Assembly: GCF_002198715.1 (NCBI RefSeq)
Contig: NZ_MWLK01000006.1
Span: forward strand, 1-64,000
Reading direction: 5' to 3'
DNA length: 64,000 bases
From: Rhodomicrobium sp. R_RK_3
GTDB taxonomy: Bacteria > Pseudomonadota > Alphaproteobacteria > Rhizobiales > Rhodomicrobiaceae
Within the stretch, counting starts at the first letter, position 1; each line of letters opens with the position of its first letter. The notes under the pieces were generated by a model. It searched no databases, had not been told where the DNA came from, and was given only the letters and a program-made list of their open reading frames with translations. Below, piece by piece: positions 1 to 64,000 of the stretch. Position numbers and translations under genes: made by a program.

Positions 1-103
1 CTCGCCTCTCCACTTGCCGCAGCAATAGCGGAAATATGATTGGGTCCCGGCTCGGCCTGACGGCCGTCCGGGACGACGGGGAGAGGACCTTCGATACGCA
101 AAG

Positions 104-120
104 GTCTCCCATGGGAGAGG
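104..120. repeat. Solo copy of a TCTCCCATGGGAGA palindromic core
   Basis: A perfect 14-bp palindrome, TCTCCCATGGGAGA, followed by a G-run lies just downstream of the minus-strand glycanase gene. The same core occurs twice, in inverted orientation, at 23896-24027. It may act as a terminator hairpin for the glycanase transcript or may be a remnant of a dispersed intergenic repeat family. Nothing else is recognisable in bases 1-167. Confidence 0.35.
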
Positions 121-167
121 GGGTTGGCTGCGGCATGGGCTCGGGCATGTGCCGGACGGGCCGCGCT

Positions 168-1010
168 CTAATTCCGCGCGCTCTTGCCGTGGCGGCGGCA
201 GACGATCGATTCCGGGAACTGGCATTTTTCGCCGGCCTTGGTGAAGGCGATGCGGTCGTAGCGGGCGATGAGGGGCTGGCCGGGATAGTCAAACTTGCCG
301 AGCCAGCCATCCAGGTCGACGCCGCCCCAGATGCTGAGCATGATCTTGCCCGGCGTGTTCGGGAAGGGCGTGCCCTCCTGGCGCTTCTCCTCGTGCATCA
401 GCTCGCCGTTGAGGTACCAGCGGATGGCATCGGGCGCCCATTCGAAGGCGTAATCGGCCATGGTCTGCGAGGCATCGAACGGCAAGGGCGCCATATATTC
501 GTGGCCGCCCTTGGCCTCGCCGAAATAGTTGAGCTGGACGGCGTGCCGGTCCTTGCCCAGGAACTCGATATCGATCTCGTCATGCGGGTTCGGCGCATCC
601 GGCCTCGGCCCGATATAGGTGAAGAAGGCGCTGACCAGCCCGGACGCCGCCGCCGGGCGCATCCGCACTTCATAGGTGCCGTAGCCATAGGAATCGTGGG
701 TCTGCATCTCCGCGCAGCTATAGGGCCGGCCCTCGGTGGCCGCGCCGGCATCCTCCGGCTCCAGCACCAGTTCCAGCGTGCCGTCGACAATATGCACGTT
801 CTTCTTGGACCAGGTGCAATTCTGGTGCGTGCCGTTGGCCCAGCCATCCGACTTGTACCAGCGTGCCGGATCGATACGGTCGAATTCGTCGACGAACGAG
901 GCGCCGGCGCCCGCTTCGGCGTCCTGCGCGCCGGCGGGAAAAGCAGTCGCAGCGAGCAAACTCAACAACATAACGCCAAATACCGGCCCGCTTCTTAGCT
1001 CAATCGTCAT
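168..1010 (-). CDS. exoK: Secreted GH16 beta-glycanase, ExoK-like
   Basis: This 280-residue protein is a family 16 glycoside hydrolase. The signature DEIDIEFLG lies at about residues 144-152, with E145 the expected nucleophile, D147 the assistant and E149 the acid/base. A signal peptide (hydrophobic run at residues 10-24, likely cleavage after AGA near residue 29) sends it to the periplasm or outside. Family members related to ExoK/ExsH cut nascent succinoglycan and so set its chain length; that role here is inferred from the exo genes next door. The ATG at 1010 overlaps the stop of the upstream glycosyltransferase by 11 bp, which suggests translational coupling. A TTG at 1043 would add 11 residues ahead of the signal peptide and is less likely. 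Confidence 0.85.
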   Translation of the reverse strand: MTIELRSGPVFGVMLLSLLAATAFPAGAQDAEAGAGASFVDEFDRIDPARWYKSDGWANGTHQNCTWSKKNVHIVDGTLELVLEPEDAGAATEGRPYSCAEMQTHDSYGYGTYEVRMRPAAASGLVSAFFTYIGPRPDAPNPHDEIDIEFLGKDRHAVQLNYFGEAKGGHEYMAPLPFDASQTMADYAFEWAPDAIRWYLNGELMHEEKRQEGTPFPNTPGKIMLSIWGGVDLDGWLGKFDYPGQPLIARYDRIAFTKAGEKCQFPESIVCRRHGKSARN

Positions 1011-2154
1011 CCTTTGGCCAACCTTCCTGTCCTTCCGCGACAAGTCGGTATAGCCTATCCCAATAGACGTTGGCTTTGCGAGAATCGAACAGCGTTACCG
1101 ATTTTGCGCGCGCGGCCTTCCGCATGGCGGCCAGCCGGGCCGGGTCGCGTATCAAATCGGTAACGGCCTGGACGCTCGCCTGCGCCAGCCGTTCGATCTC
1201 GCCCGCATAGATCGCCTCGAAACCGGGCTCGCCCCGCCCGGCCATGCCGGAATGCACCCAGTCGCCGAGCTCGTTGGTCTCCAGGTCGAGCAGCAGGCCG
1301 TTCTCCCCCGCATTGATGAACTCGGGCACCGCGCTTTGCCGGGTCGCCAGGACGGGGGTCCAATTGGCCATGGATTCGATGATGCTGTAGCCGAACGTGT
1401 CGGAGAAGGTGGTCAGCAGCGACAGATGCGACCGGCGCAGCAGCCGCTGCACCGCATCATTCGGCAAACCGGACCGGTGACGCACATTGGGCAGATTCAA
1501 CAGCTCGAAATAGGGCTCGAAGAAGCCCGGCCGGAGCGGGTCGGTCCACACACTCGCGCCAGCCTCCAGGGTCGAGACGATGTTGACCTGGAGGTTCAGC
1601 CCGCGCTCCAGCGCGATCTGGGCGAGGCGCACCGCCACGCAGCCGCCCTTGCGCCCGAAATGATTGCCGACGAAGGTGATGATGAAAGGCTCGATCGCCT
1701 CGCCCGCCATCTGATCGGGGATGTCGGGGATGTCGATATTGGGATAGCGCACGCCGAGCTTGGGCTCCAGCCGGTCGAGCAGGCCGCTCTGCCGGTGGAC
1801 GGCGCGGAAGGTGCGCCGGGCGTGCTCAGAGATGGCGATGATGCGCCTGCATCGCGGCCCGGCGAGCAACTGGCTGACCTTCTGGAAATAGCCGGTGTGT
1901 TCAAGGCCGTAGGCGCGCGGCAGATGCGATTCAAAACCGATGATGAAGGGCAGCGGCTCGATCGGGATGCGGTTGAAGGCATGGATCAGGTCGAACCCCT
2001 GCAGCGGCAGCGGGTTGAAGACGGTCACGGCTTCAAAACGCTTCCAGAGCCGGTTGACGGGGACGAAGCCGCGCCGGTCGACTCGATTGGCGGAATAGCG
2101 GGGACCATTGAACAACCAGGGGTAGCGCGTCGGTGCTAAAATGCGCAAGCTCAT
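1000..2154 (-). CDS. GT4-type (GT-B fold) glycosyltransferase
   Basis: This is a 384-residue retaining-type glycosyltransferase. The C-terminal half has the GT4 nucleotide-sugar signature, with SDTFGYSIIES followed by VPEF (an EX7E-like pattern) at about residues 255-280. The N-terminal half looks like the acceptor-binding Rossmann domain. The ATG at 2154 has an AGG seven bases upstream; an in-frame TTG at 2193 would add 13 residues and looks less likely. It lies between the ExoL-like gene and the glycanase on the same strand, so it probably adds a sugar to the lipid-linked repeat unit of the exopolysaccharide. Donor sugar and linkage cannot be read from the sequence. Confidence 0.8.
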   Translation of the reverse strand: MSLRILAPTRYPWLFNGPRYSANRVDRRGFVPVNRLWKRFEAVTVFNPLPLQGFDLIHAFNRIPIEPLPFIIGFESHLPRAYGLEHTGYFQKVSQLLAGPRCRRIIAISEHARRTFRAVHRQSGLLDRLEPKLGVRYPNIDIPDIPDQMAGEAIEPFIITFVGNHFGRKGGCVAVRLAQIALERGLNLQVNIVSTLEAGASVWTDPLRPGFFEPYFELLNLPNVRHRSGLPNDAVQRLLRRSHLSLLTTFSDTFGYSIIESMANWTPVLATRQSAVPEFINAGENGLLLDLETNELGDWVHSGMAGRGEPGFEAIYAGEIERLAQASVQAVTDLIRDPARLAAMRKAARAKSVTLFDSRKANVYWDRLYRLVAEGQEGWPKDDD

Positions 2155-2244
2155 GGCAATACCTAAAGTTTGGTTTAAAGACAAACGGCTCAATGCGCGG
2201 CAACGGAAAAACGCAGTCGAAAAATCATATGGAGATCGAAAAGG

Positions 2245-3456
2245 TCAGGGTTTGCAAACGGCCCGGACCAGCCGGGCCGTGTCGGTCGTGTCGATGAAAA
2301 GCGCCGGATCGGCGTGGCGCACGGAATGGCGGGCGGCGGTATATTCGTCTTCAGTCAGTGTTTCTAAGAACCTAACGGCCTCCTCCTCCAGTGGTTCCGC
2401 GAGCGTGAAGCCAAGATGTTCACGCTCGACCATGTCGCCCGTGGCATTGCCGCTCGCGGCGATCATCACGGCGCCCATCAGCCCGCCCTCGTAGAGCCGG
2501 TTGGCGAGGCACCATTCGGAATTGCCGCCGGGATCGAGAAAATCGGCGGTCCAGATGAAATGGACCTTGCTGTAGATCTCGGCCAGGTCGCGCGGATTGA
2601 CGTAAGGGCCTTCGAAAGTCAGGTTCGGAAGGCGGGCGGCGGCGGCGCGGATGGTTTCGGCCGGAATATCGGTTTCGGACGGGATGCCGCGCAGCGTGAT
2701 GGCGACCTTGTCGCCGAGGCGCTCCGCCAGATGGGTGAGGATGGCCATGCTGCGGGCGCATTTCAGCACCCCGAACATGCCGATCACCCATGGCGGCCCG
2801 GGCGGCAGCCCGCCTTGCGGCAAAGCGCCGCCCTCCGGGAAGGCGGCGGCGGGAAGCTTGTTTTCGAGCAGGAACCAGCGGCCGGTGTAATTCTGACGAG
2901 GCTCGAAATAATGGCGGATATAGTCGGGCGCGCTGACCACCAGCAGGCTCGAGCCCGCCATCAGCCGGCGCTCGGCCCAGCGGAACAGCCGGCTGGCGAG
3001 CCCGTCGCCCAGAAACACCCGGCGCACGTCGAGCACCTCATAGGCGATCGGCGCCTTGGCGCCGGTGAGGGCCTTCGCCAGCACCGCGACCAGCAGCATG
3101 TCGAGATTGCGGGCATAGATGGCGTCGCACTGGCGCAGAAGCGCCCGCCGGCGCACCGCGCGGATCACGCCCAGCAGCAATTTCGGCAGTCGCTCCAGAT
3201 AGTTGCGATCGACGGTGGTTCCGAGGTCGACATTGTCCCATTCGGGCGCCGCGTCGCGTCCTTCGCGCTCGCGCCGGAACATGAAGCCCATCACGCGCGC
3301 GCCGCTCGCCTGAAAGCCGCGCGCCCGCTTGATGACCGTGCTCTCCGCCGAATCATGTCCGAAAAAGGCGATCAGCGGTCCCGGTTCCGCGCCGGGCATG
3401 GCTGCCGCGCCGGTCGTCTCGGCTCGCGCCGGATGATCGCGTATCAGGGACTGCAT
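2245..3456 (-). CDS. ExoL-like glycosyltransferase
   Basis: This is a 403-residue cytoplasmic glycosyltransferase of the GT-B kind. Its N-terminal segment (FFGHDSAESTVIKRA, then GFMFRR) and the YARNLDML and YEVLD segments resemble succinoglycan protein ExoL, an identification made from memory of the family. The exoK-exoL-exoA neighbourhood, as in Sinorhizobium, supports it. The ATG at 3456 is preceded by AAGAAGGG at good distance. A GTG at 3507 would lengthen the protein, and the ATG at 3399 lacks an SD. It would act on the undecaprenyl-linked oligosaccharide at the inner membrane face. Confidence is high for glycosyltransferase and moderate for ExoL orthology. Confidence 0.75.
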   Translation of the reverse strand: MQSLIRDHPARAETTGAAAMPGAEPGPLIAFFGHDSAESTVIKRARGFQASGARVMGFMFRREREGRDAAPEWDNVDLGTTVDRNYLERLPKLLLGVIRAVRRRALLRQCDAIYARNLDMLLVAVLAKALTGAKAPIAYEVLDVRRVFLGDGLASRLFRWAERRLMAGSSLLVVSAPDYIRHYFEPRQNYTGRWFLLENKLPAAAFPEGGALPQGGLPPGPPWVIGMFGVLKCARSMAILTHLAERLGDKVAITLRGIPSETDIPAETIRAAAARLPNLTFEGPYVNPRDLAEIYSKVHFIWTADFLDPGGNSEWCLANRLYEGGLMGAVMIAASGNATGDMVEREHLGFTLAEPLEEEAVRFLETLTEDEYTAARHSVRHADPALFIDTTDTARLVRAVCKP

Positions 3457-3802
3457 GCGCCGGAACCCTTCTTGTTGGCCGCCCGCGTCGAGGCAGGCAG
3501 CCAGCACGTCAAATCGCGGCCCCTAATAAACGATGTCAAATTTCATCTGCCAAGCCGTGATACTCACAATGGAAAAGCCGAAGGCCTCCCTCTTTAGCAT
3601 GTGTTCCGGTTCGGTATCGCCGGGGGATACCCCTTATGATTAATCATCTCTCGAAAGAGTGTCTGCCCAGTTCACGCCATCCGGTTTATGCCAAATGAGC
3701 ACGGACGCGGCCCCACGCGAACGCGTATTCGCGCCCGCTTGAACCTTTATCAAGGCTTTCATCGTCAGATCGCGGGAGCAATCGACAGGAAGGGAGAGCG
3801 GC
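3457..3802. other. Divergent promoter region between the two exo transcription units
   Basis: This stretch of about 350 bases separates the minus-strand glycosyltransferase genes from exoA. I see no gene in it. It is more AT-rich than its surroundings near 3500-3660 and holds two operator-like inverted repeats, listed separately. The promoters for both directions should lie here, but no -35/-10 pair is clear enough to call. Confidence 0.5.
3614..3648. promoter_or_regulatory. Two operator-like palindromes upstream of exo genes
   Basis: GGTATC at 3614-3619 and GATACC at 3627-3632 form an inverted repeat with a 7-base spacer. Five bases further on, ATGATTAATCAT at 3637-3648 is a perfect 12-bp palindrome. 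Both sit midway between divergent exo genes, where a regulator of polysaccharide synthesis would bind. The binding protein is unknown. Confidence 0.4.
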
Positions 3803-3841
3803 ATGAGCGGTCCCGTTAGCGACAAGGCCGGCAGCCGATGA
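3803..3841 (+). CDS. Possible 12-residue leader peptide coupled to exoA
   Basis: An ATG at 3803 has a strong SD (AAGGGAGAG, about 3 bases of spacer) and opens a 12-codon frame encoding MSGPVSDKAGSR. Its TGA overlaps the exoA ATG as ATGA at 3838-3841. exoA itself has only a weak AAGG ten bases ahead of its start. The arrangement would couple exoA translation to the leader. No family exists to compare with, so this rests on geometry alone. Confidence 0.35.
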   Translation: MSGPVSDKAGSR

Positions 3842-4866
3842 GCGCGGATGCCAAGCCCTTCGTCGCCATCATCATGCCCGCGCTGAACGAGGAAGGCTAT
3901 ATCGAAGCCGCGATCGCCTCGGTGACGCCGGAGGATGACGGCGGCATCGATTACGAGCTGCTGGTGATGGATGGCGGCAGCACCGACCGCACGGCGGAGA
4001 TCGTCGAACGGCTCGGCGAGGAGAACGGCCGCATCAAGCTCCTGGCCAATCCGCGCAAGATCCAGTCCGCCGCCATGAACATCGCCGCGCGCGACGCCTC
4101 GCCGCAGGCGCAATATCTGCTGCGTGCCGATTGCCATTCGCATTATCCGGAAGGCTTTGCCGAGCGCTGCGTCGCGGCGCTGAGGGAAAAGGGCGCCGCT
4201 TCGGTGGTGGTGACGATGCGCAGCGTCGGGCGCGGCTGCCTGCAGAAGGCGATTGCGGCGGCGTCCAACAGCCGGCTCGGCAATGGCGGCTCGGCCCATC
4301 GCCGCGCGGGCGCCTCCTGCTATGTCGACCATGGCCATCACGCCGCCTTCGACCGCGAGGCCTATCTGGCGCTCGGCGGCTATGACGAAAGCTTCCGCCA
4401 TAATGAGGACGCCGAATATGACCAGCGCGTCCTCCGCTCGGGCCGGCGCATCTGGCTGATCGGCGATCTCGCCATCGACTATTTCCCGCGTGCCGATTTC
4501 AGCGCGCTGGGCCGCCAATACCGCAATTATGGCTGGGGCCGCGCCAATACGCTGATGAAGCACAGGGCGATCCCGCGTCCGCGCCAGATCCTGCCGGTGG
4601 TGATTTTCGTCGGCAATGCGGGAGCGCTGCTGCTCGCACCGCTGGTTCCGGAATTTCTGCTCGTGCCTCTGCTCTATGCCGGCCTGTGCTGCGGCTGGGG
4701 CCTCGCCCTGGCGCTCAAGGCGGGCAATGTCTGCACGGCGCTCAGCGGACCGGCGGCGATGGTGATGCATCTGAGCTGGGCCTATGGCTTCCTCTGGCGC
4801 CTGCTGCTGCCGCCCGCGACCGAGGCCGGAGGGCTCCGCAACCGGCCCGGGCCGGCCCCCGGTTAA
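3838..4866 (+). CDS. exoA: Succinoglycan-type glycosyltransferase ExoA
   Basis: This is a 342-residue GT2 (GT-A fold) transferase that closely fits ExoA, the enzyme that adds a beta-1,3-linked glucose to the lipid-linked repeat unit. The N-terminal PALNEEG and DGGSTDRTAE segments bind the nucleotide sugar. D98 in RADCHSHYP occupies the metal-binding position, VDHGHHAAF is typical of the ExoA subfamily, and NEDAEYD near residues 189-195 supplies the catalytic acid. Hydrophobic segments at about 250-320 anchor it in the inner membrane. exoF follows after 144 bases on the same strand. The start overlaps a short upstream frame (3803-3841). The identification as ExoA is firm; the exact linkage is inferred. 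Confidence 0.9.
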   Translation: MSADAKPFVAIIMPALNEEGYIEAAIASVTPEDDGGIDYELLVMDGGSTDRTAEIVERLGEENGRIKLLANPRKIQSAAMNIAARDASPQAQYLLRADCHSHYPEGFAERCVAALREKGAASVVVTMRSVGRGCLQKAIAAASNSRLGNGGSAHRRAGASCYVDHGHHAAFDREAYLALGGYDESFRHNEDAEYDQRVLRSGRRIWLIGDLAIDYFPRADFSALGRQYRNYGWGRANTLMKHRAIPRPRQILPVVIFVGNAGALLLAPLVPEFLLVPLLYAGLCCGWGLALALKAGNVCTALSGPAAMVMHLSWAYGFLWRLLLPPATEAGGLRNRPGPAPG

Positions 4867-5010
4867 GTGCGTTGCCAGATCAAACTGGCGCAGCCCGCGT
4901 CACGTGTTACGGTGTTGGAAAGCAAACCGAGACGTTGCATTGGCAACTTATGCGATGAACGTCCGGCTGGGAGCGCCCCGCCAAGGGGTTCACCTTCGAG
5001 GGTATCGACG

Positions 5011-6396
5011 ATGGATATGGGTTTTCGGCGTTTCGCCTGCTGCGCGATTGGTGGCCTGGTGCTTGGCTCTGGGCCTGTTATGGCAGCGGAAATGAAGCCG
5101 GCCCAGATGCCCGTTGCCGAGGAGCAGACCGCATCCGCGCCCTACCGGCTCGGACCTCAGGACGTCATCAGCGTCAAGGTCGTCGAATGGCGGCCGTCCA
5201 TCGATCAGATCTATGCCTGGGAAGCGCTTAACGACAAATATACCATCGGGCCGGCCGGGCAGCTCGCCTTGCCGCTGGTCGGCGAGATCCCGGTGCTGGG
5301 GCTGACCACGGGCGATTTGGCGCAGCGGATTTCCGAGCAATTGAAGGACCGGATGCGGCTCGCCGCACCGCCGGATGCGACCGTCGAGATCGTCGAATAC
5401 CGGCCGATGTACCTGTTCGGGCAGGTGGAAAAGCCCGGCCAATATCCCTATCAGCCGGGCATGACGGTGCTGCGCGCCGTCAGCGTGGCAAGCGGACTGG
5501 TGCGTACCCGCGACCCGCGGCTGCAGCGCGAGGCCATCACCTCGCGCGGCGAACTCGATGTTCTGCTCAGCGAGCTCGACGGTCTGATCGCGCGCAATGC
5601 CCGGCTCGAAGCCGAACTGGCCGGCGCCACCGAGATCACCTTCCCGCCCGCCCTCGCCGACCAGAAGGACCAGCCGCATGTCATGCGGCTGATGGAGCAG
5701 GAGAAGCTGATTTTCGAGGCCCGCAATTTCGCCTATGCGACGCAGTTGAGCGCGACCAAGCAGCTCAAGGTCTTTCTCGAGCAGGAAGTCCAATCGCTGA
5801 AGAACCAGCGCGATGTCCACAATACCCAGCAGCGGCTGGTGACCGAGGAACTGGAAAAGGTGCGCGGGCTCGCCAGCAAGGGCCTGACCACCGGCACGCG
5901 CCAGCTCGAACTGGAGCGGCTCTCGGCCCAGCTCGAGGGCGACGGTTTGCGGCTCGACGGCAGCGCCATCAAGGCCAAGCAGGACATCTCCCGCACCGAC
6001 ATCGCCATTCTTGAATTGCAGAACAAGCGCAAATCCGATGTCACCGTCGATCTGCGCGAGACCAAGCGCCTGCTCGAACAGGTCCAGAGCAAACGCAACA
6101 CCGCCGCCAAGCTCGTCTATGATTCGGAAGTCATCGCGCCGGGCCTGCTGCTCGACGACGACACGGGCGACGCGGCGCAGATGGTCTACAAGATCGTCCG
6201 CAATACCGGCGGCAAGACCGTCGAATTCGTGGCGGGCGAGAACACGCCTGTGCTGCCAGGCGACACGATCAAGGTCGAGGCTCCCAAAGGCAAGCGCCGC
6301 GGCTCCGAGCTCAGCGCCGCGCCCGAGGGCCGCCCCCGGACCGGCGGCCTTGCCTCCGCCGGCACCCCCGAGGGGGATGTGGGCAAGTCGCGCTAA
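5011..6396 (+). CDS. exoF: Polysaccharide export protein, ExoF/Wza-type
   Basis: This is a 461-residue periplasmic or outer-membrane-associated export protein. After a signal peptide (cleaved near VMAAE) comes a polysaccharide export domain (PYRLGPQDVISVKV, about residues 45-130) and an SLBB-like segment (YLFGQVEKPGQYPY). A long helical, coiled-coil-prone stretch (about 180-385) and a short disordered tail follow. This matches ExoF, which works with ExoP to move succinoglycan through the envelope. The ATG at 5011 has GAGGG eight bases upstream. A GTG at 4867 in the same frame directly follows the exoA stop but would add 48 residues before the signal peptide and is rejected. It probably shares a transcript with exoA. 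Confidence 0.87.
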   Translation: MDMGFRRFACCAIGGLVLGSGPVMAAEMKPAQMPVAEEQTASAPYRLGPQDVISVKVVEWRPSIDQIYAWEALNDKYTIGPAGQLALPLVGEIPVLGLTTGDLAQRISEQLKDRMRLAAPPDATVEIVEYRPMYLFGQVEKPGQYPYQPGMTVLRAVSVASGLVRTRDPRLQREAITSRGELDVLLSELDGLIARNARLEAELAGATEITFPPALADQKDQPHVMRLMEQEKLIFEARNFAYATQLSATKQLKVFLEQEVQSLKNQRDVHNTQQRLVTEELEKVRGLASKGLTTGTRQLELERLSAQLEGDGLRLDGSAIKAKQDISRTDIAILELQNKRKSDVTVDLRETKRLLEQVQSKRNTAAKLVYDSEVIAPGLLLDDDTGDAAQMVYKIVRNTGGKTVEFVAGENTPVLPGDTIKVEAPKGKRRGSELSAAPEGRPRTGGLASAGTPEGDVGKSR

Positions 6397-6438
6397 GGCA
6401 ATTCGTTGATTTTGCAACCGGACTTCCCGCGCACCGGA

Positions 6439-6478
6439 GGGGGCAGCGGCAGCTTGCTTCTGCCTGCCGCTTGCCCCC
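6439..6478. terminator. Strong GC hairpin between convergent genes
   Basis: GGGGGCAGCGGCAG at 6439-6452 pairs with CTGCCGCTTGCCCCC at 6464-6478, with one bulged base and an 11-base loop. It lies between the ends of exoF and the convergent VOC gene. No long T-run follows, so it may work with Rho or simply block read-through both ways. Confidence 0.6.
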
Positions 6479-6485
6479 CGCCTTG

Positions 6486-6980
6486 CTATCGGTATGAAGC
6501 AGGATCGAAGCCGGACCGGTCGAAATAGAGCGAGGCAGCCAGGGCCTCACCCGTCTGGGTGAAGGAATCGGCGAGCTTCTTCATTTCGGGAATGCGCGAC
6601 CGGTCGAGCGTTGTCACATCGGGCCAGTCGACCTCCAGAAGATTGCCGCCGGGATCGCGCAGATACATTTGAACGCTGCCGCCGGGCAATTCATTGATCG
6701 AATTGCTGAAGGTCGTCTCATCGAGCGCTCCGAGCTCCTTCGCAGCCTCATAGACCGCATGGAAGTCGGTCACGTCGAGCGCGAAATGCTGGTAGCGCGC
6801 CAACGCGTCCTTAAGCTGGAACAGATGGAGCTGCAGCGTCCCGCAGCGCAGCCATTGCGCGGGGAAACCGAAATTGTAAGTCGGGATGCGCTCCATTCCG
6901 AACACCGTCTCGTAAAAGCGCAATGACGCTTCAAGATCCGTCGCCGCGACGGAAAGATGATTGAAGCCGATTGCCCGCAT
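6486..6980 (-). CDS. VOC (glyoxalase/bleomycin resistance) family protein
   Basis: This is a 164-residue vicinal-oxygen-chelate protein with one pair of beta-alpha-beta-beta-beta motifs. Candidate metal ligands are H8 in GFNHLSVAA, H66 in QHFALDV and a glutamate in GNLLEVDWP near residue 118. The C-terminal 40 residues are an extension beyond the usual single domain. The ATG has an excellent SD (AGGAGG, 5 bases of spacer). Members include dioxygenases, glyoxalases and isomerases, so the substrate cannot be assigned. It stands alone at the edge of the exo genes. Confidence 0.8.
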   Translation of the reverse strand: MRAIGFNHLSVAATDLEASLRFYETVFGMERIPTYNFGFPAQWLRCGTLQLHLFQLKDALARYQHFALDVTDFHAVYEAAKELGALDETTFSNSINELPGGSVQMYLRDPGGNLLEVDWPDVTTLDRSRIPEMKKLADSFTQTGEALAASLYFDRSGFDPASYR

Positions 6981-7350
6981 TGGGGCCTCCTGTCAGTGAT
7001 GAACAATCAAGATCCATGCGCCGCGGGATGCAATTCCCGGCACGCGCAGTTTGCCGGACGCGGGTGAATACGCGCGGGCCTCCTGAAAAAACGTCAGTCA
7101 CGCTGCACGCGCATTACCAGGGCATTGCAAATGAAACCGTGCGGCTGGAAATGCGGTCTCCTCGCGAGGACGGCGGCAAGGTTGCCGCAATCGCGGCGCA
7201 TTCCAGCAAGAACGGAACAGAGGAGCGGCAGGCGCGGCTATGGTTTGCGACGCGCTTGCGCCACCCGCGCGGCAGGTCGCCGGCGACCTTGGAGACGACA
7301 AGCAGCGCTCTGGTGCCGTGAGGCCAGGCGTTCCCGAATTGATCTCGCCT
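6981..7350. other. Non-coding gap between a VOC gene and a LysR gene
   Basis: This 370-base stretch shows no frame with convincing protein character and no clear hairpin with a T-run. It must hold the promoter of the VOC gene at its left end. The composition is like the surrounding genes, so it could contain decayed coding sequence, but I cannot identify any. Confidence 0.4.
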
Positions 7351-8274
7351 CTAGGAGGAGGACGGCGCCTGGGCAGCGCTCGCGGCGGCCTCGGCCTGGG
7401 CCTGCTCGATGAGCCAGGCACGAAAACGCCGGAAGGCCGGGTTGCGCAGCCGGTCCTTGGGGAAGATGAAGTAATAGGTGAAGCTGCCGCGGTCCAGCGC
7501 CGGGCCGAAAGGCTGGATCAGGCGCCCCTCGCGCAGATCGTCGAGGAAGAATGCCTTCTGCGCCATCATGATGCCGAGCCCCTGCAGCACCGCCTGATAG
7601 GCGAGCGTCGAGCTGGCATATTTGTCCCCGGCATAGGCGTCGATATGCGGCGCGCCGGCGGCCCGCAGCCAGTAGCGCCAATCATCCATCCGCACGATCG
7701 AGTGCAGCAGCACCACCTTGGCCAGATCGTTGACGCTCGTCAGCCCATGCGCCCGCTGAAAGGCCGGCGTGCAGAGCGGCACCAGTTCGTTCGGCAGGAG
7801 CCGGTCGGTCTCGACGCCCGGCCAATTGCCGTCGCCGAGCCGGATCGCGCCGTCGACGCTCTCGCGGCCGAAATCGACGGTCTCGTTCGAGGTGGTGAGG
7901 CGGACCTCGGTGGTCTGGTTGGCGGCGTGGAAGCTGCCGAGGCGCGGGATCAGCCATTTCATGGCGAAGGTCGTATAGGCGCGGACGCGCAGCACGTCCC
8001 TGGCCCGCCTGCCGGTAAGCTTTTCGGTGGCCTCGCGGATGCCGTCGAGATGCTGCGTGATGGCGGCGAGATAATGCTCGCCTTCGTTGGTCAGCACGAT
8101 CTCGCGCGGGGCGCGGCGGAAGAGGCGGATGCCCAGATGGGTTTCGAGGCTGCGCACCTGGCGGCTGATCGCGCCGGGCGTGACGGACAGCTCCTCCGCC
8201 GCCCGGCGGATGCTCTGCAGCCTGCCAGCGGCTTCGAAAGCGCGCAAGGGATTGAGGGGCGGGAGCTTGTCCAT
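7351..8274 (-). CDS. LysR-family regulator, GcvA-like
   Basis: This is a 307-residue LysR-type regulator. The winged helix-turn-helix spans about residues 5-65 (LNPLRAFEAAGRLQSIRRAA, then SVTPGAISRQVRSLE). The effector domain follows from about 90. LPPLNPLRAFEAAGR at the N-terminus and the LVPLCTPAF region are typical of the GcvA-like subgroup. The ATG at 8274 is the standard subgroup start, although no SD stands out. It is divergent from a second LysR gene 103 bases away. The target is unknown; nearby VOC and SDR enzyme genes are candidates. Confidence 0.88.
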   Translation of the reverse strand: MDKLPPLNPLRAFEAAGRLQSIRRAAEELSVTPGAISRQVRSLETHLGIRLFRRAPREIVLTNEGEHYLAAITQHLDGIREATEKLTGRRARDVLRVRAYTTFAMKWLIPRLGSFHAANQTTEVRLTTSNETVDFGRESVDGAIRLGDGNWPGVETDRLLPNELVPLCTPAFQRAHGLTSVNDLAKVVLLHSIVRMDDWRYWLRAAGAPHIDAYAGDKYASSTLAYQAVLQGLGIMMAQKAFFLDDLREGRLIQPFGPALDRGSFTYYFIFPKDRLRNPAFRRFRAWLIEQAQAEAAASAAQAPSSS

Positions 8275-8377
8275 GCAAAAAGCAATGCCCGCATGTTGCC
8301 TTTTAGTCAACGATGCCGCCCGGCATTCTCCCTCTCGCCGCTGCCGGTTCCTTCCTATCTTTGCGGATGAACCCGCC

Positions 8378-9295
8378 ATGACGGCGGAGACAATCGATAA
8401 GTGTCCTTCGGCTATGCAATTTTTTTGGGGCTCGAACAGCGGCGTGGAGTGGAGCGACCTGCGCGTCTTCCTCGCCATTGCGCGCGAGGGCACGCTCAGC
8501 GCCGCCGCCCGCAAGCTCGGCCAGACCCAGCCAACCATGGGACGCCGCCTGCGCGCGCTCGAAGGCGCCGTCGGCCACACGCTGTTCCAGCGCACCACCG
8601 AGGGATTTTTCCTGACCGACGAAGGCAACTCGGTGCTCGTCCATGCCGAGCGCATGGAGGAGGAGGCGCTCGCCTTCCAGCGCCAGCTCGCCGGCCGTGA
8701 CACCCAGCTCGAGGGCATGTTGCGGCTGACCGCGCCCGACTGGTTCGGCATTCATATCCTGGCCCCGGTGCTCGCCGAATTCGGGGAGCTGCATCCGAAG
8801 GTGCGGGTCGAATTGCTGGCGGATTCGCGCCACTACAGCCTGCCCCGCCGCGAGGCCGATCTGGCATTCCGCATCCGGCCGTTCGAGGATCCGGAAGTGG
8901 TTTCGCGGCGGCTGCTGCACCTGCCCTACGCGCTGTACGGCCCGGCCGGCACGGAGCCGCCAAGGCTGGGCGACGGTTACGGCGCCCGCGTCATCACCAT
9001 GGACTTGGCGCTCGCCGAGATGCCGGATGCGATCTGGCTGCGGCGCGCGCTGCCGGGGGCCCATGCCGCCTGCCGCAGCAACAATCGCGACGTGCAGGCG
9101 GCGCTGTGCGCCAGAGGCGCCGGGCTCGCCGTGCTCCCCTGCCCGCTCGGCGACGTCGTGCCGGGCATCGTCCGCCTGGATATCGGCGAAGAGCCGCCCG
9201 GCCGGGACGCCTATCTGGGCTATCACCGCGACCTGCGGCGGCTGATGCGGCTGCGGGCGCTTCTGGATCTCATCATCGGCCGGCTCGCGAAATGA
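8378..9295 (+). CDS. LysR-family regulator
   Basis: This is a 305-residue LysR-type regulator. Its DNA-binding domain (WSDLRVFLAIAREGTLSAAA, then LGQTQPTMGRRLRALE) spans about residues 25-85 and is followed by a substrate-binding-like domain. The ATG at 8378 has a weak GGATGA seven bases upstream. ATG 8414 would shorten it by 12 residues, still ahead of the helix-turn-helix, and has no SD, so the start is uncertain. It is divergent from the GcvA-like gene; the two are not close paralogues. The shared 103-bp intergenic region is the likely place for mutual or autoregulation. Confidence 0.85.
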   Translation: MTAETIDKCPSAMQFFWGSNSGVEWSDLRVFLAIAREGTLSAAARKLGQTQPTMGRRLRALEGAVGHTLFQRTTEGFFLTDEGNSVLVHAERMEEEALAFQRQLAGRDTQLEGMLRLTAPDWFGIHILAPVLAEFGELHPKVRVELLADSRHYSLPRREADLAFRIRPFEDPEVVSRRLLHLPYALYGPAGTEPPRLGDGYGARVITMDLALAEMPDAIWLRRALPGAHAACRSNNRDVQAALCARGAGLAVLPCPLGDVVPGIVRLDIGEEPPGRDAYLGYHRDLRRLMRLRALLDLIIGRLAK

Positions 9296-9304
9296 CCCGC
9301 TTAC

Positions 9305-9324
9305 CGGCCTCCCGGGGGGAGCCG
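9305..9324. terminator. Hairpin between convergent LysR and VOC genes
   Basis: CGGCCTCCC at 9305-9313 pairs with GGGAGCCG at 9317-9324, with one bulged C and a 3-base loop. It lies 10 bases past the LysR stop, between convergent genes. There is no T-run. Confidence 0.35.
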
Positions 9325-9355
9325 CGCCGCACGCGCGCCGCCCCCTCGATGCCCG

Positions 9356-9814
9356 TCAGGCAAGCACCTGGGTCAGTTCGAACAGATTGCCCCAGGGGTC
9401 GGCGAAGAAGGCGAGCCGGCGGCTGATGACGGGAAGGTCGAAAGGCTCGGTGACGATGGTGACGCCGCGGCGGCGCAACTCGGCGACGGTTGCGTCGGCA
9501 TCGTCGACGCCGATGCAGATGTGATGCCAGCCGGCGAGGTTGAGGCTGTCGCCGAGATCCTTGTAGGAGGGCCGGCCGGCCGCGCCCGCGCCGGCCAGGA
9601 TCTCGATCTTGAAGCCGGAATCGACCGCCGGGGCGACATAGGCCAGCTTCAGGTCGCCATAGGGCCAGGTATGGATGACGCGGAAATCCAGCTTCTCGGT
9701 GTACCAGGCGATGGCGGCATCGAAATCGGGCACGCGGATGCCGGCATGGTCGCCGCGCATCGACGTGAAGGGGCTTTCGGTCTTGGCGTTGGGGAATTTG
9801 GTCGGCATCGACAT
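9356..9814 (-). CDS. VOC family protein
   Basis: This is a 152-residue single-domain VOC protein. Candidate metal-site residues are H25 in GDHAGIRVPD, the WHHICIGVDD segment near residue 98 and E in GNLFELTQV near 147. The ATG at 9814 has GGAG six bases upstream; an ATG at 9826 has none. It lies 50 bases downstream of the SDR gene on the same strand, so the two probably form one transcript for a small-molecule conversion. The substrate is unknown. Confidence 0.8.
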   Translation of the reverse strand: MSMPTKFPNAKTESPFTSMRGDHAGIRVPDFDAAIAWYTEKLDFRVIHTWPYGDLKLAYVAPAVDSGFKIEILAGAGAAGRPSYKDLGDSLNLAGWHHICIGVDDADATVAELRRRGVTIVTEPFDLPVISRRLAFFADPWGNLFELTQVLA

Positions 9815-9864
9815 TGGCAGCTCCATCGAGAGGTTGATTTGAAAGGTTGAGGCCGGTAGGGGGC

Positions 9865-10605
9865 TCAGATGATGCCGCCATTGGCGCGCAGCACCTGGCC
9901 GTTGATCCAGCCGCCGTCCGGTCCGGCGAGGAAGGCGACGGCCGCCGCGATGTCGGCCGGCAGGCCGAGCCGTTCGAGCGGCGGCAGCGAGCCGAGATGG
10001 TCGACCACCTCCTGCGGCTTGCCATGCAGGAACAGCTCGGTGGCGGTCGGTCCGGGCGCGATGGCGTTCACGGTGATGTTGCGGCCGCGCAATTCCTTGA
10101 CCAGCACATGGGTCATCGCCTCGACGCCCGCCTTGGTCGCGGCGTAGGCGGCATAGGTCGGCTGGTAGAGTCCGACGGCGCTCGAGGAAAAGCTGATGAT
10201 CCGCCCGCCCGGCCGCAGGCGCCTTGCCGCCTCCCGCAGGCCGTTGAAGACGCCTTTGAGGTTGATCGCGACATGGCGGTCGAACAGCGCGTCGTCGGTT
10301 TCGGCGACGGTCGCGAGCTGCGCGATGCCCGCATTGTTGACCAGCACGTTGACGCCGCCATAGATGCGCTCGGCGCTGTCGAACATTGCCTGCATCGCGC
10401 GGGGATCGCTGACATCGGCCCGGACGGCGCTCGCCTGGCCGCCCCGCTTGAGGATGCGCGCGACCTGTTCCTCGGCATCGTCGGCATTGGCCGCGAAATT
10501 GACGATGACGGCGAAGCCATCCGCCGCCAGCCGTTCGGCGACGGCCGCACCGATGCCGCGCGACGCACCGGTGACGATTGCTGTTTTTCCATTCCGCGCC
10601 GTCAT
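9865..10605 (-). CDS. Short-chain dehydrogenase/reductase
   Basis: This is a 246-residue classical SDR. The cofactor motif TGASRGIG lies at residues 12-19, the NNAG motif near 88-91, the catalytic serine in ISFSSSAVG, and the YAATK motif near 152-156. The fold ends with GGWINGQVLRANGG, typical of 3-oxoacyl-ACP reductase-like SDRs. NADP is likely, because an Asn-Phe pair rather than an acidic residue follows strand two. It is upstream of a VOC gene on the same strand. The substrate cannot be assigned. GGGAGAAAG precedes the ATG. Confidence 0.88.
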   Translation of the reverse strand: MTARNGKTAIVTGASRGIGAAVAERLAADGFAVIVNFAANADDAEEQVARILKRGGQASAVRADVSDPRAMQAMFDSAERIYGGVNVLVNNAGIAQLATVAETDDALFDRHVAINLKGVFNGLREAARRLRPGGRIISFSSSAVGLYQPTYAAYAATKAGVEAMTHVLVKELRGRNITVNAIAPGPTATELFLHGKPQEVVDHLGSLPPLERLGLPADIAAAVAFLAGPDGGWINGQVLRANGGII

Positions 10606-10848
10606 TTCTATGTCTTTCTCCCGTGGCTTCAGGCGATGGCGGGATCCTAGGCCCGGCCGCGGCCGCCGGCTGTCATGGGGTTTTGGTGTTTTTTTTAATC
10701 CGTGGACGACCGGCCTCGCGGGCCACAGCCGGCATATCGGTGCTGGCGCCGCGCGAGCCGCTAAACATTTCTGCACGCCGGCCGTGCACCGACTTTCATT
10801 GCGTTGCAACGCCCTGAGCTGGGAGCTTGAGCGGACTAACGCTTTGGA

Positions 10849-11424
10849 ATGGAGCGAACATTGGCCGATTGGCGGATCCCCGACGGGGCTGAATCAATAT
10901 TAGGAAGCGGCGGTGGGACCCCACCCGGCGGCGGGCTTGGCGACCCGCTCGGGGAGATCGCCCGCATCCTGGACGTGCTCGGCCGCGAGGCGGCGCAGAG
11001 CGACCCGTCCTCCCGCCGCTTCATCGAGCGGGCTGTCGAACTGCTCGAAGCCCCGCTCGCGCGCCGCGAGACACCGCCCGGCGCGCCGGGATCGTATCGC
11101 GGGCTCGCCGGCTGGCAGGTCAAGCGCGTGACCGCCTATATGCGCGAGCATCTGGCCGAGGAGATCAATCTGGACGAGCTCGCCGCGCTGATCAAGCTGA
11201 GCCGCTTCTATTTCTGCACCGCCTTCCGGCAGGCGACCGGCCGCACGCCGCATGCATGGCTGATCGAGGAGCGCATCGCGCAAGGTCGGGAGCTGCTGGC
11301 CGATCCCTCGCTGCGCATCACCGATGTCGCGCTGGCGGTCGGCTATCAGACGCCCTCCGCCTTTTCCGCGCGCTTCCGCAGACTGACGGGCGTGACCCCG
11401 ACGGAATACCGGAGGCGTCTGTAG
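10849..11424 (+). CDS. AraC-family regulator lacking its N-terminal half
   Basis: This is a 191-residue protein with the complete C-terminal AraC/XylS double helix-turn-helix (about residues 90-190, ending GVTPTEYRRRL). The roughly 125-residue sensor domain present in its relative at 15414-16322 is missing. The two share almost every position in segments such as WQVKRVTAYM, SLRITDVALAVGYQTPSAF and REAAQSDP. An in-frame TAA at 10837 excludes a longer frame, and the SD ahead of the ATG is weak. It may be a constitutive DNA-binding fragment or a decaying duplicate. It lies 128 bases upstream of paoA on the same strand. Confidence 0.7.
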   Translation: MERTLADWRIPDGAESILGSGGGTPPGGGLGDPLGEIARILDVLGREAAQSDPSSRRFIERAVELLEAPLARRETPPGAPGSYRGLAGWQVKRVTAYMREHLAEEINLDELAALIKLSRFYFCTAFRQATGRTPHAWLIEERIAQGRELLADPSLRITDVALAVGYQTPSAFSARFRRLTGVTPTEYRRRL

Positions 11425-11552
11425 CGGCCGCGCCCGCGATCTCCGAAATGCTGCGACATTCGCCGAAACATCCGAACAGCAGCGGGCCGGGCCGCCCATT
11501 ACCTTCTTGGCCAAGCCTTGGATTTGAATCTGACCCGAAAGGAAGAGCGTCG

Positions 11553-12179
11553 ATGCCAGAGGAGACTTCACATATCCCGCCCGCCGCGGCGGCGTTTCCC
11601 CCCGTATCGCGCCGCGAGGTGCTCCAGGCGACGGCAGGCGCGGTGGCGCTCGCCGCCTTGCCCGGCGGGGCGGCGGATTCAGCAGCGGCGGCGGAGGCCG
11701 GGGCGGCAGCCGGGCACAGTTTGCGCATCACCGTCAACGGCCACGCGCATGAGCTGGCCATCGACCCGCGCCAGTCGATCCTCGACGTGCTGCGCGAAAG
11801 GCTGAACCTGACGGGCACGAAGAAGGGCTGCAATCAGGGCGCCTGCGGGGCGTGCACCATTCTTCTCAACGGCCAGCGGGTCAATGCCTGTCTGACGCTC
11901 GCCGCCATGCATGACGGCGCCGAGATCACCACCATCGAAGGGGTGGCGCAAGGCGAGGCGCTGCATCCGCTGCAGGCCGCCTTCATCGAACATGACGGCT
12001 TCCAATGCGGCTATTGCACCGGCGGCCAGATCATGTCCGGCCTCGGCTGCATCGCGGAAGGCCATGCGGGCTCGCCGGCCGAGATCAAGGCGTGGATGAG
12101 CGGCAATATCTGCCGCTGCGGCGCCTATCCCGGCATCGTCGCCGCGATCGCCCAGGCGAACAAGGCGGTGCGCTCATGA
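11553..12179 (+). CDS. paoA: Aldehyde oxidoreductase [2Fe-2S] subunit, PaoA-like
   Basis: This is the 208-residue iron-sulfur subunit of a xanthine-oxidase-family enzyme. A twin-arginine signal (SRREVLQATAGAV, residues 19-31) targets the folded complex to the periplasm. A plant-type [2Fe-2S] cluster is held by C93, C98, C101 and C113, and a second by C152, C155, C187 and C189. The layout matches PaoA (YagT) of the E. coli PaoABC periplasmic aldehyde oxidoreductase, which detoxifies aromatic aldehydes. The gene overlaps paoB by ATGA. The ATG at 11553 has AAAGGAAGAG upstream. Confidence 0.88.
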   Translation: MPEETSHIPPAAAAFPPVSRREVLQATAGAVALAALPGGAADSAAAAEAGAAAGHSLRITVNGHAHELAIDPRQSILDVLRERLNLTGTKKGCNQGACGACTILLNGQRVNACLTLAAMHDGAEITTIEGVAQGEALHPLQAAFIEHDGFQCGYCTGGQIMSGLGCIAEGHAGSPAEIKAWMSGNICRCGAYPGIVAAIAQANKAVRS

Positions 12180-13153
12180 TCCCGTTCACCTTGCAGAAAG
12201 TCCTGACGGAGGCCGAGGCGATTGCCGCCGCCGGACAGGGAGGCCGCTACATCGCTGGCGGGACGACGCTGATCGACCTGATGCGCGAGGAGGTCGAGCG
12301 GCCGGAAAAGCTCGTCGACATCAACGCGCTGCCGATCAAGCACATCCGCGCCGAGGGCGGCGATCTCGTCATCGGCGCGCTGGCCCGCATGTCGGAAGTT
12401 GCGGCGCACCCGGAGACGCAGCGCTTGCAGCCGCTGATCGCCGAAACGCTGGTCGAGGGCGCCTCGCCGCAATTGCGCAATGTCGCCTCCATCGGCGGCA
12501 ATCTCCTGCAGCGCTGCCGATGCCCCTTTTTCCGGATGCTCGACGCCGGCTGCAACAAGCGCGCGCCCGGGACCGGCTGCTCGGCCATCGAGGGCCTCAA
12601 CGGCGGCCATGCCATCCTCGGCACCAGCGACCAATGCGCGGCGACCCATCCCTCCGACCTCGCGGTGGCGCTGATCGCGCTCGACGCGACGATGCGCGTG
12701 ACCGGCCCCGGCTATGAGCGGTCGTTCCCGGTGGACGAGCTGTTCCGGCTTCCCGGCACGACGCCGCATCTGGAACACACGCTGCGGCCGGGCGAGCTGA
12801 TCGCCGAAATCCGCGTGCCGGGCGGCCCCCACGCCCGGCGCGCGCGCTACCTGAAGGTGCGCGACCGCTCCTCCTATGAGTTCGCGGTCGTCTCCGCCGC
12901 GGCGGCGCTCCATGTCGAAGGCGGGATCGTCCGCGATGCCCGGATCGCCTGCGGCGGCGTCGGCACCAGGCCCTGGCGGATGCGGGCCGTCGAGCGCGCG
13001 CTGATCGGCAAGGCGCCGGATCGGGCCGCCTTCGAGGCTGCGGCCCGCCAGGCAACGGAGGGCGTCAAGCCGCTATCCGGCAATCACTACAAGGTCGAAC
13101 TGTTGCCGCGGACCATCGTCCGGGCGCTCGAAATGGCGGGAGAGGTCGCATGA
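12176..13153 (+). CDS. paoB: Aldehyde oxidoreductase FAD subunit, PaoB-like
   Basis: This is a 325-residue FAD-binding subunit (CO-dehydrogenase flavoprotein fold). FAD contacts are AGGTTLIDLM (27-36) and ASIGGNLLQ (104-112). Between them and the C-terminal domain is an inserted cysteine-rich segment with C114, C116, C126 and C135 around CNKRAPGTGC. In PaoB (YagS) and 4-hydroxybenzoyl-CoA reductase beta, an insert of this kind carries an extra [4Fe-4S] cluster, and this cysteine pattern fits the PaoB form. It passes electrons between the iron-sulfur and molybdenum subunits. It overlaps both neighbours by ATGA, so the three subunits are translationally coupled. Confidence 0.88.
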   Translation: MIPFTLQKVLTEAEAIAAAGQGGRYIAGGTTLIDLMREEVERPEKLVDINALPIKHIRAEGGDLVIGALARMSEVAAHPETQRLQPLIAETLVEGASPQLRNVASIGGNLLQRCRCPFFRMLDAGCNKRAPGTGCSAIEGLNGGHAILGTSDQCAATHPSDLAVALIALDATMRVTGPGYERSFPVDELFRLPGTTPHLEHTLRPGELIAEIRVPGGPHARRARYLKVRDRSSYEFAVVSAAAALHVEGGIVRDARIACGGVGTRPWRMRAVERALIGKAPDRAAFEAAARQATEGVKPLSGNHYKVELLPRTIVRALEMAGEVA

Positions 13154-15372
13154 CCATGCAAGCAATCGGCAAGCCGCATTCGCGCGTCGACGGCCGCGCG
13201 AAAGTCACCGGCGGAGCGCGCTACGCCGCCGAGTTCAACCAGCCGGACCAGCTCTACGCCGTGGTCGTCGGCAGCACGGTCGGCCTCGGCCGCATCCTGC
13301 GCATCGACGCCGGGGCGGTCGCGCAAATGCCCGGCGTGCGGGCGGTGATCAGCCATCTCAACGCGCCGCGCCTCGCCTATCAGCCGCATAAGGGCGGCAC
13401 CGATCCCGCCAACGGCGAGCGGCTGCATGTGCTGCAGGACGATCAGGTGCGGTTCTACGGCCAGCCGGTCGCCGTGATCGTCGCGGACAGCCTCGACCAT
13501 GCCGAACGCGCCGCCGCCGCCCTGGCGGTGAGCTACGCGGGCGAAACCCCGGTCGTCGACCCGCTTGATGCCAAGGTGCAGCCGGTCGCCCCTCAGGCTG
13601 GCCGCGCCGGGGCCGACAGATCGCGCGGCGATGCCGATGCCGCCTTCGCCGCCGCGCCCGTCACCGTCGAGGCCAGCTTCGACATGGCCCGGGAGAACCA
13701 CACGCCGATGGAGCCCCATGCGACCATCGCCGCCTGGTCGGGCGACCGCCTGACCTTGTGGAGCAAGAGCCAGTTCGTCGTCAACGAGCAGGCCGAGATC
13801 GCCGCCATTTTCGGCATGCCGGCGGCGAATGTCCAGGTGATCTGCCCGTTCGTCGGGGGCGGTTTCGGCACCTCGCTGCGGACCTGGCCGCATGTGACGC
13901 TCGCGGCCATCGCGGCGCGGCAGGTCGGGCGTCCGGTCAAGCTGGTGCTCACCCGGCGGCAGATGTTCCACACCACCGGCCATCGGCCGCGAACGCTGCA
14001 GCGCGTCGCGCTCGGCGCGACCACGGACGGGCGGCTCACCAGCCTGATCCATGAGGGCAGCGGCGAGACCAGCCGCTACGAGCAGTTCGTCGAAGCGCTC
14101 ACCTCGACTTCCGGCTTCATGTATTCCTGCCCGAATGTGCGGACCCGCTACCGGCTGCTGCCGATGGATACCGGCACGCCCACCTTTATGCGCGGGCCGG
14201 GCGAGGCGAGCGGCATGTACGCGGTCGAATCCGCCATCGACGAATTGAGCTACAAGCTCGGCATCGACCCCGTCGAGCTGCGGCGGCGCAACGAGCCCGC
14301 GATCGACGAGGCCGAAAAGCTCCCGTTCTCGAGCCGCTCGCTCATGCAATGCTACGCACTTGGCGCCGAACGCTTCGGCTGGGCGAGCCGCGATCCGCGG
14401 CCGCGCGCCATGCGCGACGGGCGGCTGCTGATCGGCTGGGGCGTCGCCTCGGCGTCCTATCCGTGCTTCTTCTCGCCGGCCAGCGCCCGCGTCCGCCTCC
14501 TCGCCGATGGGTCCGCCGAGGTCGAGGCGGCGTCAAGCGACATGGGCCCCGGCACCTATACGTCCATGACCCAAGTCGCGGCGGAGACGCTCAGCCTGCC
14601 TCTGGACAAGGTGCGCTTCAGCCTCGGCCGGTCCGATTTCCCGGCGACGCCGTCGCATGGCGGTTCGCAGACCATGTCCTCGGTCGGGTCGGCGGTGCGC
14701 GCGGCGTGCCTCGCCGTGCAGGCGGAGCTGGCGAAGCGGGCGGTCGCGGACCGGCGATCACAGCTTTTCGGCGCCTCCATCGATAGCGTCGAATGGCGGG
14801 AAGGGCGCCTGAGCCGCAAGGGCGATGCTGCCGCCGGGCCATCCTATAGCGAGCTGGTGACGGGCGCCGGCGGCTCGCCGGTCGAAGCGGGCGCGTCCGC
14901 CGCGCGCGATGCCGCGATCGCCAAGCAATATTCCATGCACGCTTTCGGCGCGGTCTTCGTCGAAGTCTCCGTCGATCCCGATCTGGGTCTCGTCCGCCTG
15001 CGCCGGGCGGTCGGTGCCTACGGGGCCGGACGCATCGTCAATCCGAAGCTGGCGACGAGCCAGTGCATCGGCGGCATGGTCGGCGGCCTCGGCATGGCAT
15101 TGATGGAGCGCACCGCCCTCGACCCGCGCGACGGCCGCCCGGTCAACGCGCATATGGGGGATTATCTCGTGCCGGTGAATCTCGACGTGCCGCATCTGGA
15201 GGCGCATTTCGTCGAGGAGCAGGACCCGCATGTCAATCCGCTCGGCGTCAAGGGCCTGGGCGAGGTCGCGCTGGTCGGCATGGCGCCCGCGATCGCCAAC
15301 GCCGTGTTCCATGCGACCGGAAAACGGGTGCGCGAACTGCCGATCCGGATCGAGAACCTGCTGGACGTCTAG
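13150..15372 (+). CDS. paoC: Aldehyde oxidoreductase molybdenum subunit, PaoC-like
   Basis: This is the 740-residue catalytic subunit that binds the molybdenum pterin cofactor, probably the cytosine dinucleotide form as in PaoC (YagR). Family landmarks are CPFVGGGFGTSLR near residue 236, MRGPGEASG near 350, and GVKGLGEVALVG near 700, whose glutamate (about residue 705) is the base that activates the water ligand. It carries no signal peptide of its own and would be exported with PaoA by the Tat system. The cofactor-insertion chaperone (PaoD/XdhC type) is not in this window. A terminator hairpin follows at 15386. Confidence 0.88.
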   Translation: MTMQAIGKPHSRVDGRAKVTGGARYAAEFNQPDQLYAVVVGSTVGLGRILRIDAGAVAQMPGVRAVISHLNAPRLAYQPHKGGTDPANGERLHVLQDDQVRFYGQPVAVIVADSLDHAERAAAALAVSYAGETPVVDPLDAKVQPVAPQAGRAGADRSRGDADAAFAAAPVTVEASFDMARENHTPMEPHATIAAWSGDRLTLWSKSQFVVNEQAEIAAIFGMPAANVQVICPFVGGGFGTSLRTWPHVTLAAIAARQVGRPVKLVLTRRQMFHTTGHRPRTLQRVALGATTDGRLTSLIHEGSGETSRYEQFVEALTSTSGFMYSCPNVRTRYRLLPMDTGTPTFMRGPGEASGMYAVESAIDELSYKLGIDPVELRRRNEPAIDEAEKLPFSSRSLMQCYALGAERFGWASRDPRPRAMRDGRLLIGWGVASASYPCFFSPASARVRLLADGSAEVEAASSDMGPGTYTSMTQVAAETLSLPLDKVRFSLGRSDFPATPSHGGSQTMSSVGSAVRAACLAVQAELAKRAVADRRSQLFGASIDSVEWREGRLSRKGDAAAGPSYSELVTGAGGSPVEAGASAARDAAIAKQYSMHAFGAVFVEVSVDPDLGLVRLRRAVGAYGAGRIVNPKLATSQCIGGMVGGLGMALMERTALDPRDGRPVNAHMGDYLVPVNLDVPHLEAHFVEEQDPHVNPLGVKGLGEVALVGMAPAIANAVFHATGKRVRELPIRIENLLDV

Positions 15373-15385
15373 TGGGCCAATAAAA

Positions 15386-15411
15386 GTCATCCCCGCGCGA
15401 GCGGGGATGAC
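15386..15411. terminator. Perfect 11-bp hairpin between paoC and convergent araC
   Basis: GTCATCCCCGC at 15386-15396 and GCGGGGATGAC at 15401-15411 are exact inverted copies around GCGA. It sits between the ends of two convergent genes and probably terminates both. The GTCATNCCCGCG arm is a motif often dispersed between genes in alphaproteobacteria; a partial relative occurs near 41056. Confidence 0.7.
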
Positions 15412-15413
15412 GG

Positions 15414-16322
15414 TCAGAGCTGGCGCCGCCGGTATTCGGACGGCGTCACGCCCGTGAATTTGCGGAAACTTGCCGTGAAGGCGGAGGGCGTCTGATATCC
15501 CACCGCCAGCGCCACATCGGTAATGCGCAGCGACGCATCGGCCAGCAGCCCTCGGGCGCGGTCCATGCGCTGCTGCGTCAGCCATTCATGCGGCGTGCGC
15601 CCGGTCGCGACCCGGAACGACGTGCAGAAATGGAAGCGGCTCAGCTTGACCAGCCCGGCGAGCTCGTCGAGGCCGATGGTCTTGTCGAGATGCTCAATCA
15701 TATAGGCGGTCACGCGCTTCACCTGCCAGTCGGCAAGGCCGCCGCGGTTCGGAGCCGGCGCGCCGAGCCCCGACGATACGCAATGGCGCCGGATGAGCTG
15801 GGTGCAGAGGAGATCGATGGCCTGCTCCACGAACAGGCGCGCGGCGGGGTCGCTCTGCGCCGCTTCCCGGGCGAGCAGTTCCAGGATGCGGGCCGCCGCC
15901 CCGTCCTCGAAGGCGAGCCGGTCGACCAGCTCCACGCGCCGCCCCCCGGCGATCTGATCCGCCCAGGAGCGCAGGCGCCGCTCGGTCAGGAAAATGTGCG
16001 ACATCTCGCTCTGCCCGCCGACATACCAATGTCCGTCATGCCCCTTGGGGATCAGGGTGATGGTGCCCGGCCGGGTCAGGCCGGAGAGGGTGACGCCGCC
16101 GCGCCGCCAGACCGTCTCGCGTTCGGCGCCGTAATAGGTCTTGACGACATGCGCCGACATGCCCGGCACGTAATGGTCGACCGCGCCGAGCGTCCAGCGC
16201 GGCGTCAGCCGCGTATCGCCGCCGAGGCTCTCGGGAGCGAGCGGCGGGGCGACATCCATCAGGCAGCGGAACTCTCCGATGATGGTTTGCTCATCCGGTT
16301 CGTCATTCAAATCTGTCGGCAA
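15414..16322 (-). CDS. AraC-family regulator, full length
   Basis: This is a 302-residue AraC/XylS regulator with an N-terminal sensor domain (about 1-125, probably a cupin-like fold), a linker and a C-terminal double helix-turn-helix (about 200-300). The start is a TTG at 16322 preceded by GAGGAG eight bases upstream, a clear case where the SD decides for a rare start codon. Its C-terminal 170 residues are closely related to the truncated protein at 10849-11424. It is convergent with paoC, and the pair of relatives flanks paoABC, so control of that operon is the obvious hypothesis. Confidence 0.82.
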   Translation of the reverse strand: MPTDLNDEPDEQTIIGEFRCLMDVAPPLAPESLGGDTRLTPRWTLGAVDHYVPGMSAHVVKTYYGAERETVWRRGGVTLSGLTRPGTITLIPKGHDGHWYVGGQSEMSHIFLTERRLRSWADQIAGGRRVELVDRLAFEDGAAARILELLAREAAQSDPAARLFVEQAIDLLCTQLIRRHCVSSGLGAPAPNRGGLADWQVKRVTAYMIEHLDKTIGLDELAGLVKLSRFHFCTSFRVATGRTPHEWLTQQRMDRARGLLADASLRITDVALAVGYQTPSAFTASFRKFTGVTPSEYRRRQL

Positions 16323-16574
16323 AATGCGGTCTCCTCGGATCCGTTCCGGTCTGAAGGCTTTGCGGGCGGAACGGGAACAATCAATGTTTGCGGGAGCTTA
16401 CGGAGCCCGCCTTCGTTTCATGCGGCGAATAATTGGGAGGCGCCATGACTATCGCAAGATGGCGACGGGTTTCGCAACCCTGAGACTGCGAGACCGGCGG
16501 CAACTCCGTAACCTGCCGCCTGCGCCCTTCAAGCCGAGACCGTGAGACGCAATGCGCCAGCCGATCGTTCCTGC

Positions 16575-19406
16575 ATGACATCACAAATGACGGACCAGCC
16601 CGCCATGGACGGATCGCTGCGCTTCGGCCCCTTCGTGCTGCATCCGGCGCAGCGCGTGCTGCTGGCCGGAAACAGCCCGGTCCAGCTCGGCAGCCGCGCG
16701 CTTGACATCCTCTGTCTGCTGACCGAGCGGCCCGGCGAGCTGCTCAGCAAGGACGAGATCGTCGCGAGAGTATGGCCGGACACCTATGTGGTCGACGGCA
16801 ATCTGCGGGTGCATGTCGCCGGGCTGCGCAAGGCGCTCGGCGACGGCCGGGGAGGCCTGCGCTACATCGTCACCGTGCCCAATCGCGGCTATGGCTTCAT
16901 CGCGCCCATCCAGCGCGGGCCGGCCGAGGCGCCCGCCGAACCCGCCGCCGCGCCTGCCGCTCCCGCCCCGCCCGTCCCGCGCTCGCTGCCCGCCGCGCTG
17001 CACCGCGTCATCGGACGCGCCCATGCCTTCCAGACGCTCACCGAACAGGTCGCCAGGCGGCGGCTGGTGACGGTGGTCGGCGCCGGCGGCATCGGCAAGA
17101 CGACGCTCGCCGTCACCGTCGCCGCGAGCCTGATGGAGCATCCGGAGCAGGCGCAATGGAGCCATGTGCATTTCGTCGACCTCGCCACCGTGTCCGATCC
17201 GAGGCTGGTGGCGAGCGCGCTTGCTTCGACGCTCGGCCTTGCCGCCGTCGTCGCCGATGCGCTGCCGAGCCTGCTCGCCTTCCTGCACGACAAGGCGCTT
17301 TTGATCCTGTTTGACAATTGCGAGCATGTCGTCTCCGCCGTCGCGGACGTGTCCGAGGCGATCTTGCGCGGCGCGCCGAAGGTCCACATCCTCGCCACCA
17401 GCCGCGAGCCGCTGCGCGCCGAAGGCGAATGGGTGCAGCACCTGCAGCCCTTGACCATCCCCGCCGCCGCGACCTCTACGGCAGGCGAGGCGCTGGCTTT
17501 TTCCGCCATCGAGCTGTTCGCCGAGCGCGCGGTCGCCTGTTCCGGCACATTCGCCCTGCGCGACGAGGACGTGCCCGCGATCATCGACATCTGCCGCCGC
17601 CTCGACGGCATTCCCCTTGCGCTGGAAATGGCGGCGGCGCGCGTCGATACGCTCACCGTCGGCGAGCTGGCCGCCGCGCTCAACGACCGTTTCGCGCTGC
17701 TGACCAAGGGCCGCCGCACCGCCCTGCCGCGCCACCGGACCCTGCGCGCCACGCTCGACTGGAGCTTCAACCTGCTCTCGGAGCGCGACGCCGCCGTGCT
17801 GCAGCGGCTGGCGGTCTTCGCCGGCGAGTTCACGCTGGAATCGGCCTGCGCCCTCGCAGCCTGGGGCGGCCTGAGCTCCGCCGCCATCATCGACGCCGTC
17901 TCCGACCTCGTCGCCCGCTCGCTGCTGACCGCCGATGTCAGCCGCGAGGAGACCTTCTTCCGCCTGCTGGAGACGACGCGCGCTTATGCCCGCGAAAAGA
18001 TCGAGCATTCCGCCGAGGCGGCAGCGCTCGGCCGGCGCCATGCCGAGCACTGTCTCGAGCTGTTGAGACGCGCCGAAGCGGAATGGCCCGCCGCGACCAC
18101 CGCGCGATGGCTTGCCGCTTTCGGCCGGCTGGTCGACGATGTGCGCGTGGCTTTGGCCTGGGCGTTTTCGCCCGAAGGCGACGCCGCGCTGGGCATCGAG
18201 CTCACCACCAAGGCGGCCCCGTTGCTGTTCCACCTCTCCTTCGCGGATGAATGTCGACAGCACGCGGAAAAGGCGCTGCAGGCAGCCGCCCGGTTGCGCG
18301 CCGTGCCGCCGAACCTGGAATTCGAACTCAACATCGTCTTCGGCCACGTCCTGTTCCATACGCGCGGGCCCTGTCCCGAATCCGCCGCCACCTTCCGGCG
18401 CGCGCTGCAGCTTGCGGATGAGGCGGACGACCCCGCCATGCTCGCCATGGCCTACAGCACCAATTGGATGGGCAGCTACATTGTCGGCGAGCCGGCGGAA
18501 ATGATGCGCTTCGCGCGCCTGTTCGAGGACCGGACGCGGCGAGATGCGGATGCCGCCCCGTCGTTGATGTATGACCGGATGAAAGCGCCGGCGCTGCATT
18601 TCCTTGGCAAGCAGCGCGCCGCGCGCGAGTGCGCCGAGCGCAGCCTGCAGGCGCCGATGATCCGTCCGTCCTTTCTGTCCGGCTCCCAGATCGACCGCCG
18701 CGTTTCGATGGGTGCGATCCTCGGCCGCGTGCTGTGGCTGCAAGGCCATGCCGGGCCTGCCGAGCGGGTGGCGGGCGAGACGGTCGAGATCGCCCGGCGC
18801 GAAGGGGAAAGCATCGCACTGGCCTTCGCGCTCGCCTTCTGCGCCTGCCCGGTCGCGATCTGGAACGGCGAGGCCGGATTGGCGGCCGAGCGGACCGCCC
18901 TCCTGCTGCGGCATACGGCCGAGCACTCGCTCAGCGCCTGGCGGGACTATGGCACGATCTACCAGCTTCTGTTGGCGAGCCGGCGTGATGACGGCGCGGG
19001 AAGCGATCTGTCCGCCCACGTCGCCGCGGCCGAGCTCACACCGCATCTCGCCGACCTTATCGCCACGCTCGATCCCGATCTTGCGTCGGACACCGCATTC
19101 GCGCGCGCCGACGCCGGCAAGGCGGATTGGTGCCTGCCGGAATTGCTGAGGCTGCGCGCGATCCGCGTGGCGGGCGCCGATCCGGCCCTGGCGGACACGC
19201 TGCTGCGGCGCTCCATCGAGCTGGCCCGGCGGGACGACGCACTGGCCTGGGAACTGCGCAGCTCGGCCTCCCTGGCGCGCTTATGGGCCGCCCAGGGACG
19301 GTGCGACGAAGCCGCCGGCCTGCTCGGGATTCTCGACAGGCTGCGAGACGCAGCCGCGACGCCCGATGTCAGGGATGCCGCCGCTCTCCGCCGGTCGCTC
19401 TCCTGA
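16575..19406 (+). CDS. Winged-helix regulator fused to an NB-ARC-like ATPase
   Basis: This is a 943-residue three-part regulator. An OmpR-type winged helix (about 10-105: LRFGPFVLHPAQRVL, ending IVTVPNRGYGFIAPI) is joined by an Ala/Pro-rich linker to a STAND/NB-ARC-like ATPase. The ATPase has its P-loop GAGGIGKTT near residue 170, a Walker B-like LLILFDNCEH near 245 and a sensor segment HILATSREP near 275. A long helical-repeat (TPR-like) C-terminus fills the rest. Such proteins act as nucleotide-dependent transcription switches, but the signal and target are unknown. The start could be ATG 16575, 16587 or 16605; none has an SD. Confidence 0.8.
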   Translation: MTSQMTDQPAMDGSLRFGPFVLHPAQRVLLAGNSPVQLGSRALDILCLLTERPGELLSKDEIVARVWPDTYVVDGNLRVHVAGLRKALGDGRGGLRYIVTVPNRGYGFIAPIQRGPAEAPAEPAAAPAAPAPPVPRSLPAALHRVIGRAHAFQTLTEQVARRRLVTVVGAGGIGKTTLAVTVAASLMEHPEQAQWSHVHFVDLATVSDPRLVASALASTLGLAAVVADALPSLLAFLHDKALLILFDNCEHVVSAVADVSEAILRGAPKVHILATSREPLRAEGEWVQHLQPLTIPAAATSTAGEALAFSAIELFAERAVACSGTFALRDEDVPAIIDICRRLDGIPLALEMAAARVDTLTVGELAAALNDRFALLTKGRRTALPRHRTLRATLDWSFNLLSERDAAVLQRLAVFAGEFTLESACALAAWGGLSSAAIIDAVSDLVARSLLTADVSREETFFRLLETTRAYAREKIEHSAEAAALGRRHAEHCLELLRRAEAEWPAATTARWLAAFGRLVDDVRVALAWAFSPEGDAALGIELTTKAAPLLFHLSFADECRQHAEKALQAAARLRAVPPNLEFELNIVFGHVLFHTRGPCPESAATFRRALQLADEADDPAMLAMAYSTNWMGSYIVGEPAEMMRFARLFEDRTRRDADAAPSLMYDRMKAPALHFLGKQRAARECAERSLQAPMIRPSFLSGSQIDRRVSMGAILGRVLWLQGHAGPAERVAGETVEIARREGESIALAFALAFCACPVAIWNGEAGLAAERTALLLRHTAEHSLSAWRDYGTIYQLLLASRRDDGAGSDLSAHVAAAELTPHLADLIATLDPDLASDTAFARADAGKADWCLPELLRLRAIRVAGADPALADTLLRRSIELARRDDALAWELRSSASLARLWAAQGRCDEAAGLLGILDRLRDAAATPDVRDAAALRRSLS

Positions 19407-19430
19407 GCCGGCCCTCTCCCCGACAGCCGA

Positions 19431-19471
19431 TGTTAAGCGGTGTTAAGCGGGCGCCCGGCGGGGGCGCCCGC
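19431..19471. terminator. Tandem TGTTAAGCGG pair leading into a GC hairpin
   Basis: TGTTAAGCGG is repeated head to tail at 19431-19440 and 19441-19450. The second copy runs into a perfect 10-bp stem: GCGGGCGCCC at 19447-19456 pairs with GGGCGCCCGC at 19462-19471 around a 5-base loop. The hairpin would end the upstream regulator transcript. The direct repeat looks like a regulator site. Confidence 0.5.
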
Positions 19472-19482
19472 CCGCTTACAAG

Positions 19483-19512
19483 CCGTTGCCGGCCAACGGT
19501 TTTGCGCGCAAA
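19483..19512 (+). terminator. Second hairpin with T-run, then a TTTGCGCGCAAA palindrome
   Basis: CCGTTG at 19483-19488 pairs with CAACGG at 19494-19499 and is followed by four T, giving a small intrinsic-terminator shape. The T-run merges into a perfect 12-bp palindrome, TTTGCGCGCAAA, at 19501-19512. The palindrome lies about 90 bases ahead of the next regulator start and may be its operator. Confidence 0.4.
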
Positions 19513-19604
19513 TCGCGCTAAGACGAGTGCTGCAAGCTTTTGCATCCGCTAACTCGAAGCTGCGGCCGCCCGCCGGCATGATCGCTCCGAACCGGAGAGA
19601 TGAC

Positions 19605-20777
19605 ATGCTGAACAATCCGACCGCCGCCATCGCCCTTATCGACGCCGACGGCCTTCCCAATGAGCGCGCGCCCGACCGGTTGCGACGCCTGCTGGCGGAG
19701 GGGCGGGACGAACTTTACCGGCTGTACCACATCGCCCGGCAGGCGGGGTGCGAGCTTGTCGTCTGCGATGCGCAGGACATCGGCGGCCGAGAAACGCTCC
19801 AGCCCGCATTCGAGACGGCCGGCGCCGTGCCCGAGCCCAATGTCGTGCCAGTCGATTTTGGCAAAGCCCTCCGGCGACGCCAGGTCAGCCTGACGGATGC
19901 CGCGGCGCCCCTTCATGACGCGGACGGCAATCTGGTCGGCAGGCTGGATGTCCGCCCATTCGACCGTAATGCTCATGAGAAGCCCGACGCACTGACCCGC
20001 GCCATCCTGGCGACGACCGCCCGCGCCATCGAGGAGCGCGCGTTCCGGGAGCGTTATCGCGGCGAATATATCCTCGCCGTCAGCCCGAGCCATGCCCCGC
20101 ACCAGACGATGCTGTTCGTCGTGGACCGCTGCCAGACGATCATCGCGGCGGACCGCCATGGCCGCGCCATGCTGGCCGAGCGCTTTTCCGAATTGGCGTC
20201 GCGCACAACTGGCATCAGCCTGTGGGCCCTGTTCGAGAAAAATCCGGCGCTGCTCCGCCCGAAGGATCCCGGCGACATCGGCACGGAGCTGGTCCCGGTT
20301 GGGAGCGGGCAAGCCTGGCCCGCGCTGCTGACGCCGCCGGAATCGTCGAGCCCATCCTGGCGCAGCGCCGACCGCAGCCAGCACGCGCGGGCAAGGCTCG
20401 GCGCCATCGTCACCACCGCGCTTCAGCCGACGCCACCACGGGCCAGCGGAGGGCTCCCGCCGTCCATCCAGCGCCGGGTCTGCGAGCATATCGATGCAAA
20501 CCTGGAAGCCCGCATCGAACTTGCCGAGCTCGCCGAGATCGCCAACCTGTCCCGCTGCCACTTCGCCTACGCCTTCAAGCGATCGCTCGGGGAGACGCCG
20601 CACCGCTACGTGATGTCCCGAAGGCTGGAAAAGGCGCGGGCCCTGCTGGCGGAAACCGAGATGCCGCTGGCGGAGATCGCCATTGCCGCCGGCTTTGCGG
20701 ACCAAAGCCATTTTTCACGCTGCTTCCGCGACGTCTTCGGCTTGTCTCCGAGCCAATTCCGGCGGTCGCAGCGCTAG
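19605..20777 (+). CDS. AraC-type regulator with a GAF-like N-terminal domain
   Basis: This is a 390-residue regulator. The N-terminal part (about 10-150) resembles the GAF-like sensor of acetoin-type regulators, including DAAAPLHDADGNLVGRLDV. A middle region (about 155-210) may be a second, PAS-like sensor. The C-terminal AraC helix-turn-helix pair spans about 290-388, with LAEIAIAAGFADQSHFSRCF the second recognition unit. The ATG at 19605 has GGAGAGA upstream. It is unrelated to the two AraC proteins around paoABC. The target is unknown; the closest downstream genes are on the other strand. Confidence 0.82.
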   Translation: MLNNPTAAIALIDADGLPNERAPDRLRRLLAEGRDELYRLYHIARQAGCELVVCDAQDIGGRETLQPAFETAGAVPEPNVVPVDFGKALRRRQVSLTDAAAPLHDADGNLVGRLDVRPFDRNAHEKPDALTRAILATTARAIEERAFRERYRGEYILAVSPSHAPHQTMLFVVDRCQTIIAADRHGRAMLAERFSELASRTTGISLWALFEKNPALLRPKDPGDIGTELVPVGSGQAWPALLTPPESSSPSWRSADRSQHARARLGAIVTTALQPTPPRASGGLPPSIQRRVCEHIDANLEARIELAELAEIANLSRCHFAYAFKRSLGETPHRYVMSRRLEKARALLAETEMPLAEIAIAAGFADQSHFSRCFRDVFGLSPSQFRRSQR

Positions 20778-20857
20778 CCAAGAAACCGAAGGGGCTTCGC
20801 GCTGCGCGCGAAGATGTTTCGTATTCGTGAGCGGTCTCAAACCGGACCGATAGCGGT

Positions 20858-21958
20858 CTAGCTTTCTTCCACCCGGCCCCTGGCGCGCATAAAACTGTGG
20901 TGGATCAGCGCCAGGCCGACGCCGGCCATGATGCCGAGGGCGACCGCGATCGCCAGCACCTTCATGCCGCGCGGCGAGCTGCGCGCATTCGGGCGGGTCG
21001 CGCGGGTGATGACGCGGGTATTGGTGACGGGGTAGCTCTGGGTCTGCACCGTTTCGGTATAGGCCTGAAGGTAGCTCTCATAGATCTTGCGGTAGGTCGT
21101 CGCCTGCGATTCCAGATCCTCGAGGCTGTAGGTGACGGGAGGCTCGTCGGCCCCGGCTGCCGCGGCGCCGTTGGCCGCCTCGCCGGCCGGCTCGGCGCTG
21201 GTGCTGCTGGGGAAGCGATAGTCGCGGCGAGCTTTGAATTCCTTTACCCGCAAGGCCGCCTCGTTCATCTGCTGGCGCAGGGAATCGATACGCTTCTCCA
21301 GCCAGATGCTGCCCTGGCGGGCGGCCTCGGCGCGGGTTTCGAGCTGGTCCTCGATATAGCTGTCGGCGATGGCGTTGGCGACGCGGGCGGCCTGATCGCG
21401 GTCCGGCGCGCTGTAGGAAATCTCGATCACATGAGACAGGCCGAGCCGGCCGACGCCCATGCCCGTCCAAAGATATTCCATGGCGTCCCGCAGGCGGCTC
21501 TTCTGGGCCGCCGCGTCGTTGCTTTCGGCCGAACGGAAGGCGGAGAGCAGCGTGCGCAGCCAGCTTAGCGGGTTGAGCGAGACGCCGCCCGGCGGCTCGG
21601 GCTGGGCGTCGAGGAAGCCGGCGTTCTTCACCACCTTCTCGGCGATCTTCTCCGACATGATGATGGCGATCTGGCTTTCCACTGCCGGCGTGTCGAGCGT
21701 GGCGATGCTTTCGGAGACCTGCTCGCGGAAATTCTGCGGCAGCCGGCTCTCGATCAGCACCTGCGCCTTAGCCGTGTAGATCGGCGTCGCGGTCAGCACG
21801 TAGAGGAAGGAGAGCACCGCGCCGACAGTGACACAGGCGCCGATCAGGAAGCGGTAGCCCCAGAGGAAGGCCACGATGTCGCTCAGCGACAGATCCACCT
21901 CGCCCGGTTGGCGGTCGGAGGAATATTGCTGCGCCGGCCTGTTTACGAAATCGTCCAT
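20858..21958 (-). CDS. Wzz/ExoP-N polysaccharide chain-length protein
   Basis: This is a 366-residue inner-membrane polysaccharide co-polymerase. A first membrane helix (about 32-52, in FLIGACVTVGAVLSFLYVL) precedes the Wzz domain. A long periplasmic helical region follows, then a GNVR/proline-rich segment (about 290-330) and a second membrane helix (about 336-356). The tail is a short basic cytoplasmic end with no BY-kinase domain and no Walker motif, so it matches only the N-terminal half of ExoP. The ATG at 21958 has CGGAG seven bases upstream. It should set polysaccharide chain length together with the ExoF-like protein. Confidence 0.85.
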   Translation of the reverse strand: MDDFVNRPAQQYSSDRQPGEVDLSLSDIVAFLWGYRFLIGACVTVGAVLSFLYVLTATPIYTAKAQVLIESRLPQNFREQVSESIATLDTPAVESQIAIIMSEKIAEKVVKNAGFLDAQPEPPGGVSLNPLSWLRTLLSAFRSAESNDAAAQKSRLRDAMEYLWTGMGVGRLGLSHVIEISYSAPDRDQAARVANAIADSYIEDQLETRAEAARQGSIWLEKRIDSLRQQMNEAALRVKEFKARRDYRFPSSTSAEPAGEAANGAAAAGADEPPVTYSLEDLESQATTYRKIYESYLQAYTETVQTQSYPVTNTRVITRATRPNARSSPRGMKVLAIAVALGIMAGVGLALIHHSFMRARGRVEES

Positions 21959-22537
21959 CAGGGCTCCGAAACGGTGCACGGGGCCAGGCTCAAGCGGAGC
22001 GCTGCGGCCCTTCAAGACGCGAGCGCTCGGGGCGCGCGTGGCTTTCCTTTGGCGTGACAATAGCAGATCTGCCTTTGGTGTGAAGCTTGCCGGACACAGC
22101 GACGGAGAAACGCCCGCGGACGCGGTGCGCCAGCCTTCGAAGCGAGGCAGGTTGTCGTCTGGCGCCGCCCCCCAAACAACTGAGATCATGGCGCTTTCTA
22201 TTGCGTTGTTTTATCGCGCCGACATTGACAGGCTGTTAACGTCTCACCGCAATCTTCCGTGATCTACCGCCAAAGCGGTATGCGAGGCAAGGCGGCCGCG
22301 ACAATCGGCGCATGGGTGTCGCGAACCAGCCGAAAAGACCATGATTGCGCAGGAAAAGCAGTGGCGCAGCCCACAACTTGCCCCGCCGGCCCATGCGGGA
22401 GAATACAGGTTGCCGGGCGTCGCCCGCGTTAAGGCTGATTGCAGTTTTCCGATTCATACGGAAAATTCAGCCTTGCATAGTTTGAGCGAAGATTCGTTGA
22501 TCGCCAGACCAGCCGGGCCAATTGCCGAGGGAAGAGT
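21959..22537. promoter_or_regulatory. Long divergent intergenic region between two polysaccharide genes
   Basis: These 579 bases separate the Wzz gene from the divergent pyruvyltransferase gene. No convincing protein is encoded. TACCGC at 22265-22270 and GCGGTA at 22275-22280 form an inverted repeat that could be an operator. TTGACA at 22225-22230 looks like a -35 element but has no good -10 at the right distance. A nested hairpin is listed separately at 22431-22474. Confidence 0.45.
22431..22474 (+). promoter_or_regulatory. Nested two-stem leader hairpin
   Basis: AAGGCTGA (22431-22438) pairs exactly with TCAGCCTT (22467-22474). Inside this, TTTTCCG (22445-22451) pairs exactly with CGGAAAA (22459-22465) around a 7-base loop. 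Only a 6-base bulge on one side and one base on the other separate the two stems. It ends 63 bases ahead of the GTG start of the pyruvyltransferase gene, where a structured 5' leader could control expression. Confidence 0.45.
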
Positions 22538-23842
22538 GTGAGCACGTCCAGTCAGCGCAATCTGCGGTTTCTCCCAGCCTCCCGGCGCTCCTCGCCTTCC
22601 CGCGCGAAGGGACGGCCGGGCGCGGGCACCGGCGGCGGCGGCGGCAAGCCGGTTTCGACGCGGATCGGCATTTTCGGCCAGTTCGGCAGCGGCAATCTCG
22701 GCAATGACGGTTCGATGGAGAGCTTCCTCGGCTTCCTGCGCGCCGACCGTCCGGGCGCGGAGCTCGTGTCGATCTGCCACACGCCCGAGCTGATCGGCGA
22801 GCGCTTCAGCATCCCGACCGTGCCGATCCGGCCGCAACTGCCCGGCAGCCCGCTGTTCCGCGGCGTCAACAAGCTGCTGCTCGGCGCGCCCAACCGGCTG
22901 CTCGACCTGATCCGGGCGGTTCGCATCGCGCGCGGCTTCGACGTCATCCTCGTGCCCGGCACCGGCATTCTCGACGATTTCGGCGAGCGCTGGAAGGACA
23001 TGCCCTATATTCTGTTCAACTGGACGCTCGCCTGCCGCCTCGCGGGGACGCCTTTCGCCTTCGTCAGCATCGGCGCCGGGCCGATCGTGCATCCCTTCAG
23101 CCGCTGGCTGATGAAATCGGCGGCGCGCATGGCCCACTATCGCTCCTATCGCGACGAGCAATCCAAGCGCTATATGGCCGGCATCGGCCTCGACCGGCCG
23201 GGCGACCGGGTGACGCCGGATCTGGCCTTCCGGCTGCCGCTGCCCGAGAAGCGCAATGCGGCGTCGGCGAAACCGATGATCGGGCTCGGCATGATGGGCT
23301 ATAGCGGCTGGAAACACGCCCAGGCCGATGGCGAGGCGATTTACCGGGCCTATATCGCCAAGATGGCGGCATTCGGCAAATGGCTGCTGGATGGCGGTTA
23401 CGGCGTGCGGCTGATCGTCGGCGACAAGGGCGACCGGCAGGCGGTGCTCGATGTCGGCGCGGCGCTGGCGAAGCGGCCGGGCACCGCGGCGGGCGACGTC
23501 ATCGCCGAGCCGGCGGAGTCGCTGACCGACGTGATGCGCCAGATCGCCGAGACCGAGCTGCTGGTCGCGACGCGCTTCCACAATGTCGTCTGCGGGCTGA
23601 TGGTCGGCAAGCCGGTGATCTCCATCGGCTATGCCAGGAAGAACGACGTGCTGCTGGCCGAGGCTGGCCTTGCCGATTTCTGCCAGCATATCGAGCGGCT
23701 GGATGTCGACGCGCTAAAGCTGCAATTCGAGCAGCTCATGCGCGACCGCGACCGGCATATCCCGGAGATCACGGCGATGGCCGCGAATTATCGAAGCGCG
23801 CTCGCCGAACAGGAACAGCAGATGCTGAGGGAGCTGTTTTAG
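22538..23842 (+). CDS. Polysaccharide pyruvyltransferase family protein
   Basis: This is a 434-residue protein of the pyruvyltransferase (CsaB/ExoV-like) family, which puts pyruvate ketals on exopolysaccharide sugars from phosphoenolpyruvate. Landmarks are GIFGQFGSGNLGNDGS (about 43-58), VPGTGILDDFG (about 140), and ATRFHNVVCGLMVGKPVISI with YARKND (about 345-370), all standard for the family. The first 40 residues are a low-complexity Ser/Gly/Arg tail. The start is GTG at 22538 with GAGGGAAG just upstream; no ATG precedes the domain. Pyruvylation would make the polymer acidic, as in succinoglycan. Family assignment is firm; the acceptor is inferred. Confidence 0.83.
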   Translation: MSTSSQRNLRFLPASRRSSPSRAKGRPGAGTGGGGGKPVSTRIGIFGQFGSGNLGNDGSMESFLGFLRADRPGAELVSICHTPELIGERFSIPTVPIRPQLPGSPLFRGVNKLLLGAPNRLLDLIRAVRIARGFDVILVPGTGILDDFGERWKDMPYILFNWTLACRLAGTPFAFVSIGAGPIVHPFSRWLMKSAARMAHYRSYRDEQSKRYMAGIGLDRPGDRVTPDLAFRLPLPEKRNAASAKPMIGLGMMGYSGWKHAQADGEAIYRAYIAKMAAFGKWLLDGGYGVRLIVGDKGDRQAVLDVGAALAKRPGTAAGDVIAEPAESLTDVMRQIAETELLVATRFHNVVCGLMVGKPVISIGYARKNDVLLAEAGLADFCQHIERLDVDALKLQFEQLMRDRDRHIPEITAMAANYRSALAEQEQQMLRELF

Positions 23843-23895
23843 GGGCATCGGTCGGGGCGGAAAACCGACGGCTGTAAGCAATCCGCAGCCAAATT

Positions 23896-24027
23896 CCCTC
23901 TCCCATGGGGAGAGGGTTAGGGTGAGGGGGTAATCCCTATCGGTAAGGCAAGACATCGCCACACGGAGAGGCATTAACCCCTCACCCGGCACGCTAACGC
24001 GCGCCGCCCTCTCCCCATGGGAGAGGG
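23896..24027. repeat. Composite inverted repeat of about 130 bp
   Basis: Two arms face each other. CCCTCTCCCATGGGGAGAGGG (21 bp, 23896-23916) runs into GGGTGAGGGGG (about 23920-23930). In reverse order come CCCCTCACCC (about 23978-23987) and a second copy of the CCCTCTCC palindrome (24007-24027). The whole could fold into one long hairpin with palindromic tips. It lies between convergent genes and belongs to the same core family as 104-120. It is probably a dispersed intergenic element that also terminates transcription. Confidence 0.65.
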
Positions 24028-24080
24028 CTGGGCTGCGAGGGATTTAGAGGCTGAGGAACGCGGCGCTCTGGCCGTTTGCG

Positions 24081-25130
24081 TCAGGGGAACAGCGGCAATT
24101 GCTGCAAGCCGGCGGTTTCGGGCAGGCCGAACATCAGGTTGAAATTCTGGATCGCCTGGCCGGCCGAGCCCTTCACCAGATTGTCGATGACGCCGATGAT
24201 GATGGCGCGGCCGGGAACCCGGTCGGCGAAGACGCCGATCTGGCAATAGTTGGAGCCGCGCACATTCTGCGTCGCCGGGATGACGCCCTTGGCGGCGACA
24301 TGGACGAAGGGCTTTTCCGCATAGGCCGCGCTCAGCGAGGCGCGGAGGTCGTCGGCCGTGGCGCCGCCTTGCAGCCGGACATAGCACGTCACCAGTTCGC
24401 CCCGGCTCATCGGGATCAGATGCGGGGTGAAATTCACCACCACCGCGCGTCCCGCCACCTTGCCGATTTCCTGCTCGATCTCGGGCGCGTGACGGTGGGT
24501 GCCGATGCCATAGGGCGACAGGCCCTCGCCGGCCTCGGCCATCAGAAGGTTCTGCTTCAGCGAACGGCCCGCGCCGGTGACGCCCGACTTGGCGTCGATG
24601 ATGAGATCGCCGGCGTCGATCATTCCAGCGGCGACCGGCGGCAGCAAGCTCAGCAGCGCGGCCGTCGGATAGCAGCCCGGGCAGGCGACCAGCCGCGCGG
24701 CGGCGATGGCTTCGGCATTGTGCTCGGTCAGCCCGTAGGCGGCTTCGGCCAGGAGATCCTGCGCGTCATGCGAGCGGCCATACCACTGCGCATAGACATC
24801 GACATCGCGCAGCCGGAAATCGGCCGACATGTCGATGATCTTCACATGGCCGGGCAGGTGCTTGATGAGATCCTGCGCGGTGCCGTGCGGCAGGCCGGAG
24901 AAGACGGCGTCGCAGCCGGACCAGTCGGCGTCTTCCGCCTTGACCAGATCGGGCGCTTTGAGAAAAGCGAAATGCGGAAAAACCCCGGCCAGGGGCTTTC
25001 CCGCATGGGAGGAGGCGGCGAGAACGCCGATCTCCATATTCGGGTGGCAGGCGGCCAAGCGGATGAGGTCGGCGCCCGTGTAACCGGACGCGCCCAAAAC
25101 CCCGATCCTGATGCCGGCCCCGCTCGCCAT
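24081..25130 (-). CDS. argC: N-acetyl-gamma-glutamyl-phosphate reductase
   Basis: This 349-residue enzyme catalyses the NADPH-dependent reduction of N-acetylglutamyl phosphate, the third step of arginine synthesis. The N-terminal GVLGASGYTGADLIRL (about 8-23) binds NADP. The catalytic cysteine lies in VACPGCYPTAALL near residue 153, and HRHAPEIEQE holds the conserved histidine region. The length fits type 1 ArgC. It starts one base after the rpsI stop, the order found in many Hyphomicrobiales, so it is likely co-transcribed with the ribosomal protein genes. Confidence 0.96.
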   Translation of the reverse strand: MASGAGIRIGVLGASGYTGADLIRLAACHPNMEIGVLAASSHAGKPLAGVFPHFAFLKAPDLVKAEDADWSGCDAVFSGLPHGTAQDLIKHLPGHVKIIDMSADFRLRDVDVYAQWYGRSHDAQDLLAEAAYGLTEHNAEAIAAARLVACPGCYPTAALLSLLPPVAAGMIDAGDLIIDAKSGVTGAGRSLKQNLLMAEAGEGLSPYGIGTHRHAPEIEQEIGKVAGRAVVVNFTPHLIPMSRGELVTCYVRLQGGATADDLRASLSAAYAEKPFVHVAAKGVIPATQNVRGSNYCQIGVFADRVPGRAIIIGVIDNLVKGSAGQAIQNFNLMFGLPETAGLQQLPLFP

Positions 25131-25131
25131 G

Positions 25132-25614
25132 TTAGCGCTTCGAGAACTGGAAGCTGCGGCGGGCCTTGGCCTTGCCGAACTTCTTGCGCTCGACGACGCG
25201 GCTGTCGCGGGTGAGGAACCCGGCCTTCTTCAGCGCCGTGCGCAGCTCGGGCTCGTAATAGGTCAGCGCGCGCGACAGGCCGTGACGCACAGCGCCCGCC
25301 TGACCGGACAGGCCCCCGCCCGACACCGTGCAGATGACGTCATACTGGCTGGCGCGGTTCACCAGAACCAGCGGCTGCTTCAAAATCATCTGCAGCACGG
25401 GGCGGGCGAAGAACACGTTGTGCTCCTTGCCGTTGACCGTGATCTTGCCGGGCCCGGGCTTCACCCAGACGCGCGCGACGGCGTTCTTGCGCTTGCCGGT
25501 GGCATAGGCGCGGCCGTGCTCGTCGAGCTTCTGCACATGCACGGGGGCTTCAGGTGCGGCAACGGCCTGATCGCTGCCAAGATCGCTCAAGGATCGGATT
25601 TCGGTCGTGGCCAT
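25132..25614 (-). CDS. rpsI: 30S ribosomal protein S9
   Basis: This is a 160-residue S9 protein with a roughly 30-residue N-terminal extension, as is usual in alphaproteobacteria. The core begins [15 protein letters not shown], contains [19 protein letters not shown], and ends in the basic tail FQFSKR that reaches the ribosomal P site. Its ATG overlaps the rplM stop by one base (TGATG), so the two proteins are translationally coupled. argC follows directly. Confidence 0.98.
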
Positions 25615-26081
25615 CAGTCATCCCTTCCGGTGTTCTTTTTGTTCAGCGAGGCAATGTCGAGCTTGGTCGGCTGCTGCGCCTCGTGAGGATGCTCGGCTCC
25701 GGCATAGACCTTCAAATTCTTCATCTGCCGGCGCGACAGCGGTCCGCCCGCCAGCATCCGCTGCACGGCCTTCTCCAGCACGCGCTCGGGGAAACGGCCG
25801 TCCAAAATCTTGTCCGCGGTGCGGGTCTTGATGCCGCCCGGATAGCCCGTATGCCAGTGATAGACCTTGTCGGTGCGCTTATTGCCGGTGAACTTCACAT
25901 GCTTGGCGTTGACGACAATGACATTGTCGCCGCAATCCATATGCGGGGTGAAGGAGGGCTTGTGCTTGCCGCGAAGGCGCATGGCGATGAGCGAGGCGAG
26001 GCGGCCGACGACCAGACCCTCCGCGTCGATCAGCACCCATTTCTTCTCGATATCGGAGGGTTTTGCCGAAAAAGTTTTCAT
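25614..26081 (-). CDS. rplM: 50S ribosomal protein L13
   Basis: This is a 155-residue L13 protein, an early assembly protein of the large subunit. [20 protein letters not shown] at the start, [17 protein letters not shown] in the middle and [14 protein letters not shown] near the end are characteristic. The ATG at 26081 follows GGTGGA; a GTG four codons upstream is not needed. It is the first gene of the rplM-rpsI-argC unit, with a candidate promoter at 26185-26213. Confidence 0.98.
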
Positions 26082-26166
26082 TGTCCAATCCACCGCCGGT
26101 TGCGACCGCCCGCCGATGGGAAGGGGCGCGCCTCGGCATCAATTTGAAAGGTGAGGATGGCGACGT

Positions 26167-26184
26167 GTGCACCAAACTGTGCAC
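26167..26184. promoter_or_regulatory. Paired GTGCAC sites at the rplM transcription start
   Basis: GTGCAC occurs at 26167-26172 and 26179-26184, each self-complementary, 12 bp apart start to start. They abut the -10 element of the candidate rplM promoter and cover its expected transcription start, a position suited to repression. The binding factor is unknown. Confidence 0.35.
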
Positions 26185-26213
26185 GTTCTATCCGATTGCC
26201 TGTGCAACGGCAA
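26185..26213 (-). promoter_or_regulatory. Candidate rplM promoter
   Basis: On the minus strand, TTGCCG (26213-26208) and TAGAAC (26190-26185) are separated by 17 bases. Transcription would begin near 26178, giving a leader of about 97 bases before rplM. A perfect 14-bp palindrome, GGTAATATATTACC, lies upstream at 26263-26276 in an unusually AT-rich patch. Confidence 0.4.
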
Positions 26214-26325
26214 GTGCTGGATTTTTTCGTATATTGTTTAATTACAATCACTTAGCGTGAACGGTAATATATTACCACACATATTCGCGCATTTCTGGCA
26301 ATTGGAATTGGACAGAGGTGAGCAA

Positions 26326-26763
26326 TCACTCCGCCGGAATCGCATAGGTCGCCGTCGCGTGGGCGACCAGTTCGTCCTCGCCGACCGAGCGCAGGCCGAT
26401 CTCGCCGACCGCCAGCCGCTTGCCCAGCTTCAAAATCGTCGCCTCGCCGAGCATGTCGGCGGGGCCGGGCTTGCGCAGGAAATTGATGTTGAGGCTGGTC
26501 GTCACCGCGAGCAGGCGCGGGCCGACCAGCGCCAGCACGGCGGCGTACATGGAAATATCGGCGAGCGCGAACATCGCCGGGCCGGAGATGGTGCCGCCCG
26601 GCCGCAGCATGCGGTCATGATAGCTCATGCGCAGGCGGACCGAGCGCCCGTTCACCGCCTCGACGGTGAAGCGGCTCTCACGGCTGTTCATTCCCGGAAA
26701 GTGATCCTCCAGAAACCTGCCGAGTTCCTCTGCCGTCATTCTCGCGATCAGGGGCTCGGTCAT
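26326..26763 (-). CDS. PaaI-type hotdog thioesterase
   Basis: This is a 145-residue hotdog-fold acyl-CoA thioesterase of the PaaI/YdiI group. The substrate-proximal segment RPGGTISGPAMFALADISMY (about 55-74) carries the GG turn and the aspartate that is catalytic in this group. TSLNINFLRKPGPADML is the matching second strand. The ATG at 26763 has GGAG and AAAGG upstream; a GTG or similar start 11 codons earlier would only add a basic tail. It lies upstream of rplM on the same strand, a neighbourhood conserved in Hyphomicrobiales. The physiological acyl-CoA is unknown. Confidence 0.82.
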   Translation of the reverse strand: MTEPLIARMTAEELGRFLEDHFPGMNSRESRFTVEAVNGRSVRLRMSYHDRMLRPGGTISGPAMFALADISMYAAVLALVGPRLLAVTTSLNINFLRKPGPADMLGEATILKLGKRLAVGEIGLRSVGEDELVAHATATYAIPAE

Positions 26764-26879
26764 GCCTTTAATCTCCCGGGTTGCCGCAAACCTCACGATT
26801 TCACCATTTTTACGCGTTCAAACGATGGAGGGAACTGAAAAGGGTCGTGCTACAACGTCTCCAACAGAAAGAGGGTGGT

Positions 26880-27458
26880 ATGAGAGGACTTACGATACGC
26901 GCCGCGCCGCGCATTTTCGATGCCGGCTGGCTGATCTTTGCGGTAGCGATGCTCGCGGCGAGCGCCTTTTCCGGTGTGGCCGAGGCCAAGGCGAAAATTC
27001 TCGACGAGAAATCCGTCCGCCAGTTCATCGCCAGCTATCCCGACGTGAAGGCCGTGATCGTCAGCGACGGCGCCGAGAAGGCCGCCCGCGTCGCCGGCAA
27101 TAAGGATGTGCTGGCCGGCCTGATCGAGGTCGCTTCGGACGACAAGGTCAAGGGCCGCATCGACAAGGCCGTCAAGCCGCACGGCTTTTCCGGCGCCAAG
27201 GAATGGCTCGCCGTCGCCGAGAGCGTCAGCCGGGCCTATGCGCATCTGAAGACCGGCGGCGGCGACGACAAGAAGCAGAAGAAACTCGACAAGGCGCTAG
27301 CCAAGATCGAAAAAGCCGATTTCCTCAGCGACGAGCATAAGCAGAAGCTGATCAAGCAATTGCGCAAGGGCGCGGGCGCCGCCACCGAGCCGCCGCCGGC
27401 CGAAAATATCGAAGCCGTCCGGCCGATGGTCGCCCAGCTCGATGCGGTGATGAAGTAA
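26880..27458 (+). CDS. Secreted Lys/Ala-rich protein of unknown function
   Basis: This 192-residue protein is not recognised. An N-terminal hydrophobic segment (about 15-33) ends in GVAEA, a likely signal-peptidase site near residue 36, so it is probably periplasmic. The mature part is helical and charged, with lysine-rich stretches (GGGDDKKQKKLDKALAKIEK) and a proline-containing tail. The ATG at 26880 has GAGGG seven to eight bases upstream. It stands alone on the plus strand, divergent from the hotdog gene and followed by the enoyl-CoA hydratase gene after 51 bases. Confidence 0.7.
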   Translation: MRGLTIRAAPRIFDAGWLIFAVAMLAASAFSGVAEAKAKILDEKSVRQFIASYPDVKAVIVSDGAEKAARVAGNKDVLAGLIEVASDDKVKGRIDKAVKPHGFSGAKEWLAVAESVSRAYAHLKTGGGDDKKQKKLDKALAKIEKADFLSDEHKQKLIKQLRKGAGAATEPPPAENIEAVRPMVAQLDAVMK

Positions 27459-27509
27459 GCAGGGTTTTGCGCTAGAGTCGCCCGCGGGGAACAACCACAG
27501 GTTCAACGC

Positions 27510-28340
27510 ATGAGCGCCGAAGCCCAAACAATCAACGCCGCGCCGTCCCAGCCTTGCCTCCTGCGCGAGGATCGCGGTGCCGTCGCGCTGCTCACCCTCA
27601 ACCGCCCGCAGAGCCGCAACGCCCTGTCCGGCGAGCTGTTGACCGCGCTCGGCGCGGCGCTCGCCGAGATCGACGAGTCCAAATCGGTGCATGCCGTGGT
27701 GCTGACCGGGGCGCCGCCCGCTTTCTGCGCCGGGCACGATCTGCGCGAGATCACCGCGCACCGGGCCGACGCCGATGGCGGCCAGGCGTTTTTCGACGGG
27801 CTGATGCGGCTCTGCTCCGGCGTCATGCAATTCGTGATGATGTCGCCCAAACCCGTCATCGCCGCCATCGACGGCATTGCCATGGCGGCGGGCTGCCAAC
27901 TGGTGGCGAGCTGCGATCTGGCGGTTGCCTCCGAGGAGTCGCAATTTGCCACGCCGGGCGTCAATATCGGCCTGTTCTGCTCGACGCCGATGGTCGCCCT
28001 GTCGCGCAATATCGGCCGCAAGCACGCCATGGAAATGCTGCTGCTCGGCGAGATGATCGGGGCGCAGCGGGCTGCCGAGATGGGGCTCGTCAACCGCGTG
28101 GTGCCGCGCGAGCGGGTGTTGCCGGTGGCGATGGAGATGGCCAATGTCATTGCCTCGAAATCGCCGATGACGCTGCGGACCGGCAAGGAGGCGTTCTACC
28201 GCCAGCTCGAAATGCCCGTCGCCGACGCCTATGAATATGGCTCGCGCATCATGGTGGAGAATCTGCTGCGCGCAGATGCCGAGGAAGGCATCGGCGCGTT
28301 CCTCGAAAAGCGCCAGCCGCGCTGGCCGGATGAGAAATAA
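27510..28340 (+). CDS. Enoyl-CoA hydratase/isomerase-like protein
   Basis: This is a 276-residue crotonase-superfamily protein. The CoA/oxyanion segments are present: PAFCAGHDLREI near 74-85 and GIAMAAGCQLVASCDLA near 122-138. Both catalytic glutamates of true hydratases appear to be absent. The first is glutamine in GCQLV (about Q130), and the second site falls in PGVNIGLFCS. This pattern resembles the ECHDC3-like subgroup, so hydratase activity should not be assumed. The C-terminal domain ends DAEEGIGAFLEKRQPRW, as in the family. Confidence 0.8.
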   Translation: MSAEAQTINAAPSQPCLLREDRGAVALLTLNRPQSRNALSGELLTALGAALAEIDESKSVHAVVLTGAPPAFCAGHDLREITAHRADADGGQAFFDGLMRLCSGVMQFVMMSPKPVIAAIDGIAMAAGCQLVASCDLAVASEESQFATPGVNIGLFCSTPMVALSRNIGRKHAMEMLLLGEMIGAQRAAEMGLVNRVVPRERVLPVAMEMANVIASKSPMTLRTGKEAFYRQLEMPVADAYEYGSRIMVENLLRADAEEGIGAFLEKRQPRWPDEK

Positions 28341-28430
28341 CGGTCTCGCCTCGCCGAAAGCTGGGATTGCGCGCGGCGATCCCCATCTGTAAGCATCGGG
28401 CGCGCTTCGCCAGCCCAGGATCGACGCCTG

Positions 28431-28943
28431 ATGAACCACGACAGCTATTCCGACGCCTATATCCGCTCCATTCTGCGGGACTGCAAAACCTTCGCCATGG
28501 TCGGCGCCAGCCCGAACCAGGTGCGGCCGAGCTATTTCGCCATGAAATATCTGCTCGCCAAGGGCTTTCGCGTGATCCCGGTCAATCCGGGCCATGCCGA
28601 AATTCTCGGCCAGAAAGCCTATCCGACCCTGCGCGACATCCCCGAGCCGGTCGATGTCGTCGACATCTTCCGCAATTCGGAGGTGGCGCTGGAGATCACC
28701 AAGGACGCCATCGCCATCGGCGCGAAAGTGGTCTGGATGCAGCTCGGCGTGCGCAATGACGAAGCGGCGCGGCTTGCCGAGGAGGCCGGGCTAAAGGTGG
28801 TCATGAACCGCTGCCCGAAGATCGAATATGGCCGCATGTCCGGCGAGATCGCCTGGGCGGGGGTCAATACGCGGATGCTGTCGAGCCAGCGCCCGATCCT
28901 CGGGCCGGCAGGGTTTCAGAAGCTCTCCATCGGCAAGAAATAG
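28431..28943 (+). CDS. CoA-binding domain protein (YccU-like)
   Basis: This is a 170-residue single-domain Rossmann protein of the CoA-binding family. FAMVGASPNQVRPSYFAMKY (about 22-41) is the nucleotide-binding loop, and GAKVVWMQLGVRNDEAA and VMNRCPKIEY are family hallmarks. It resembles YccU. Family members bind CoA but their role is unsettled. It lies between the enoyl-CoA hydratase-like gene and the tetR gene; metY is about 1.7 kb further on. Confidence 0.85.
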   Translation: MNHDSYSDAYIRSILRDCKTFAMVGASPNQVRPSYFAMKYLLAKGFRVIPVNPGHAEILGQKAYPTLRDIPEPVDVVDIFRNSEVALEITKDAIAIGAKVVWMQLGVRNDEAARLAEEAGLKVVMNRCPKIEYGRMSGEIAWAGVNTRMLSSQRPILGPAGFQKLSIGKK

Positions 28944-28959
28944 CCGTCCGCGAGGCCGC

Positions 28960-28989
28960 TTGATTAAAAGCGACCGGTCGTGCTATTAA
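28960..28989 (+). promoter_or_regulatory. tetR promoter with a palindromic operator in its spacer
   Basis: TTGATT (28960-28965) and TATTAA (28984-28989) are separated by 18 bases. The spacer contains CGACCGGTCG (28971-28980), a perfect 10-bp palindrome of the kind TetR proteins often bind. Transcription would start at or next to the ATG at 28996, and no SD is present, so the mRNA looks leaderless. Confidence 0.55.
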
Positions 28990-28995
28990 TGTGGG

Positions 28996-29610
28996 ATGGG
29001 CAAGGGCGAGCGCACGCGCAAGGACATCATCGACAAAGCCTTCCTGCTGGCCGGCGATATCGGCCTGGAGGGTCTGTCGCTGGGCGCGCTGGCCTCCGAG
29101 GCCGGGCTGTCGAAAAGCGGCCTGTTCGCCCATTTCAAATCCAAGGAAGCGCTGCAGCTCGCCGTCATCGACGATATCGGGGAGCGGGTCTCCGAGATCA
29201 TCATCCGCCCTGCCCTGGCCGAGCCGCGCGGCGAACCGCGCGTGCGCGCCTTTTTCGAGCGCTATATCGAGTGGATCGCCAATGGCCGCCCTGGCGGCGG
29301 CTGCATCTACATGGCGCTCTGCCATGAATATGACGACCGTCCCGGCGCGGTGCGCGACAAGCTGGTCGCCGGCCAGCTCGAATTTTCGGCGACGCTCGAG
29401 CGGCTGGTCCGCGCCGCCATGGACGAAGGCCATTTCCGCGCCGACCTCGATCCGCGCGCTTTCGTCTTCGAATTTCTCGGCATCGAAATGGCCTATCAGC
29501 ACAGGTCGAAATTCCTGCGATTGCCCGAGGCCCACGATTATGCGCGCGCAGCCTTCAATGGCCTGATCGCGCGCAGCCGGGTGCCGACCTCTCCCTCTTC
29601 GACCGAATAG
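28996..29610 (+). CDS. TetR-family repressor
   Basis: This is a 204-residue TetR-type repressor. The helix-turn-helix lies in the first 50 residues (GLEGLSLGALASEAGLSKSG, then LFAHFKSKEAL), followed by an all-helical ligand domain. The ATG at 28996 has no SD, but the promoter places the transcript start there, which fits leaderless translation. The hydrolase gene begins 10 bases after its stop, so it probably represses itself and that hydrolase. The inducer is unknown. Confidence 0.87.
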   Translation: MGKGERTRKDIIDKAFLLAGDIGLEGLSLGALASEAGLSKSGLFAHFKSKEALQLAVIDDIGERVSEIIIRPALAEPRGEPRVRAFFERYIEWIANGRPGGGCIYMALCHEYDDRPGAVRDKLVAGQLEFSATLERLVRAAMDEGHFRADLDPRAFVFEFLGIEMAYQHRSKFLRLPEAHDYARAAFNGLIARSRVPTSPSSTE

Positions 29611-29619
29611 GAGCCAGCC

Positions 29620-30507
29620 ATGGCGATACCGCGTGTCAGCCTGTCCCCTTCGCGCCCGATAAAAAGCACGAGCGGTCATGCTGTTACCGTCCCGATCCCG
29701 GGTTTTCTGCGCCTCGCCTTCCGCGCGGCGAGCGCGATTTCGCCAAAGCTGGGCGCCGAATTCGGCCGGCAGATCTTCTTCACGCCGCCGCGTCCCCGCT
29801 ACAGCCCAACCCAGCGCGAAATCCTGAGCCGGGCGGAGCGGCATGATTTCACCTCCGAAGGGCATAAGGTCGCCGCCTATAGCTGGGGCGACGGGCCGCC
29901 CGTGCTGCTCGTGCATGGCTGGGGCGGCCATGCCGGCCATCTGGCCGAATTCGTCGCGCCCATCGTCGCGGCGGGTCATCGGGCCGTCGCCATCGACCTT
30001 CCCGCCCATGGCGCATCCGGCGGGCGGCTGAGTTCGATCGTGCATTTCGGCACGGCGATCATCGTCGCGGCGCACCGCTTCGGCCCGCTGCACGGCGTCG
30101 TCGCCCATTCGCTCGGCAGCGCCGGGCTGATCCGCGCCATTCTCGGCGGCCTTGCCCCGGGGCGCGTGGTGCTGATCGCCGCGCCCGCGCAATTCCACGA
30201 TTACTGGGGGCTGTTCCGCCGCAGCCTCGGCGTATCCGACGCCGTATGGGAGCACATGCTCGCCAGTTCGGAGCGCCGGCTCGGTGTGCCCTTCACCGAG
30301 ATCCACCCCGCCGTCGGCGCGCCGAAGATGACCGCGCCGGCGCTGATCCTGCACGGCCTTGCCGACCCCGTTAGCCCTATCGCGGAAGGCCGGGAGCTTG
30401 CCCGTCTCTGGCCCGGCGCCCGGCTGATGGAGCTGGAGGCGGGCCATCTCTCGATCCTGAAGGACGAGCGCGCCATCCGCGCCGCCACGCTGTTCCTGGG
30501 CAGCTAA
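29620..30507 (+). CDS. Alpha/beta hydrolase
   Basis: This is a 295-residue alpha/beta hydrolase. The oxyanion segment is LLVHGWGGH (about 94-102). The nucleophile is serine in AHSLGSAG (about S164, with Ala replacing the usual first Gly). The acid is aspartate in GLADPVSP (about D249) and the base is histidine in EAGHLSIL (about H274), so the triad is complete. It forms an operon with the tetR gene, with TAGGAG just ahead of the ATG. The substrate is probably a small ester or similar compound that also triggers the repressor. Confidence 0.83.
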   Translation: MAIPRVSLSPSRPIKSTSGHAVTVPIPGFLRLAFRAASAISPKLGAEFGRQIFFTPPRPRYSPTQREILSRAERHDFTSEGHKVAAYSWGDGPPVLLVHGWGGHAGHLAEFVAPIVAAGHRAVAIDLPAHGASGGRLSSIVHFGTAIIVAAHRFGPLHGVVAHSLGSAGLIRAILGGLAPGRVVLIAAPAQFHDYWGLFRRSLGVSDAVWEHMLASSERRLGVPFTEIHPAVGAPKMTAPALILHGLADPVSPIAEGRELARLWPGARLMELEAGHLSILKDERAIRAATLFLGS

Positions 30508-30519
30508 TCGGTTGCGAAT

Positions 30520-30537
30520 GCAAATTTCATGATTTGC
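30520..30537. other. GCAAAT/ATTTGC hairpin upstream of metY
   Basis: GCAAAT (30520-30525) and ATTTGC (30532-30537) form a 6-bp stem with a 6-base loop, 13 bases after the hydrolase stop and 71 bases before metY. It could be a weak terminator or an operator. It does not match a known SAM riboswitch as far as I can tell. Confidence 0.3.
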
Positions 30538-30608
30538 TTATGACGACAAAGCTCTTGCGTCCTGGCGGAGAAGTTGTTTCCTTCCCTCCCTAACTGCGGA
30601 GGACCCCC

Positions 30609-31895
30609 ATGACGCAAGAGCGCCAGCCTGGCTTCGACACGCTCGCCATTCACGCCGGGGCGCAGCCCGATCCCGCGACCGGCGCCCGCATCACGCCGAT
30701 CTACCAGACCACCTCCTATGTGTTCGACGACGTCGATCACGCGGCGGCTCTGTTCAATCTGGAGACCTTCGGCAATATCTATTCGCGCATCATGAACCCC
30801 ACGGCGGCGGTTCTGGAAGCGCGTGTCGCCGCGCTCGAAGGCGGCACGGCGGCGCTCGCCGCGGCGTCGGGCCATGGCGCTCAACTGCTGATTTTCCACA
30901 CGCTTTTGGAGGCGGGCGACGAGTTCATTTCCGCACGCCAGCTCTATGGCGGCTCGATCACCCAGTTCAACCACGCCTTCAAGAAATTCGACTGGAACGT
31001 CGTCTGGGCCGACGCCTCCGATCCGGCCAGCTTCGAGCGCGCCGTGACGCCGAAGACCAAAGCCATCTTCATCGAATCAATCGCCAATCCCGGCGGCATC
31101 GTCGTCGACATCCCCGCCATCGCCGCCGTGGCGAAGAAGGCCGGCGTGCCGCTCATCGTCGACAACACGCTGGCGACGCCCTATCTCTGCCGCCCCAAGG
31201 AGCTCGGCGCAGACATCATCGTGCATTCGCTGACCAAATTCCTCGGCGGCCACGGCAATTCGGTCGGCGGCATCCTGGTCGATTGCGGCACTTTCGATTG
31301 GCTGGCCTCGGGCCGCTATCCGGCGCTGTCGGCGCCCTCGCCGTCCTATAACGGCATGGTCATGGCCGAGACTTTCGGCAATTTCGCTTTCGCCATCGCC
31401 GCCCGCGTGCTGGCGTTGCGCGATCTCGGCCCGGCCATCGCGCCGCTAAATGCGTTCCTGGTGCTGACCGGCATCGAGACGCTGCCGCTGCGCATGGAGC
31501 GGCACTGCTCGAACGCGCTCGCCGTCGCGGAATGGCTGCAAAGCCGCCCGGAGGTGGCTTGGGTGAATTATGCCGGGCTGCCCGAGAACAAGTACCACGC
31601 CATGGCGCAGAAGATCTGCCCCAAGGGCGCGGGCGCGGTGTTCACCTTCGGCCTGAAGGGCGGCTTCGAGGCGGGCGTGAAGCTCGTTTCGAATGTGCGG
31701 CTGTTCTCGCATCTGGCCAATATCGGCGACACCCGCAGCCTGATCATCCACCCCGCCTCGACCACGCACCGCCAGCTCACCGCGGCGCAGCGGACGGCGG
31801 CTGGCGCGGGCGACGACGTTGTGCGCCTCTCGGTCGGCCTGGAAGACAAGGCCGACATCATCGGCGATCTGGAACAGGCACTCGCGGCGAGCTGA
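30609..31895 (+). CDS. metY: O-acetylhomoserine aminocarboxypropyltransferase
   Basis: This is a 428-residue PLP enzyme that joins O-acetylhomoserine and sulfide (or methanethiol) to make homocysteine (or methionine). The N-terminus GFDTLAIHAGAQPDPATGAR is typical of the family. The PLP lysine is in HSLTKFLGGHGNSVGG (about K209) and the PLP-binding aspartate is in VDNTLATP. The length (about 430) separates it from the shorter cystathionine enzymes. GCGGAGGA precedes the ATG. A direct sulfhydrylation route to methionine is implied. Confidence 0.93.
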   Translation: MTQERQPGFDTLAIHAGAQPDPATGARITPIYQTTSYVFDDVDHAAALFNLETFGNIYSRIMNPTAAVLEARVAALEGGTAALAAASGHGAQLLIFHTLLEAGDEFISARQLYGGSITQFNHAFKKFDWNVVWADASDPASFERAVTPKTKAIFIESIANPGGIVVDIPAIAAVAKKAGVPLIVDNTLATPYLCRPKELGADIIVHSLTKFLGGHGNSVGGILVDCGTFDWLASGRYPALSAPSPSYNGMVMAETFGNFAFAIAARVLALRDLGPAIAPLNAFLVLTGIETLPLRMERHCSNALAVAEWLQSRPEVAWVNYAGLPENKYHAMAQKICPKGAGAVFTFGLKGGFEAGVKLVSNVRLFSHLANIGDTRSLIIHPASTTHRQLTAAQRTAAGAGDDVVRLSVGLEDKADIIGDLEQALAAS

Positions 31896-31939
31896 CCGGG
31901 ATTGGCTCGCCAACTCCCAGAAAAACGGCGGCGCCCCGT

Positions 31940-32332
31940 CTATCCCGGCGCGGTGCCGTCGGGGCTGGCGATCACCACGACATAGCCGTCGGGATCGCGC
32001 AGCCAGCATTCCCAATGGCTCGGGGCGGGATTGCGGTGCCTGGGCATGACGATCTCGGGCCTAAGCGCCGCGACGCGCTCCATGGCGGCATCGAAATCGT
32101 CGACCTCGAACCAGAGCAGCAAGCCGTTGCCATAGGGCTTGTCATTGACGTCGCCGATCGGCCCGTGATGATGTTCGACCTCGAAGCGATGAAGCTGCAG
32201 CACCAGCACGCCATTGGCGGTGAGGCGCGCATATTCGGGCCCTTCATGATCGCCCTCCAGCCCGAGCAGATCCTGATACCAGCGGGCGCTGGCGTCGACA
32301 TCGGTGACGGCGATGAGGGGTTGAGGGCGCAT
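31940..32332 (-). CDS. VOC family protein
   Basis: This is a 130-residue single-domain VOC protein (glyoxalase/bleomycin-resistance fold), with ITDVDASARWYQDLLGLE-like spacing at the start and HWECWLRDPDGYVVVIASPD at the end. The usual metal-site glutamate near the C-terminus is replaced, because YVVVIASP has none, so a metal-dependent reaction is doubtful. It is convergent with metY, 44 bases away. Substrate unknown. Confidence 0.75.
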   Translation of the reverse strand: MRPQPLIAVTDVDASARWYQDLLGLEGDHEGPEYARLTANGVLVLQLHRFEVEHHHGPIGDVNDKPYGNGLLLWFEVDDFDAAMERVAALRPEIVMPRHRNPAPSHWECWLRDPDGYVVVIASPDGTAPG

Positions 32333-32386
32333 GGCTCAGAATAGGCGCGATGCATCTCTTCCCGCCAGCGTCATTTCGAGCGGCCC

Positions 32387-33325
32387 CTAATTGGCCGCCT
32401 GCAAATCGAGCGCCCAGGTCTCGCCGACGAGATCGTGACCGAAGCTGTGATGCGGGGTGCTGGCGATGTGCCGGAAGCCGGCCTCGGCATAGATCCGGCG
32501 CGCTGCCCCGAGACTTTCCTGTGTCCAAAGCTCCAACCGCCCATAGCCCTTCTCGCGCGCAAAGCCGATGCACTCATCGACCAGCCGTCGCCCCAGCCCT
32601 GCCCCGCGCGCGGACGGCTCGACATAGAGCAGCCGGAGCTTGGCGACCTGCTCGCTCGCCTCGACCACGAAGACCGAGCCGACGATCTCGCCGCCCCGCT
32701 CCGCCACCCGGCACATCTCCCGCTCCGGCTTGAACTCGCGCAGGAATTTCGAGGTGATGTCGAGGATCAGCGCCTCGTAATCGCCGTTCCAGCCATAGTC
32801 GCGCGCGTAAAGCAGCGCCTGCCGGTGCACAATCCAACCCATGTCGCCGACCCGGTGCGGCCGCAGTGAGACCTCCGCTGCCTGCTGCTCCGGCCGAAGC
32901 ATCGCCTCGACCCGGCCGAGCGCGCCCAGCAATTCGGCGCGCGACTCTCCCGGCAGGCGCGCGACCAGACCCTCCGCCGCCTTCTGCGACAGCCCGTCCA
33001 GCGCCGCGAATGCCGCCCTGCCCTTCGCCGTCAGCACGAGATGGCTGACCCGCCCGTCCTGCGCCGAGCGCTGCCGCTCGACCAGCGCGTCCTTCTCGAA
33101 GCCCGCCAGCATCCGGCTGAGATAGCCCGCATCGAGCCCCAGAGATTTGACCAGATCGCCCGCCGTCAGCCCCTGCTGCGTCGCCAGTTCATACAGCACC
33201 CGCGCCTCCGACAGCGACCGCCCGCTGCCGAGCAAGTCGCGGTCGAGCACGCCGATCTGCGCAGTGTAGAAGCGATTGAAATGCCGCAATGCCCCTGCAG
33301 CGGCGGTGAGCGATTGAGTCTGCAT
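32387..33325 (-). CDS. MarR-GNAT fusion: regulator with acetyltransferase domain
   Basis: This is a 312-residue two-domain protein. Residues 1-140 are a MarR winged helix, and about 155-310 are a GNAT acetyltransferase (LRLLYVEPSARGAGLGRRLV, the acetyl-CoA-binding motif A, near 230-249). The fusion occurs widely and is predicted to sense its substrate and regulate its own gene. The start has GGGAGG seven bases upstream, and a MarR-type palindrome lies 40 bases upstream of the start. The acetylated substrate is unknown. Confidence 0.85.
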   Translation of the reverse strand: MQTQSLTAAAGALRHFNRFYTAQIGVLDRDLLGSGRSLSEARVLYELATQQGLTAGDLVKSLGLDAGYLSRMLAGFEKDALVERQRSAQDGRVSHLVLTAKGRAAFAALDGLSQKAAEGLVARLPGESRAELLGALGRVEAMLRPEQQAAEVSLRPHRVGDMGWIVHRQALLYARDYGWNGDYEALILDITSKFLREFKPEREMCRVAERGGEIVGSVFVVEASEQVAKLRLLYVEPSARGAGLGRRLVDECIGFAREKGYGRLELWTQESLGAARRIYAEAGFRHIASTPHHSFGHDLVGETWALDLQAAN

Positions 33326-33364
33326 GGCGAGCCTCCCTTATTTCCGGGAAGTCTCGGAGAGATA

Positions 33365-33379
33365 GTTGACTGAGTCAAC
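33365..33379. promoter_or_regulatory. MarR-type operator GTTGACTGAGTCAAC
   Basis: A perfect inverted repeat of 7 bp (GTTGACT/AGTCAAC) around one central base lies between the MarR-GNAT gene and the M42 peptidase gene. TTGACT read on the minus strand also resembles a -35 box. Its place and form suggest autoregulation by the MarR-GNAT protein. Confidence 0.5.
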
Positions 33380-33403
33380 GATTCTCGTCGTGCAAGCGAC
33401 CGC

Positions 33404-34558
33404 CTATTTCCCCTCGACGAGCTTATCCGGCACTTTTGCGGGCGCCTCGTCCATCGGCTGGGTGGTGAAGCCGCGCAAGCCGCTCAGCTCCTGCTTGTCG
33501 CGCCGGATGTCGAGCGGGCTGATGATATAGGCCGTCAGCAGCTCGGCGAGCGAGCGCAGCGCGTGCATGTGGATGCGCTCATAGCCGTGCGAGGCGTCGA
33601 TGCCGAAGGTGATCAGCGCGGTGCGCACATCATGCCCCGCGACCTCAGCGGCGGCGGCGTCGGAGCGGTAATGGCGGAAAATATCCTTCTGGAAGCGGAT
33701 TTCGTGCTCCTCGCAGAGCTTGGCCAGCTTCTTGGTCAGGTGATAGTCGAACGGCCCGGCGCGGTCAGCCATGGCGAGCGTCACGCCGAATTCCGATGAA
33801 TTCTGCCCCGGGGCCGACGTGCCGTTATCCACCGCGACGATGGACGCCACGTCCTGATGCACCACCGAAGCGCCGCCGATGCCGACCTCCTCGGCGATGG
33901 TGAACAGCCAATGCGCATCGACCGGCAAATCCGGCTTGGCGTCGGTCACGGCCTTCAGCGCCGCCAGCATCACCGCAGCGCCGGCCTTGTCGTCGAGATG
34001 GCGCGAGATGATGAAGCCATTGTCCAGAAATTCCGGCTGCGGGTCGATGGCGACGAAATCGCCGATCTCGATGCCGAGCCGTCCCGCCTCGCGCCGGTTG
34101 CGCGAGAGCGCATCGACGCGCAGCTCGATATGCTCCCAGCCGATGGGCGCGCTATCGACCTCGTCGCCAAAAGTGTGGCCGGACGCCTTCAGCGGCAGGA
34201 TGGTGCCGCGATAGCTGCCGGCCTCGGTGAACACCGTGACGCGCGCGCCCTCGGCGAAGCGGGCGGACCATGTGCCGATCGGCACGATTTCGAGCCGCCC
34301 GTTCTCCTTCACCGCCTTGACCTGCGCGCCGAGCGTATCGAGATGGGCAATCACCGCCCGCGCGCCGCGATGGTCGCGGCCCTTCACCACGGCGCGGATG
34401 GCGCCGCGCCGCGTCAGCTCGAACGGCACCTCCATTTTGGCCAGCTCGTCGCAGCATTCGCGCACGATGACGTCGGTGTAGCCGGTGGGGCTCGGAATGG
34501 CCAGGAAGCGCCGGAGGCAGGCTTGCAGATAGTCGGTGTCGATGGGCAATCGGGACAT
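33404..34558 (-). CDS. M42-family peptidase of the NAGGN osmolyte cluster
   Basis: This is a 384-residue M42 (glutamyl aminopeptidase-like) metallopeptidase. Metal ligands and the catalytic base are recognisable: H and D in IAHLDTLGAQ, D in HLDDKAGAA, EE in FTIAEEVGIGG, D in VDNGTSAPG and a late H in DASHGYERIHMH. This subfamily is consistently found with the N-acetylglutaminylglutamine amide genes, as here, 8 bases after ngg. A role in turnover of the dipeptide or of a precursor is inferred, not shown. It is the last gene of the asnO-ngg operon. Confidence 0.9.
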   Translation of the reverse strand: MSRLPIDTDYLQACLRRFLAIPSPTGYTDVIVRECCDELAKMEVPFELTRRGAIRAVVKGRDHRGARAVIAHLDTLGAQVKAVKENGRLEIVPIGTWSARFAEGARVTVFTEAGSYRGTILPLKASGHTFGDEVDSAPIGWEHIELRVDALSRNRREAGRLGIEIGDFVAIDPQPEFLDNGFIISRHLDDKAGAAVMLAALKAVTDAKPDLPVDAHWLFTIAEEVGIGGASVVHQDVASIVAVDNGTSAPGQNSSEFGVTLAMADRAGPFDYHLTKKLAKLCEEHEIRFQKDIFRHYRSDAAAAEVAGHDVRTALITFGIDASHGYERIHMHALRSLAELLTAYIISPLDIRRDKQELSGLRGFTTQPMDEAPAKVPDKLVEGK

Positions 34559-34566
34559 GGGGCTCG

Positions 34567-36372
34567 CTAGAGTTGCGCCTCCTGGTTCTGGCGGACGGCG
34601 CGCACGGGGGCGGGGATCGAGAGCGGGAACAGCAGGTCGATGAAGCGTTCGGCGGTCGGCTGCGGCTCGTGATTGGCAAGGCCCGGGCGCTCATTGGCCT
34701 CGATGAAGGCGTAACGGTCGAAGCGCGGGTTCTCGACGATGAAGTCGATGCCGGTGACGGGGATGTCGATGGCCCGCGCCGCCGCGATGGCCGCTTCGGC
34801 GAGCCTCGGGTGCAACTCGTCGGTGACGTCGTGGATGGTGCCGCCGGTGTGCAGATTGGCGGTTTTGCGGGTTTGCAGCTCGGTCCCGGCGGGCAGGATA
34901 TCGTCGAGCGAAAAGCCTTCGCGGCCGATGCAGCGCTCGGTCTCGGCATCGATGGGGATGGCCGACTCGCCTTGCGTGGCGGCGGAGCGGCGGCGGCTCT
35001 GCGCCTCGATCAGCGCGCGGATCGAGGCGGCACCGTCACCGACGATATGCGGCGGACGGCGGATCGCGGCGGCGACGACGCGGTAATCGATGACGATGAG
35101 GCGCAGATCGCTGCCCTCCACCATCTGCTCGATGATGATGCGGCTGGAGAAGGCGCGCGCGGCTTCGGCCGCCTGCCGCACCTCGCCGAGCGTCGTCAGC
35201 CCGACGGAGACGCCCTGCCCCTGCTCGCCGCGCGCCGGTTTCACCACCACCGCCGGGTGCGCTTGCAGGAACGCCTCGATCTCTTCGTCGGTCTCGGTGC
35301 CGGCCGCGATCTGCATCTGCTCAGGCACGCGGACGCCGGCGCGGGCGACCACCCGGCGCGTCACCGTCTTGTCGTCGCAGATCGAGACCGCGACGCCGCT
35401 GGTCAGCTCGGACAGGCTTTCCCTGCAATGCACGCTGCGGCTGCCATGCACCAGCCGAAAGAAGCCGCCCTCGGCGTCGGTGACTTCGACCTGGATGCCG
35501 CGCCGCATCGCTTCGTTGACGATGATGGTGGCATAAGGGTTGAGGCTTTCGGCGGGCGAGGCGCCGATGAACAGCCGCTCGTTGATCGGGTTCTTGCGCT
35601 TGACGCAGAACAGCGGCACGCGGCGGAAGCCGAGCTTTTCATAGAGCGCGATGGCCTGGCTGTTGTCGTGCAGCACGGACAGGTCCATGTAGCTCGCCGC
35701 GCGGGCGCGAAAATGGTCGGCGAGGCGCCGGACCAAGGCCTCGCCGATGCGGGCGTGCTGCGCCTGCGGGTCGACGGCGAGGCACCACAGGCTCGAGCCG
35801 CATTCGGGGTCGTCCATGGCGCGGTGATGGTCGACGCCCATTACCGTGCCGATGATCTGGCCGGTTTGCTCATCCTCGGCGACCAGCACCGTGACCGCGC
35901 GGCTGCCCCGGTTGGACCAGAAGAATTCCGGCGGCACCGGCACCATGCTGCGGGCGAGATAGATGCGGTTCACCGCGTCGGCATCGGCCTGAGAGACGAG
36001 GCGGCGCAGGAAAAAGCCGTGCTCGCGCCGCCGCATCGGCGCCATTTGCATCGTCAGGTCGAGCCGGTAGGTGTGCGAGGGGTCGAGGAACAGCTCGCGC
36101 GGCGCGGCGGAGAGCAGCACATGCGGGTCGCTGATGTGGAAGGCGATGTCGCGGCGGTCTGGGCCCTCGGCGCCGAGCGCGTCGGAAAGGGCGCGGGGGT
36201 CGGCGAAGGTCTCGCCGAACAGCAGGCGGCCCCAGCCGCAATCGACCATGGCGTTCGGCCTGCCGGCCGCGCCTTCCGCGACGATGCGGCGCCATGGCCG
36301 GTAGGCGTGGACCGATTGCGCGCGGAGGCGCCGGGCGCGCTGGCGGCTGGCGGACTTCTTGCGCATCAGCAT
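34567..36372 (-). CDS. ngg: N-acetylglutaminylglutamine synthetase
   Basis: This is a 601-residue fusion. An N-terminal GNAT acetyltransferase (about 110-270, with CLAVDPQAQHARIGEALVRR) is joined to a C-terminal ATP-grasp ligase (about 300-590, with VVVKPARGEQGQGVSVGL as the ATP-binding loop). This is the layout of Ngg, which makes N-acetylglutaminylglutamine; AsnO next to it makes the terminal amide, giving the osmoprotectant NAGGN. The ATG at 36372 follows GGAGG, with a second in-frame ATG two codons on. Spacing to asnO is 36 bases. Osmotic induction is expected from related systems. Confidence 0.93.
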   Translation of the reverse strand: MLMRKKSASRQRARRLRAQSVHAYRPWRRIVAEGAAGRPNAMVDCGWGRLLFGETFADPRALSDALGAEGPDRRDIAFHISDPHVLLSAAPRELFLDPSHTYRLDLTMQMAPMRRREHGFFLRRLVSQADADAVNRIYLARSMVPVPPEFFWSNRGSRAVTVLVAEDEQTGQIIGTVMGVDHHRAMDDPECGSSLWCLAVDPQAQHARIGEALVRRLADHFRARAASYMDLSVLHDNSQAIALYEKLGFRRVPLFCVKRKNPINERLFIGASPAESLNPYATIIVNEAMRRGIQVEVTDAEGGFFRLVHGSRSVHCRESLSELTSGVAVSICDDKTVTRRVVARAGVRVPEQMQIAAGTETDEEIEAFLQAHPAVVVKPARGEQGQGVSVGLTTLGEVRQAAEAARAFSSRIIIEQMVEGSDLRLIVIDYRVVAAAIRRPPHIVGDGAASIRALIEAQSRRRSAATQGESAIPIDAETERCIGREGFSLDDILPAGTELQTRKTANLHTGGTIHDVTDELHPRLAEAAIAAARAIDIPVTGIDFIVENPRFDRYAFIEANERPGLANHEPQPTAERFIDLLFPLSIPAPVRAVRQNQEAQL

Positions 36373-36408
36373 TGGGCCTCCATTGCGGCGCGAGGTCGGT
36401 GCGGCGGC

Positions 36409-38184
36409 TCAGATGCCATGGGCTTGCAGCCACATTTCCAAAAGCGCGACCTGCCAGAGTTCGGAGCCGCGTAACGGCGTGAGGTGGTCTTTCGGCGCGG
36501 CGAACAGCTTTTCCAGATAGGCCGGGCTGAACAGGCCGCGCGCGCGGGCGGCGGGGGATGAGAGCGCATCGCGCGCCATCTCGAGATAGGCGCCGTCGAG
36601 ATATTTCAGCGCGGGCACCGGGAAATAGCCCTTCGGCCGGTCGATGATTTCGGCGGGCACGACGAGGCGCGCGGCATCCTTCAGCACGCCCTTGCCGCCT
36701 TGCGACAGCTTGAGGCCGGGCGGGATGCGGGCGGCCAGTTCCGCCAGCTCGTAATCGAGGAAGGGCACGCGCGCTTCCAGGCCCCAGGCCATGGTCATGT
36801 TGTCGACGCGCTTCACGGGATCGTCGACCAGCATCACCGTCGCATCCAGCCGGAGCGCCTTGTCGACGGGCGTCGCCGCGCCGGGCGTCCCGAATTGCTC
36901 GGCGATGAAGGCCATGGCCTCGTCGCGGCCGGTGTGCCATTCGGGGGCGAGGTGGGATTGCAGCTGGTCGAGATTGCGGTCGCAGAAGACGCGGGCGTAA
37001 TCGGCGGCGGGGTCGGCCGAGTCGAGCAGCGGCGGATACCAGTGATAGCCGCCAAAAACCTCGTCCGCGCCCTGGCCGGACTGCACCACCTTGATATGCT
37101 TGGAGACCTCCTGCGACAGCAGGTAGAAGCCGACATTGTCGTAGGAGACCATCGGCTCCGACATCGCCGCGATGGCGCCGGGCAGCGCCCCGATCAGGCG
37201 CGCGGAGGGCACGAAGATCTTGTGATGGTCGGTGCCGAAGCGCTCGGCGATCAGGTCGGAATAGACGAATTCGTCGCCCTTCTCGCCATGCGCCTCCTCG
37301 AAGCCGACGGAGAAGGTCATCAGGCCCGTTTGCCCCATCTCGGCGAGCAATCCGACGATCAGGCTGGAATCGACGCCACCCGACAGCAGCACGCCGACCG
37401 GCACATCGGCCACCATCCGGCGCGCCACGGCCTTGCGCAGCTCCGACAGCACCATGTCGCGCCATTCCTCGGCGCTGCGTTCGAGATCGCCTTCGTGGCG
37501 CTCGGCGCGCAGTTCCCAGAAACGGGTTTCGCTGGAGGAGCCATCCGGCTCGATGACCCGGATCGTCGCCGGGGGTAGCTTGCGGACGCCGTTCAAAATG
37601 GTGCGTGGCGGCGGCACGACGGCGTGGAAGCTCATGTAATGAGCGAGTGCGACCCTATCGATCGAAGTGTCCACGTCACCGGCCGCGAGGATCGCCGGAA
37701 GCGTCGAGGCGAAGCGCAGCCGGCCGGGCGTCTCGGACAGATAGAGCGGCTTGATGCCGAACCGGTCGCGGGCGAGCACGACGCGGCCGGTGTCGCGCTC
37801 ATGGATGGCGAAGGCGAACATGCCGTTGAAGCGCTCGACGCAGGACGGGCCCCAGGCGTGATAGGCCTTGAGGATGACCTCGGTGTCGCCGGTGGAGAAG
37901 AAGCGGTAGCCCTTGCCGATCAGCTCATGCCGCAGCTTCGGGTAGTTGTAGATGCAGCCATTGAAGGCGATGTCGAGGCCCAGCTCGGGGTCGGACATCG
38001 GCTGCGCGGCCTTCTCGCTGAGATCGACGATTTTCAACCTGCGGTGGCCGAGGCCGACGCCGTTGTGGATGATCTCTCCGGCCCCGTCCGGCCCGCGCGG
38101 CGACATGGCGTGCATCATCCGGGCGATGGCCGCCGCATCGGCCTCCTCCCCGGAATATTTCAGCTCGCCGCAGATTCCGCACAT
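36409..38184 (-). CDS. asnO: N-acetylglutaminylglutamine amidotransferase (AsnB-like)
   Basis: This is a 591-residue asparagine-synthase-type enzyme. Cys2 of MCGICGELKYSG is the glutaminase nucleophile after Met removal. The PP-loop LLSGGVDSSLIVGLL (about 260-274) activates the acceptor carboxyl with ATP. The neighbouring ngg and M42 genes identify it as the NAGGN amidotransferase rather than a general asparagine synthetase. It is the promoter-proximal gene of the cluster. It diverges from a phosphatase gene across about 150 bases, where the osmotically controlled promoter should lie. GAGGA is about 13 bases from the ATG, a rather long spacing. Confidence 0.93.
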   Translation of the reverse strand: MCGICGELKYSGEEADAAAIARMMHAMSPRGPDGAGEIIHNGVGLGHRRLKIVDLSEKAAQPMSDPELGLDIAFNGCIYNYPKLRHELIGKGYRFFSTGDTEVILKAYHAWGPSCVERFNGMFAFAIHERDTGRVVLARDRFGIKPLYLSETPGRLRFASTLPAILAAGDVDTSIDRVALAHYMSFHAVVPPPRTILNGVRKLPPATIRVIEPDGSSSETRFWELRAERHEGDLERSAEEWRDMVLSELRKAVARRMVADVPVGVLLSGGVDSSLIVGLLAEMGQTGLMTFSVGFEEAHGEKGDEFVYSDLIAERFGTDHHKIFVPSARLIGALPGAIAAMSEPMVSYDNVGFYLLSQEVSKHIKVVQSGQGADEVFGGYHWYPPLLDSADPAADYARVFCDRNLDQLQSHLAPEWHTGRDEAMAFIAEQFGTPGAATPVDKALRLDATVMLVDDPVKRVDNMTMAWGLEARVPFLDYELAELAARIPPGLKLSQGGKGVLKDAARLVVPAEIIDRPKGYFPVPALKYLDGAYLEMARDALSSPAARARGLFSPAYLEKLFAAPKDHLTPLRGSELWQVALLEMWLQAHGI

Positions 38185-38337
38185 GCCGTGCGTTTGTCCT
38201 CATGTTTCCGTGTGTTGGAAGGTTAAACCGGGCAGGCCAAGCCGAGTTCCGCAAGCTGCGGCGCTGCGGCGCCTGGCATATTGACATGCGCCCGCATTGG
38301 TCCTTGTGTCATAATCGAGGAAACAAGGTTTTCAACG

Positions 38338-38949
38338 ATGCCAGACAACGCGCCGCAAGATCATGCGCCGGCCGCAAAATTGCCTTTCCAGATCACCATT
38401 TGCGGGATCGAGGAGCTCTCCTGCCACGCCGAAGGCAAGGTCAGCCACGTGCTGTCCATCCTCGACCCGGATCATGTCGAGCCCGAAGCCTTCGGCGCCT
38501 ATGGCGAGCACGCCAAGCTGGAGTTGCGCTTCAAGGACGAAATCGAGGATTTCCCCGGCGCCGATGCGCCGCAGCTCCAGCATGTCGAGCAGGTCCTGAC
38601 CTTCGGCCGCGACATCCTGCGCGACCCCGAAGCGCTGCGCCATTTGCTGGTGCATTGCCACATGGGCATTTCGCGCTCGACCGCCGCCATGACCTTGCTG
38701 CTTGCGGAGGCGCAGCCCGCAACCTCCGCGCGCGACGTGCTGCATCAGGTGCTCGGCATCCGCGAACGGGCCTGGCCGAATCTGCGCATGCTCACTCTGG
38801 GCGAGGAACTGCTCGGCCGGCCAGGACAGTTTTCCAGCGCGGTCGGCGAGATCTACCGCTACCAGCTCGACCGCCGCCCGCAATTGCGCAATTTCTTCAT
38901 GGACATAGGCCGCGCGCGCGAAGTCGTGCTGGCGGAGAATTGGACATAG
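38338..38949 (+). CDS. Dual-specificity-type protein phosphatase
   Basis: This is a 203-residue cytoplasmic protein with the protein-tyrosine-phosphatase signature HCHMGISRST (about 106-115). Cys107 is the expected nucleophile and the arginine binds phosphate. A DHVEPEAFG-like region precedes, and FPGADAPQLQHVEQ may supply the general acid. The ATG at 38338 has AAGG nine bases upstream; an earlier in-frame ATG at 38281 would add 19 residues without an SD. The substrate could be protein, sugar or nucleotide phosphate. It diverges from asnO. Confidence 0.78.
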   Translation: MPDNAPQDHAPAAKLPFQITICGIEELSCHAEGKVSHVLSILDPDHVEPEAFGAYGEHAKLELRFKDEIEDFPGADAPQLQHVEQVLTFGRDILRDPEALRHLLVHCHMGISRSTAAMTLLLAEAQPATSARDVLHQVLGIRERAWPNLRMLTLGEELLGRPGQFSSAVGEIYRYQLDRRPQLRNFFMDIGRAREVVLAENWT

Positions 38950-39102
38950 CACGGTTGCTCGGCTTGCCGGCCGTGCGGGTGTTTATAAGGCGGAAAGTGC
39001 GCCGGGATCGCTTGGATGGGCGGCCGAAGCACCGTATATCGCGTGCAACCTCCGGCTGTTTTCATCCCCGGCACCCGAACCCCCGCAGGAGCTCGCACAC
39101 CC

Positions 39103-39831
39103 ATGGTCTGGCCATTGAGACGACCGCCGCGCATCGTCTTCGTGCATATCGGCAAGACGGCGGGAAGCTGGGTGCACAGGCAGATCAAGCGCCGCTACCG
39201 GCGCTCGGAAATCTGTCCCCTGGAGCAGGAGGAGCAGTTTCCCGATGATGTCGGCAAGCTCGATAATTACAGGCTGATCAAGGCCCATTTCGGCCATGCC
39301 TACGCCTCGAGAATCGATGCGGCGATGATTACCGTCCTGCGCGATCCGCTGGAGCGGGTGGTCTCCGTCTATTATTATCTGCGCGAATTTCCGCTCACCC
39401 AGGGCGGCCACGGGCTGGCCAAGGGCCTGTCGTTCCGCGAATTTATCTTCTCGGACCACCCGGCCATCCGCCAGGCAATCGAGAACACCCAGACCTGGCA
39501 GATCGCGGCAAGCCATCATGACAGGACGCGCGCCGCCCTTCACGACATGCCGGGAGACCGCCTTTTGGCGCGGGCGAAGGCGAATCTGGCGGATTTTGCG
39601 GCGGTCGGCGTCACGGAGGACTTTCCGGCCTTCGCCAAGCTCCTGCGCCGGAAACTCGCCATTAAGATCGACCCGCGCGGCAAGCCGTCAAACGTGACAC
39701 AATCGCGGCCCAAGCTTGACGATCTGTCGAGCCTCGAGATTGACCGGATCATGCAGCTCACCGAGCTCGACCGTCAGCTCTACGATTATGTGCGCGCGTC
39801 GCAGGACAATGCCGTGCCCCTCTGTAACTGA
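39103..39831 (+). CDS. Sulfotransferase-family protein
   Basis: This is a 242-residue protein of the Golgi-type sulfotransferase 2 family, which transfers sulfate from PAPS. The 5'-phosphosulfate loop FVHIGKTAGSWVHRQI begins near residue 13. The 3'-phosphate segment TVLRDPLERVVSVYYYL lies near 76-92. Bacterial members often sulfate polysaccharides or lipids, and the exo locus is a conceivable source of acceptor, but there is no direct link. ATG 39103 has CAGGAG about 11 bases upstream; ATG 39016 would add 29 residues of poor character. Confidence 0.75.
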   Translation: MVWPLRRPPRIVFVHIGKTAGSWVHRQIKRRYRRSEICPLEQEEQFPDDVGKLDNYRLIKAHFGHAYASRIDAAMITVLRDPLERVVSVYYYLREFPLTQGGHGLAKGLSFREFIFSDHPAIRQAIENTQTWQIAASHHDRTRAALHDMPGDRLLARAKANLADFAAVGVTEDFPAFAKLLRRKLAIKIDPRGKPSNVTQSRPKLDDLSSLEIDRIMQLTELDRQLYDYVRASQDNAVPLCN

Positions 39832-39836
39832 ACGCT

Positions 39837-40130
39837 TTACCCAAAAATACCCTTGAAAACTGGCCATTCCCAGACCGGCCCGAACAGTTGGCCGACCGCC
39901 GCGACGCCGCCGATCACCAGCGACAGATAGGCGACGAAGCTCGTCCGCCCCTGCTTCTGCCCGATCTGATAGATAATATCGTTCTGCTCGGCGAGCTTGG
40001 CGGCGATGCGCTCCGCGATCAGTTCGGCGGCGGCACTGTTGGTCTGCATCGCGGCGTTGGCGAGGCTGCGCTCATGCTGCTGGCGGACGAATTCCTCGTG
40101 GCGGCGCTGCGCTGCATTGTCGATGCTCAT
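39837..40130 (-). CDS. Small membrane protein with a coiled-coil-like N-terminus
   Basis: This 97-residue protein is not recognised. The first 65 residues are charged and helical with heptad-like spacing (HEEFVRQQHERSLANAAMQ, AERIAAKLAEQND). A single hydrophobic segment (FVAYLSLVIGGVAAVGQLF, about 69-87) follows, so it is probably a C-tail-anchored inner-membrane protein. The ATG at 40130 has GGGAGG six bases upstream, strongly preferred over an upstream in-frame start. It is convergent with the sulfotransferase gene with only 5 bases between them. Confidence 0.65.
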   Translation of the reverse strand: MSIDNAAQRRHEEFVRQQHERSLANAAMQTNSAAAELIAERIAAKLAEQNDIIYQIGQKQGRTSFVAYLSLVIGGVAAVGQLFGPVWEWPVFKGIFG

Positions 40131-40459
40131 CGGAAACCTCCCTTGCCGAGCCCGGACCCCAAATTCCTTGCGCTTTTTATACTGCCCATGGGCCGAGATA
40201 AAGACGCCCGCCGCGGAATTTCCGATGCAGTCTCCGTAGGCCTCGCGTAAGGCTGCGCCGCTATTGCCTGCGCCAACATCGCGCGGGACTGCCCGATCCG
40301 CCATAGCAACGCGCCCGGCGGCGAAGCGCGAGCTTTCACGCTGTTACACCCGATGAGGCCTTCACAGAACCGCAACAGAGATATAGTATCCCAGACCATA
40401 CGACGTCGTGCGAGCGTCTCTGCATAGGCCAACGGGTTCAACCGTCAGGAAAGGCAGAC
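40131..40459. other. Divergent intergenic region upstream of the HNH gene
   Basis: These 329 bases hold no visible gene. For the small membrane protein, TATAAA on the minus strand (40181-40176) is a fair -10 and is next to a GCCCATGGGC palindrome (40184-40193). The HNH promoter is listed separately. Confidence 0.4.
40361..40409 (+). promoter_or_regulatory. Candidate HNH gene promoter with downstream palindrome
   Basis: TTCACA (40361-40366) and TAGTAT (40384-40389) are 17 bases apart. The expected start near 40396 is followed at once by ACGACGTCGT (40400-40409), a perfect 10-bp palindrome suited to a repressor. The leader to the GTG at 40460 would be about 64 bases. Confidence 0.4.
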
Positions 40460-41029
40460 GTGACCGCCCTAGCACACGCATCCTCTCCGCCGGAGGCGTT
40501 TCCGGCGCTCGTTCTCAACGCCGATTACCGGCCGCTCAGCTATTATCCGCTCTCGCTTTGGGGGTGGCAGGACACCGTCAAAGCGGTGTTTCTCGACCGC
40601 GTGAACATCGTTTCCCATTACGACAAGGCCGTGCGCAGCCCGACCTTCGAAATGAAGCTGCCGAGCGTCGTGTCGTTGAAGGTCTTCGTGAAACCGGCGC
40701 TGTATCCGGCCTTCACGCGGTTCAACGTGTTCTTGCGCGACCGCTTTAGCTGCCAATATTGCGGCGATCCGCATGACCTCACTTTCGACCATCTCATCCC
40801 CCGCTCGCGCGGCGGACTGACCCGGTGGGATAATGTTGTCACGGCCTGCGCGCCATGCAATCTGAAGAAGGGCGGCGACATGCCCAAAAAGGCGAAGATG
40901 TGGCCCTATCAGACGCCCTATCGCCCGACCGTCCACGAGCTGCATCGCAATGGCCGGCTGTTCCCGCCGAACTATCTGCATGAAAGCTGGATGGACTATC
41001 TCTATTGGGACACCGAGCTGGAGCCGTAG
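40460..41029 (+). CDS. HNH endonuclease family protein
   Basis: This is a 189-residue stand-alone HNH protein widely conserved in alphaproteobacteria. It has a zinc-binding CQYCGDPHD (C98, C101), the HNH core TFDHLIPRSRGG (D110-H111) with the following WDNVVTACAPCNLKKG, and a second CxxC. The N-terminal ALVLNADYRPLSYYPLSLW segment is typical of this chromosomal subgroup. The start is GTG with GGAAAGG upstream. Such proteins may act in DNA repair or processing; the target is not known. It is not next to a methylase or a defence gene. Confidence 0.85.
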   Translation: MTALAHASSPPEAFPALVLNADYRPLSYYPLSLWGWQDTVKAVFLDRVNIVSHYDKAVRSPTFEMKLPSVVSLKVFVKPALYPAFTRFNVFLRDRFSCQYCGDPHDLTFDHLIPRSRGGLTRWDNVVTACAPCNLKKGGDMPKKAKMWPYQTPYRPTVHELHRNGRLFPPNYLHESWMDYLYWDTELEP

Positions 41030-41090
41030 TCTCTTCCCACGGACTATTTTCTCTTGTCATTCCCGCGAAGGCGGTATGGCGGCACAAAAA

Positions 41091-41117
41091 AACGGGCGCC
41101 CACCAGGAGCGCCCGTT
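41091..41117. terminator. Bidirectional intrinsic terminator
   Basis: AACGGGCGC (41091-41099) pairs exactly with GCGCCCGTT (41109-41117). On the minus strand the stem is followed directly by seven U (from the A-tract ending at 41092). On the plus strand a T-run comes after three bases. It should end the HNH transcript and, more efficiently, any minus-strand transcript arriving from 41.6 kb. Confidence 0.75.
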
Positions 41118-41227
41118 CGAATTTTTACGCGATCGCAAACACCCGATGCGGCAGGCGATACGCTACTCTTCGAACGCCCGGCAAATTTCCTCGGCAACAC
41201 GCATTACAAGACCGGCCGCTCCACTCG

Positions 41228-41337
41228 ACGCCACGCTACGCAACCGACGCAATACCAACCGACGCAACGCGACAAACGCAACTGAACGCCACTCGACTCA
41301 ACCAACGCAACTCTACGCAACAACGCAACGCCTCAAC
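41228..41337. repeat. Roughly 10-bp-phased ACGCAAC heptamer array
   Basis: Seven copies of ACGCAA occur at 41238, 41247, 41262, 41276, 41305, 41315 and 41323. Variants fill the gaps: ACGCCAC at 41228 and 41286, ACTCAAC at 41296 and CCTCAAC at 41331. Most starts are 8-10 bases apart, about one helical turn. The plus strand is strongly A/C-rich, so the minus strand reads GUUGCGU repeatedly. It lies between the bidirectional terminator and the 3' end of a small minus-strand gene. It does not look coding in any frame. No spacer/repeat structure of a CRISPR is present. Confidence 0.65.
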
Positions 41338-41354
41338 TCGGGGGCTCGCGGGAC

Positions 41355-41372
41355 GGCCGGCTAGAACCGGCC
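41355..41372 (-). other. Hairpin spanning the stop codon of the 79-codon gene
   Basis: GGCCGG (41355-41360) pairs with CCGGCC (41367-41372). The loop CTAGAA contains the TAG stop (minus strand) of the gene at 41361-41600. No T-run follows, so transcripts may continue into the phased repeat array as a 3' untranslated region. Confidence 0.45.
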
Positions 41373-41600
41373 AGCCCTGACTTCGGCCAGTGGCGCGATC
41401 TCGCGGAAGAGCGGCAATTCGGGCTGAATACGGTTTTCCGCACGCGGGGAATGCAATGCGGCGTCGAAATTGAGGGATTCCGTCGCCATGAATTCAGCCT
41501 GCTTCATTCGCTTTTCCGCAACTGACCGCAGGATCCCATTGGCCAGATTGCCCAATTGCTTCCAATCGGACGGGTACTCGTGCTCCACTTGACGCTCCAC
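41361..41600 (-). CDS. Small protein of unknown function
   Basis: This frame of up to 79 residues is not recognised. It starts at GTG 41600, or at ATG 41507 (48 residues) where GGAAAAG gives a better SD. It is charged, without a membrane helix, with a SVAEKRMKQAEFMATESLNF stretch followed by a proline-containing tail ending LFREIAPLAEVRAGRF. Upstream is an unusually AT-rich region with an inverted repeat, and downstream a hairpin and the phased repeat array. Expression is plausible but unproven. Confidence 0.45.
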   Translation of the reverse strand: MERQVEHEYPSDWKQLGNLANGILRSVAEKRMKQAEFMATESLNFDAALHSPRAENRIQPELPLFREIAPLAEVRAGRF

Positions 41601-41640
41601 TGTTACTGACGCTGTTAACGGGTTTTTTACCTCTTATGAT

Positions 41641-41675
41641 TCATGCCTACACCGATTCGCGTGAACGAGGCATGA
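41641..41675. promoter_or_regulatory. Inverted repeat TCATGCCT...AGGCATGA
   Basis: TCATGCCT (41641-41648) and AGGCATGA (41668-41675) are exact inverted copies 19 bases apart, in an AT-rich stretch upstream of the small minus-strand gene. On the minus strand TTGACT (41690-41685) lies just upstream, which could be a -35 box. It may be an operator or a 5' leader hairpin. Confidence 0.4.
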
Positions 41676-41741
41676 AATAGCAACAGTCAACCCGCAATCT
41701 TTACCCCCTGTGGATTTCCTTAATTCTGTTACGAAAATGAC

Positions 41742-42305
41742 TCAGTTGACCTCTATGCCCCGACCGACCAGCTTTTCGCGCAAGCCTGCAATATCCTTCT
41801 CTATCACCGGCAGCACCTTTTCGCGTAGTGCCGCCGTGTCCTTCAGCCAGTTGCTGGCCGCCTCGATCGCCGTCCCCTGCCCGATCGCCAGCGCCTTTGC
41901 ATAATTGCCGGACTTATCGTAATAGCGCCGCACGCCGGTCAGCACTTCGGAGGGGATCTGGAAGGTGGTGCTCTGCTCCTTCATCGTCTCCCAGACATAG
42001 CTCTGCAGCTTGAAGATTTCCGGGTCCGAATTTTTGAAGCGCCAGCCGTTCTCAGCCATGTTCTTGGAGATTTCGTCGGCCTGGGCGAGATTGTCCTTCA
42101 GCTCGTCGAGCAGCGCGCGGCGCATGAAATAGCTCTCGCGCTCGGTGCGCACGGTCTCGAAATCGAGTGCGGTCTTGTAGCCGGCCTGCGCGGCCAGATA
42201 GACGCCGAGCACCGTCGACAGCACGATGACGGCATTTGACACCCAGAATTCCAGATTGCCCTGTTCGCGCACCTTGAAGATGCGCAGCACACGCGGTACG
42301 GCCAT
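41742..42305 (-). CDS. Membrane-anchored protein of unknown function
   Basis: This 187-residue protein is not recognised. A membrane helix at about 22-42 (WVSNAVIVLSTVLGVYLAAQ) follows a basic N-terminus. The rest (about 50-187) is soluble and helical, with RRALLDELKDNLAQADEISK and a terminal LPVIEKDIAGLREKLVGRG. The build suggests a single-pass protein with a periplasmic helical domain. It ends 141 bases upstream of the small gene on the same strand. Confidence 0.65.
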   Translation of the reverse strand: MAVPRVLRIFKVREQGNLEFWVSNAVIVLSTVLGVYLAAQAGYKTALDFETVRTERESYFMRRALLDELKDNLAQADEISKNMAENGWRFKNSDPEIFKLQSYVWETMKEQSTTFQIPSEVLTGVRRYYDKSGNYAKALAIGQGTAIEAASNWLKDTAALREKVLPVIEKDIAGLREKLVGRGIEVN

Positions 42306-42396
42306 GGCATTTCCCCCATCGAAACTGCACGCAGAATTACGATGCCCTGCGTTTAGCGTTCCGTGGCGGGAAAATAAAGCGGGGTGATGACTTGGC

Positions 42397-42630
42397 TCAT
42401 TTTGCAGTCTTGCTCAACCCGGCGAGCGCCGTGTCGATGCTGCTGAAGGACGGCCAAATCCGGCGCGCGATATAGCCAAGCGAAAAGGTGATCGTTACGA
42501 CGAAAAGCAGCGCAATGGCGAAATCCCGCCAGAGCTCGGAGTTGCTCCAATCGTAACCGTGATCCGTGATGGCCCTCCTGATGGCGACCAGCGAGAGCGC
42601 ATGGAGCAAAGCTTGCCGTTGAACGCCCAT
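42397..42630 (-). CDS. Small membrane protein, possibly the second half of a frameshifted gene
   Basis: This 77-residue frame has one membrane helix (WRDFAIALLFVVTITFSLGY). Just upstream, a different minus-strand frame starting at ATG 42766 encodes a convincing membrane N-terminus (MVQDAFIRFLFTVSLAFLIF, then MQAYWRAGLRRASKGPAALRE). It then loses protein character where this frame begins. A one-base shift near 42630-42640 would join the two into a two-helix protein of about 122 residues. GGGAGG lies only about 3-4 bases before the ATG at 42630. Either two overlapping genes or a frameshift is possible. Confidence 0.45.
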   Translation of the reverse strand: MGVQRQALLHALSLVAIRRAITDHGYDWSNSELWRDFAIALLFVVTITFSLGYIARRIWPSFSSIDTALAGLSKTAK

Positions 42631-42823
42631 TCGCCTCCCGCAGAGCGGCGGGGCCTTTCGAGGCCCGGCGCAGCCCGGCCCGCCAATAGGCCTGCATCAG
42701 GCCGAAGAAGATAAGGAATGCCAGGGAGACGGTGAAAAGAAAACGGATAAAGGCGTCCTGAACCATAGCGCGCCCCTGCTTTGTCGCTTCAAGGCAGACT
42801 GCAAACCTTGATTTCGCAAGAGC

Positions 42824-43234
42824 CTATGCGGGCGACCAGCCCGGGGGCGCCATTTCGAAGCCGGAGAACTCGAAGCCAGGCGCCACGGTGCAGCCGACCA
42901 GCGTCCACTCGCCGAGGCTCCGCGCACTCTGCCAGACGCCCTCAGGTATGACAGCCTGGGGACGCTCGCCCGCCGCCAGATCACTGCCGAGCCGGATAGG
43001 CTCCGCGCCCGGCATGGACAGCTCCAGTGGCGCGCCGGCGTAGAAATGCCAGGTCTCGGTGGCGTCGACCCGGTGCCAATGCGATCGCTCGCCCTTCCTC
43101 AGCAGAAAATAAATCGCCGTCGAAACCGAACGCCCCTCGGCTTGGCGGGTGTCGCGAAAGGTCTCGCGAAAATGGCCGCCCTCGGGATGCGGCTGAAGTC
43201 CTAAAAGGCGAATTATGTCTTCGGCATTTTGCAT
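42824..43234 (-). CDS. DUF985 cupin protein
   Basis: This is a 136-residue single-domain cupin. LGLQPHPEGGHFRETFRD at the start, TAIYFLLRKGERSHWHRVDA (about 38-57) with the candidate metal histidines, ETWHFYAGAPL and GCTVAPGFEFSGFE at the end are the hallmarks of DUF985. Members are thought to bind a metal or sugar nucleotide, but no reaction is established. It diverges from serC, and their shared upstream region is the serC leader. Confidence 0.88.
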   Translation of the reverse strand: MQNAEDIIRLLGLQPHPEGGHFRETFRDTRQAEGRSVSTAIYFLLRKGERSHWHRVDATETWHFYAGAPLELSMPGAEPIRLGSDLAAGERPQAVIPEGVWQSARSLGEWTLVGCTVAPGFEFSGFEMAPPGWSPA

Positions 43235-43279
43235 TTAGCTTACCTCGAATCTGTTCCACTGGAGCATGACTCCAACATC

Positions 43280-43397
43280 CTCGCGCCGCAACTAACCAGC
43301 GCGCGAGCGCCGCTTGACTTCGCCCCAGGCCAGGCGTACGCCCGTCTTGGGCCACTCCTCCCCAACGAGGAGCAACTATCTGAAAGGGTAGATCCAC
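43280..43397 (+). promoter_or_regulatory. Structured serC leader, candidate serC RNA motif
   Basis: Four elements precede serC: CTCGCGC/GCGCGAG (43280-43286 with 43301-43307), the palindrome GGCGTACGCC (43333-43342), CTCCTC/GAGGAG (43355-43360 with 43367-43372), and CTATC/GGTAG (43376-43380 with 43387-43391). The last sequesters the AAAGGG SD of serC. A cis-regulatory serC RNA motif is known upstream of this gene in alphaproteobacteria. I match it by position and hairpins only, not by consensus. TTGACT at 43314 may be a -35 box. Confidence 0.5.
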
Positions 43398-44570
43398 ATG
43401 ACCACTTCCGAGCCGGCCGCGCGCCCGCGCGTGCCGCATTTCTCGTCCGGCCCCTGCGCCAAGCGCCCGGGCTACGCCCTCGACAATCTTAAGACCGCCG
43501 TGCTCGGCCGCTCGCATCGCGCCAAGGAAGGCAAGGCCAAGCTCAAGCTCGCCATCGACAAGACACGCGCGATCCTGGGCATCCCGCAGGACTATCTGAT
43601 CGGCATCACCCCCGCCTCCGATACCGGCGCTTTCGAGATGGCGATGTGGTCGCTACTCGGCGCGCGCGGCGTCGACGTGCTCGCCTGGGAAAGTTTTGGC
43701 GAGGGCTGGGTCTCCGACGTCCTGAAGGAGCTGAAGCTCGAGGACGCCCGCAAGATCGCCGCGTCCTATGGCGAGCTGCCCGACCTGACCCAGGTCAATT
43801 TCGCCCGCGACGTCGTCTTCACCTGGAACGGCACCACCTCCGGCGTGCGCGTGCCGAACGGCGACTGGATCCCCGCCAATCGCGAGGGGCTGACGCTGTG
43901 CGACGCCACCTCCGCCGCCTTCGCCCAGGATCTGGCCTGGGACAAGCTCGACGTCACTACCTTCTCCTGGCAGAAGGTACTCGGCGGCGAGGCCCAGCAC
44001 GGCATGATCGTGCTCAGCCCGCGCGCTGTGGAACGGCTCGAGAGCTACACGCCCGCCTGGCCAATGCCGAAACTCTTCCGTCTGGTGAAGAAGGGCAAGA
44101 TCGACCGCGAGTTCTTCGAGGGCGCCACGATCAACACGCCGTCCATGCTCTGCGTGGAGGATTATCTCGACGCGCTCTCCTGGGCCGAAAGCATCGGCGG
44201 CCTGCCGGCTTTGTTCGCCCGCGCCGACGCCAATGCCAAAGTGCTCGCCGACTGGGTTGAGCGCACCCCCTGGATCGCCTTCCTCGCCGACAAGGCGGCC
44301 ATCCGCTCCAACACCTCGGTCTGCCTGAAGATCGTCGATCCGCAAGTTGCCTCCGCGCCGGCCGAAGCGCAGGCCGCCGTCGCCAAGCAGATCGCCTCGA
44401 CCTTGGACAAGCTGGGCGTCGCCTATGACATCGGCTCCTATCGCGACGCGCCTGCGGGTCTGCGCATCTGGGCTGGCGCCACGGTCGAGACATCCGATCT
44501 CCAGGCGCTGCTGCCCTGGCTCGACTGGGCCTTCAGCAATGTCAAAGCCTCGGCGCTGAAAGCGGCCTGA
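43398..44570 (+). CDS. serC: Phosphoserine aminotransferase
   Basis: This 390-residue PLP aminotransferase converts 3-phosphohydroxypyruvate to phosphoserine in serine synthesis. It is the alphaproteobacterial type, beginning with [13 protein letters not shown] and containing [14 protein letters not shown]. The PLP lysine is in [15 protein letters not shown] (about K193). It is followed after 82 bases by serA, the preceding step in the pathway, giving the usual serC-serA operon. Translation may be regulated by the leader hairpins that hold its SD. Confidence 0.95.
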
Positions 44571-44585
44571 GCCCGCTGATCCTGC

Positions 44586-44611
44586 GGCGGACGCCTTTGC
44601 CTGCGTCCGCC
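44586..44611 (+). other. Intercistronic hairpin between serC and serA
   Basis: GGCGGACGC (44586-44594) pairs exactly with GCGTCCGCC (44603-44611) around an 8-base loop. No T-run follows, so it more likely protects the serC mRNA end or tunes the serC:serA ratio than stops transcription. Confidence 0.5.
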
Positions 44612-44652
44612 GATCCAGCCCATTCCACGAATTTTTCGATCAGGAGATCGAC

Positions 44653-46236
44653 ATGGCGCCTCGCGTTCTCATCGCTGACAGCCTTTCGCCGCTGGCCAAG
44701 CAGGTTTTCGCCGACCGCGGCATCGAGACCGAAACCAGGACCGGCCTCGACAAGGACGAACTCGCCGCCATCATCGGCGATTATGACGGGCTCGCCGTGC
44801 GCTCGGCGACCAAGGTGACGGAAAAGGTGCTCGGCAAGGCCAATGGCCGGCTGCGCGTCATCGGAAGGGCGGGCATCGGCGTCGACAATATCGACGTGCC
44901 CGCCGCGACCGCCAAGGGCATCATCGTGATGAACACGCCCTTCGGCAATTCCATCACCACCGCCGAGCACACCATCGCGCTGCTGATGGCGCTCGCCCGC
45001 CAGCTCCCCGAGGCCGACCGCTCCACCCAAGCCGGCAAATGGGAGAAGACCAGATTCATGGGCGTCGAGGTGACGGCCAAAACGCTCGGCGTCATCGGCT
45101 GCGGCAATATCGGCTCGATCGTGGCCAATCGCGCGCGCGGCCTTGCCATGAAGGTCATCGCCTTCGATCCGTTCCTGACGCCGGAGCGGGCGAGCGAACT
45201 GGGCGTGGAAAAGGTCGAGCTGGACGAGCTGTTCCGCCGCGCCGATTTCATCACCCTGCACACGCCGATGACGGAAAAGACCAAAAGCATCATCAACGCC
45301 GCCGCCTTCGCCAAGATGAAGAAGGGCGTGCGCATCCTGAATTGCGCGCGCGGCGGTCTGGTGGTCGAGGGCGACCTGGCCGAGGCGATCAAGTCGGGCC
45401 GCGTCGCCGGGGCCGCGCTCGACGTATTCGAGACCGAGCCGGCCAAGGAGAACCCGCTGTTCGGCCTGCCCAACGTCATCTGCACGCCGCATCTGGGCGC
45501 ATCGACCAATGAGGCGCAGGAGAATGTCGCGGTGCAGGTCGCCGAGCAGATGGCGGATTACCTGCTGAACGGGGCGATCTCCAACGCGGTCAACTTCCCC
45601 TCGATCACCGCCGAAGAAGCGCCGCGACTGCAACCCTTCGTCAAGCTGGCCGAACAGCTCGGCTCCTTCGCCGGGCAGCTCACCGAGTCCGGGCTGAAGC
45701 AGATCCGCCTCGAATATGCGGGCGAGATCGGCGAGATGAACACCAAGGCGCTGACCGCCGCCGCGCTGAACGGGGTGCTGAAGCCCTTGCTGCAGGACGT
45801 GAACATGGTCAGCGCGCCGGTGATCGCCCGCCAGCGCGGCATCATGGTCGAGGAGGTTCGCCGCGATCAGGAAGGCGCCTATGAGACCTATATGCGCGTC
45901 ACGCTGAAGACCGAAGGCCGCGCGCGCTCGGTCGCCGGCACCGTGTTTTCCGATCACCGCCCACGCCTGATCCAGATCGAGGGCATCAACCTGGAAGCCG
46001 AGCTCACGCCGCACATGCTCTACACCGAGAACGCCGACAAGCCGGGCTATATTGGCGCCATCGGCACCGTGCTTGGCGCGGCCGGCGTCAACATCGCGAC
46101 CTTCACGCTCGGCCGCGAGGATGCGGGCGGCAAGGCGATTGCGTTGCTGGGCGTCGATGAAAAGATCAGCGACGCGGTGCTCGAGACGGTGCGCGGCCTG
46201 CCGAATGTGATGCTGGCGAGCCGGTTGCGCTTTTAG
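44653..46236 (+). CDS. serA: D-3-phosphoglycerate dehydrogenase
   Basis: This is a 527-residue long-form SerA, which oxidises 3-phosphoglycerate with NAD, the committed step of serine synthesis. The substrate domain (GRAGIGVDNIDVPAATAKG near 76-94) wraps an NAD domain with GCGNIGSIVANRA near 153-165. The catalytic region includes TPHLGASTNEAQ. An intervening domain and a C-terminal ACT domain (about 455-527, PGYIGAIGTVLGAAGVNIAT) follow, the latter for serine feedback. AGGAGAT precedes the ATG. Confidence 0.96.
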   Translation: MAPRVLIADSLSPLAKQVFADRGIETETRTGLDKDELAAIIGDYDGLAVRSATKVTEKVLGKANGRLRVIGRAGIGVDNIDVPAATAKGIIVMNTPFGNSITTAEHTIALLMALARQLPEADRSTQAGKWEKTRFMGVEVTAKTLGVIGCGNIGSIVANRARGLAMKVIAFDPFLTPERASELGVEKVELDELFRRADFITLHTPMTEKTKSIINAAAFAKMKKGVRILNCARGGLVVEGDLAEAIKSGRVAGAALDVFETEPAKENPLFGLPNVICTPHLGASTNEAQENVAVQVAEQMADYLLNGAISNAVNFPSITAEEAPRLQPFVKLAEQLGSFAGQLTESGLKQIRLEYAGEIGEMNTKALTAAALNGVLKPLLQDVNMVSAPVIARQRGIMVEEVRRDQEGAYETYMRVTLKTEGRARSVAGTVFSDHRPRLIQIEGINLEAELTPHMLYTENADKPGYIGAIGTVLGAAGVNIATFTLGREDAGGKAIALLGVDEKISDAVLETVRGLPNVMLASRLRF

Positions 46237-46291
46237 GCCGGCGCGACGAGCCGGGCGGCCTCAGAATCGACGCGAGCCGGTTCAGCGAAAT

Positions 46292-46321
46292 TTGCGCCGG
46301 TGCAGTGACTTGCGGTATAGC
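46292..46321 (+). promoter_or_regulatory. Weak candidate promoter for ilvD
   Basis: TTGCGC (46292-46297) and TATAGC (46316-46321) are 18 bases apart in the 219-base gap between serA and ilvD. A bulged AGGCC/GGCCT hairpin just after the serA stop could end that operon. No leader peptide rich in branched-chain codons was found. Confidence 0.3.
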
Positions 46322-46455
46322 GGGCGCAGACTGCGGTCCTCGCCGGCCCTGAAGCCGCGCGCGGGGCCGACCTTGCGCGCCGGCGCCTTGAGACAAAGAT
46401 AACACGCTGCTTACGAGGCGAGGCCGCCGATCCCGCCGCCGACAGGAGAAACCCG

Positions 46456-48318
46456 ATGCCGCAATACCGCTCCCGCACCTCCACCCATGGCCGCAACATG
46501 GCCGGCGCCCGCGGCCTCTGGCGCGCCACGGGCATGAAGGACGGCGATTTCGGCAAGCCGATCATCGCGATCGCCAACTCCTTCACCCAGTTCGTGCCCG
46601 GCCATGTGCATCTGCAAAACCTCGGCCAGATGGTGGCGCGTGAAGTCGAGCGGGCGGGGGCCGTGGCCAAGGAATTCAACACCATCGCGGTCGATGACGG
46701 CATCGCCATGGGCCATGACGGGATGCTCTATTCGCTGCCCTCGCGCGAGCATATCGCCGACGCGGTCGAATATATGTGTAACGCCCATTGCGCCGACGCC
46801 ATGGTGTGCATCTCCAATTGCGACAAGATCACCCCCGGCATGTTGATGGCGGCGATGCGGCTCAACATCCCGGCGATCTTCGTCTCCGGCGGCCCGATGG
46901 AGGCCGGCAAGGTCATCCTCGAGGACGGGACGCAAAAAAAGGCCGACCTGATCGACGCCATGGTCCAGGCCGCCAATCCCAGCACATCCGACGAGGACGT
47001 GGCGAAATACGAGCGATCCGCCTGCCCGACCTGCGGCTCCTGCTCCGGCATGTTCACCGCCAATTCGATGAACTGCCTCGCCGAGGCGCTGGGCCTCGCC
47101 CTGCCGGGCAACGGCTCGGTGCTGGCGACGCACGCCTTCCGTAAGGAGCTGTTCCTCGAGGCCGGCCGCACCATCGTCGATCTGGCGCGCCGCTGGTACG
47201 AGCAGGACGACGCGACGGCCACCCCGCGCGGCATCGCCGATTTCCGAACCTTCGAGAACGCCATGACGCTCGACATCGCCATGGGCGGCTCGACCAACAC
47301 GGTGCTGCATCTGCTGGCGATGGCGCGCGAGGGCGAGGTGCCCTTCACCATGGCCGATATCGACCGGCTCAGCCGCAAGGTGCCGCATCTGTCCAAGCTC
47401 GCCCCTTCGACATCCGTCTATCACATGGAGGATGTGCATCGGGCCGGCGGCATCATGGGGCTGATGGGCGAGCTCGACCGCCTGGGCCTGCTCCACCGCG
47501 ACCGCCCGACCGTTCATGCCCAAACCATCGGCGATGCCATCGACCGCTGGGACATCATGCGCTCCCCCGCTGCCGATGTGCAGCGCTTCTACCGCGCCGC
47601 GCCGGGCGGCGTGCGCACGACGGAAGCCTTCTCGACCGACCGCCTGTGGGACACGCTCGACACAGACCGCGAAGGCGGCTGCATCCGCGACGGCGCCCAC
47701 GCCTATAGCCAGGATGGTGGGCTTGCGGTTCTTTACGGCAACATCGCCCCTGGGGGCTGCATCGTGAAGACGGCCGGCGTGCCGGAGAACTGCCTCACAT
47801 TCAACGGGACGGCGCGGATCTTCGAGAGCCAGGATTCGGCGGTGAAGGCGATTTTGGGCAGGAAGGTGCGGGCCGGGGACGTGGTGGTGATCCGCTATGA
47901 AGGGCCGCGCGGCGGGCCGGGGATGCAGGAAATGCTCTATCCCACCAGCTACATCAAGAGCATGGGCCTCGGCCAGAAATGCGCGCTGATCACCGACGGG
48001 CGCTTCTCCGGTGGCTCCTCCGGCCTCAGCATCGGCCATATCTCGCCCGAGGCGGCGACCGGCGGCACCATCGGCCTCATCGAGGAAGGCGACATCATCG
48101 AAATCGACATCCCGACCCGCAAGCTGCATCTGGCCGTCGACGAGGCGACGCTTACGGCACGGCGCTCGGCGATGGAGGCGCGCGGCGCCGCGGCCTGGAA
48201 GCCGACCGAGAAGCGCGAGCGCTTCGTCTCAACGGCGCTGCGGGCCTATGCGGCTTTCGCCCTCTCCGCCTCCGAAGGCGCCGCCCGCGACGTCGACCAG
48301 TTCGAGCGGCGGGGCTAG
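46456..48318 (+). CDS. ilvD: Dihydroxy-acid dehydratase
   Basis: This 620-residue iron-sulfur dehydratase of valine, leucine and isoleucine synthesis is of the long [4Fe-4S]-type length. Cluster and active-site segments are [20 protein letters not shown] (about 119-138), [19 protein letters not shown] (about 191-209) and, near the end, [32 protein letters not shown] precedes the ATG. It stands alone and is convergent with meaB. Confidence 0.97.
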
Positions 48319-48370
48319 GAGTTAAGCTGGGCCGTCACGAGGCCGCCAACGCTTAGGCCGGATCGGCGCG

Positions 48371-49402
48371 CTAAATATCGGCGTCGCCGAGGCCGGCGAG
48401 GCGGAGCACTTCATCGGCTGCGGCAGCGGGCAATTTCTGCCCAGACCGGACCTCCGCCTCCAGCGCCTGCATCCGGCCCCTGATCCCGGCATCGCTCCGG
48501 ATCAGGCCGCGCAGCCGGTCCTGGATCAGGTCATGCATCCAGGCCACCGCCTGCTCCCGGCGCTTCGCCGCGAAGGCGCCCGAGCCCTGCATGATCTGGC
48601 GATGGCGGGCGATCGCGGCCCACAGCTCGTCGAGGCCCTTGTTCTCAAGCCCCGAGATCGTCACGGCCTGCGGCTGCCAATCTCCATCGCGGCTGGTCAG
48701 GATGTGCAGCGCGGCGCGGTAGTCGGCGGCCGTGGCGCTGGCGCGTGTCGCGAACTCGCCATCCGCCTTGTTGATGGCGATCATGTCGGCGAGTTCGATC
48801 AAACCCTTCTTGAGGCCCTGCAATTCGTCGCCGGCGCCCGGCAGCAGCAGCACCAGGAAGAAATCCACCATGCCCGCCACCGCGCTCTCGGACTGGCCGA
48901 CGCCGACCGTCTCGACCAGCACGACGTCGAAGCCGGCGGCCTCGCAGAGCAGCATCGTCTCGCGCGTGGTGCGCGTCACCCCGCCGAGCGTCTTGCCGGC
49001 GGGCGACGGGCGGACGAAGGCGTTCGGATCGATCGCCAGCCGCGCCATGCGGGTCTTGTCGCCGAGAATCGAGCCGCCGGTGCGGTTCGAGGTCGGATCG
49101 ACGGCCAGCACCGCGACGCGATGCCCTGCCGCCGTCAGATTGGTGCCGAACTGGTCGATGAAGGTGGATTTGCCGACGCCCGGCAGTCCCGTCACGCCGA
49201 TGCGGTAGGCGGCGCCCGTCCTGCCATGGAGCTTTTGCAAAAGCTCATCCGCCAGCCGCCGGTGATCGGGGCGCAGGCTTTCGACCAGGGTAATGGCGCG
49301 GCCGAGCGCGGCCCGCTCGCCTCTCGCCACCCCTTGCGCAAGCGCCGCGACATCGATCGATGTCGATGGCGCTTGGCTGTCGCTGTCGGATGTGGCGGGC
49401 AT
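48371..49402 (-). CDS. meaB: Methylmalonyl-CoA mutase-associated GTPase MeaB
   Basis: This is a 343-residue G3E-family GTPase (MeaB/ArgK), a chaperone that protects and reloads the adenosylcobalamin enzyme methylmalonyl-CoA mutase. It has Walker A GLPGVGKST near 70-78, the switch regions LAVDPTSNRTGGSILGDKTR and VETVGVGQSE, and the base-specificity motif INKADGE. A C-terminal helical dimerisation arm completes it. The ATG at 49402 has only a distant GGAAG. No mutase gene is in the window. mccB, 4 kb away, is another acyl-CoA enzyme. Confidence 0.93.
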   Translation of the reverse strand: MPATSDSDSQAPSTSIDVAALAQGVARGERAALGRAITLVESLRPDHRRLADELLQKLHGRTGAAYRIGVTGLPGVGKSTFIDQFGTNLTAAGHRVAVLAVDPTSNRTGGSILGDKTRMARLAIDPNAFVRPSPAGKTLGGVTRTTRETMLLCEAAGFDVVLVETVGVGQSESAVAGMVDFFLVLLLPGAGDELQGLKKGLIELADMIAINKADGEFATRASATAADYRAALHILTSRDGDWQPQAVTISGLENKGLDELWAAIARHRQIMQGSGAFAAKRREQAVAWMHDLIQDRLRGLIRSDAGIRGRMQALEAEVRSGQKLPAAAADEVLRLAGLGDADI

Positions 49403-49630
49403 GGGCGACGGCAGCTTCCGGCGAAGGTCGAGGCGAGGCCATTTGCGCCGCGCAGCTGCACAATAGCTCGCAAAAATGGAAAAACGCCAGCGCGCCGCGC
49501 GAAGGCGGCGGTCAGCGCGGACGGAATAGGCAGGCAAGACGCTGAAAGCTTCGCCCCGCACCCGCCCGGAAGGAAGTCCCGGATTGGACTTGCCCCAAAC
49601 GGATCAGAACGACGCGAGGCGCGTGGAAAA

Positions 49631-50215
49631 TTACTCCGCCGCCTGGCCTTGCAGCATGTCGAGCTTGGGCGCGGACGCGATCGGGTCCTCGGTGCGGCGC
49701 GACTTGCCTTCGAAGAAGGCGCCCTGTTCGATGGCGAGCGACTGGTGGAAAATGTCGCCTTCGACATGCGAGGAGGATTGCAAGGTCACGCGAACGCCGC
49801 GGATCGAGCCCATCACCTGGCCGCGCACGACAACGTCCTCGGCGACGATACCGCCGGTGATCTGCGCCTTTTCGCCGACGATCAGCGAGGAGCAATGCAC
49901 ATCGCCCTGGATCTGGCCGTCGACCTGGACCTCGCCCTTGGACAGCACGTTACCGGTGACCGTCAGATCCTCGCCGATGATCGACGGGGCCATCCGGTCG
50001 GCGCGGTAGGCGGGGGTCGGCTGCATGGCGGGTCTCGGAGCCATGCCGCCCACGGGCGGCTGCGCCGGCATGGGAGAAGACAATGGGCCAGAGCTCGCCG
50101 GTTGGGCGGGGCCACCGACAGCCTTGCTAGTCGTCTTGGTAATCGGCTTCTGCGACTCGAAAGTACTCATTTCGCTCTCTAGCTTTTCTGGCTTCTCTGG
50201 CTTTTTGGTAAACAT
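49631..50215 (-). CDS. Bactofilin
   Basis: This is a 194-residue bactofilin (DUF583) that should polymerise into cytoskeletal filaments guiding local envelope growth. A disordered, Pro/Ala-rich N-terminal tail (about 1-70) precedes the right-handed beta-helix core. The core begins SIIGEDLTVTGNVLSKGEVQ and runs through repeated GxxxG-type turns to about 175. The ATG at 50215 follows GGAGAAGG; an ATG 15 codons later is an alternative. It is upstream of meaB on the same strand, 228 bases away. No partner peptidase is adjacent. Confidence 0.9.
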   Translation of the reverse strand: MFTKKPEKPEKLESEMSTFESQKPITKTTSKAVGGPAQPASSGPLSSPMPAQPPVGGMAPRPAMQPTPAYRADRMAPSIIGEDLTVTGNVLSKGEVQVDGQIQGDVHCSSLIVGEKAQITGGIVAEDVVVRGQVMGSIRGVRVTLQSSSHVEGDIFHQSLAIEQGAFFEGKSRRTEDPIASAPKLDMLQGQAAE

Positions 50216-50567
50216 CTGCACCTTCTCCGAAATTCCGATGGGGGGCAGCGCCTCACAGTTCTAAGTCGGCACCAGACGCTTTTCAATGCCCTTTAGGAGC
50301 CGTGGGGGCTCCGGCGAAGCCCATGAATCGAAGTGATCTGCGACTGTTGCCCAAAGTCCCCTGAACCGCCAGCCATGGGAAAAACGCATTCGCCAGGTCG
50401 CGAGGACGCCGGAGGATCGGTGCCGCGATCGTCTCCAGCCGAGGCAGGGTCGCACCTCCCGAAAGGGGGGACAAGCGAAAATTTCCCCTAGCCTGTGCGA
50501 GGCGGCTATGAAGGCTTAGAATGAAGGGGATAGAGCAAGACCCGAGGCGGATTGGATGATCTGGCTC
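50216..50567. other. Gap upstream of the bactofilin gene
   Basis: These 352 bases contain no frame I can support. Two small hairpins are visible: GGAGCC/GGCTCC near 50296-50312, and CCTCCC/GGGGGG with a GAAA tetraloop at 50455-50470. The bactofilin promoter must lie at the left end. A small RNA is possible, but nothing specific supports it. Confidence 0.4.
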
Positions 50568-51284
50568 TTACGGCCGCAGCAGCGCGCCGCGCAGGTCCGT
50601 CCCCGTGATGGCATCGAGAAGCGCGGCGAGCGGATAGGCGAAGGCGCTCCAGATGCCGAGGCCGGTCTCGGAGCGGATGATGCCGGGGAAGATCTGGAAG
50701 CGGTAATAGGCCCAGGCCGCGGCGACGGGGATGATGACCATCACCACCCGCAGCACGGCATGGCGGACCATGCGCGGCGCGATCTGGTCGGCGAGGCGGT
50801 AGGCGAGCCCTTCCCAGCTCGACGGCCGTCCGGAGAATTTGAGCGCGTAGCGGGCAATATGCCCGGCAGTGGAGGGACGCCCTTCGGCATTGGTGAAGGC
50901 GTCGCGCAGGCGGGAGAGAATGAGCTGGTAGAGCAGCAGCCGGGCAAGCTTGTGCGGCGACACTCGGGTCGAGGCCCAGACCGCCATCACCGGCAGGATC
51001 TCGATAATGCCCGTCGCCAGCGTCCACAGGCCGTAGACGCCCGCCGCCAGCAGGATCGAAGTGACCGCCAGCCGCTGCGTTTCCGGATCGCCGATCAACA
51101 GGACCGCCAGTTCTGCAATCGCGAACAGCAGCCCGACGATGATCGAGGGGATCAAAATACTCCCGACGCGGGTTTGGATGACGGCATCGACTTCGGCGAT
51201 GGCGAGGCGCTCGACGACATTTTCTCCGGCCGACAGCGCATCGCGCAAGCCGCCGCGCAACTCCTCGAGGGTCTTCAATACCAT
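50568..51284 (-). CDS. Multi-pass membrane protein of unknown function
   Basis: This 238-residue protein is not recognised. A helical N-terminus (about 1-30) precedes membrane segments at about 33-56 (SILIPSIIVGLLFAIAELAV), 66-88, 92-110 and 178-200, with a further hydrophobic stretch near 210-230. The ATG at 51284 has GGAGAG about 8 bases upstream; an ATG at 51314 has no SD. It is divergent from the DUF697-type GTPase gene, with only 52 bases between the two starts, so they share a promoter region and may form a functional pair. Confidence 0.65.
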   Translation of the reverse strand: MVLKTLEELRGGLRDALSAGENVVERLAIAEVDAVIQTRVGSILIPSIIVGLLFAIAELAVLLIGDPETQRLAVTSILLAAGVYGLWTLATGIIEILPVMAVWASTRVSPHKLARLLLYQLILSRLRDAFTNAEGRPSTAGHIARYALKFSGRPSSWEGLAYRLADQIAPRMVRHAVLRVVMVIIPVAAAWAYYRFQIFPGIIRSETGLGIWSAFAYPLAALLDAITGTDLRGALLRP

Positions 51285-51336
51285 GGCGCCGCTCTCCATC
51301 TCCCGTGAGACCATAATATGAGAAAGTATTTGGCGA

Positions 51337-53034
51337 ATGCGAACAGATGAACGCATAGCCGTCGCCATCGAAGATCCGGACGATCTGCGCTCGCTGCTGC
51401 TCGGCTCGAACGAGGCTGAGCTGGCGTCCTTGCGCGAGGCGCTGAATGTGGCGGCCGGGCTCTCCGTCGACGAGCTGGCGCAGGCCATCGAGAAGCGGAT
51501 TGCCGCCCTGGCGGCAGGGGAAAACCCGGGCCGCCCGGCGCTTTTGCGCTTGTCCGCCTGGGCCGCGCAGCGTCTCGGCTCGGCCGAAGACCCCCGCACG
51601 CTCGGCGCGGCCGACGGGGAAATCCTGCGTTTGTCGCGCGGCGGCGGGACGGATGCGGCTGCGGAATTGCGCTTTCCGGGCGGCGGCGATTCGAATCTGC
51701 TGCAAACCGCGATCAAACTGGCGCATTTAAGACAGAGGAAGGCGCGGCGTCTGCGCTGGTGGCGTCCGCTGCTCGACCGGCTGGTCGGCCATCCGCCATC
51801 GCAGCCGGCCGCACGGAGTCCCGCAAAGCCGCTGCCGGTCCGGCGCGGCGGCGATGAGGCGGCCGGCGCCTCGCCCTTCGACGACGACGCGCTCTGGGAC
51901 ATGATCCAGGGCGCGGCCGGGCGACTGCCTCTGTCGGTATGGGAAGCCAAATTGAGCGAAGCGCGCAAAGCCATCGGCCGGTTCAACATCATCGTCGCCG
52001 GCCGCACCGGCGTCGGCAAGACGACGCTGATCGGCTCCATCTTCGGCCAGGAGGTCGGCAATACGCTGATGGGCCGGCCGAGGACGCGCGGGCGCATCTG
52101 GTATCCGCTCACCCCCGGCGAGGCCGACATCCTGCGTCTCTGCGACACCGAGGGGCTGGAAATGGAGCGCTACAAGGAGACGCTCGACGGCCTGAAGCGC
52201 GAAATCGAGCAGCGCAATGCCTCGGGCGACCCCTTCGACCACATCCATGTCGCCTGGCTCTGCATCGATGAGCCTTCACTCACCGTGCAGCCCGGCGAGG
52301 AGGCGCTGGTCGAGCTGATGAGCCGCGAGGGCATCCCGGTGGTCGTAGTGCTGACCAAGGCCGGCATGGCGCCCGAATTCAAGGACACGGTGCGCAAGCT
52401 GCTGCCGGGCGCGGTCGCCGTCGTGCGGGTGCGCGCCGCGCCGATCGCCATGGAGGGGCAGAATTTTGCCCAGATGGGCATCGAGGAGCTGATGCAGGCG
52501 ACCGAAGCCGCCATCCCGGATTCGGTCGAGGCCGCCTGGCATGTCGCCTCGCGCAACCTCACCGAAATGTTACGGCGCTCCGAGGTGACCATCCGGCGCG
52601 CCGCGGCGGCGGCCGGGGCGGCGGGCGCCGCGCCGATCCCGCTGGCCGACGCGGCCGGTGTTTTCGGCGTCCAAGTCGGCATGATCATCGCCGTGAGCCT
52701 GAATATGGGCGTGAAGCTGAAGCGCGCCGACCTCCAGGCCATGGCGATGACCCTGATCGGCGCGCTCGGGCTGACGGCGGGCGGACGCTTCATCGCCGGG
52801 CAGGTCGCCAAACTTATCCCCGGTCTTGGTACCATTGCGGGCTCCGCCATCACCGGTACAACCGCTGCGGCCTTGACCTATGGGCTCGGGCGGGCTTATC
52901 TCGAATATCTGCGCGGCTTCTTCGAACAGCACAAACGCATGCCCGACGCGGATGAACTCGTTTCAGGTTTCCGCATCTTCTGGCAGCGATGGAAAAATAA
53001 GCAGGAACTGCCGCCGAAACTTCCGCAAACTTAA
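51337..53034 (+). CDS. DUF697-type GTPase with a long N-terminal extension
   Basis: This 565-residue protein has three parts. The first 200 residues are helical and unrecognised. A GTPase domain follows, with P-loop GRTGVGKTT (about 222-230), switch DTEG (about 270) and TKAG (about 338) in place of the usual NKxD. The C-terminal part (about 430-535), with IPLADAAGVFGVQVGMI and LIPGLGTIAGSAITG, resembles DUF697/YcjF membrane-associated domains. It is divergent from a multi-pass membrane protein gene and may act at the inner membrane. Specific function unknown. Confidence 0.72.
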   Translation: MRTDERIAVAIEDPDDLRSLLLGSNEAELASLREALNVAAGLSVDELAQAIEKRIAALAAGENPGRPALLRLSAWAAQRLGSAEDPRTLGAADGEILRLSRGGGTDAAAELRFPGGGDSNLLQTAIKLAHLRQRKARRLRWWRPLLDRLVGHPPSQPAARSPAKPLPVRRGGDEAAGASPFDDDALWDMIQGAAGRLPLSVWEAKLSEARKAIGRFNIIVAGRTGVGKTTLIGSIFGQEVGNTLMGRPRTRGRIWYPLTPGEADILRLCDTEGLEMERYKETLDGLKREIEQRNASGDPFDHIHVAWLCIDEPSLTVQPGEEALVELMSREGIPVVVVLTKAGMAPEFKDTVRKLLPGAVAVVRVRAAPIAMEGQNFAQMGIEELMQATEAAIPDSVEAAWHVASRNLTEMLRRSEVTIRRAAAAAGAAGAAPIPLADAAGVFGVQVGMIIAVSLNMGVKLKRADLQAMAMTLIGALGLTAGGRFIAGQVAKLIPGLGTIAGSAITGTTAAALTYGLGRAYLEYLRGFFEQHKRMPDADELVSGFRIFWQRWKNKQELPPKLPQT

Positions 53035-53097
53035 GCAATTCTTACAGTCCGGCCAAAAACTGTCCGCTTCACGCGGGCCATGAGAGCGAGCACCCCC

Positions 53098-53505
53098 ATG
53101 CCCAAAGCCATGAAAATCGGCTATGACGCGCTGATCGAGGCCGCCAGACGCGAGATCACCGAGCTGGAACCGGAGCAGGTCATGGCCGCCATGGACGGGG
53201 GCGGCATCGTCATCATCGACGTGCGCGACATCCGGGAGATCGAGCGCGAGGGGCGCATTCCCGGCTCCTTCCATTGCCCGCGCGGCATGCTGGAATTCTG
53301 GATCGACCCGGGCAGTCCCTATTTCAAGCCGGTCTTCGGCGAGCAGAAGCGCTTCGTCTTCCATTGCGCGCTGGACTGGCGCTCGGCGCTGTCGACGCAG
53401 ACGGCGCAGCGCATGGGGCTAGAAAACGTCGCCCATATGAAGGGCGGCTTCAAGGCCTGGCGCGATGCGGATGGTCCGGTGGAGATGGTTGCGGCGGAAG
53501 CCTGA
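53098..53505 (+). CDS. Rhodanese-domain protein
   Basis: This is a 135-residue single rhodanese domain. IIDVRDIREIEREGRIPGS is the conserved front of the fold, and the active-site loop HCALDWRSALS supplies the persulfide-forming cysteine near residue 90. It ends with the usual GGFKAWRDADGPV. The ATG at 53098 follows GAGAGCGAG; an ATG six codons earlier is less likely. mccB starts 54 bases downstream and may be co-transcribed. It would carry sulfane sulfur; the acceptor is unknown. Confidence 0.87.
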   Translation: MPKAMKIGYDALIEAARREITELEPEQVMAAMDGGGIVIIDVRDIREIEREGRIPGSFHCPRGMLEFWIDPGSPYFKPVFGEQKRFVFHCALDWRSALSTQTAQRMGLENVAHMKGGFKAWRDADGPVEMVAAEA

Positions 53506-53559
53506 GACGCAGAAAAAGACAGCGCGCGGCAGCCCGCCGGAAGAAGCAAGGAGCGGCGC

Positions 53560-55167
53560 ATGGGTAGGATTCACAGCCGGATTTCGGCGTCGAGCGATGA
53601 TTTTATCAGCCAGCGCGCGGCTTTTCAGGCGCTGAACGCGGAGCTGATCGCCGCGCTCGCGGCGGCGGCCGAAGGCGGTTCCCAAAACGCACGTGAACGT
53701 CATGCCGCGCGCGGAAAGCTCCTGCCGCGCCAGCGCGTCCTGAAACTCATCGACCCCGGCTCGCCCTTCCTCGAATTGTCGCCGCTCGCCGCCTACGGGC
53801 TCTACGGCGAGGATGTGCCCGGCGCGGGCCTCATCACCGGCGTCGGCCGCGTCTCGGGGCGCGAATGCGTGATCGTCTGCAATGATGCGACGATCAAGGG
53901 CGGCACCTATTACCCGATGACGGTGAAGAAGCATCTGCGCGCCCAGGAGATCGCCGAGGCCAACCGGCTGCCCTGCATCTATCTCGTCGACAGCGGCGGC
54001 GCGAATTTGCCCTATCACACCGAAGTCTTTCCGGACCGCGATCATTTCGGCCGCATCTTCTACAATCAGGCGCGCATGTCAGCCGCAGGCATCCCGCAGG
54101 TCGCCGTGGTGATGGGCTCCTGCACAGCGGGCGGCGCTTATGTGCCGGCCATGTCCGACGAGACAGTGATCGTGCGCAACCAGGGCACCATCTTCCTCGG
54201 CGGCCCGCCCCTGGTGAAGACCGCGACGGGCGAGACGGTGACGGCGGAGGAACTGGGCGGCGCCGATGTCCACACCCGCAAATCCGGCGTCGCCGACCAT
54301 TATGCCGAGGATGACGAGGACGCGCTTGCCATCGCCCGGCGTATCGTCTCGCATCTCAACCTGCGCAAGACCACCGACCTCGTTTTCGCCGAGCCGCGCC
54401 CGCCTGCCTATGACATGGCCGAGCTGGAAGGCATCGTCCCCGCGCGGCTCGCCGTGCAATATGACGTGCGCGAGGTGATCGCCCGGCTGGTCGACGGCTC
54501 CGAGCTTGACGAGTTCAAGGCCAATTACGGCACCACCATCGTCACCGGCTTTGCGCATCTGGAAGGCATGCCCGTCGGGGTGATCGCCAATAACGGCATC
54601 CTCTATTCGGAATCGGCGCTGAAGGCGGCGCATTTCATCGAGCTGTGCTGCAAGCGGCGTATCCCCCTCCTGTTCTTGCAGAACATCGCCGGCTTTATCG
54701 TCGGCCGCTCCTATGAAGCGGGCGGCATCGCCAAGGACGGCGCGAAGATGGTGATGGCCGTCGCCTGCGCGAATGTGCCGAAAGTAACGCTCATCATCGG
54801 CGGCTCCTACGGCGCTGGCAATTACGCCATGTGCGGACGCGCCTATGCGCCGCGTTTCCTGTTCTCCTGGCCGAATGCGCGGATCTCGGTGATGGGCGGC
54901 GAGCAGGCGTCGAGCGTGCTGGCGACCGTCCGGCGCGAGCGCATCGAGGCCGATGGCGGCGCTTGGGCGGCGGAGGACGAGGAGGCGTTCAAGGCGCCGA
55001 TCCGCGAGCAGTATGACCGCGAGGGCAGCCCCTATTACGCCACCGCCCGGCTCTGGGACGACGGCATCATCACCCCCATGGAGAGCCGCCGCGTGCTGGC
55101 GCTGGCCTTCTCCGCCGCGCTGAACGCGCCCATCCCCGATACGCCCTTCGGTGTCTTCCGTATGTAA
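53560..55167 (+). CDS. mccB: Acyl-CoA carboxylase beta subunit, methylcrotonyl-CoA type
   Basis: This is a 535-residue carboxyltransferase, the length and sequence of the methylcrotonyl-CoA carboxylase beta subunit of leucine breakdown. [20 protein letters not shown] (about 126-145) and [20 protein letters not shown] are hallmarks of that subgroup. Paired crotonase-like halves each carry an oxyanion glycine motif ([29 protein letters not shown]). The biotin-carrying alpha subunit is not in the window, so identification as MccB rather than another acyl-CoA carboxylase rests on sequence features. Confidence 0.88.
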
Positions 55168-55271
55168 ATATACGGAGATTTACTCCGGCCCCAACTCACT
55201 GTAGCGTCGCGCCGAGTAGTATTAGATATAAGTTTAATAAAATACGATATATTAGCTTGTTTACACAAGAT

Positions 55272-55300
55272 TTGACGAATGCATACTTTGCCGTTACTCT
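55272..55300 (+). promoter_or_regulatory. Promoter of the MHYT gene
   Basis: TTGACG (55272-55277) and TACTCT (55295-55300) are 17 bases apart in a markedly AT-rich intergenic region. CTTGT/ACAAG (55256-55269) forms a small inverted repeat just upstream of the -35. Transcription would start near 55307, giving a leader of about 105 bases. Confidence 0.5.
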
Positions 55301-55321
55301 GTCTCATTATGGGGCATTGAA

Positions 55322-55350
55322 GCGGTGCGTCACCGTTTCCTGAGCACCGC
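55322..55350 (+). promoter_or_regulatory. Mutually exclusive hairpins in the MHYT leader
   Basis: CGGTG (55323-55327) can pair with CACCG at 55331-55335 (3-base loop). Extended as GCGGTG (55322-55327), it can instead pair with CACCGC at 55345-55350. The two structures exclude each other, as in an attenuator. No terminator T-run is obvious, so control of translation or stability is more likely, if any. Confidence 0.35.
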
Positions 55351-55412
55351 TCCCGCGTCGCGAGCGTGCGTTCCGGCCCGTCCCGGCAGCTTTCATCAAA
55401 TGGGGTGAACCC

Positions 55413-56168
55413 ATGGGCTTTACCCATGATTCCGGCCTCGTCGCGCTGTCCATTGCCATTGCCATTCTCGGCGCCTTCACGGGGCTGATCGTCACCAGCG
55501 GTTTGCGCGGAGCGACGGGTCCGGGCGCCCGGCTTCAGGTCGGGCTGGGCGGCCTCAGCTTCGGCGGCGGCTTTTGGGCCATGCAGATGATCGGCATCCT
55601 CGCGGTGATCGCCCCCGTCGAGACCGGCTATTCCCTCGGCATCGCCATGCTCTCGATTCTGATCGGGATGCTATTCACCTCCGCCGCCCTCGCCGTCATG
55701 GCAAAGCGCATGTTCGGCCGCTATACGCTGACCGCGAGCGTAATCTTCCTCGGCTCCGGCCTCGAGGTGATGCACATCGTCGGCGTCAGCGGGTTGCGCG
55801 GCGCTTTCGTGCTCAGCCTGTGGTGGCCCGCCATCGCGGTCTCGACCGTCATCGCGGGCCAGGTGGCGTTCCTCGTGCTGTGGTTCGCCTTCCGCAATCG
55901 CGGCCTGTTGGAAACGGCGGTCGCTTCCATCGCACTGGGTCTCGCGGCGGCCTCAATGCATTTCGCCGGCATGCAGGCGGTCAGCTTCCTGCCGGCGGGC
56001 TCGCCGCTCGTGCCGGTCCCGGCCGGCAGCGCGCAGGGCCAGCTCGCCTTCATCATCGCCCTCGTCGCCTACGCCGTTTGCGGCATGAGCATCTTCGCCT
56101 TCACCATCCTCACCTTCAAGCGGGGGATGATGCGCCAGCGGCGGCCACAGGTGCGCCTGCTCAGTTGA
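55413..56168 (+). CDS. Free-standing MHYT-domain membrane protein
   Basis: This is a 251-residue integral membrane protein with about seven helices and three MHYT-type motifs: MQMIG (about 54), MHIVG (about 113) and MHFAGM (about 183). MHYT domains are predicted to bind copper and sense diatomic gases and are usually joined to GGDEF/EAL or kinase modules. Here there is no output domain. The first motif has Gln in place of His. The gene is convergent with and overlaps the M15 peptidase gene by 8 bp. Confidence 0.82.
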   Translation: MGFTHDSGLVALSIAIAILGAFTGLIVTSGLRGATGPGARLQVGLGGLSFGGGFWAMQMIGILAVIAPVETGYSLGIAMLSILIGMLFTSAALAVMAKRMFGRYTLTASVIFLGSGLEVMHIVGVSGLRGAFVLSLWWPAIAVSTVIAGQVAFLVLWFAFRNRGLLETAVASIALGLAAASMHFAGMQAVSFLPAGSPLVPVPAGSAQGQLAFIIALVAYAVCGMSIFAFTILTFKRGMMRQRRPQVRLLS

Positions 56169-57408
56169 GGTTGCGCCACTGCTTCTCCGGCATCGGCACC
56201 GAGGCGCCGTACGGATCGGCGATCTGGTCGTCCGCCCCGATCAGCTCCGGCCGGTATTCGAAATGCATCGTGTCGAAATGATACCATTTCGCGCCCCAGA
56301 CGAAGCCGTGCTTCTCGAAGATGGCCGCGATCTCATAGGGGATCTGGTTGCGGTAGACATAGGCGCCGGCCCGTTTCGGCTTGCCCCATTGCCAGTAATC
56401 GCCATAGCGGGCGTTGATGTCGATGGCGATACCATAGGCGTGGGCGCTTGACCGGCTGGTCCGGGCGATGTCGCGGCAATTGAAGGTGCCGGCGACCGGC
56501 TTGAGAAATTTGATCATCTCGCTCGGCAACGCGTCGAGTTCGTCCGAGACCTGCTTCAGCTTCTCGGCGACGCCATTGGCCGAGGTGATCTGCACGCTCT
56601 TGCCGCCATTCTTCGGCAGCCAGGCGACGGACACCAGCTTCTTCTGCACCTCCTTCTTGCGGCAATCGCCATACATCTTCCGCAAAAAGGCCTCGTTACG
56701 CGCCCGGCCGGGATCGAAATCCTCCCGCGGGTCCTCCAGCGTGTCGCCGGACGGATAGGGCGGCACGAACATATCCTCCAGGTCGGCGTCGGTGACGCGC
56801 TCCTCGGCGGATTTCTCGCGGCCGTCGTCGAAGACCATGCGCGTGCCGTCGCGCCAGATCAGGCTGGCACCGTCATGGCCTTGCAGCGCGTCCGGATAGG
56901 CGGCGACGAGCCGGTCGAGCAGGCGGGCGTTGCGCGCGGCCTTCGCGGCCTCGGCGGGGGGAGCGGGCTTTTCGGCAGGCGGTGCGGGCGCGGGTTCCTG
57001 AACCGGCTGTTTGGCGGGCTTGGCCTTCGCCTCCTGGAGCTCGGGGCGGCGCTCCTGCAATGCGGGGCTCGCCGGAATCGCCGGTTGCGGCTCGGACGTC
57101 TCGGTGGCCTCGGGGACCTCCTCTTTCGGCAGCCGCCCATAATTCTTCCGCACGCTCGGCGCGGCGGCCGGGCGCGGCGCCCGCTCGGGCGGATCCGGGG
57201 CGACCCGCTCCGGCCCCAGCGCCGCCGTCACCGCCGGGCCGGACGGCGCAGGTTGCGGCGCATCCTGCTTCACGAAGGCCAGCGCGATCAGCAGCACGAA
57301 CATCGCGTGCGTCAGCCCCGCCGCGACCCTGTGAATCCGGGCGCGGCGCGAGACGGCGGCCGCAGGCGCCTTGCGCGGCGCGGACGCTTTCGGCGTGACT
57401 GAATTCAT
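56161..57408 (-). CDS. M15-family peptidoglycan peptidase (extensin-like C-terminus)
   Basis: This is a 415-residue envelope protein. An N-terminal membrane anchor or signal (about 30-47, GLTHAMFVLLIALAFV) is followed by a long Pro/Glu/Ala-rich linker (about 50-155). The C-terminal extensin-like/M15 domain (about 240-400) has zinc-site motifs SSAHAYGIAIDIN (His near 320, Asp near 327) and DTMHFEYRPEL (His near 380). Two cysteines (GDCRKKE, FNCRDIA) could form a disulfide. It should cleave D-amino-acid peptide bonds in the cell wall; the linker would let it reach across the periplasm. Confidence 0.83.
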   Translation of the reverse strand: MNSVTPKASAPRKAPAAAVSRRARIHRVAAGLTHAMFVLLIALAFVKQDAPQPAPSGPAVTAALGPERVAPDPPERAPRPAAAPSVRKNYGRLPKEEVPEATETSEPQPAIPASPALQERRPELQEAKAKPAKQPVQEPAPAPPAEKPAPPAEAAKAARNARLLDRLVAAYPDALQGHDGASLIWRDGTRMVFDDGREKSAEERVTDADLEDMFVPPYPSGDTLEDPREDFDPGRARNEAFLRKMYGDCRKKEVQKKLVSVAWLPKNGGKSVQITSANGVAEKLKQVSDELDALPSEMIKFLKPVAGTFNCRDIARTSRSSAHAYGIAIDINARYGDYWQWGKPKRAGAYVYRNQIPYEIAAIFEKHGFVWGAKWYHFDTMHFEYRPELIGADDQIADPYGASVPMPEKQWRNLN

Positions 57409-57540
57409 CGTTTGCGACCCATCGTTCCCCCGTGCGGACGGGCAGCGCCCGCCGCAATCGATAGCCCCCCGCAGGCCGCGCCGGCGGGGACAAAAATCAC
57501 TCTATCCGAAATGAGTGAGTCGCCGCGTAGTTCCGGCATC

Positions 57541-57564
57541 GGCGGCCGCCACAATCCGGCCGCC
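57541..57564. promoter_or_regulatory. GGCGGCC/GGCCGCC inverted repeat in a divergent region
   Basis: A 7-bp inverted repeat (57541-57547 and 57558-57564) with a 10-base spacer lies between the M15 peptidase gene and ppx, which diverge. It may be an operator or leader hairpin. No strong promoter is visible for ppx. Confidence 0.3.
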
Positions 57565-57650
57565 AACTCGAAATGCTTTACGGCAGCATTGTGGCTGATA
57601 AAGTAGCGGGGCTTTGACCGGGCTTACGCCGGGAGTATGAAGGACTTAGG

Positions 57651-58853
57651 GTGTCGCAGAGGAGTGAGCAAGACGGTGCTGCGCTGGGTAGCGCGAGTAC
57701 ACCGGCAACTGGCCTTTCCGGCCAGGCCGGTGAACCGTTCATTGCCAAAACCCTTGGTCAGCCCCACGGATTGAGCCCTCCGAGTCCTGATCCACCACAT
57801 GTGGTAAATCACACATCGGCGGCCGAACGTGCCGCGCTCGTCTACGGCGCGCTCGACCTCGGCACGAATAATTGCCGCCTGCTCGTCGCCCGGCCGTCGC
57901 GGCGAGGGTTCCAGGTTATTGACGCATTTTCGCGCATCATCCGCCTCGGGGAGGGCGTCAGCCAGACCGGCCAGCTCTCCGAAGCGGCCATGGAGCGGAC
58001 GGTCGAGGCGCTCAAAATTTGCTCGGAAAAGATGCATCGGCGCAATGTCCGCCGGTCAAGGCTGATCGCCACCGAGGCCTGCCGCGCCGCGCAGAACGGC
58101 CCGCAATTCGTCCGCCGCGTGCTGGATGAAACCGGGCTTCAGCTCGAAGTCATCGGCCGCGAGACCGAGGCCCGGCTTGCGGTCGCCGGCTGCGCCTCGC
58201 TGATCGACCGCAATTGCGACTGGGCGCTGGTCTTCGACATCGGCGGCGGCTCGACGGAGCTGATCTGGCTGGATCTGGGCCGGCTCGGCAAGGGCAACCG
58301 GCAGGCTTTCGGCGACCGCGCCAAGGTCCACACCGCGATCGCCGCCTGGACCTCGCTGCAGGTCGGCGTGGTCACCCTGGCGGAAAAATTCGGTGGCCGC
58401 ATCGTCGATCACTGCATCTTCGAGGCGATGGTCGAGGAGGTGGTGGAGAAATTCACCCCCTTCGAGACGGAATATGCCCTGGCGCGCGACATAGCCAAGG
58501 GCAACGCGCATCTGCTCGGCACCTCGGGCACGGTGACGACGATCGCGGGCGTGCATCTGGCGCTGCCCGCCTATAGCCGCAGCAAGGTCGACGGCTGCTG
58601 GCTGAGCGACCGCGAAATCCGCAAGGTCAGCGGCCAGCTTCTGGGTCTCAGCTACGAAGCCCGCTCGCTGCAGCCCTGCATCGGCCCCGAGCGCGCCGAT
58701 CTGGTCCTGGCGGGCTGCGCGATCCTGGAGGCGATCATGCGCCTCTGGCCCTGCCGCCGTCTGCGGGTCGCCGACCGGGGCCTGCGCGAGGGCATCCTGA
58801 CCAGCCTGATGGCCGAGGACGCCCGCAATAGCGGCAATGGCTGGCCGCGCTGA
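57651..58853 (+). CDS. Ppx/GppA phosphatase-family protein
   Basis: This is a 400-residue member of the exopolyphosphatase/guanosine pentaphosphatase family (ASKHA fold). Phosphate-binding loops are [14 protein letters not shown] (about 66-79) and [13 protein letters not shown] (about 201-213), with [11 protein letters not shown] near 289. A 60-residue low-complexity N-terminal tail precedes the fold. It is shorter than full-length Ppx and lacks the C-terminal HD-like domain, so polyphosphate or (p)ppGpp chemistry is possible but the substrate is not certain. The start is GTG with AAGGA upstream. The ppx-rlmE order is common in Hyphomicrobiales. Confidence 0.87.
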
Positions 58854-58969
58854 CGCGGGTTTCGCGCTCGGACTTTTCACGCCCCGCCCCACGCGCCATC
58901 TTAAGGCCGTCGGACATCATAAACCCCGACGCCCGTTGCCTCGCGGCGGCGGGCGTGATAGCGAGGCCC

Positions 58970-59704
58970 ATGGCCAAATCACCGGGCGGCAAGGGCGGAA
59001 AATCGTCCGCCGGCAGCGATCGCGCATTGAAAGTGCGCGTCCTGACGGCGCGCAAGCGCACGCTCTCGTCGACGCGCTGGCTGCAGCGCCAGCTCAACGA
59101 CCCCTATGTCGTGGCGGCCAAGCGCGACGGCTTCCGCTCGCGCGCGGCCTACAAGCTGATCGAGATCGACGACAAATATAAAATCCTCAAGCCCGGCGAC
59201 GCCGTGGTCGACCTGGGCGCCGCGCCCGGCGGTTGGTCGCAGGTCGCGGCGACGCGGGTCAAATCGGAGGACGGCAAGGGGCTTGTCGTCGGCATCGACG
59301 TCACCGACATAGACGTCATTCCGGGCGTCATCTTCCTCCATGCCGATTTCATGGATGACGGCGCGCCCGGCGCCCTGATCGCCGCGCTCGGCGGCAGGCG
59401 GCCGCAATCGGTGCTGTCGGACATGGCGGCGCCCGCGACCGGCCATCGCCATACCGATCATCTGCGCATCATGGGTCTGTGCGAAACGGCGCTGGATTTC
59501 GCGGTCGAGGTGCTGGCGCCGGGCGGCACCTTCCTATGCAAGGTGCTGCAGGGCGGGACGGCGCAGGATTTGCTCGACACCATGAAGCGGAATTTTGCCA
59601 CCGTCCGCCATGTCAAGCCGAAGGCGAGCCGCGCCGATTCCGCCGAACTCTATGTTCTGGCGACGGGTTTTAGAGGAAAAACCGCCGCAACCGGAGAGGG
59701 GTAG
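58970..59704 (+). CDS. rlmE: 23S rRNA (uridine-2552 2'-O)-methyltransferase RlmE
   Basis: This is a 244-residue RlmE/FtsJ. The K-D-K-E catalytic tetrad can be placed: K in [12 protein letters not shown] in LSDMAAP, K in FLCKVLQGG and E in [11 protein letters not shown]. The S-adenosylmethionine site is [14 protein letters not shown] (about 76-89). A basic N-terminal tail of about 40 residues is typical of alphaproteobacteria. The ATG at 58970 is preceded closely by GCGAGG; an upstream GTG at 58955 is an alternative. Confidence 0.93.
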
Positions 59705-59740
59705 TCTCCCAGACTATGCAGCGCGGCGCTGAAATGATAG

Positions 59741-61288
<1,548 letters not shown>

Positions 61289-61340
61289 GGAGCGGATGGG
61301 CGCCGGTTTCCCGGAAAATTCGTGCGTGAATGCAAGAATC

Positions 61341-61379
61341 AAAAGCATGATCGATCCTGTATAAGGCGATCATGCTTTT
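61341..61379. terminator. Perfect 13-bp terminator hairpin after guaB
   Basis: AAAAGCATGATCG (61341-61353) and CGATCATGCTTTT (61367-61379) are exact inverted copies around a 13-base loop. The stem ends in a T-run on both strands. It lies 52 bases after the guaB stop and should terminate that transcript. Confidence 0.8.
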
Positions 61380-61453
61380 AAGCAGCCGGGCGGGCGTCTG
61401 GCCGGATCATCTCTGTCCCGCGCCCGAAAGCCGGCGCAGGGGGAACAGGGGCC

Positions 61454-61876
61454 ATGAAGATTGCAATTCTCTATCCGGTCTTCGCGCAGATCATCCTGAC
61501 GCTGGTGGTGCTCACGGCGATGGGCCGCGCGCGCTCGGCGGCGTTCCGGGAGCGCCAGGTCAAGCACTCCGACGTCGCGCTCGATTCCTCGCTCTATCCG
61601 GAAGATGCCCGGAAGCTGGGCAATTGCTATAGCAACCAGTTCGAGCTGCCGGTCATCTTCTACGTGCTCTGCCTGATCGCGCAGATCACCGCCAATGCCG
61701 ATTACCTGATGGTGCTGCTGGCCTGGGCTTTCGTCATCTCGCGGGTTCTGCACGCCTATGTCCACACCACCACCAACATCGTCCTGCGGCGCGGCGGCGC
61801 TTTCGTCATCGGCTATTTCATCATCATCGCCATGACCGCGCTCCTGCTGCTCCGTCTCCTCTTCCCGAACATTTAA
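61454..61876 (+). CDS. MAPEG-family membrane protein
   Basis: This is a 140-residue four-helix membrane protein of the MAPEG family (membrane-associated proteins in eicosanoid and glutathione metabolism). The conserved polar patch NCYSNQFELPVIFYVLCLI (about 56-74) and the ISRVLHAYVHTTTNIVLRR segment (about 96-114) hold the glutathione-binding residues in family members. The bacterial role is unknown; glutathione-dependent detoxification is a guess. rsmB starts 12 bases downstream, so the two are probably co-transcribed. Confidence 0.85.
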   Translation: MKIAILYPVFAQIILTLVVLTAMGRARSAAFRERQVKHSDVALDSSLYPEDARKLGNCYSNQFELPVIFYVLCLIAQITANADYLMVLLAWAFVISRVLHAYVHTTTNIVLRRGGAFVIGYFIIIAMTALLLLRLLFPNI

Positions 61877-61888
61877 GGCAACATTTCC

Positions 61889-63193
61889 ATGCGCCTCGCA
61901 GGGCGGATTTCCGCCGCCATCGACGTTCTCGCCGACAGTTTCGAGCGCCATCGCCCCGCCTCGATGGCGCTTGCCGATTGGGGCCGCGCCCACCGTTTCG
62001 CCGGCTCGGGCGACCGCTCTGCCATCGGCACCCTCGTTTATGACGCGCTGCGCAAGCGGGCCTCGCTCGGCTGGCGTATGGGCGACGATTCTCCGCGCGG
62101 CCTCGTTCTTGGCGCGCTGCGCCATGTCTGGGGCCTGCCCGCCGAAGAGATCGCCGCTCTGTGCGACGGCTCCGAGCACGCGCCGGCCGCCTTGTCCGAC
62201 GCGGAGAGGGATCGGCTGAGCGCCGATGCTGAGGCGGCTGGCGACATGCCCGGCTGGATCGCCGCCGACGTGCCGGAATGGCTGTTTCCCGAATTCGAGG
62301 CCGCTTTCGGGGCGAATGCCGTCGCCGAAGGCCAGGGCCTCGCCGAACGCGCGCCCATTGACCTGCGCGCCAACACGCTGAAAGCCGACCGGCCCCGCGT
62401 GCTGAAGGCGCTCGAGAAATACCGCCCCGCCGCCACCCCGATCTCGCCGCTCGGCATCCGCATCGCCGCGCCCGGCTCGCAGGAAAAGAACCCCAATGTC
62501 GAGGCGGAAGCGGCGCACGGCAAAGGCTGGTTCGAGGTCCAGGACGAGGCCTCGCAGATCGCCGTGGCGCTGTCGGGCGCGGGGCCTCGCCTGCAGGTGC
62601 TCGATCTCTGCGCCGGTTCCGGCGGCAAGACGCTCGGCATGGCGGCGCTGATGCAGAATACCGGCCAGATCCACGCCTTCGACTCGGACAAGCTTCGCCT
62701 GCGGCCGATCTTCGAGCGGCTGAAGCGGGCCGGCGCGCGCAACGTCCAGGTGATCCCGGCGGGCGAGGAAGCCGCGCTCGACGCGCTGACCGGACGGATG
62801 GACGTCGTCTTCGCCGACGCCCCCTGCTCCGGCTCCGGCGTCTGGCGCCGCCGCCCCGACGCGAAATGGCGGCTCACTCCGGAGGCGCTGGCGCTGCGCA
62901 TCGAGGAACAGCGCCGGGTGCTCGAACGCGCCGCCCCCTTGGTGCGGCCGGGCGGACGGCTGGTCTATGCCACCTGTTCGGTGATCGCTGCCGAGAACGG
63001 GGCGCAGACGCGCTGGTTCCTGGAGCATTTCCCCGAATTCGCCGAACGGGCGTGGACGGAGGTTTGGAAGGACTCGCCGCTTCCCTCACCGCCCCCCGCC
63101 GTAGCCGGAAATAGCGGCGCGGCGTTGCAATTGACGCCGGCCAGCCATGGAACCGATGGCTTCTATATCAGCGTTTTAGAGCGGCGGGCTTAG
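61889..63193 (+). CDS. rsmB: RsmB/NOP-family RNA (cytosine-C5) methyltransferase
   Basis: This is a 434-residue m5C methyltransferase of the RsmB/NOP group, which probably modifies 16S rRNA C967. An N-terminal NusB-like helical region (about 1-130) precedes the Rossmann domain, with LDLCAGSGGKTLGMAAL (about 240-256). The two catalytic cysteines are in DAPCSGSGVWRR (about 313) and YATCSVI (about 363). GGCAACATTTCC gives no clear SD, so the start may rely on coupling to the MAPEG gene. It is upstream of guaA, as in related genomes. Confidence 0.88.
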   Translation: MRLAGRISAAIDVLADSFERHRPASMALADWGRAHRFAGSGDRSAIGTLVYDALRKRASLGWRMGDDSPRGLVLGALRHVWGLPAEEIAALCDGSEHAPAALSDAERDRLSADAEAAGDMPGWIAADVPEWLFPEFEAAFGANAVAEGQGLAERAPIDLRANTLKADRPRVLKALEKYRPAATPISPLGIRIAAPGSQEKNPNVEAEAAHGKGWFEVQDEASQIAVALSGAGPRLQVLDLCAGSGGKTLGMAALMQNTGQIHAFDSDKLRLRPIFERLKRAGARNVQVIPAGEEAALDALTGRMDVVFADAPCSGSGVWRRRPDAKWRLTPEALALRIEEQRRVLERAAPLVRPGGRLVYATCSVIAAENGAQTRWFLEHFPEFAERAWTEVWKDSPLPSPPPAVAGNSGAALQLTPASHGTDGFYISVLERRA

Positions 63194-63221
63194 TTCGGGC
63201 GTCAATCGGACACGCATTGTT

Positions 63222-63250
63222 GAGAATTGGGGCGGTTCCGCCCCAATCTC
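63222..63250 (+). terminator. Hairpin after rsmB
   Basis: ATTGGGGCG and CGCCCCAAT (63226-63234 and 63239-63247) form a perfect 9-bp stem around GTTC, with GAG/CTC extending it across a bulge. It lies 32 bases past the rsmB stop. The T-run is poor. Confidence 0.55.
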
Positions 63251-63419
63251 GCCGTTCTGTCTGTGTTGTGTGGCCCTGCCGCTGGACATAGGGCGGCTGA
63301 TGTGAAAGACCCATGCCAGTCGGCAGTGTCAATCATGCGTCACACGTTTCTGCCTATGCTCCGCGGCTTCCTGCGGGTGTTTCGCGTTCCGCGACGCACA
63401 GGCCTCATCAATAGCGAGA

Positions 63420-63650
63420 ATGAATATGGGTGCAATTAAGACACTTTTGGGGATCGTCATTTTGGCGGCGATCATCGTCTTTGGTTATTGGCTCTATGCG
63501 ACCTACACGATCGCTTCGGGCGACGACAAGATCTGGGTCGAAGTGAACAGCCGTCTGCCAGAGCCGCTTCGCAAATGGTCCTGCAACGAGGTGAAGAACC
63601 GCGTTGCCGCCGCGCAGGCCCCGACCGGCTGCTCCGACGCGTGGAACTGA
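63420..63650 (+). CDS. Small membrane-anchored or secreted protein, unknown
   Basis: This 76-residue protein is not recognised. One hydrophobic segment (about 5-26, IKTLLGIVILAAIIVFGYWL) is followed by a short periplasmic part with two cysteines (WSCNEVKNR and TGCSDAW) that could form a disulfide. The start is ATG 63420 or ATG 63426; GCGAGA favours the second. It lies between rsmB and guaA and has its own upstream region of about 225 bases after the rsmB terminator. Confidence 0.65.
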   Translation: MNMGAIKTLLGIVILAAIIVFGYWLYATYTIASGDDKIWVEVNSRLPEPLRKWSCNEVKNRVAAAQAPTGCSDAWN

Positions 63651-63770
63651 CCTGTCTTACGGGACAGCGGTAAACCCACGGTAAATTTCCAGGCGGGCGC
63701 GGCGCGAGCGCTGCATCCGCCCGGGTTCTGCTTTGCTTCGCGCGCCCCGCCTTGACGGAGGCCGGATCTG

Positions 63771-64000
63771 ATGCTACCGGCAGCCATGACGGACAGCATT
63801 CTCATCATCGATTTCGGCAGCCAGGTGACGCAGCTTATCGCGCGCCGCGTGCGCGAGGCCGGGGTCTACTCCGAAATCGTTCCCTTCCAGCACGCGGAAA
63901 AGGCTTTTGCAGCGCTCAAGCCGAAAGCGGTGATCCTCTCCGGCGGACCGGAATCCGTGCATGAGGAGGGCACGCCGCGCGCGCCGCAAGCCATTTTCGA
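63771..64000 (+). CDS. guaA: GMP synthase, 5' end only (cut by the window edge)
   Basis: About 76 residues of the N-terminal glutamine amidotransferase domain are present. [28 protein letters not shown] and [17 protein letters not shown] are diagnostic of GuaA. The enzyme aminates XMP to GMP using glutamine and ATP. The ATG at 63771 has GGAGG nine bases upstream and is preferred over ATG 63786, the start of the conserved part, which has no SD. The rest of the gene lies beyond base 64000. Confidence 0.93.

Follow-up and report, generated by a model that had tools for sequence, protein, structure and literature searches.

Organization of the locus

The window analyzed here, the 64,000-nucleotide stretch at the beginning of contig NZ_MWLK01000006.1 of Rhodomicrobium sp. 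R_RK_3, carries a short repeat array between two convergent genes, one encoding a small protein and the other an HNH endonuclease (Table 1). Read along the minus strand, the small gene (41588-41361) is followed by a hairpin over its stop codon, the array, the block GTTGCCGAGGAAATT and a 12-pair terminator with seven U. The array starts 189 bp from the HNH stop codon. The small protein has no Pfam or NCBIfam match, and AlphaFold models it as a single helix at residues 8-46 (mean pLDDT 68.7), which gives no clue to its role.

An earlier note on this DNA had described the terminator as bidirectional. The minus-strand half of that description is borne out by a stem of 12 pairs at 41118-41090 (z -4.8) and by the plus-strand run of seven A (41086-41092), which gives the seven-U end. 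The scan found a terminator on this strand only; the plus-strand stem also folds, with a T run that begins a few bases late. The hairpin over the small-gene stop codon, also proposed in that note, is present in both sequence and predicted fold. Near the HNH gene lies a 155-amino-acid gene (39837-40304), and a similar reading frame is found near HNH in a relative of another genus (G002, locus L009). By eye it is arranged differently there, a sign of rearrangement around HNH.

Table 1. Features of the array locus in the window and of an array locus in a second family (f2)
Feature	Position	Strand	Remarks
HNH endonuclease gene (PF14279/PF01844)	40460..41029	plus	convergent; 8 of 11 f2 array loci have a close relative as direct convergent neighbor
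Intrinsic terminator	41086..41118	minus	12-pair stem and seven U; z -4.8; G002 counterpart in L029 at about 1254-1290
Block GTTGCCGAGGAAATT	41184..41198	minus	exact in G002 between array and terminator (alignments)
Degenerate pentameric array	41218..41345 (about)	minus	plus strand ACNCN, sometimes ACCG/ACCA; minus strand U-N-G-C/A-G, GUUGCGU/GAGUUG; earlier core 41228-41337
Hairpin GGCCGG-CTAGAA-CCGGCC	41355..41372		6 bp; loop holds the small-gene stop codon; on the plus strand, comes immediately after the array (sequence and fold)
Small protein gene	41361..41588	minus	75 aa if read from the inner GTG, 79 aa from 41600
f2 hairpin R1, GGCARRC...GYYTGCC	L086:1930-2116, L094:1840-1990, L134:2459-2640 and 8 more f2 loci		about 95 nt; upstream of the small gene

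The array is one-stranded and has a unit of about 4.8 bases

Within the 110 bp at 41228-41337, the plus strand contains six exact copies of ACGCAAC, and 12 when up to one mismatch is allowed. Neither count was matched in 5000 mononucleotide or 5000 dinucleotide shuffles, which confirms the heptamer array described earlier and answers the concern that A/C-rich composition would produce as many heptamers. In a looser control, some heptamer occurred six times in 6 of 5000 mononucleotide shuffles and in none of 5000 dinucleotide shuffles. GTTGCGT is absent from the plus strand at 41150-41400, so that the array is one-stranded, in line with the strand bias given in the earlier note. Across the source genome (5.79 Mb in 39 contigs), this is the sole place with three exact heptamers at gaps of up to 20 bases. 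Five clusters of at least six GCGT within 124 nt were found in 464 kb of the same genome, the array being the only intergenic one. The sense strand of the array holds 13 GCG and seven GAG triplets, and its folding is no different from that of shuffles (z 0.27).

The spacing had been read as helical phasing, the heptamers lying close to one DNA turn apart, and this part of the description does not survive. The starts of the 12 near matches are spaced 5, 5, 9, 15, 5, 9, 10, 10, 9, 10 and 8 bases apart. Autocorrelation peaks at 5, 10, 14/15, 19, 24, 29 and 34 indicate a unit of about 4.8 bases, and the Fourier peak at 4.8 bases was reached by none of 400 shuffles. Tandem Repeats Finder (TRF) returned periods of 5, 10 and 19 with 63-80% matches, and the five-letter motif recurs in about twenty copies. 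At 10.5 bases, by contrast, 307 of 400 shuffles attained as much Fourier power and the Rayleigh statistic was low (R 0.13, p about 0.8). Of six periods tried, 9.5 bases, double the basic unit, gave the strongest Rayleigh signal (R 0.62, uncorrected p about 0.01). The apparent helical phase is thus every second unit of the real repeat.

A looser counterpart in one relative

Comparison within the family (f1, eight genomes searched) identified the small gene in two members, the source genome included. The protein of G002 is 56% identical and has its GTG start at the same place. Also kept in G002 are the terminator, the block GTTGCCGAGGAAATT and a looser GCGU cluster: its spacer contains six ACGC on the plus strand in 116 bases (0 of 20,000 mononucleotide shuffles) and has stretches in common with the window, for example ACGCATTAC and TACGCAA. 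This cluster is less regular than the window array and has no regular spacing, so that the one relative with a cluster speaks against conserved phasing. Within the family, an array at the HNH locus of relatives, for which the earlier note had proposed to look, was likewise not seen. The six other family members have none in the 3-4 kb around HNH, nor a triple heptamer anywhere in their genomes, and the G002 array is not beside HNH. Matches to the small protein occur in two of 397 genomes of the order, the source genome being one. A two-row profile matched two of 385 genomes of the class, the source genome and, weakly, G441, whose match looked unrelated.

Sense-oriented arrays elsewhere

The triple heptamer is present in 15 of 397 order genomes, once (G089) in coding frame, compared with four of 397 for the reversed control. 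Double heptamers are found in 119 of the 397, many by chance or in coding sequence. A sample of the phylum gave no excess (8 of 339 genomes for both the motif and the reversed control), and its matches outside the source genome are six regular tandem repeats and one irregular one (G1043). Perfect pentanucleotide arrays, (ACGCA)n, occur in another part of the phylum (G785:C21 and G1020:C28) and are possibly phase-variable repeats. Locus L082 contains a perfect run of 25 GAGTT at sense position 1375, the repeat unit of the synthetic ligand of TRAP (trp RNA-binding attenuation protein).

We surveyed strand orientation at 105 distinct sites (loci L080-L186 and the window), of which the gene caller placed 72 between genes and 33 within genes. 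Between co-oriented genes, 37 sites are sense and nine antisense, a ratio inflated by miscalled starts: two-heptamer matches 4-12 bases before the called start in families f16, f50 and f34 resemble coding signal peptides (ATG TTGCGT...). Restricting the count to 40 stronger sites and merging rows by hand left 13 sense and three antisense (p 0.021). This count derives from 21 sense-sense and three antisense-antisense intergenic rows, with eight rows of the f2 locus merged into one, L161 and L180 dropped as coding-like, and one f50 tail (L088-L090) added once, which the caller had put in an antisense reading frame and alignment places after a stop codon. Without L127, where the called start lies inside the site, the count is 12 to 3 (p about 0.035, by hand). 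The reading of sites by eye took in only parts of L134 and L135.

Clear 3'-tail arrays, located by eye after a stop codon and before a terminator, were found at L091, where the preceding gene is presumably groEL-like, at L145, L149 and L173, and at L088-L090. The last three are from three f50 species of one genus and follow the stop codon directly, with two variable positions among the first 43 columns. Within a 464-kb sample of the source genome, GTTGCGT has no general sense bias (2 versus 2 in co-oriented intergenic stretches). The 5 versus 0 counted there after stop codons are the copies of the window array within that reach, and a genome-wide code in untranslated regions of this organism was therefore discarded.

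A viral collection yielded at least 120 stretches. Among the 80 loci that were read, an open frame spans the site in 51; four are non-open and show strong strand bias. On viral contig IMGVR_UViG_3300012016_000046 (L250, about 12700-12800), the 15-base unit GTTGCGTTGAGTCGA occurs about five times, in the same vocabulary as the window array. No report of such a GUUGCGU repeat was found by title among the literature matches listed, which does not prove its absence from print.

A GCGU-rich non-coding locus in a second family

Triple heptamers were found in seven of 20 searched f2 genomes (by row count). The locus comparison covered 11 of these 20 genomes, and the 11 loci, from six genera, proved orthologous to one another. 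Next to a gene that we take to be DsbB-like come 0.7-1.4 kb in which no gene was called, then a small gene (called at 70-86 aa in some loci and matched by the profile in the others) and finally the convergent HNH gene. HNH follows directly at eight of the 11 loci; in L134 one gene intervenes, and in L085 and L153 HNH was not seen. Each region contains 16-38 GCGT on the sense strand and 1-6 on the other. GTTGCGT heptamers had served to find these loci and were therefore masked; in the remaining non-coding sequence (about 1 kb per locus, 11 loci) GCGT still numbers 228 sense versus 29 antisense. Permutations of GCGT are less biased, GTCG coming next (93 versus 30). CGTG numbers 83 versus 45, CTGG leans the other way (18 versus 46), and CGGT, TCGG and GGTC are almost evenly divided.

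Upstream of the f2 small gene, alignment revealed a hairpin of 26 pairs, 17 of which are changed on both sides, a number that none of 500 shuffles reached, with the structure predicted from the same alignment. Eleven of the 500 shuffles reached its value for further pair types, one of five measures. Its loop carries an invariant GCGU (11 of 11). Rfam gave no match at gathering scores in 10 of the 11 loci (16 loci searched in all) and none at E up to 5 in L134. These alignments make the hairpin a candidate for a new structured RNA. Eight of the 11 loci (for example L086, L094 and L153) share an exact promoter-like block with TTCGCGGAACAC, which is varied in L134, L140 and L083; this block suggests that the f2 non-coding region has its own promoter.

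Like the f2 loci, the window has a sense GCGU array next to a convergent HNH gene. Arrays beside the same HNH gene in two families are unlikely by chance (roughly 1/100 to 1/1000). The hairpin R1 had no match in the window and G002 loci, and the promoter-like block was not found in the window. In a gapped comparison, the window site was among the best 10 of 8528 stretches and no better than the others. An EH-x4-W-x-Q hint of homology between the two small proteins was rejected (hhalign probability 1.3%, 11 columns, E 0.041; missed by the f2 profile). The array lies 3' of the small gene in the window and 5' in f2. Because hairpin, block and small protein are not common to the two loci, a shared origin is plausible rather than demonstrated, and a shared function would be an inference.

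Interpretation of the array

The array probably belongs to an RNA with a regulatory or terminating role. Our best reading, to which we assign a probability of about 40%, is that it is a multi-site GCGU platform in the untranslated 3' RNA of the small gene. The minus-strand mRNA would run through the array into the terminator, and its GUUGCGU/GAGUUG pentamers would offer many GCGU-type sites to a putative oligomeric or multi-copy RNA-binding factor, which could control transcript stability, termination or translation. The window array would then belong to a scattered class of sense GCGU arrays in untranslated RNA of Hyphomicrobiales, with the f2 non-coding locus as its best developed member. 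The 3' untranslated placement, proposed in the earlier note, is favored by the anatomy of the locus, by the small reading frame retained in G002, and by the sense bias of arrays elsewhere, several of which lie between stop codon and terminator.

The motif-specific GCGU enrichment in f2 makes such a platform a live explanation. A platform of this kind accounts for that specificity and for the sense bias, and also for the 3'-tail position and the structured RNA of f2. Among the points that weaken it are the absence of a known binder and the predicted folds, in which GCGU is not preferentially unpaired (0.242, compared with 0.17-0.36 for its permutations). Also against it stand the absence of the f2 hairpin, block and protein from the window, the location of the array on the other side of the small gene, the six family relatives without an array and the lack of a general GTTGCGT sense bias in the 464-kb sample. 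A bolder version holds that Hyphomicrobiales use a previously undescribed RNA code, with GCGU/GUUGCG clusters in 3' tails, leaders and a structured non-coding RNA of about 1 kb beside the conserved HNH gene, all bound by a putative multi-site factor. The window array would represent this code in a 3' UTR and would descend from the same ancestral locus; we consider this version rather doubtful.

Alternatively, the plus strand may be the functional one, a fit that the earlier interpretation had not considered: the array would be a Rho utilization (rut) site and the hairpin at 41355-41372 its pause site, ending read-through from HNH and shielding the small gene from antisense transcription. We regard this as a close rival, somewhat less likely than the sense-RNA platform. 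It accounts for the composition of the plus strand and its lack of structure, and for both the hairpin after the array and the convergence of the HNH gene. The plus-strand C/G ratio rises to 2.75 in 78 nt, the 99.97th percentile of a 400-kb sample of the same genome and, in a separate scan, rank 105 of 308,256 windows, with C regularly spaced, the hairpin just downstream and little propensity to fold (z +2.76; folding at least as good in 199 of 200 shuffles). As far as the account of rut sites given with RhoTermPredict goes (PMC6407284), the array conforms to it. HNH reads toward the array in the window and in eight of 11 f2 loci, and the maximum C/G is higher on the antisense than on the sense strand in 10 of 11 f2 loci. 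Against these points, C/G is equally high at 24 other places in the 464-kb sample and is higher on the sense strand in L150, L138 and L145. The f2 regions overall have about as much G as C and are enriched most strongly for GCGU, not for C-rich antisense words. The excess of GCG over GAG triplets means that most units carry a plus-strand G, which rut sites avoid, and the covarying f2 hairpin with its GCGU loop argues for a sense-RNA role in that family.

It is also conceivable, if improbable, that the array is a neutral relic: a few ancestral copies would have expanded in this lineage by pentanucleotide slippage, with the untranslated location making the result tolerable. The period near 5, the perfect pentamer runs in L082, G785 and G1020, the small gene in only two of eight family genomes and the less regular G002 cluster are all in its favor. 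Slippage thereby explains period and patchy distribution but not orientation or motif conservation: neither the sense bias, nor the near-invariant tails of the three f50 species, nor the f2 motif enrichment over about 1 kb in six genera would be expected. These readings can be combined, since slippage may produce repeats that selection then retains. The other function earlier envisaged, protein binding to helically phased or curved double-stranded DNA, has very little left to recommend it: seven of 11 gaps measure 8-10 bases and the 9.5-base period has nominal significance, whereas periodicity at 10.5 bp does not exceed that of shuffles and G002 is irregularly spaced.

If the sense-RNA platform is correct, an order of mostly environmental bacteria gains a motif-based element of untranslated RNA, together with a covarying non-coding RNA without Rfam match, and offers a direct experimental handle, with array RNA as bait and one conserved locus for deletion. 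If the plus-strand reading is correct, pentamer expansion builds a Rho-loading site between convergent genes. Under either, the idea of helical phasing can be dropped.

Comparison with known systems

The triplets in TRAP targets are separated by spacers of two or three bases, and the window array resembles such targets in presenting many short G-rich RNA motifs at a spacing of about 5 nt. As described in connection with its crystal structure, TRAP binds 11 GAG/UAG triplets, the crystallized ligand being (GAGUU)10GAG (PMC4854314). The array differs in that its triplets are mostly GCG, fewer being GAG, and in not being located at a trp leader. Where about 11 (G/U)AG at 5-6 nt spacing would characterize a TRAP site, it has nine such triplets and a longest chain of two.

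The minus-strand stretch 41159-41078 bears a weak full-length likeness to the mmgR/suhB sRNA (RF00519), which we rejected at 18.9 bits against a gathering score of 41. The source genome has an RF00519 match above the cut-off elsewhere (C4, 68.8 bits), and most control genomes have sub-threshold matches.

With pentanucleotide variable-number tandem repeats (VNTRs), the array shares the period near 5 and the tandem arrangement, and it differs in the low identity of its units (63-80% by TRF) and in the sense bias of arrays across genomes. The outline of rut sites in RhoTermPredict is that of a C-rich, G-poor, unstructured stretch of 70-80 nt with regularly placed C, followed by a pause site (PMC6407284). 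The plus strand of the array offers an unstructured 78-nt stretch of this kind, with C/G well above 1, regular C and a hairpin after it. It departs from the rut type in consisting of a regular pentamer most of whose units carry G, and the enrichment in f2 is strongest for GCGU.
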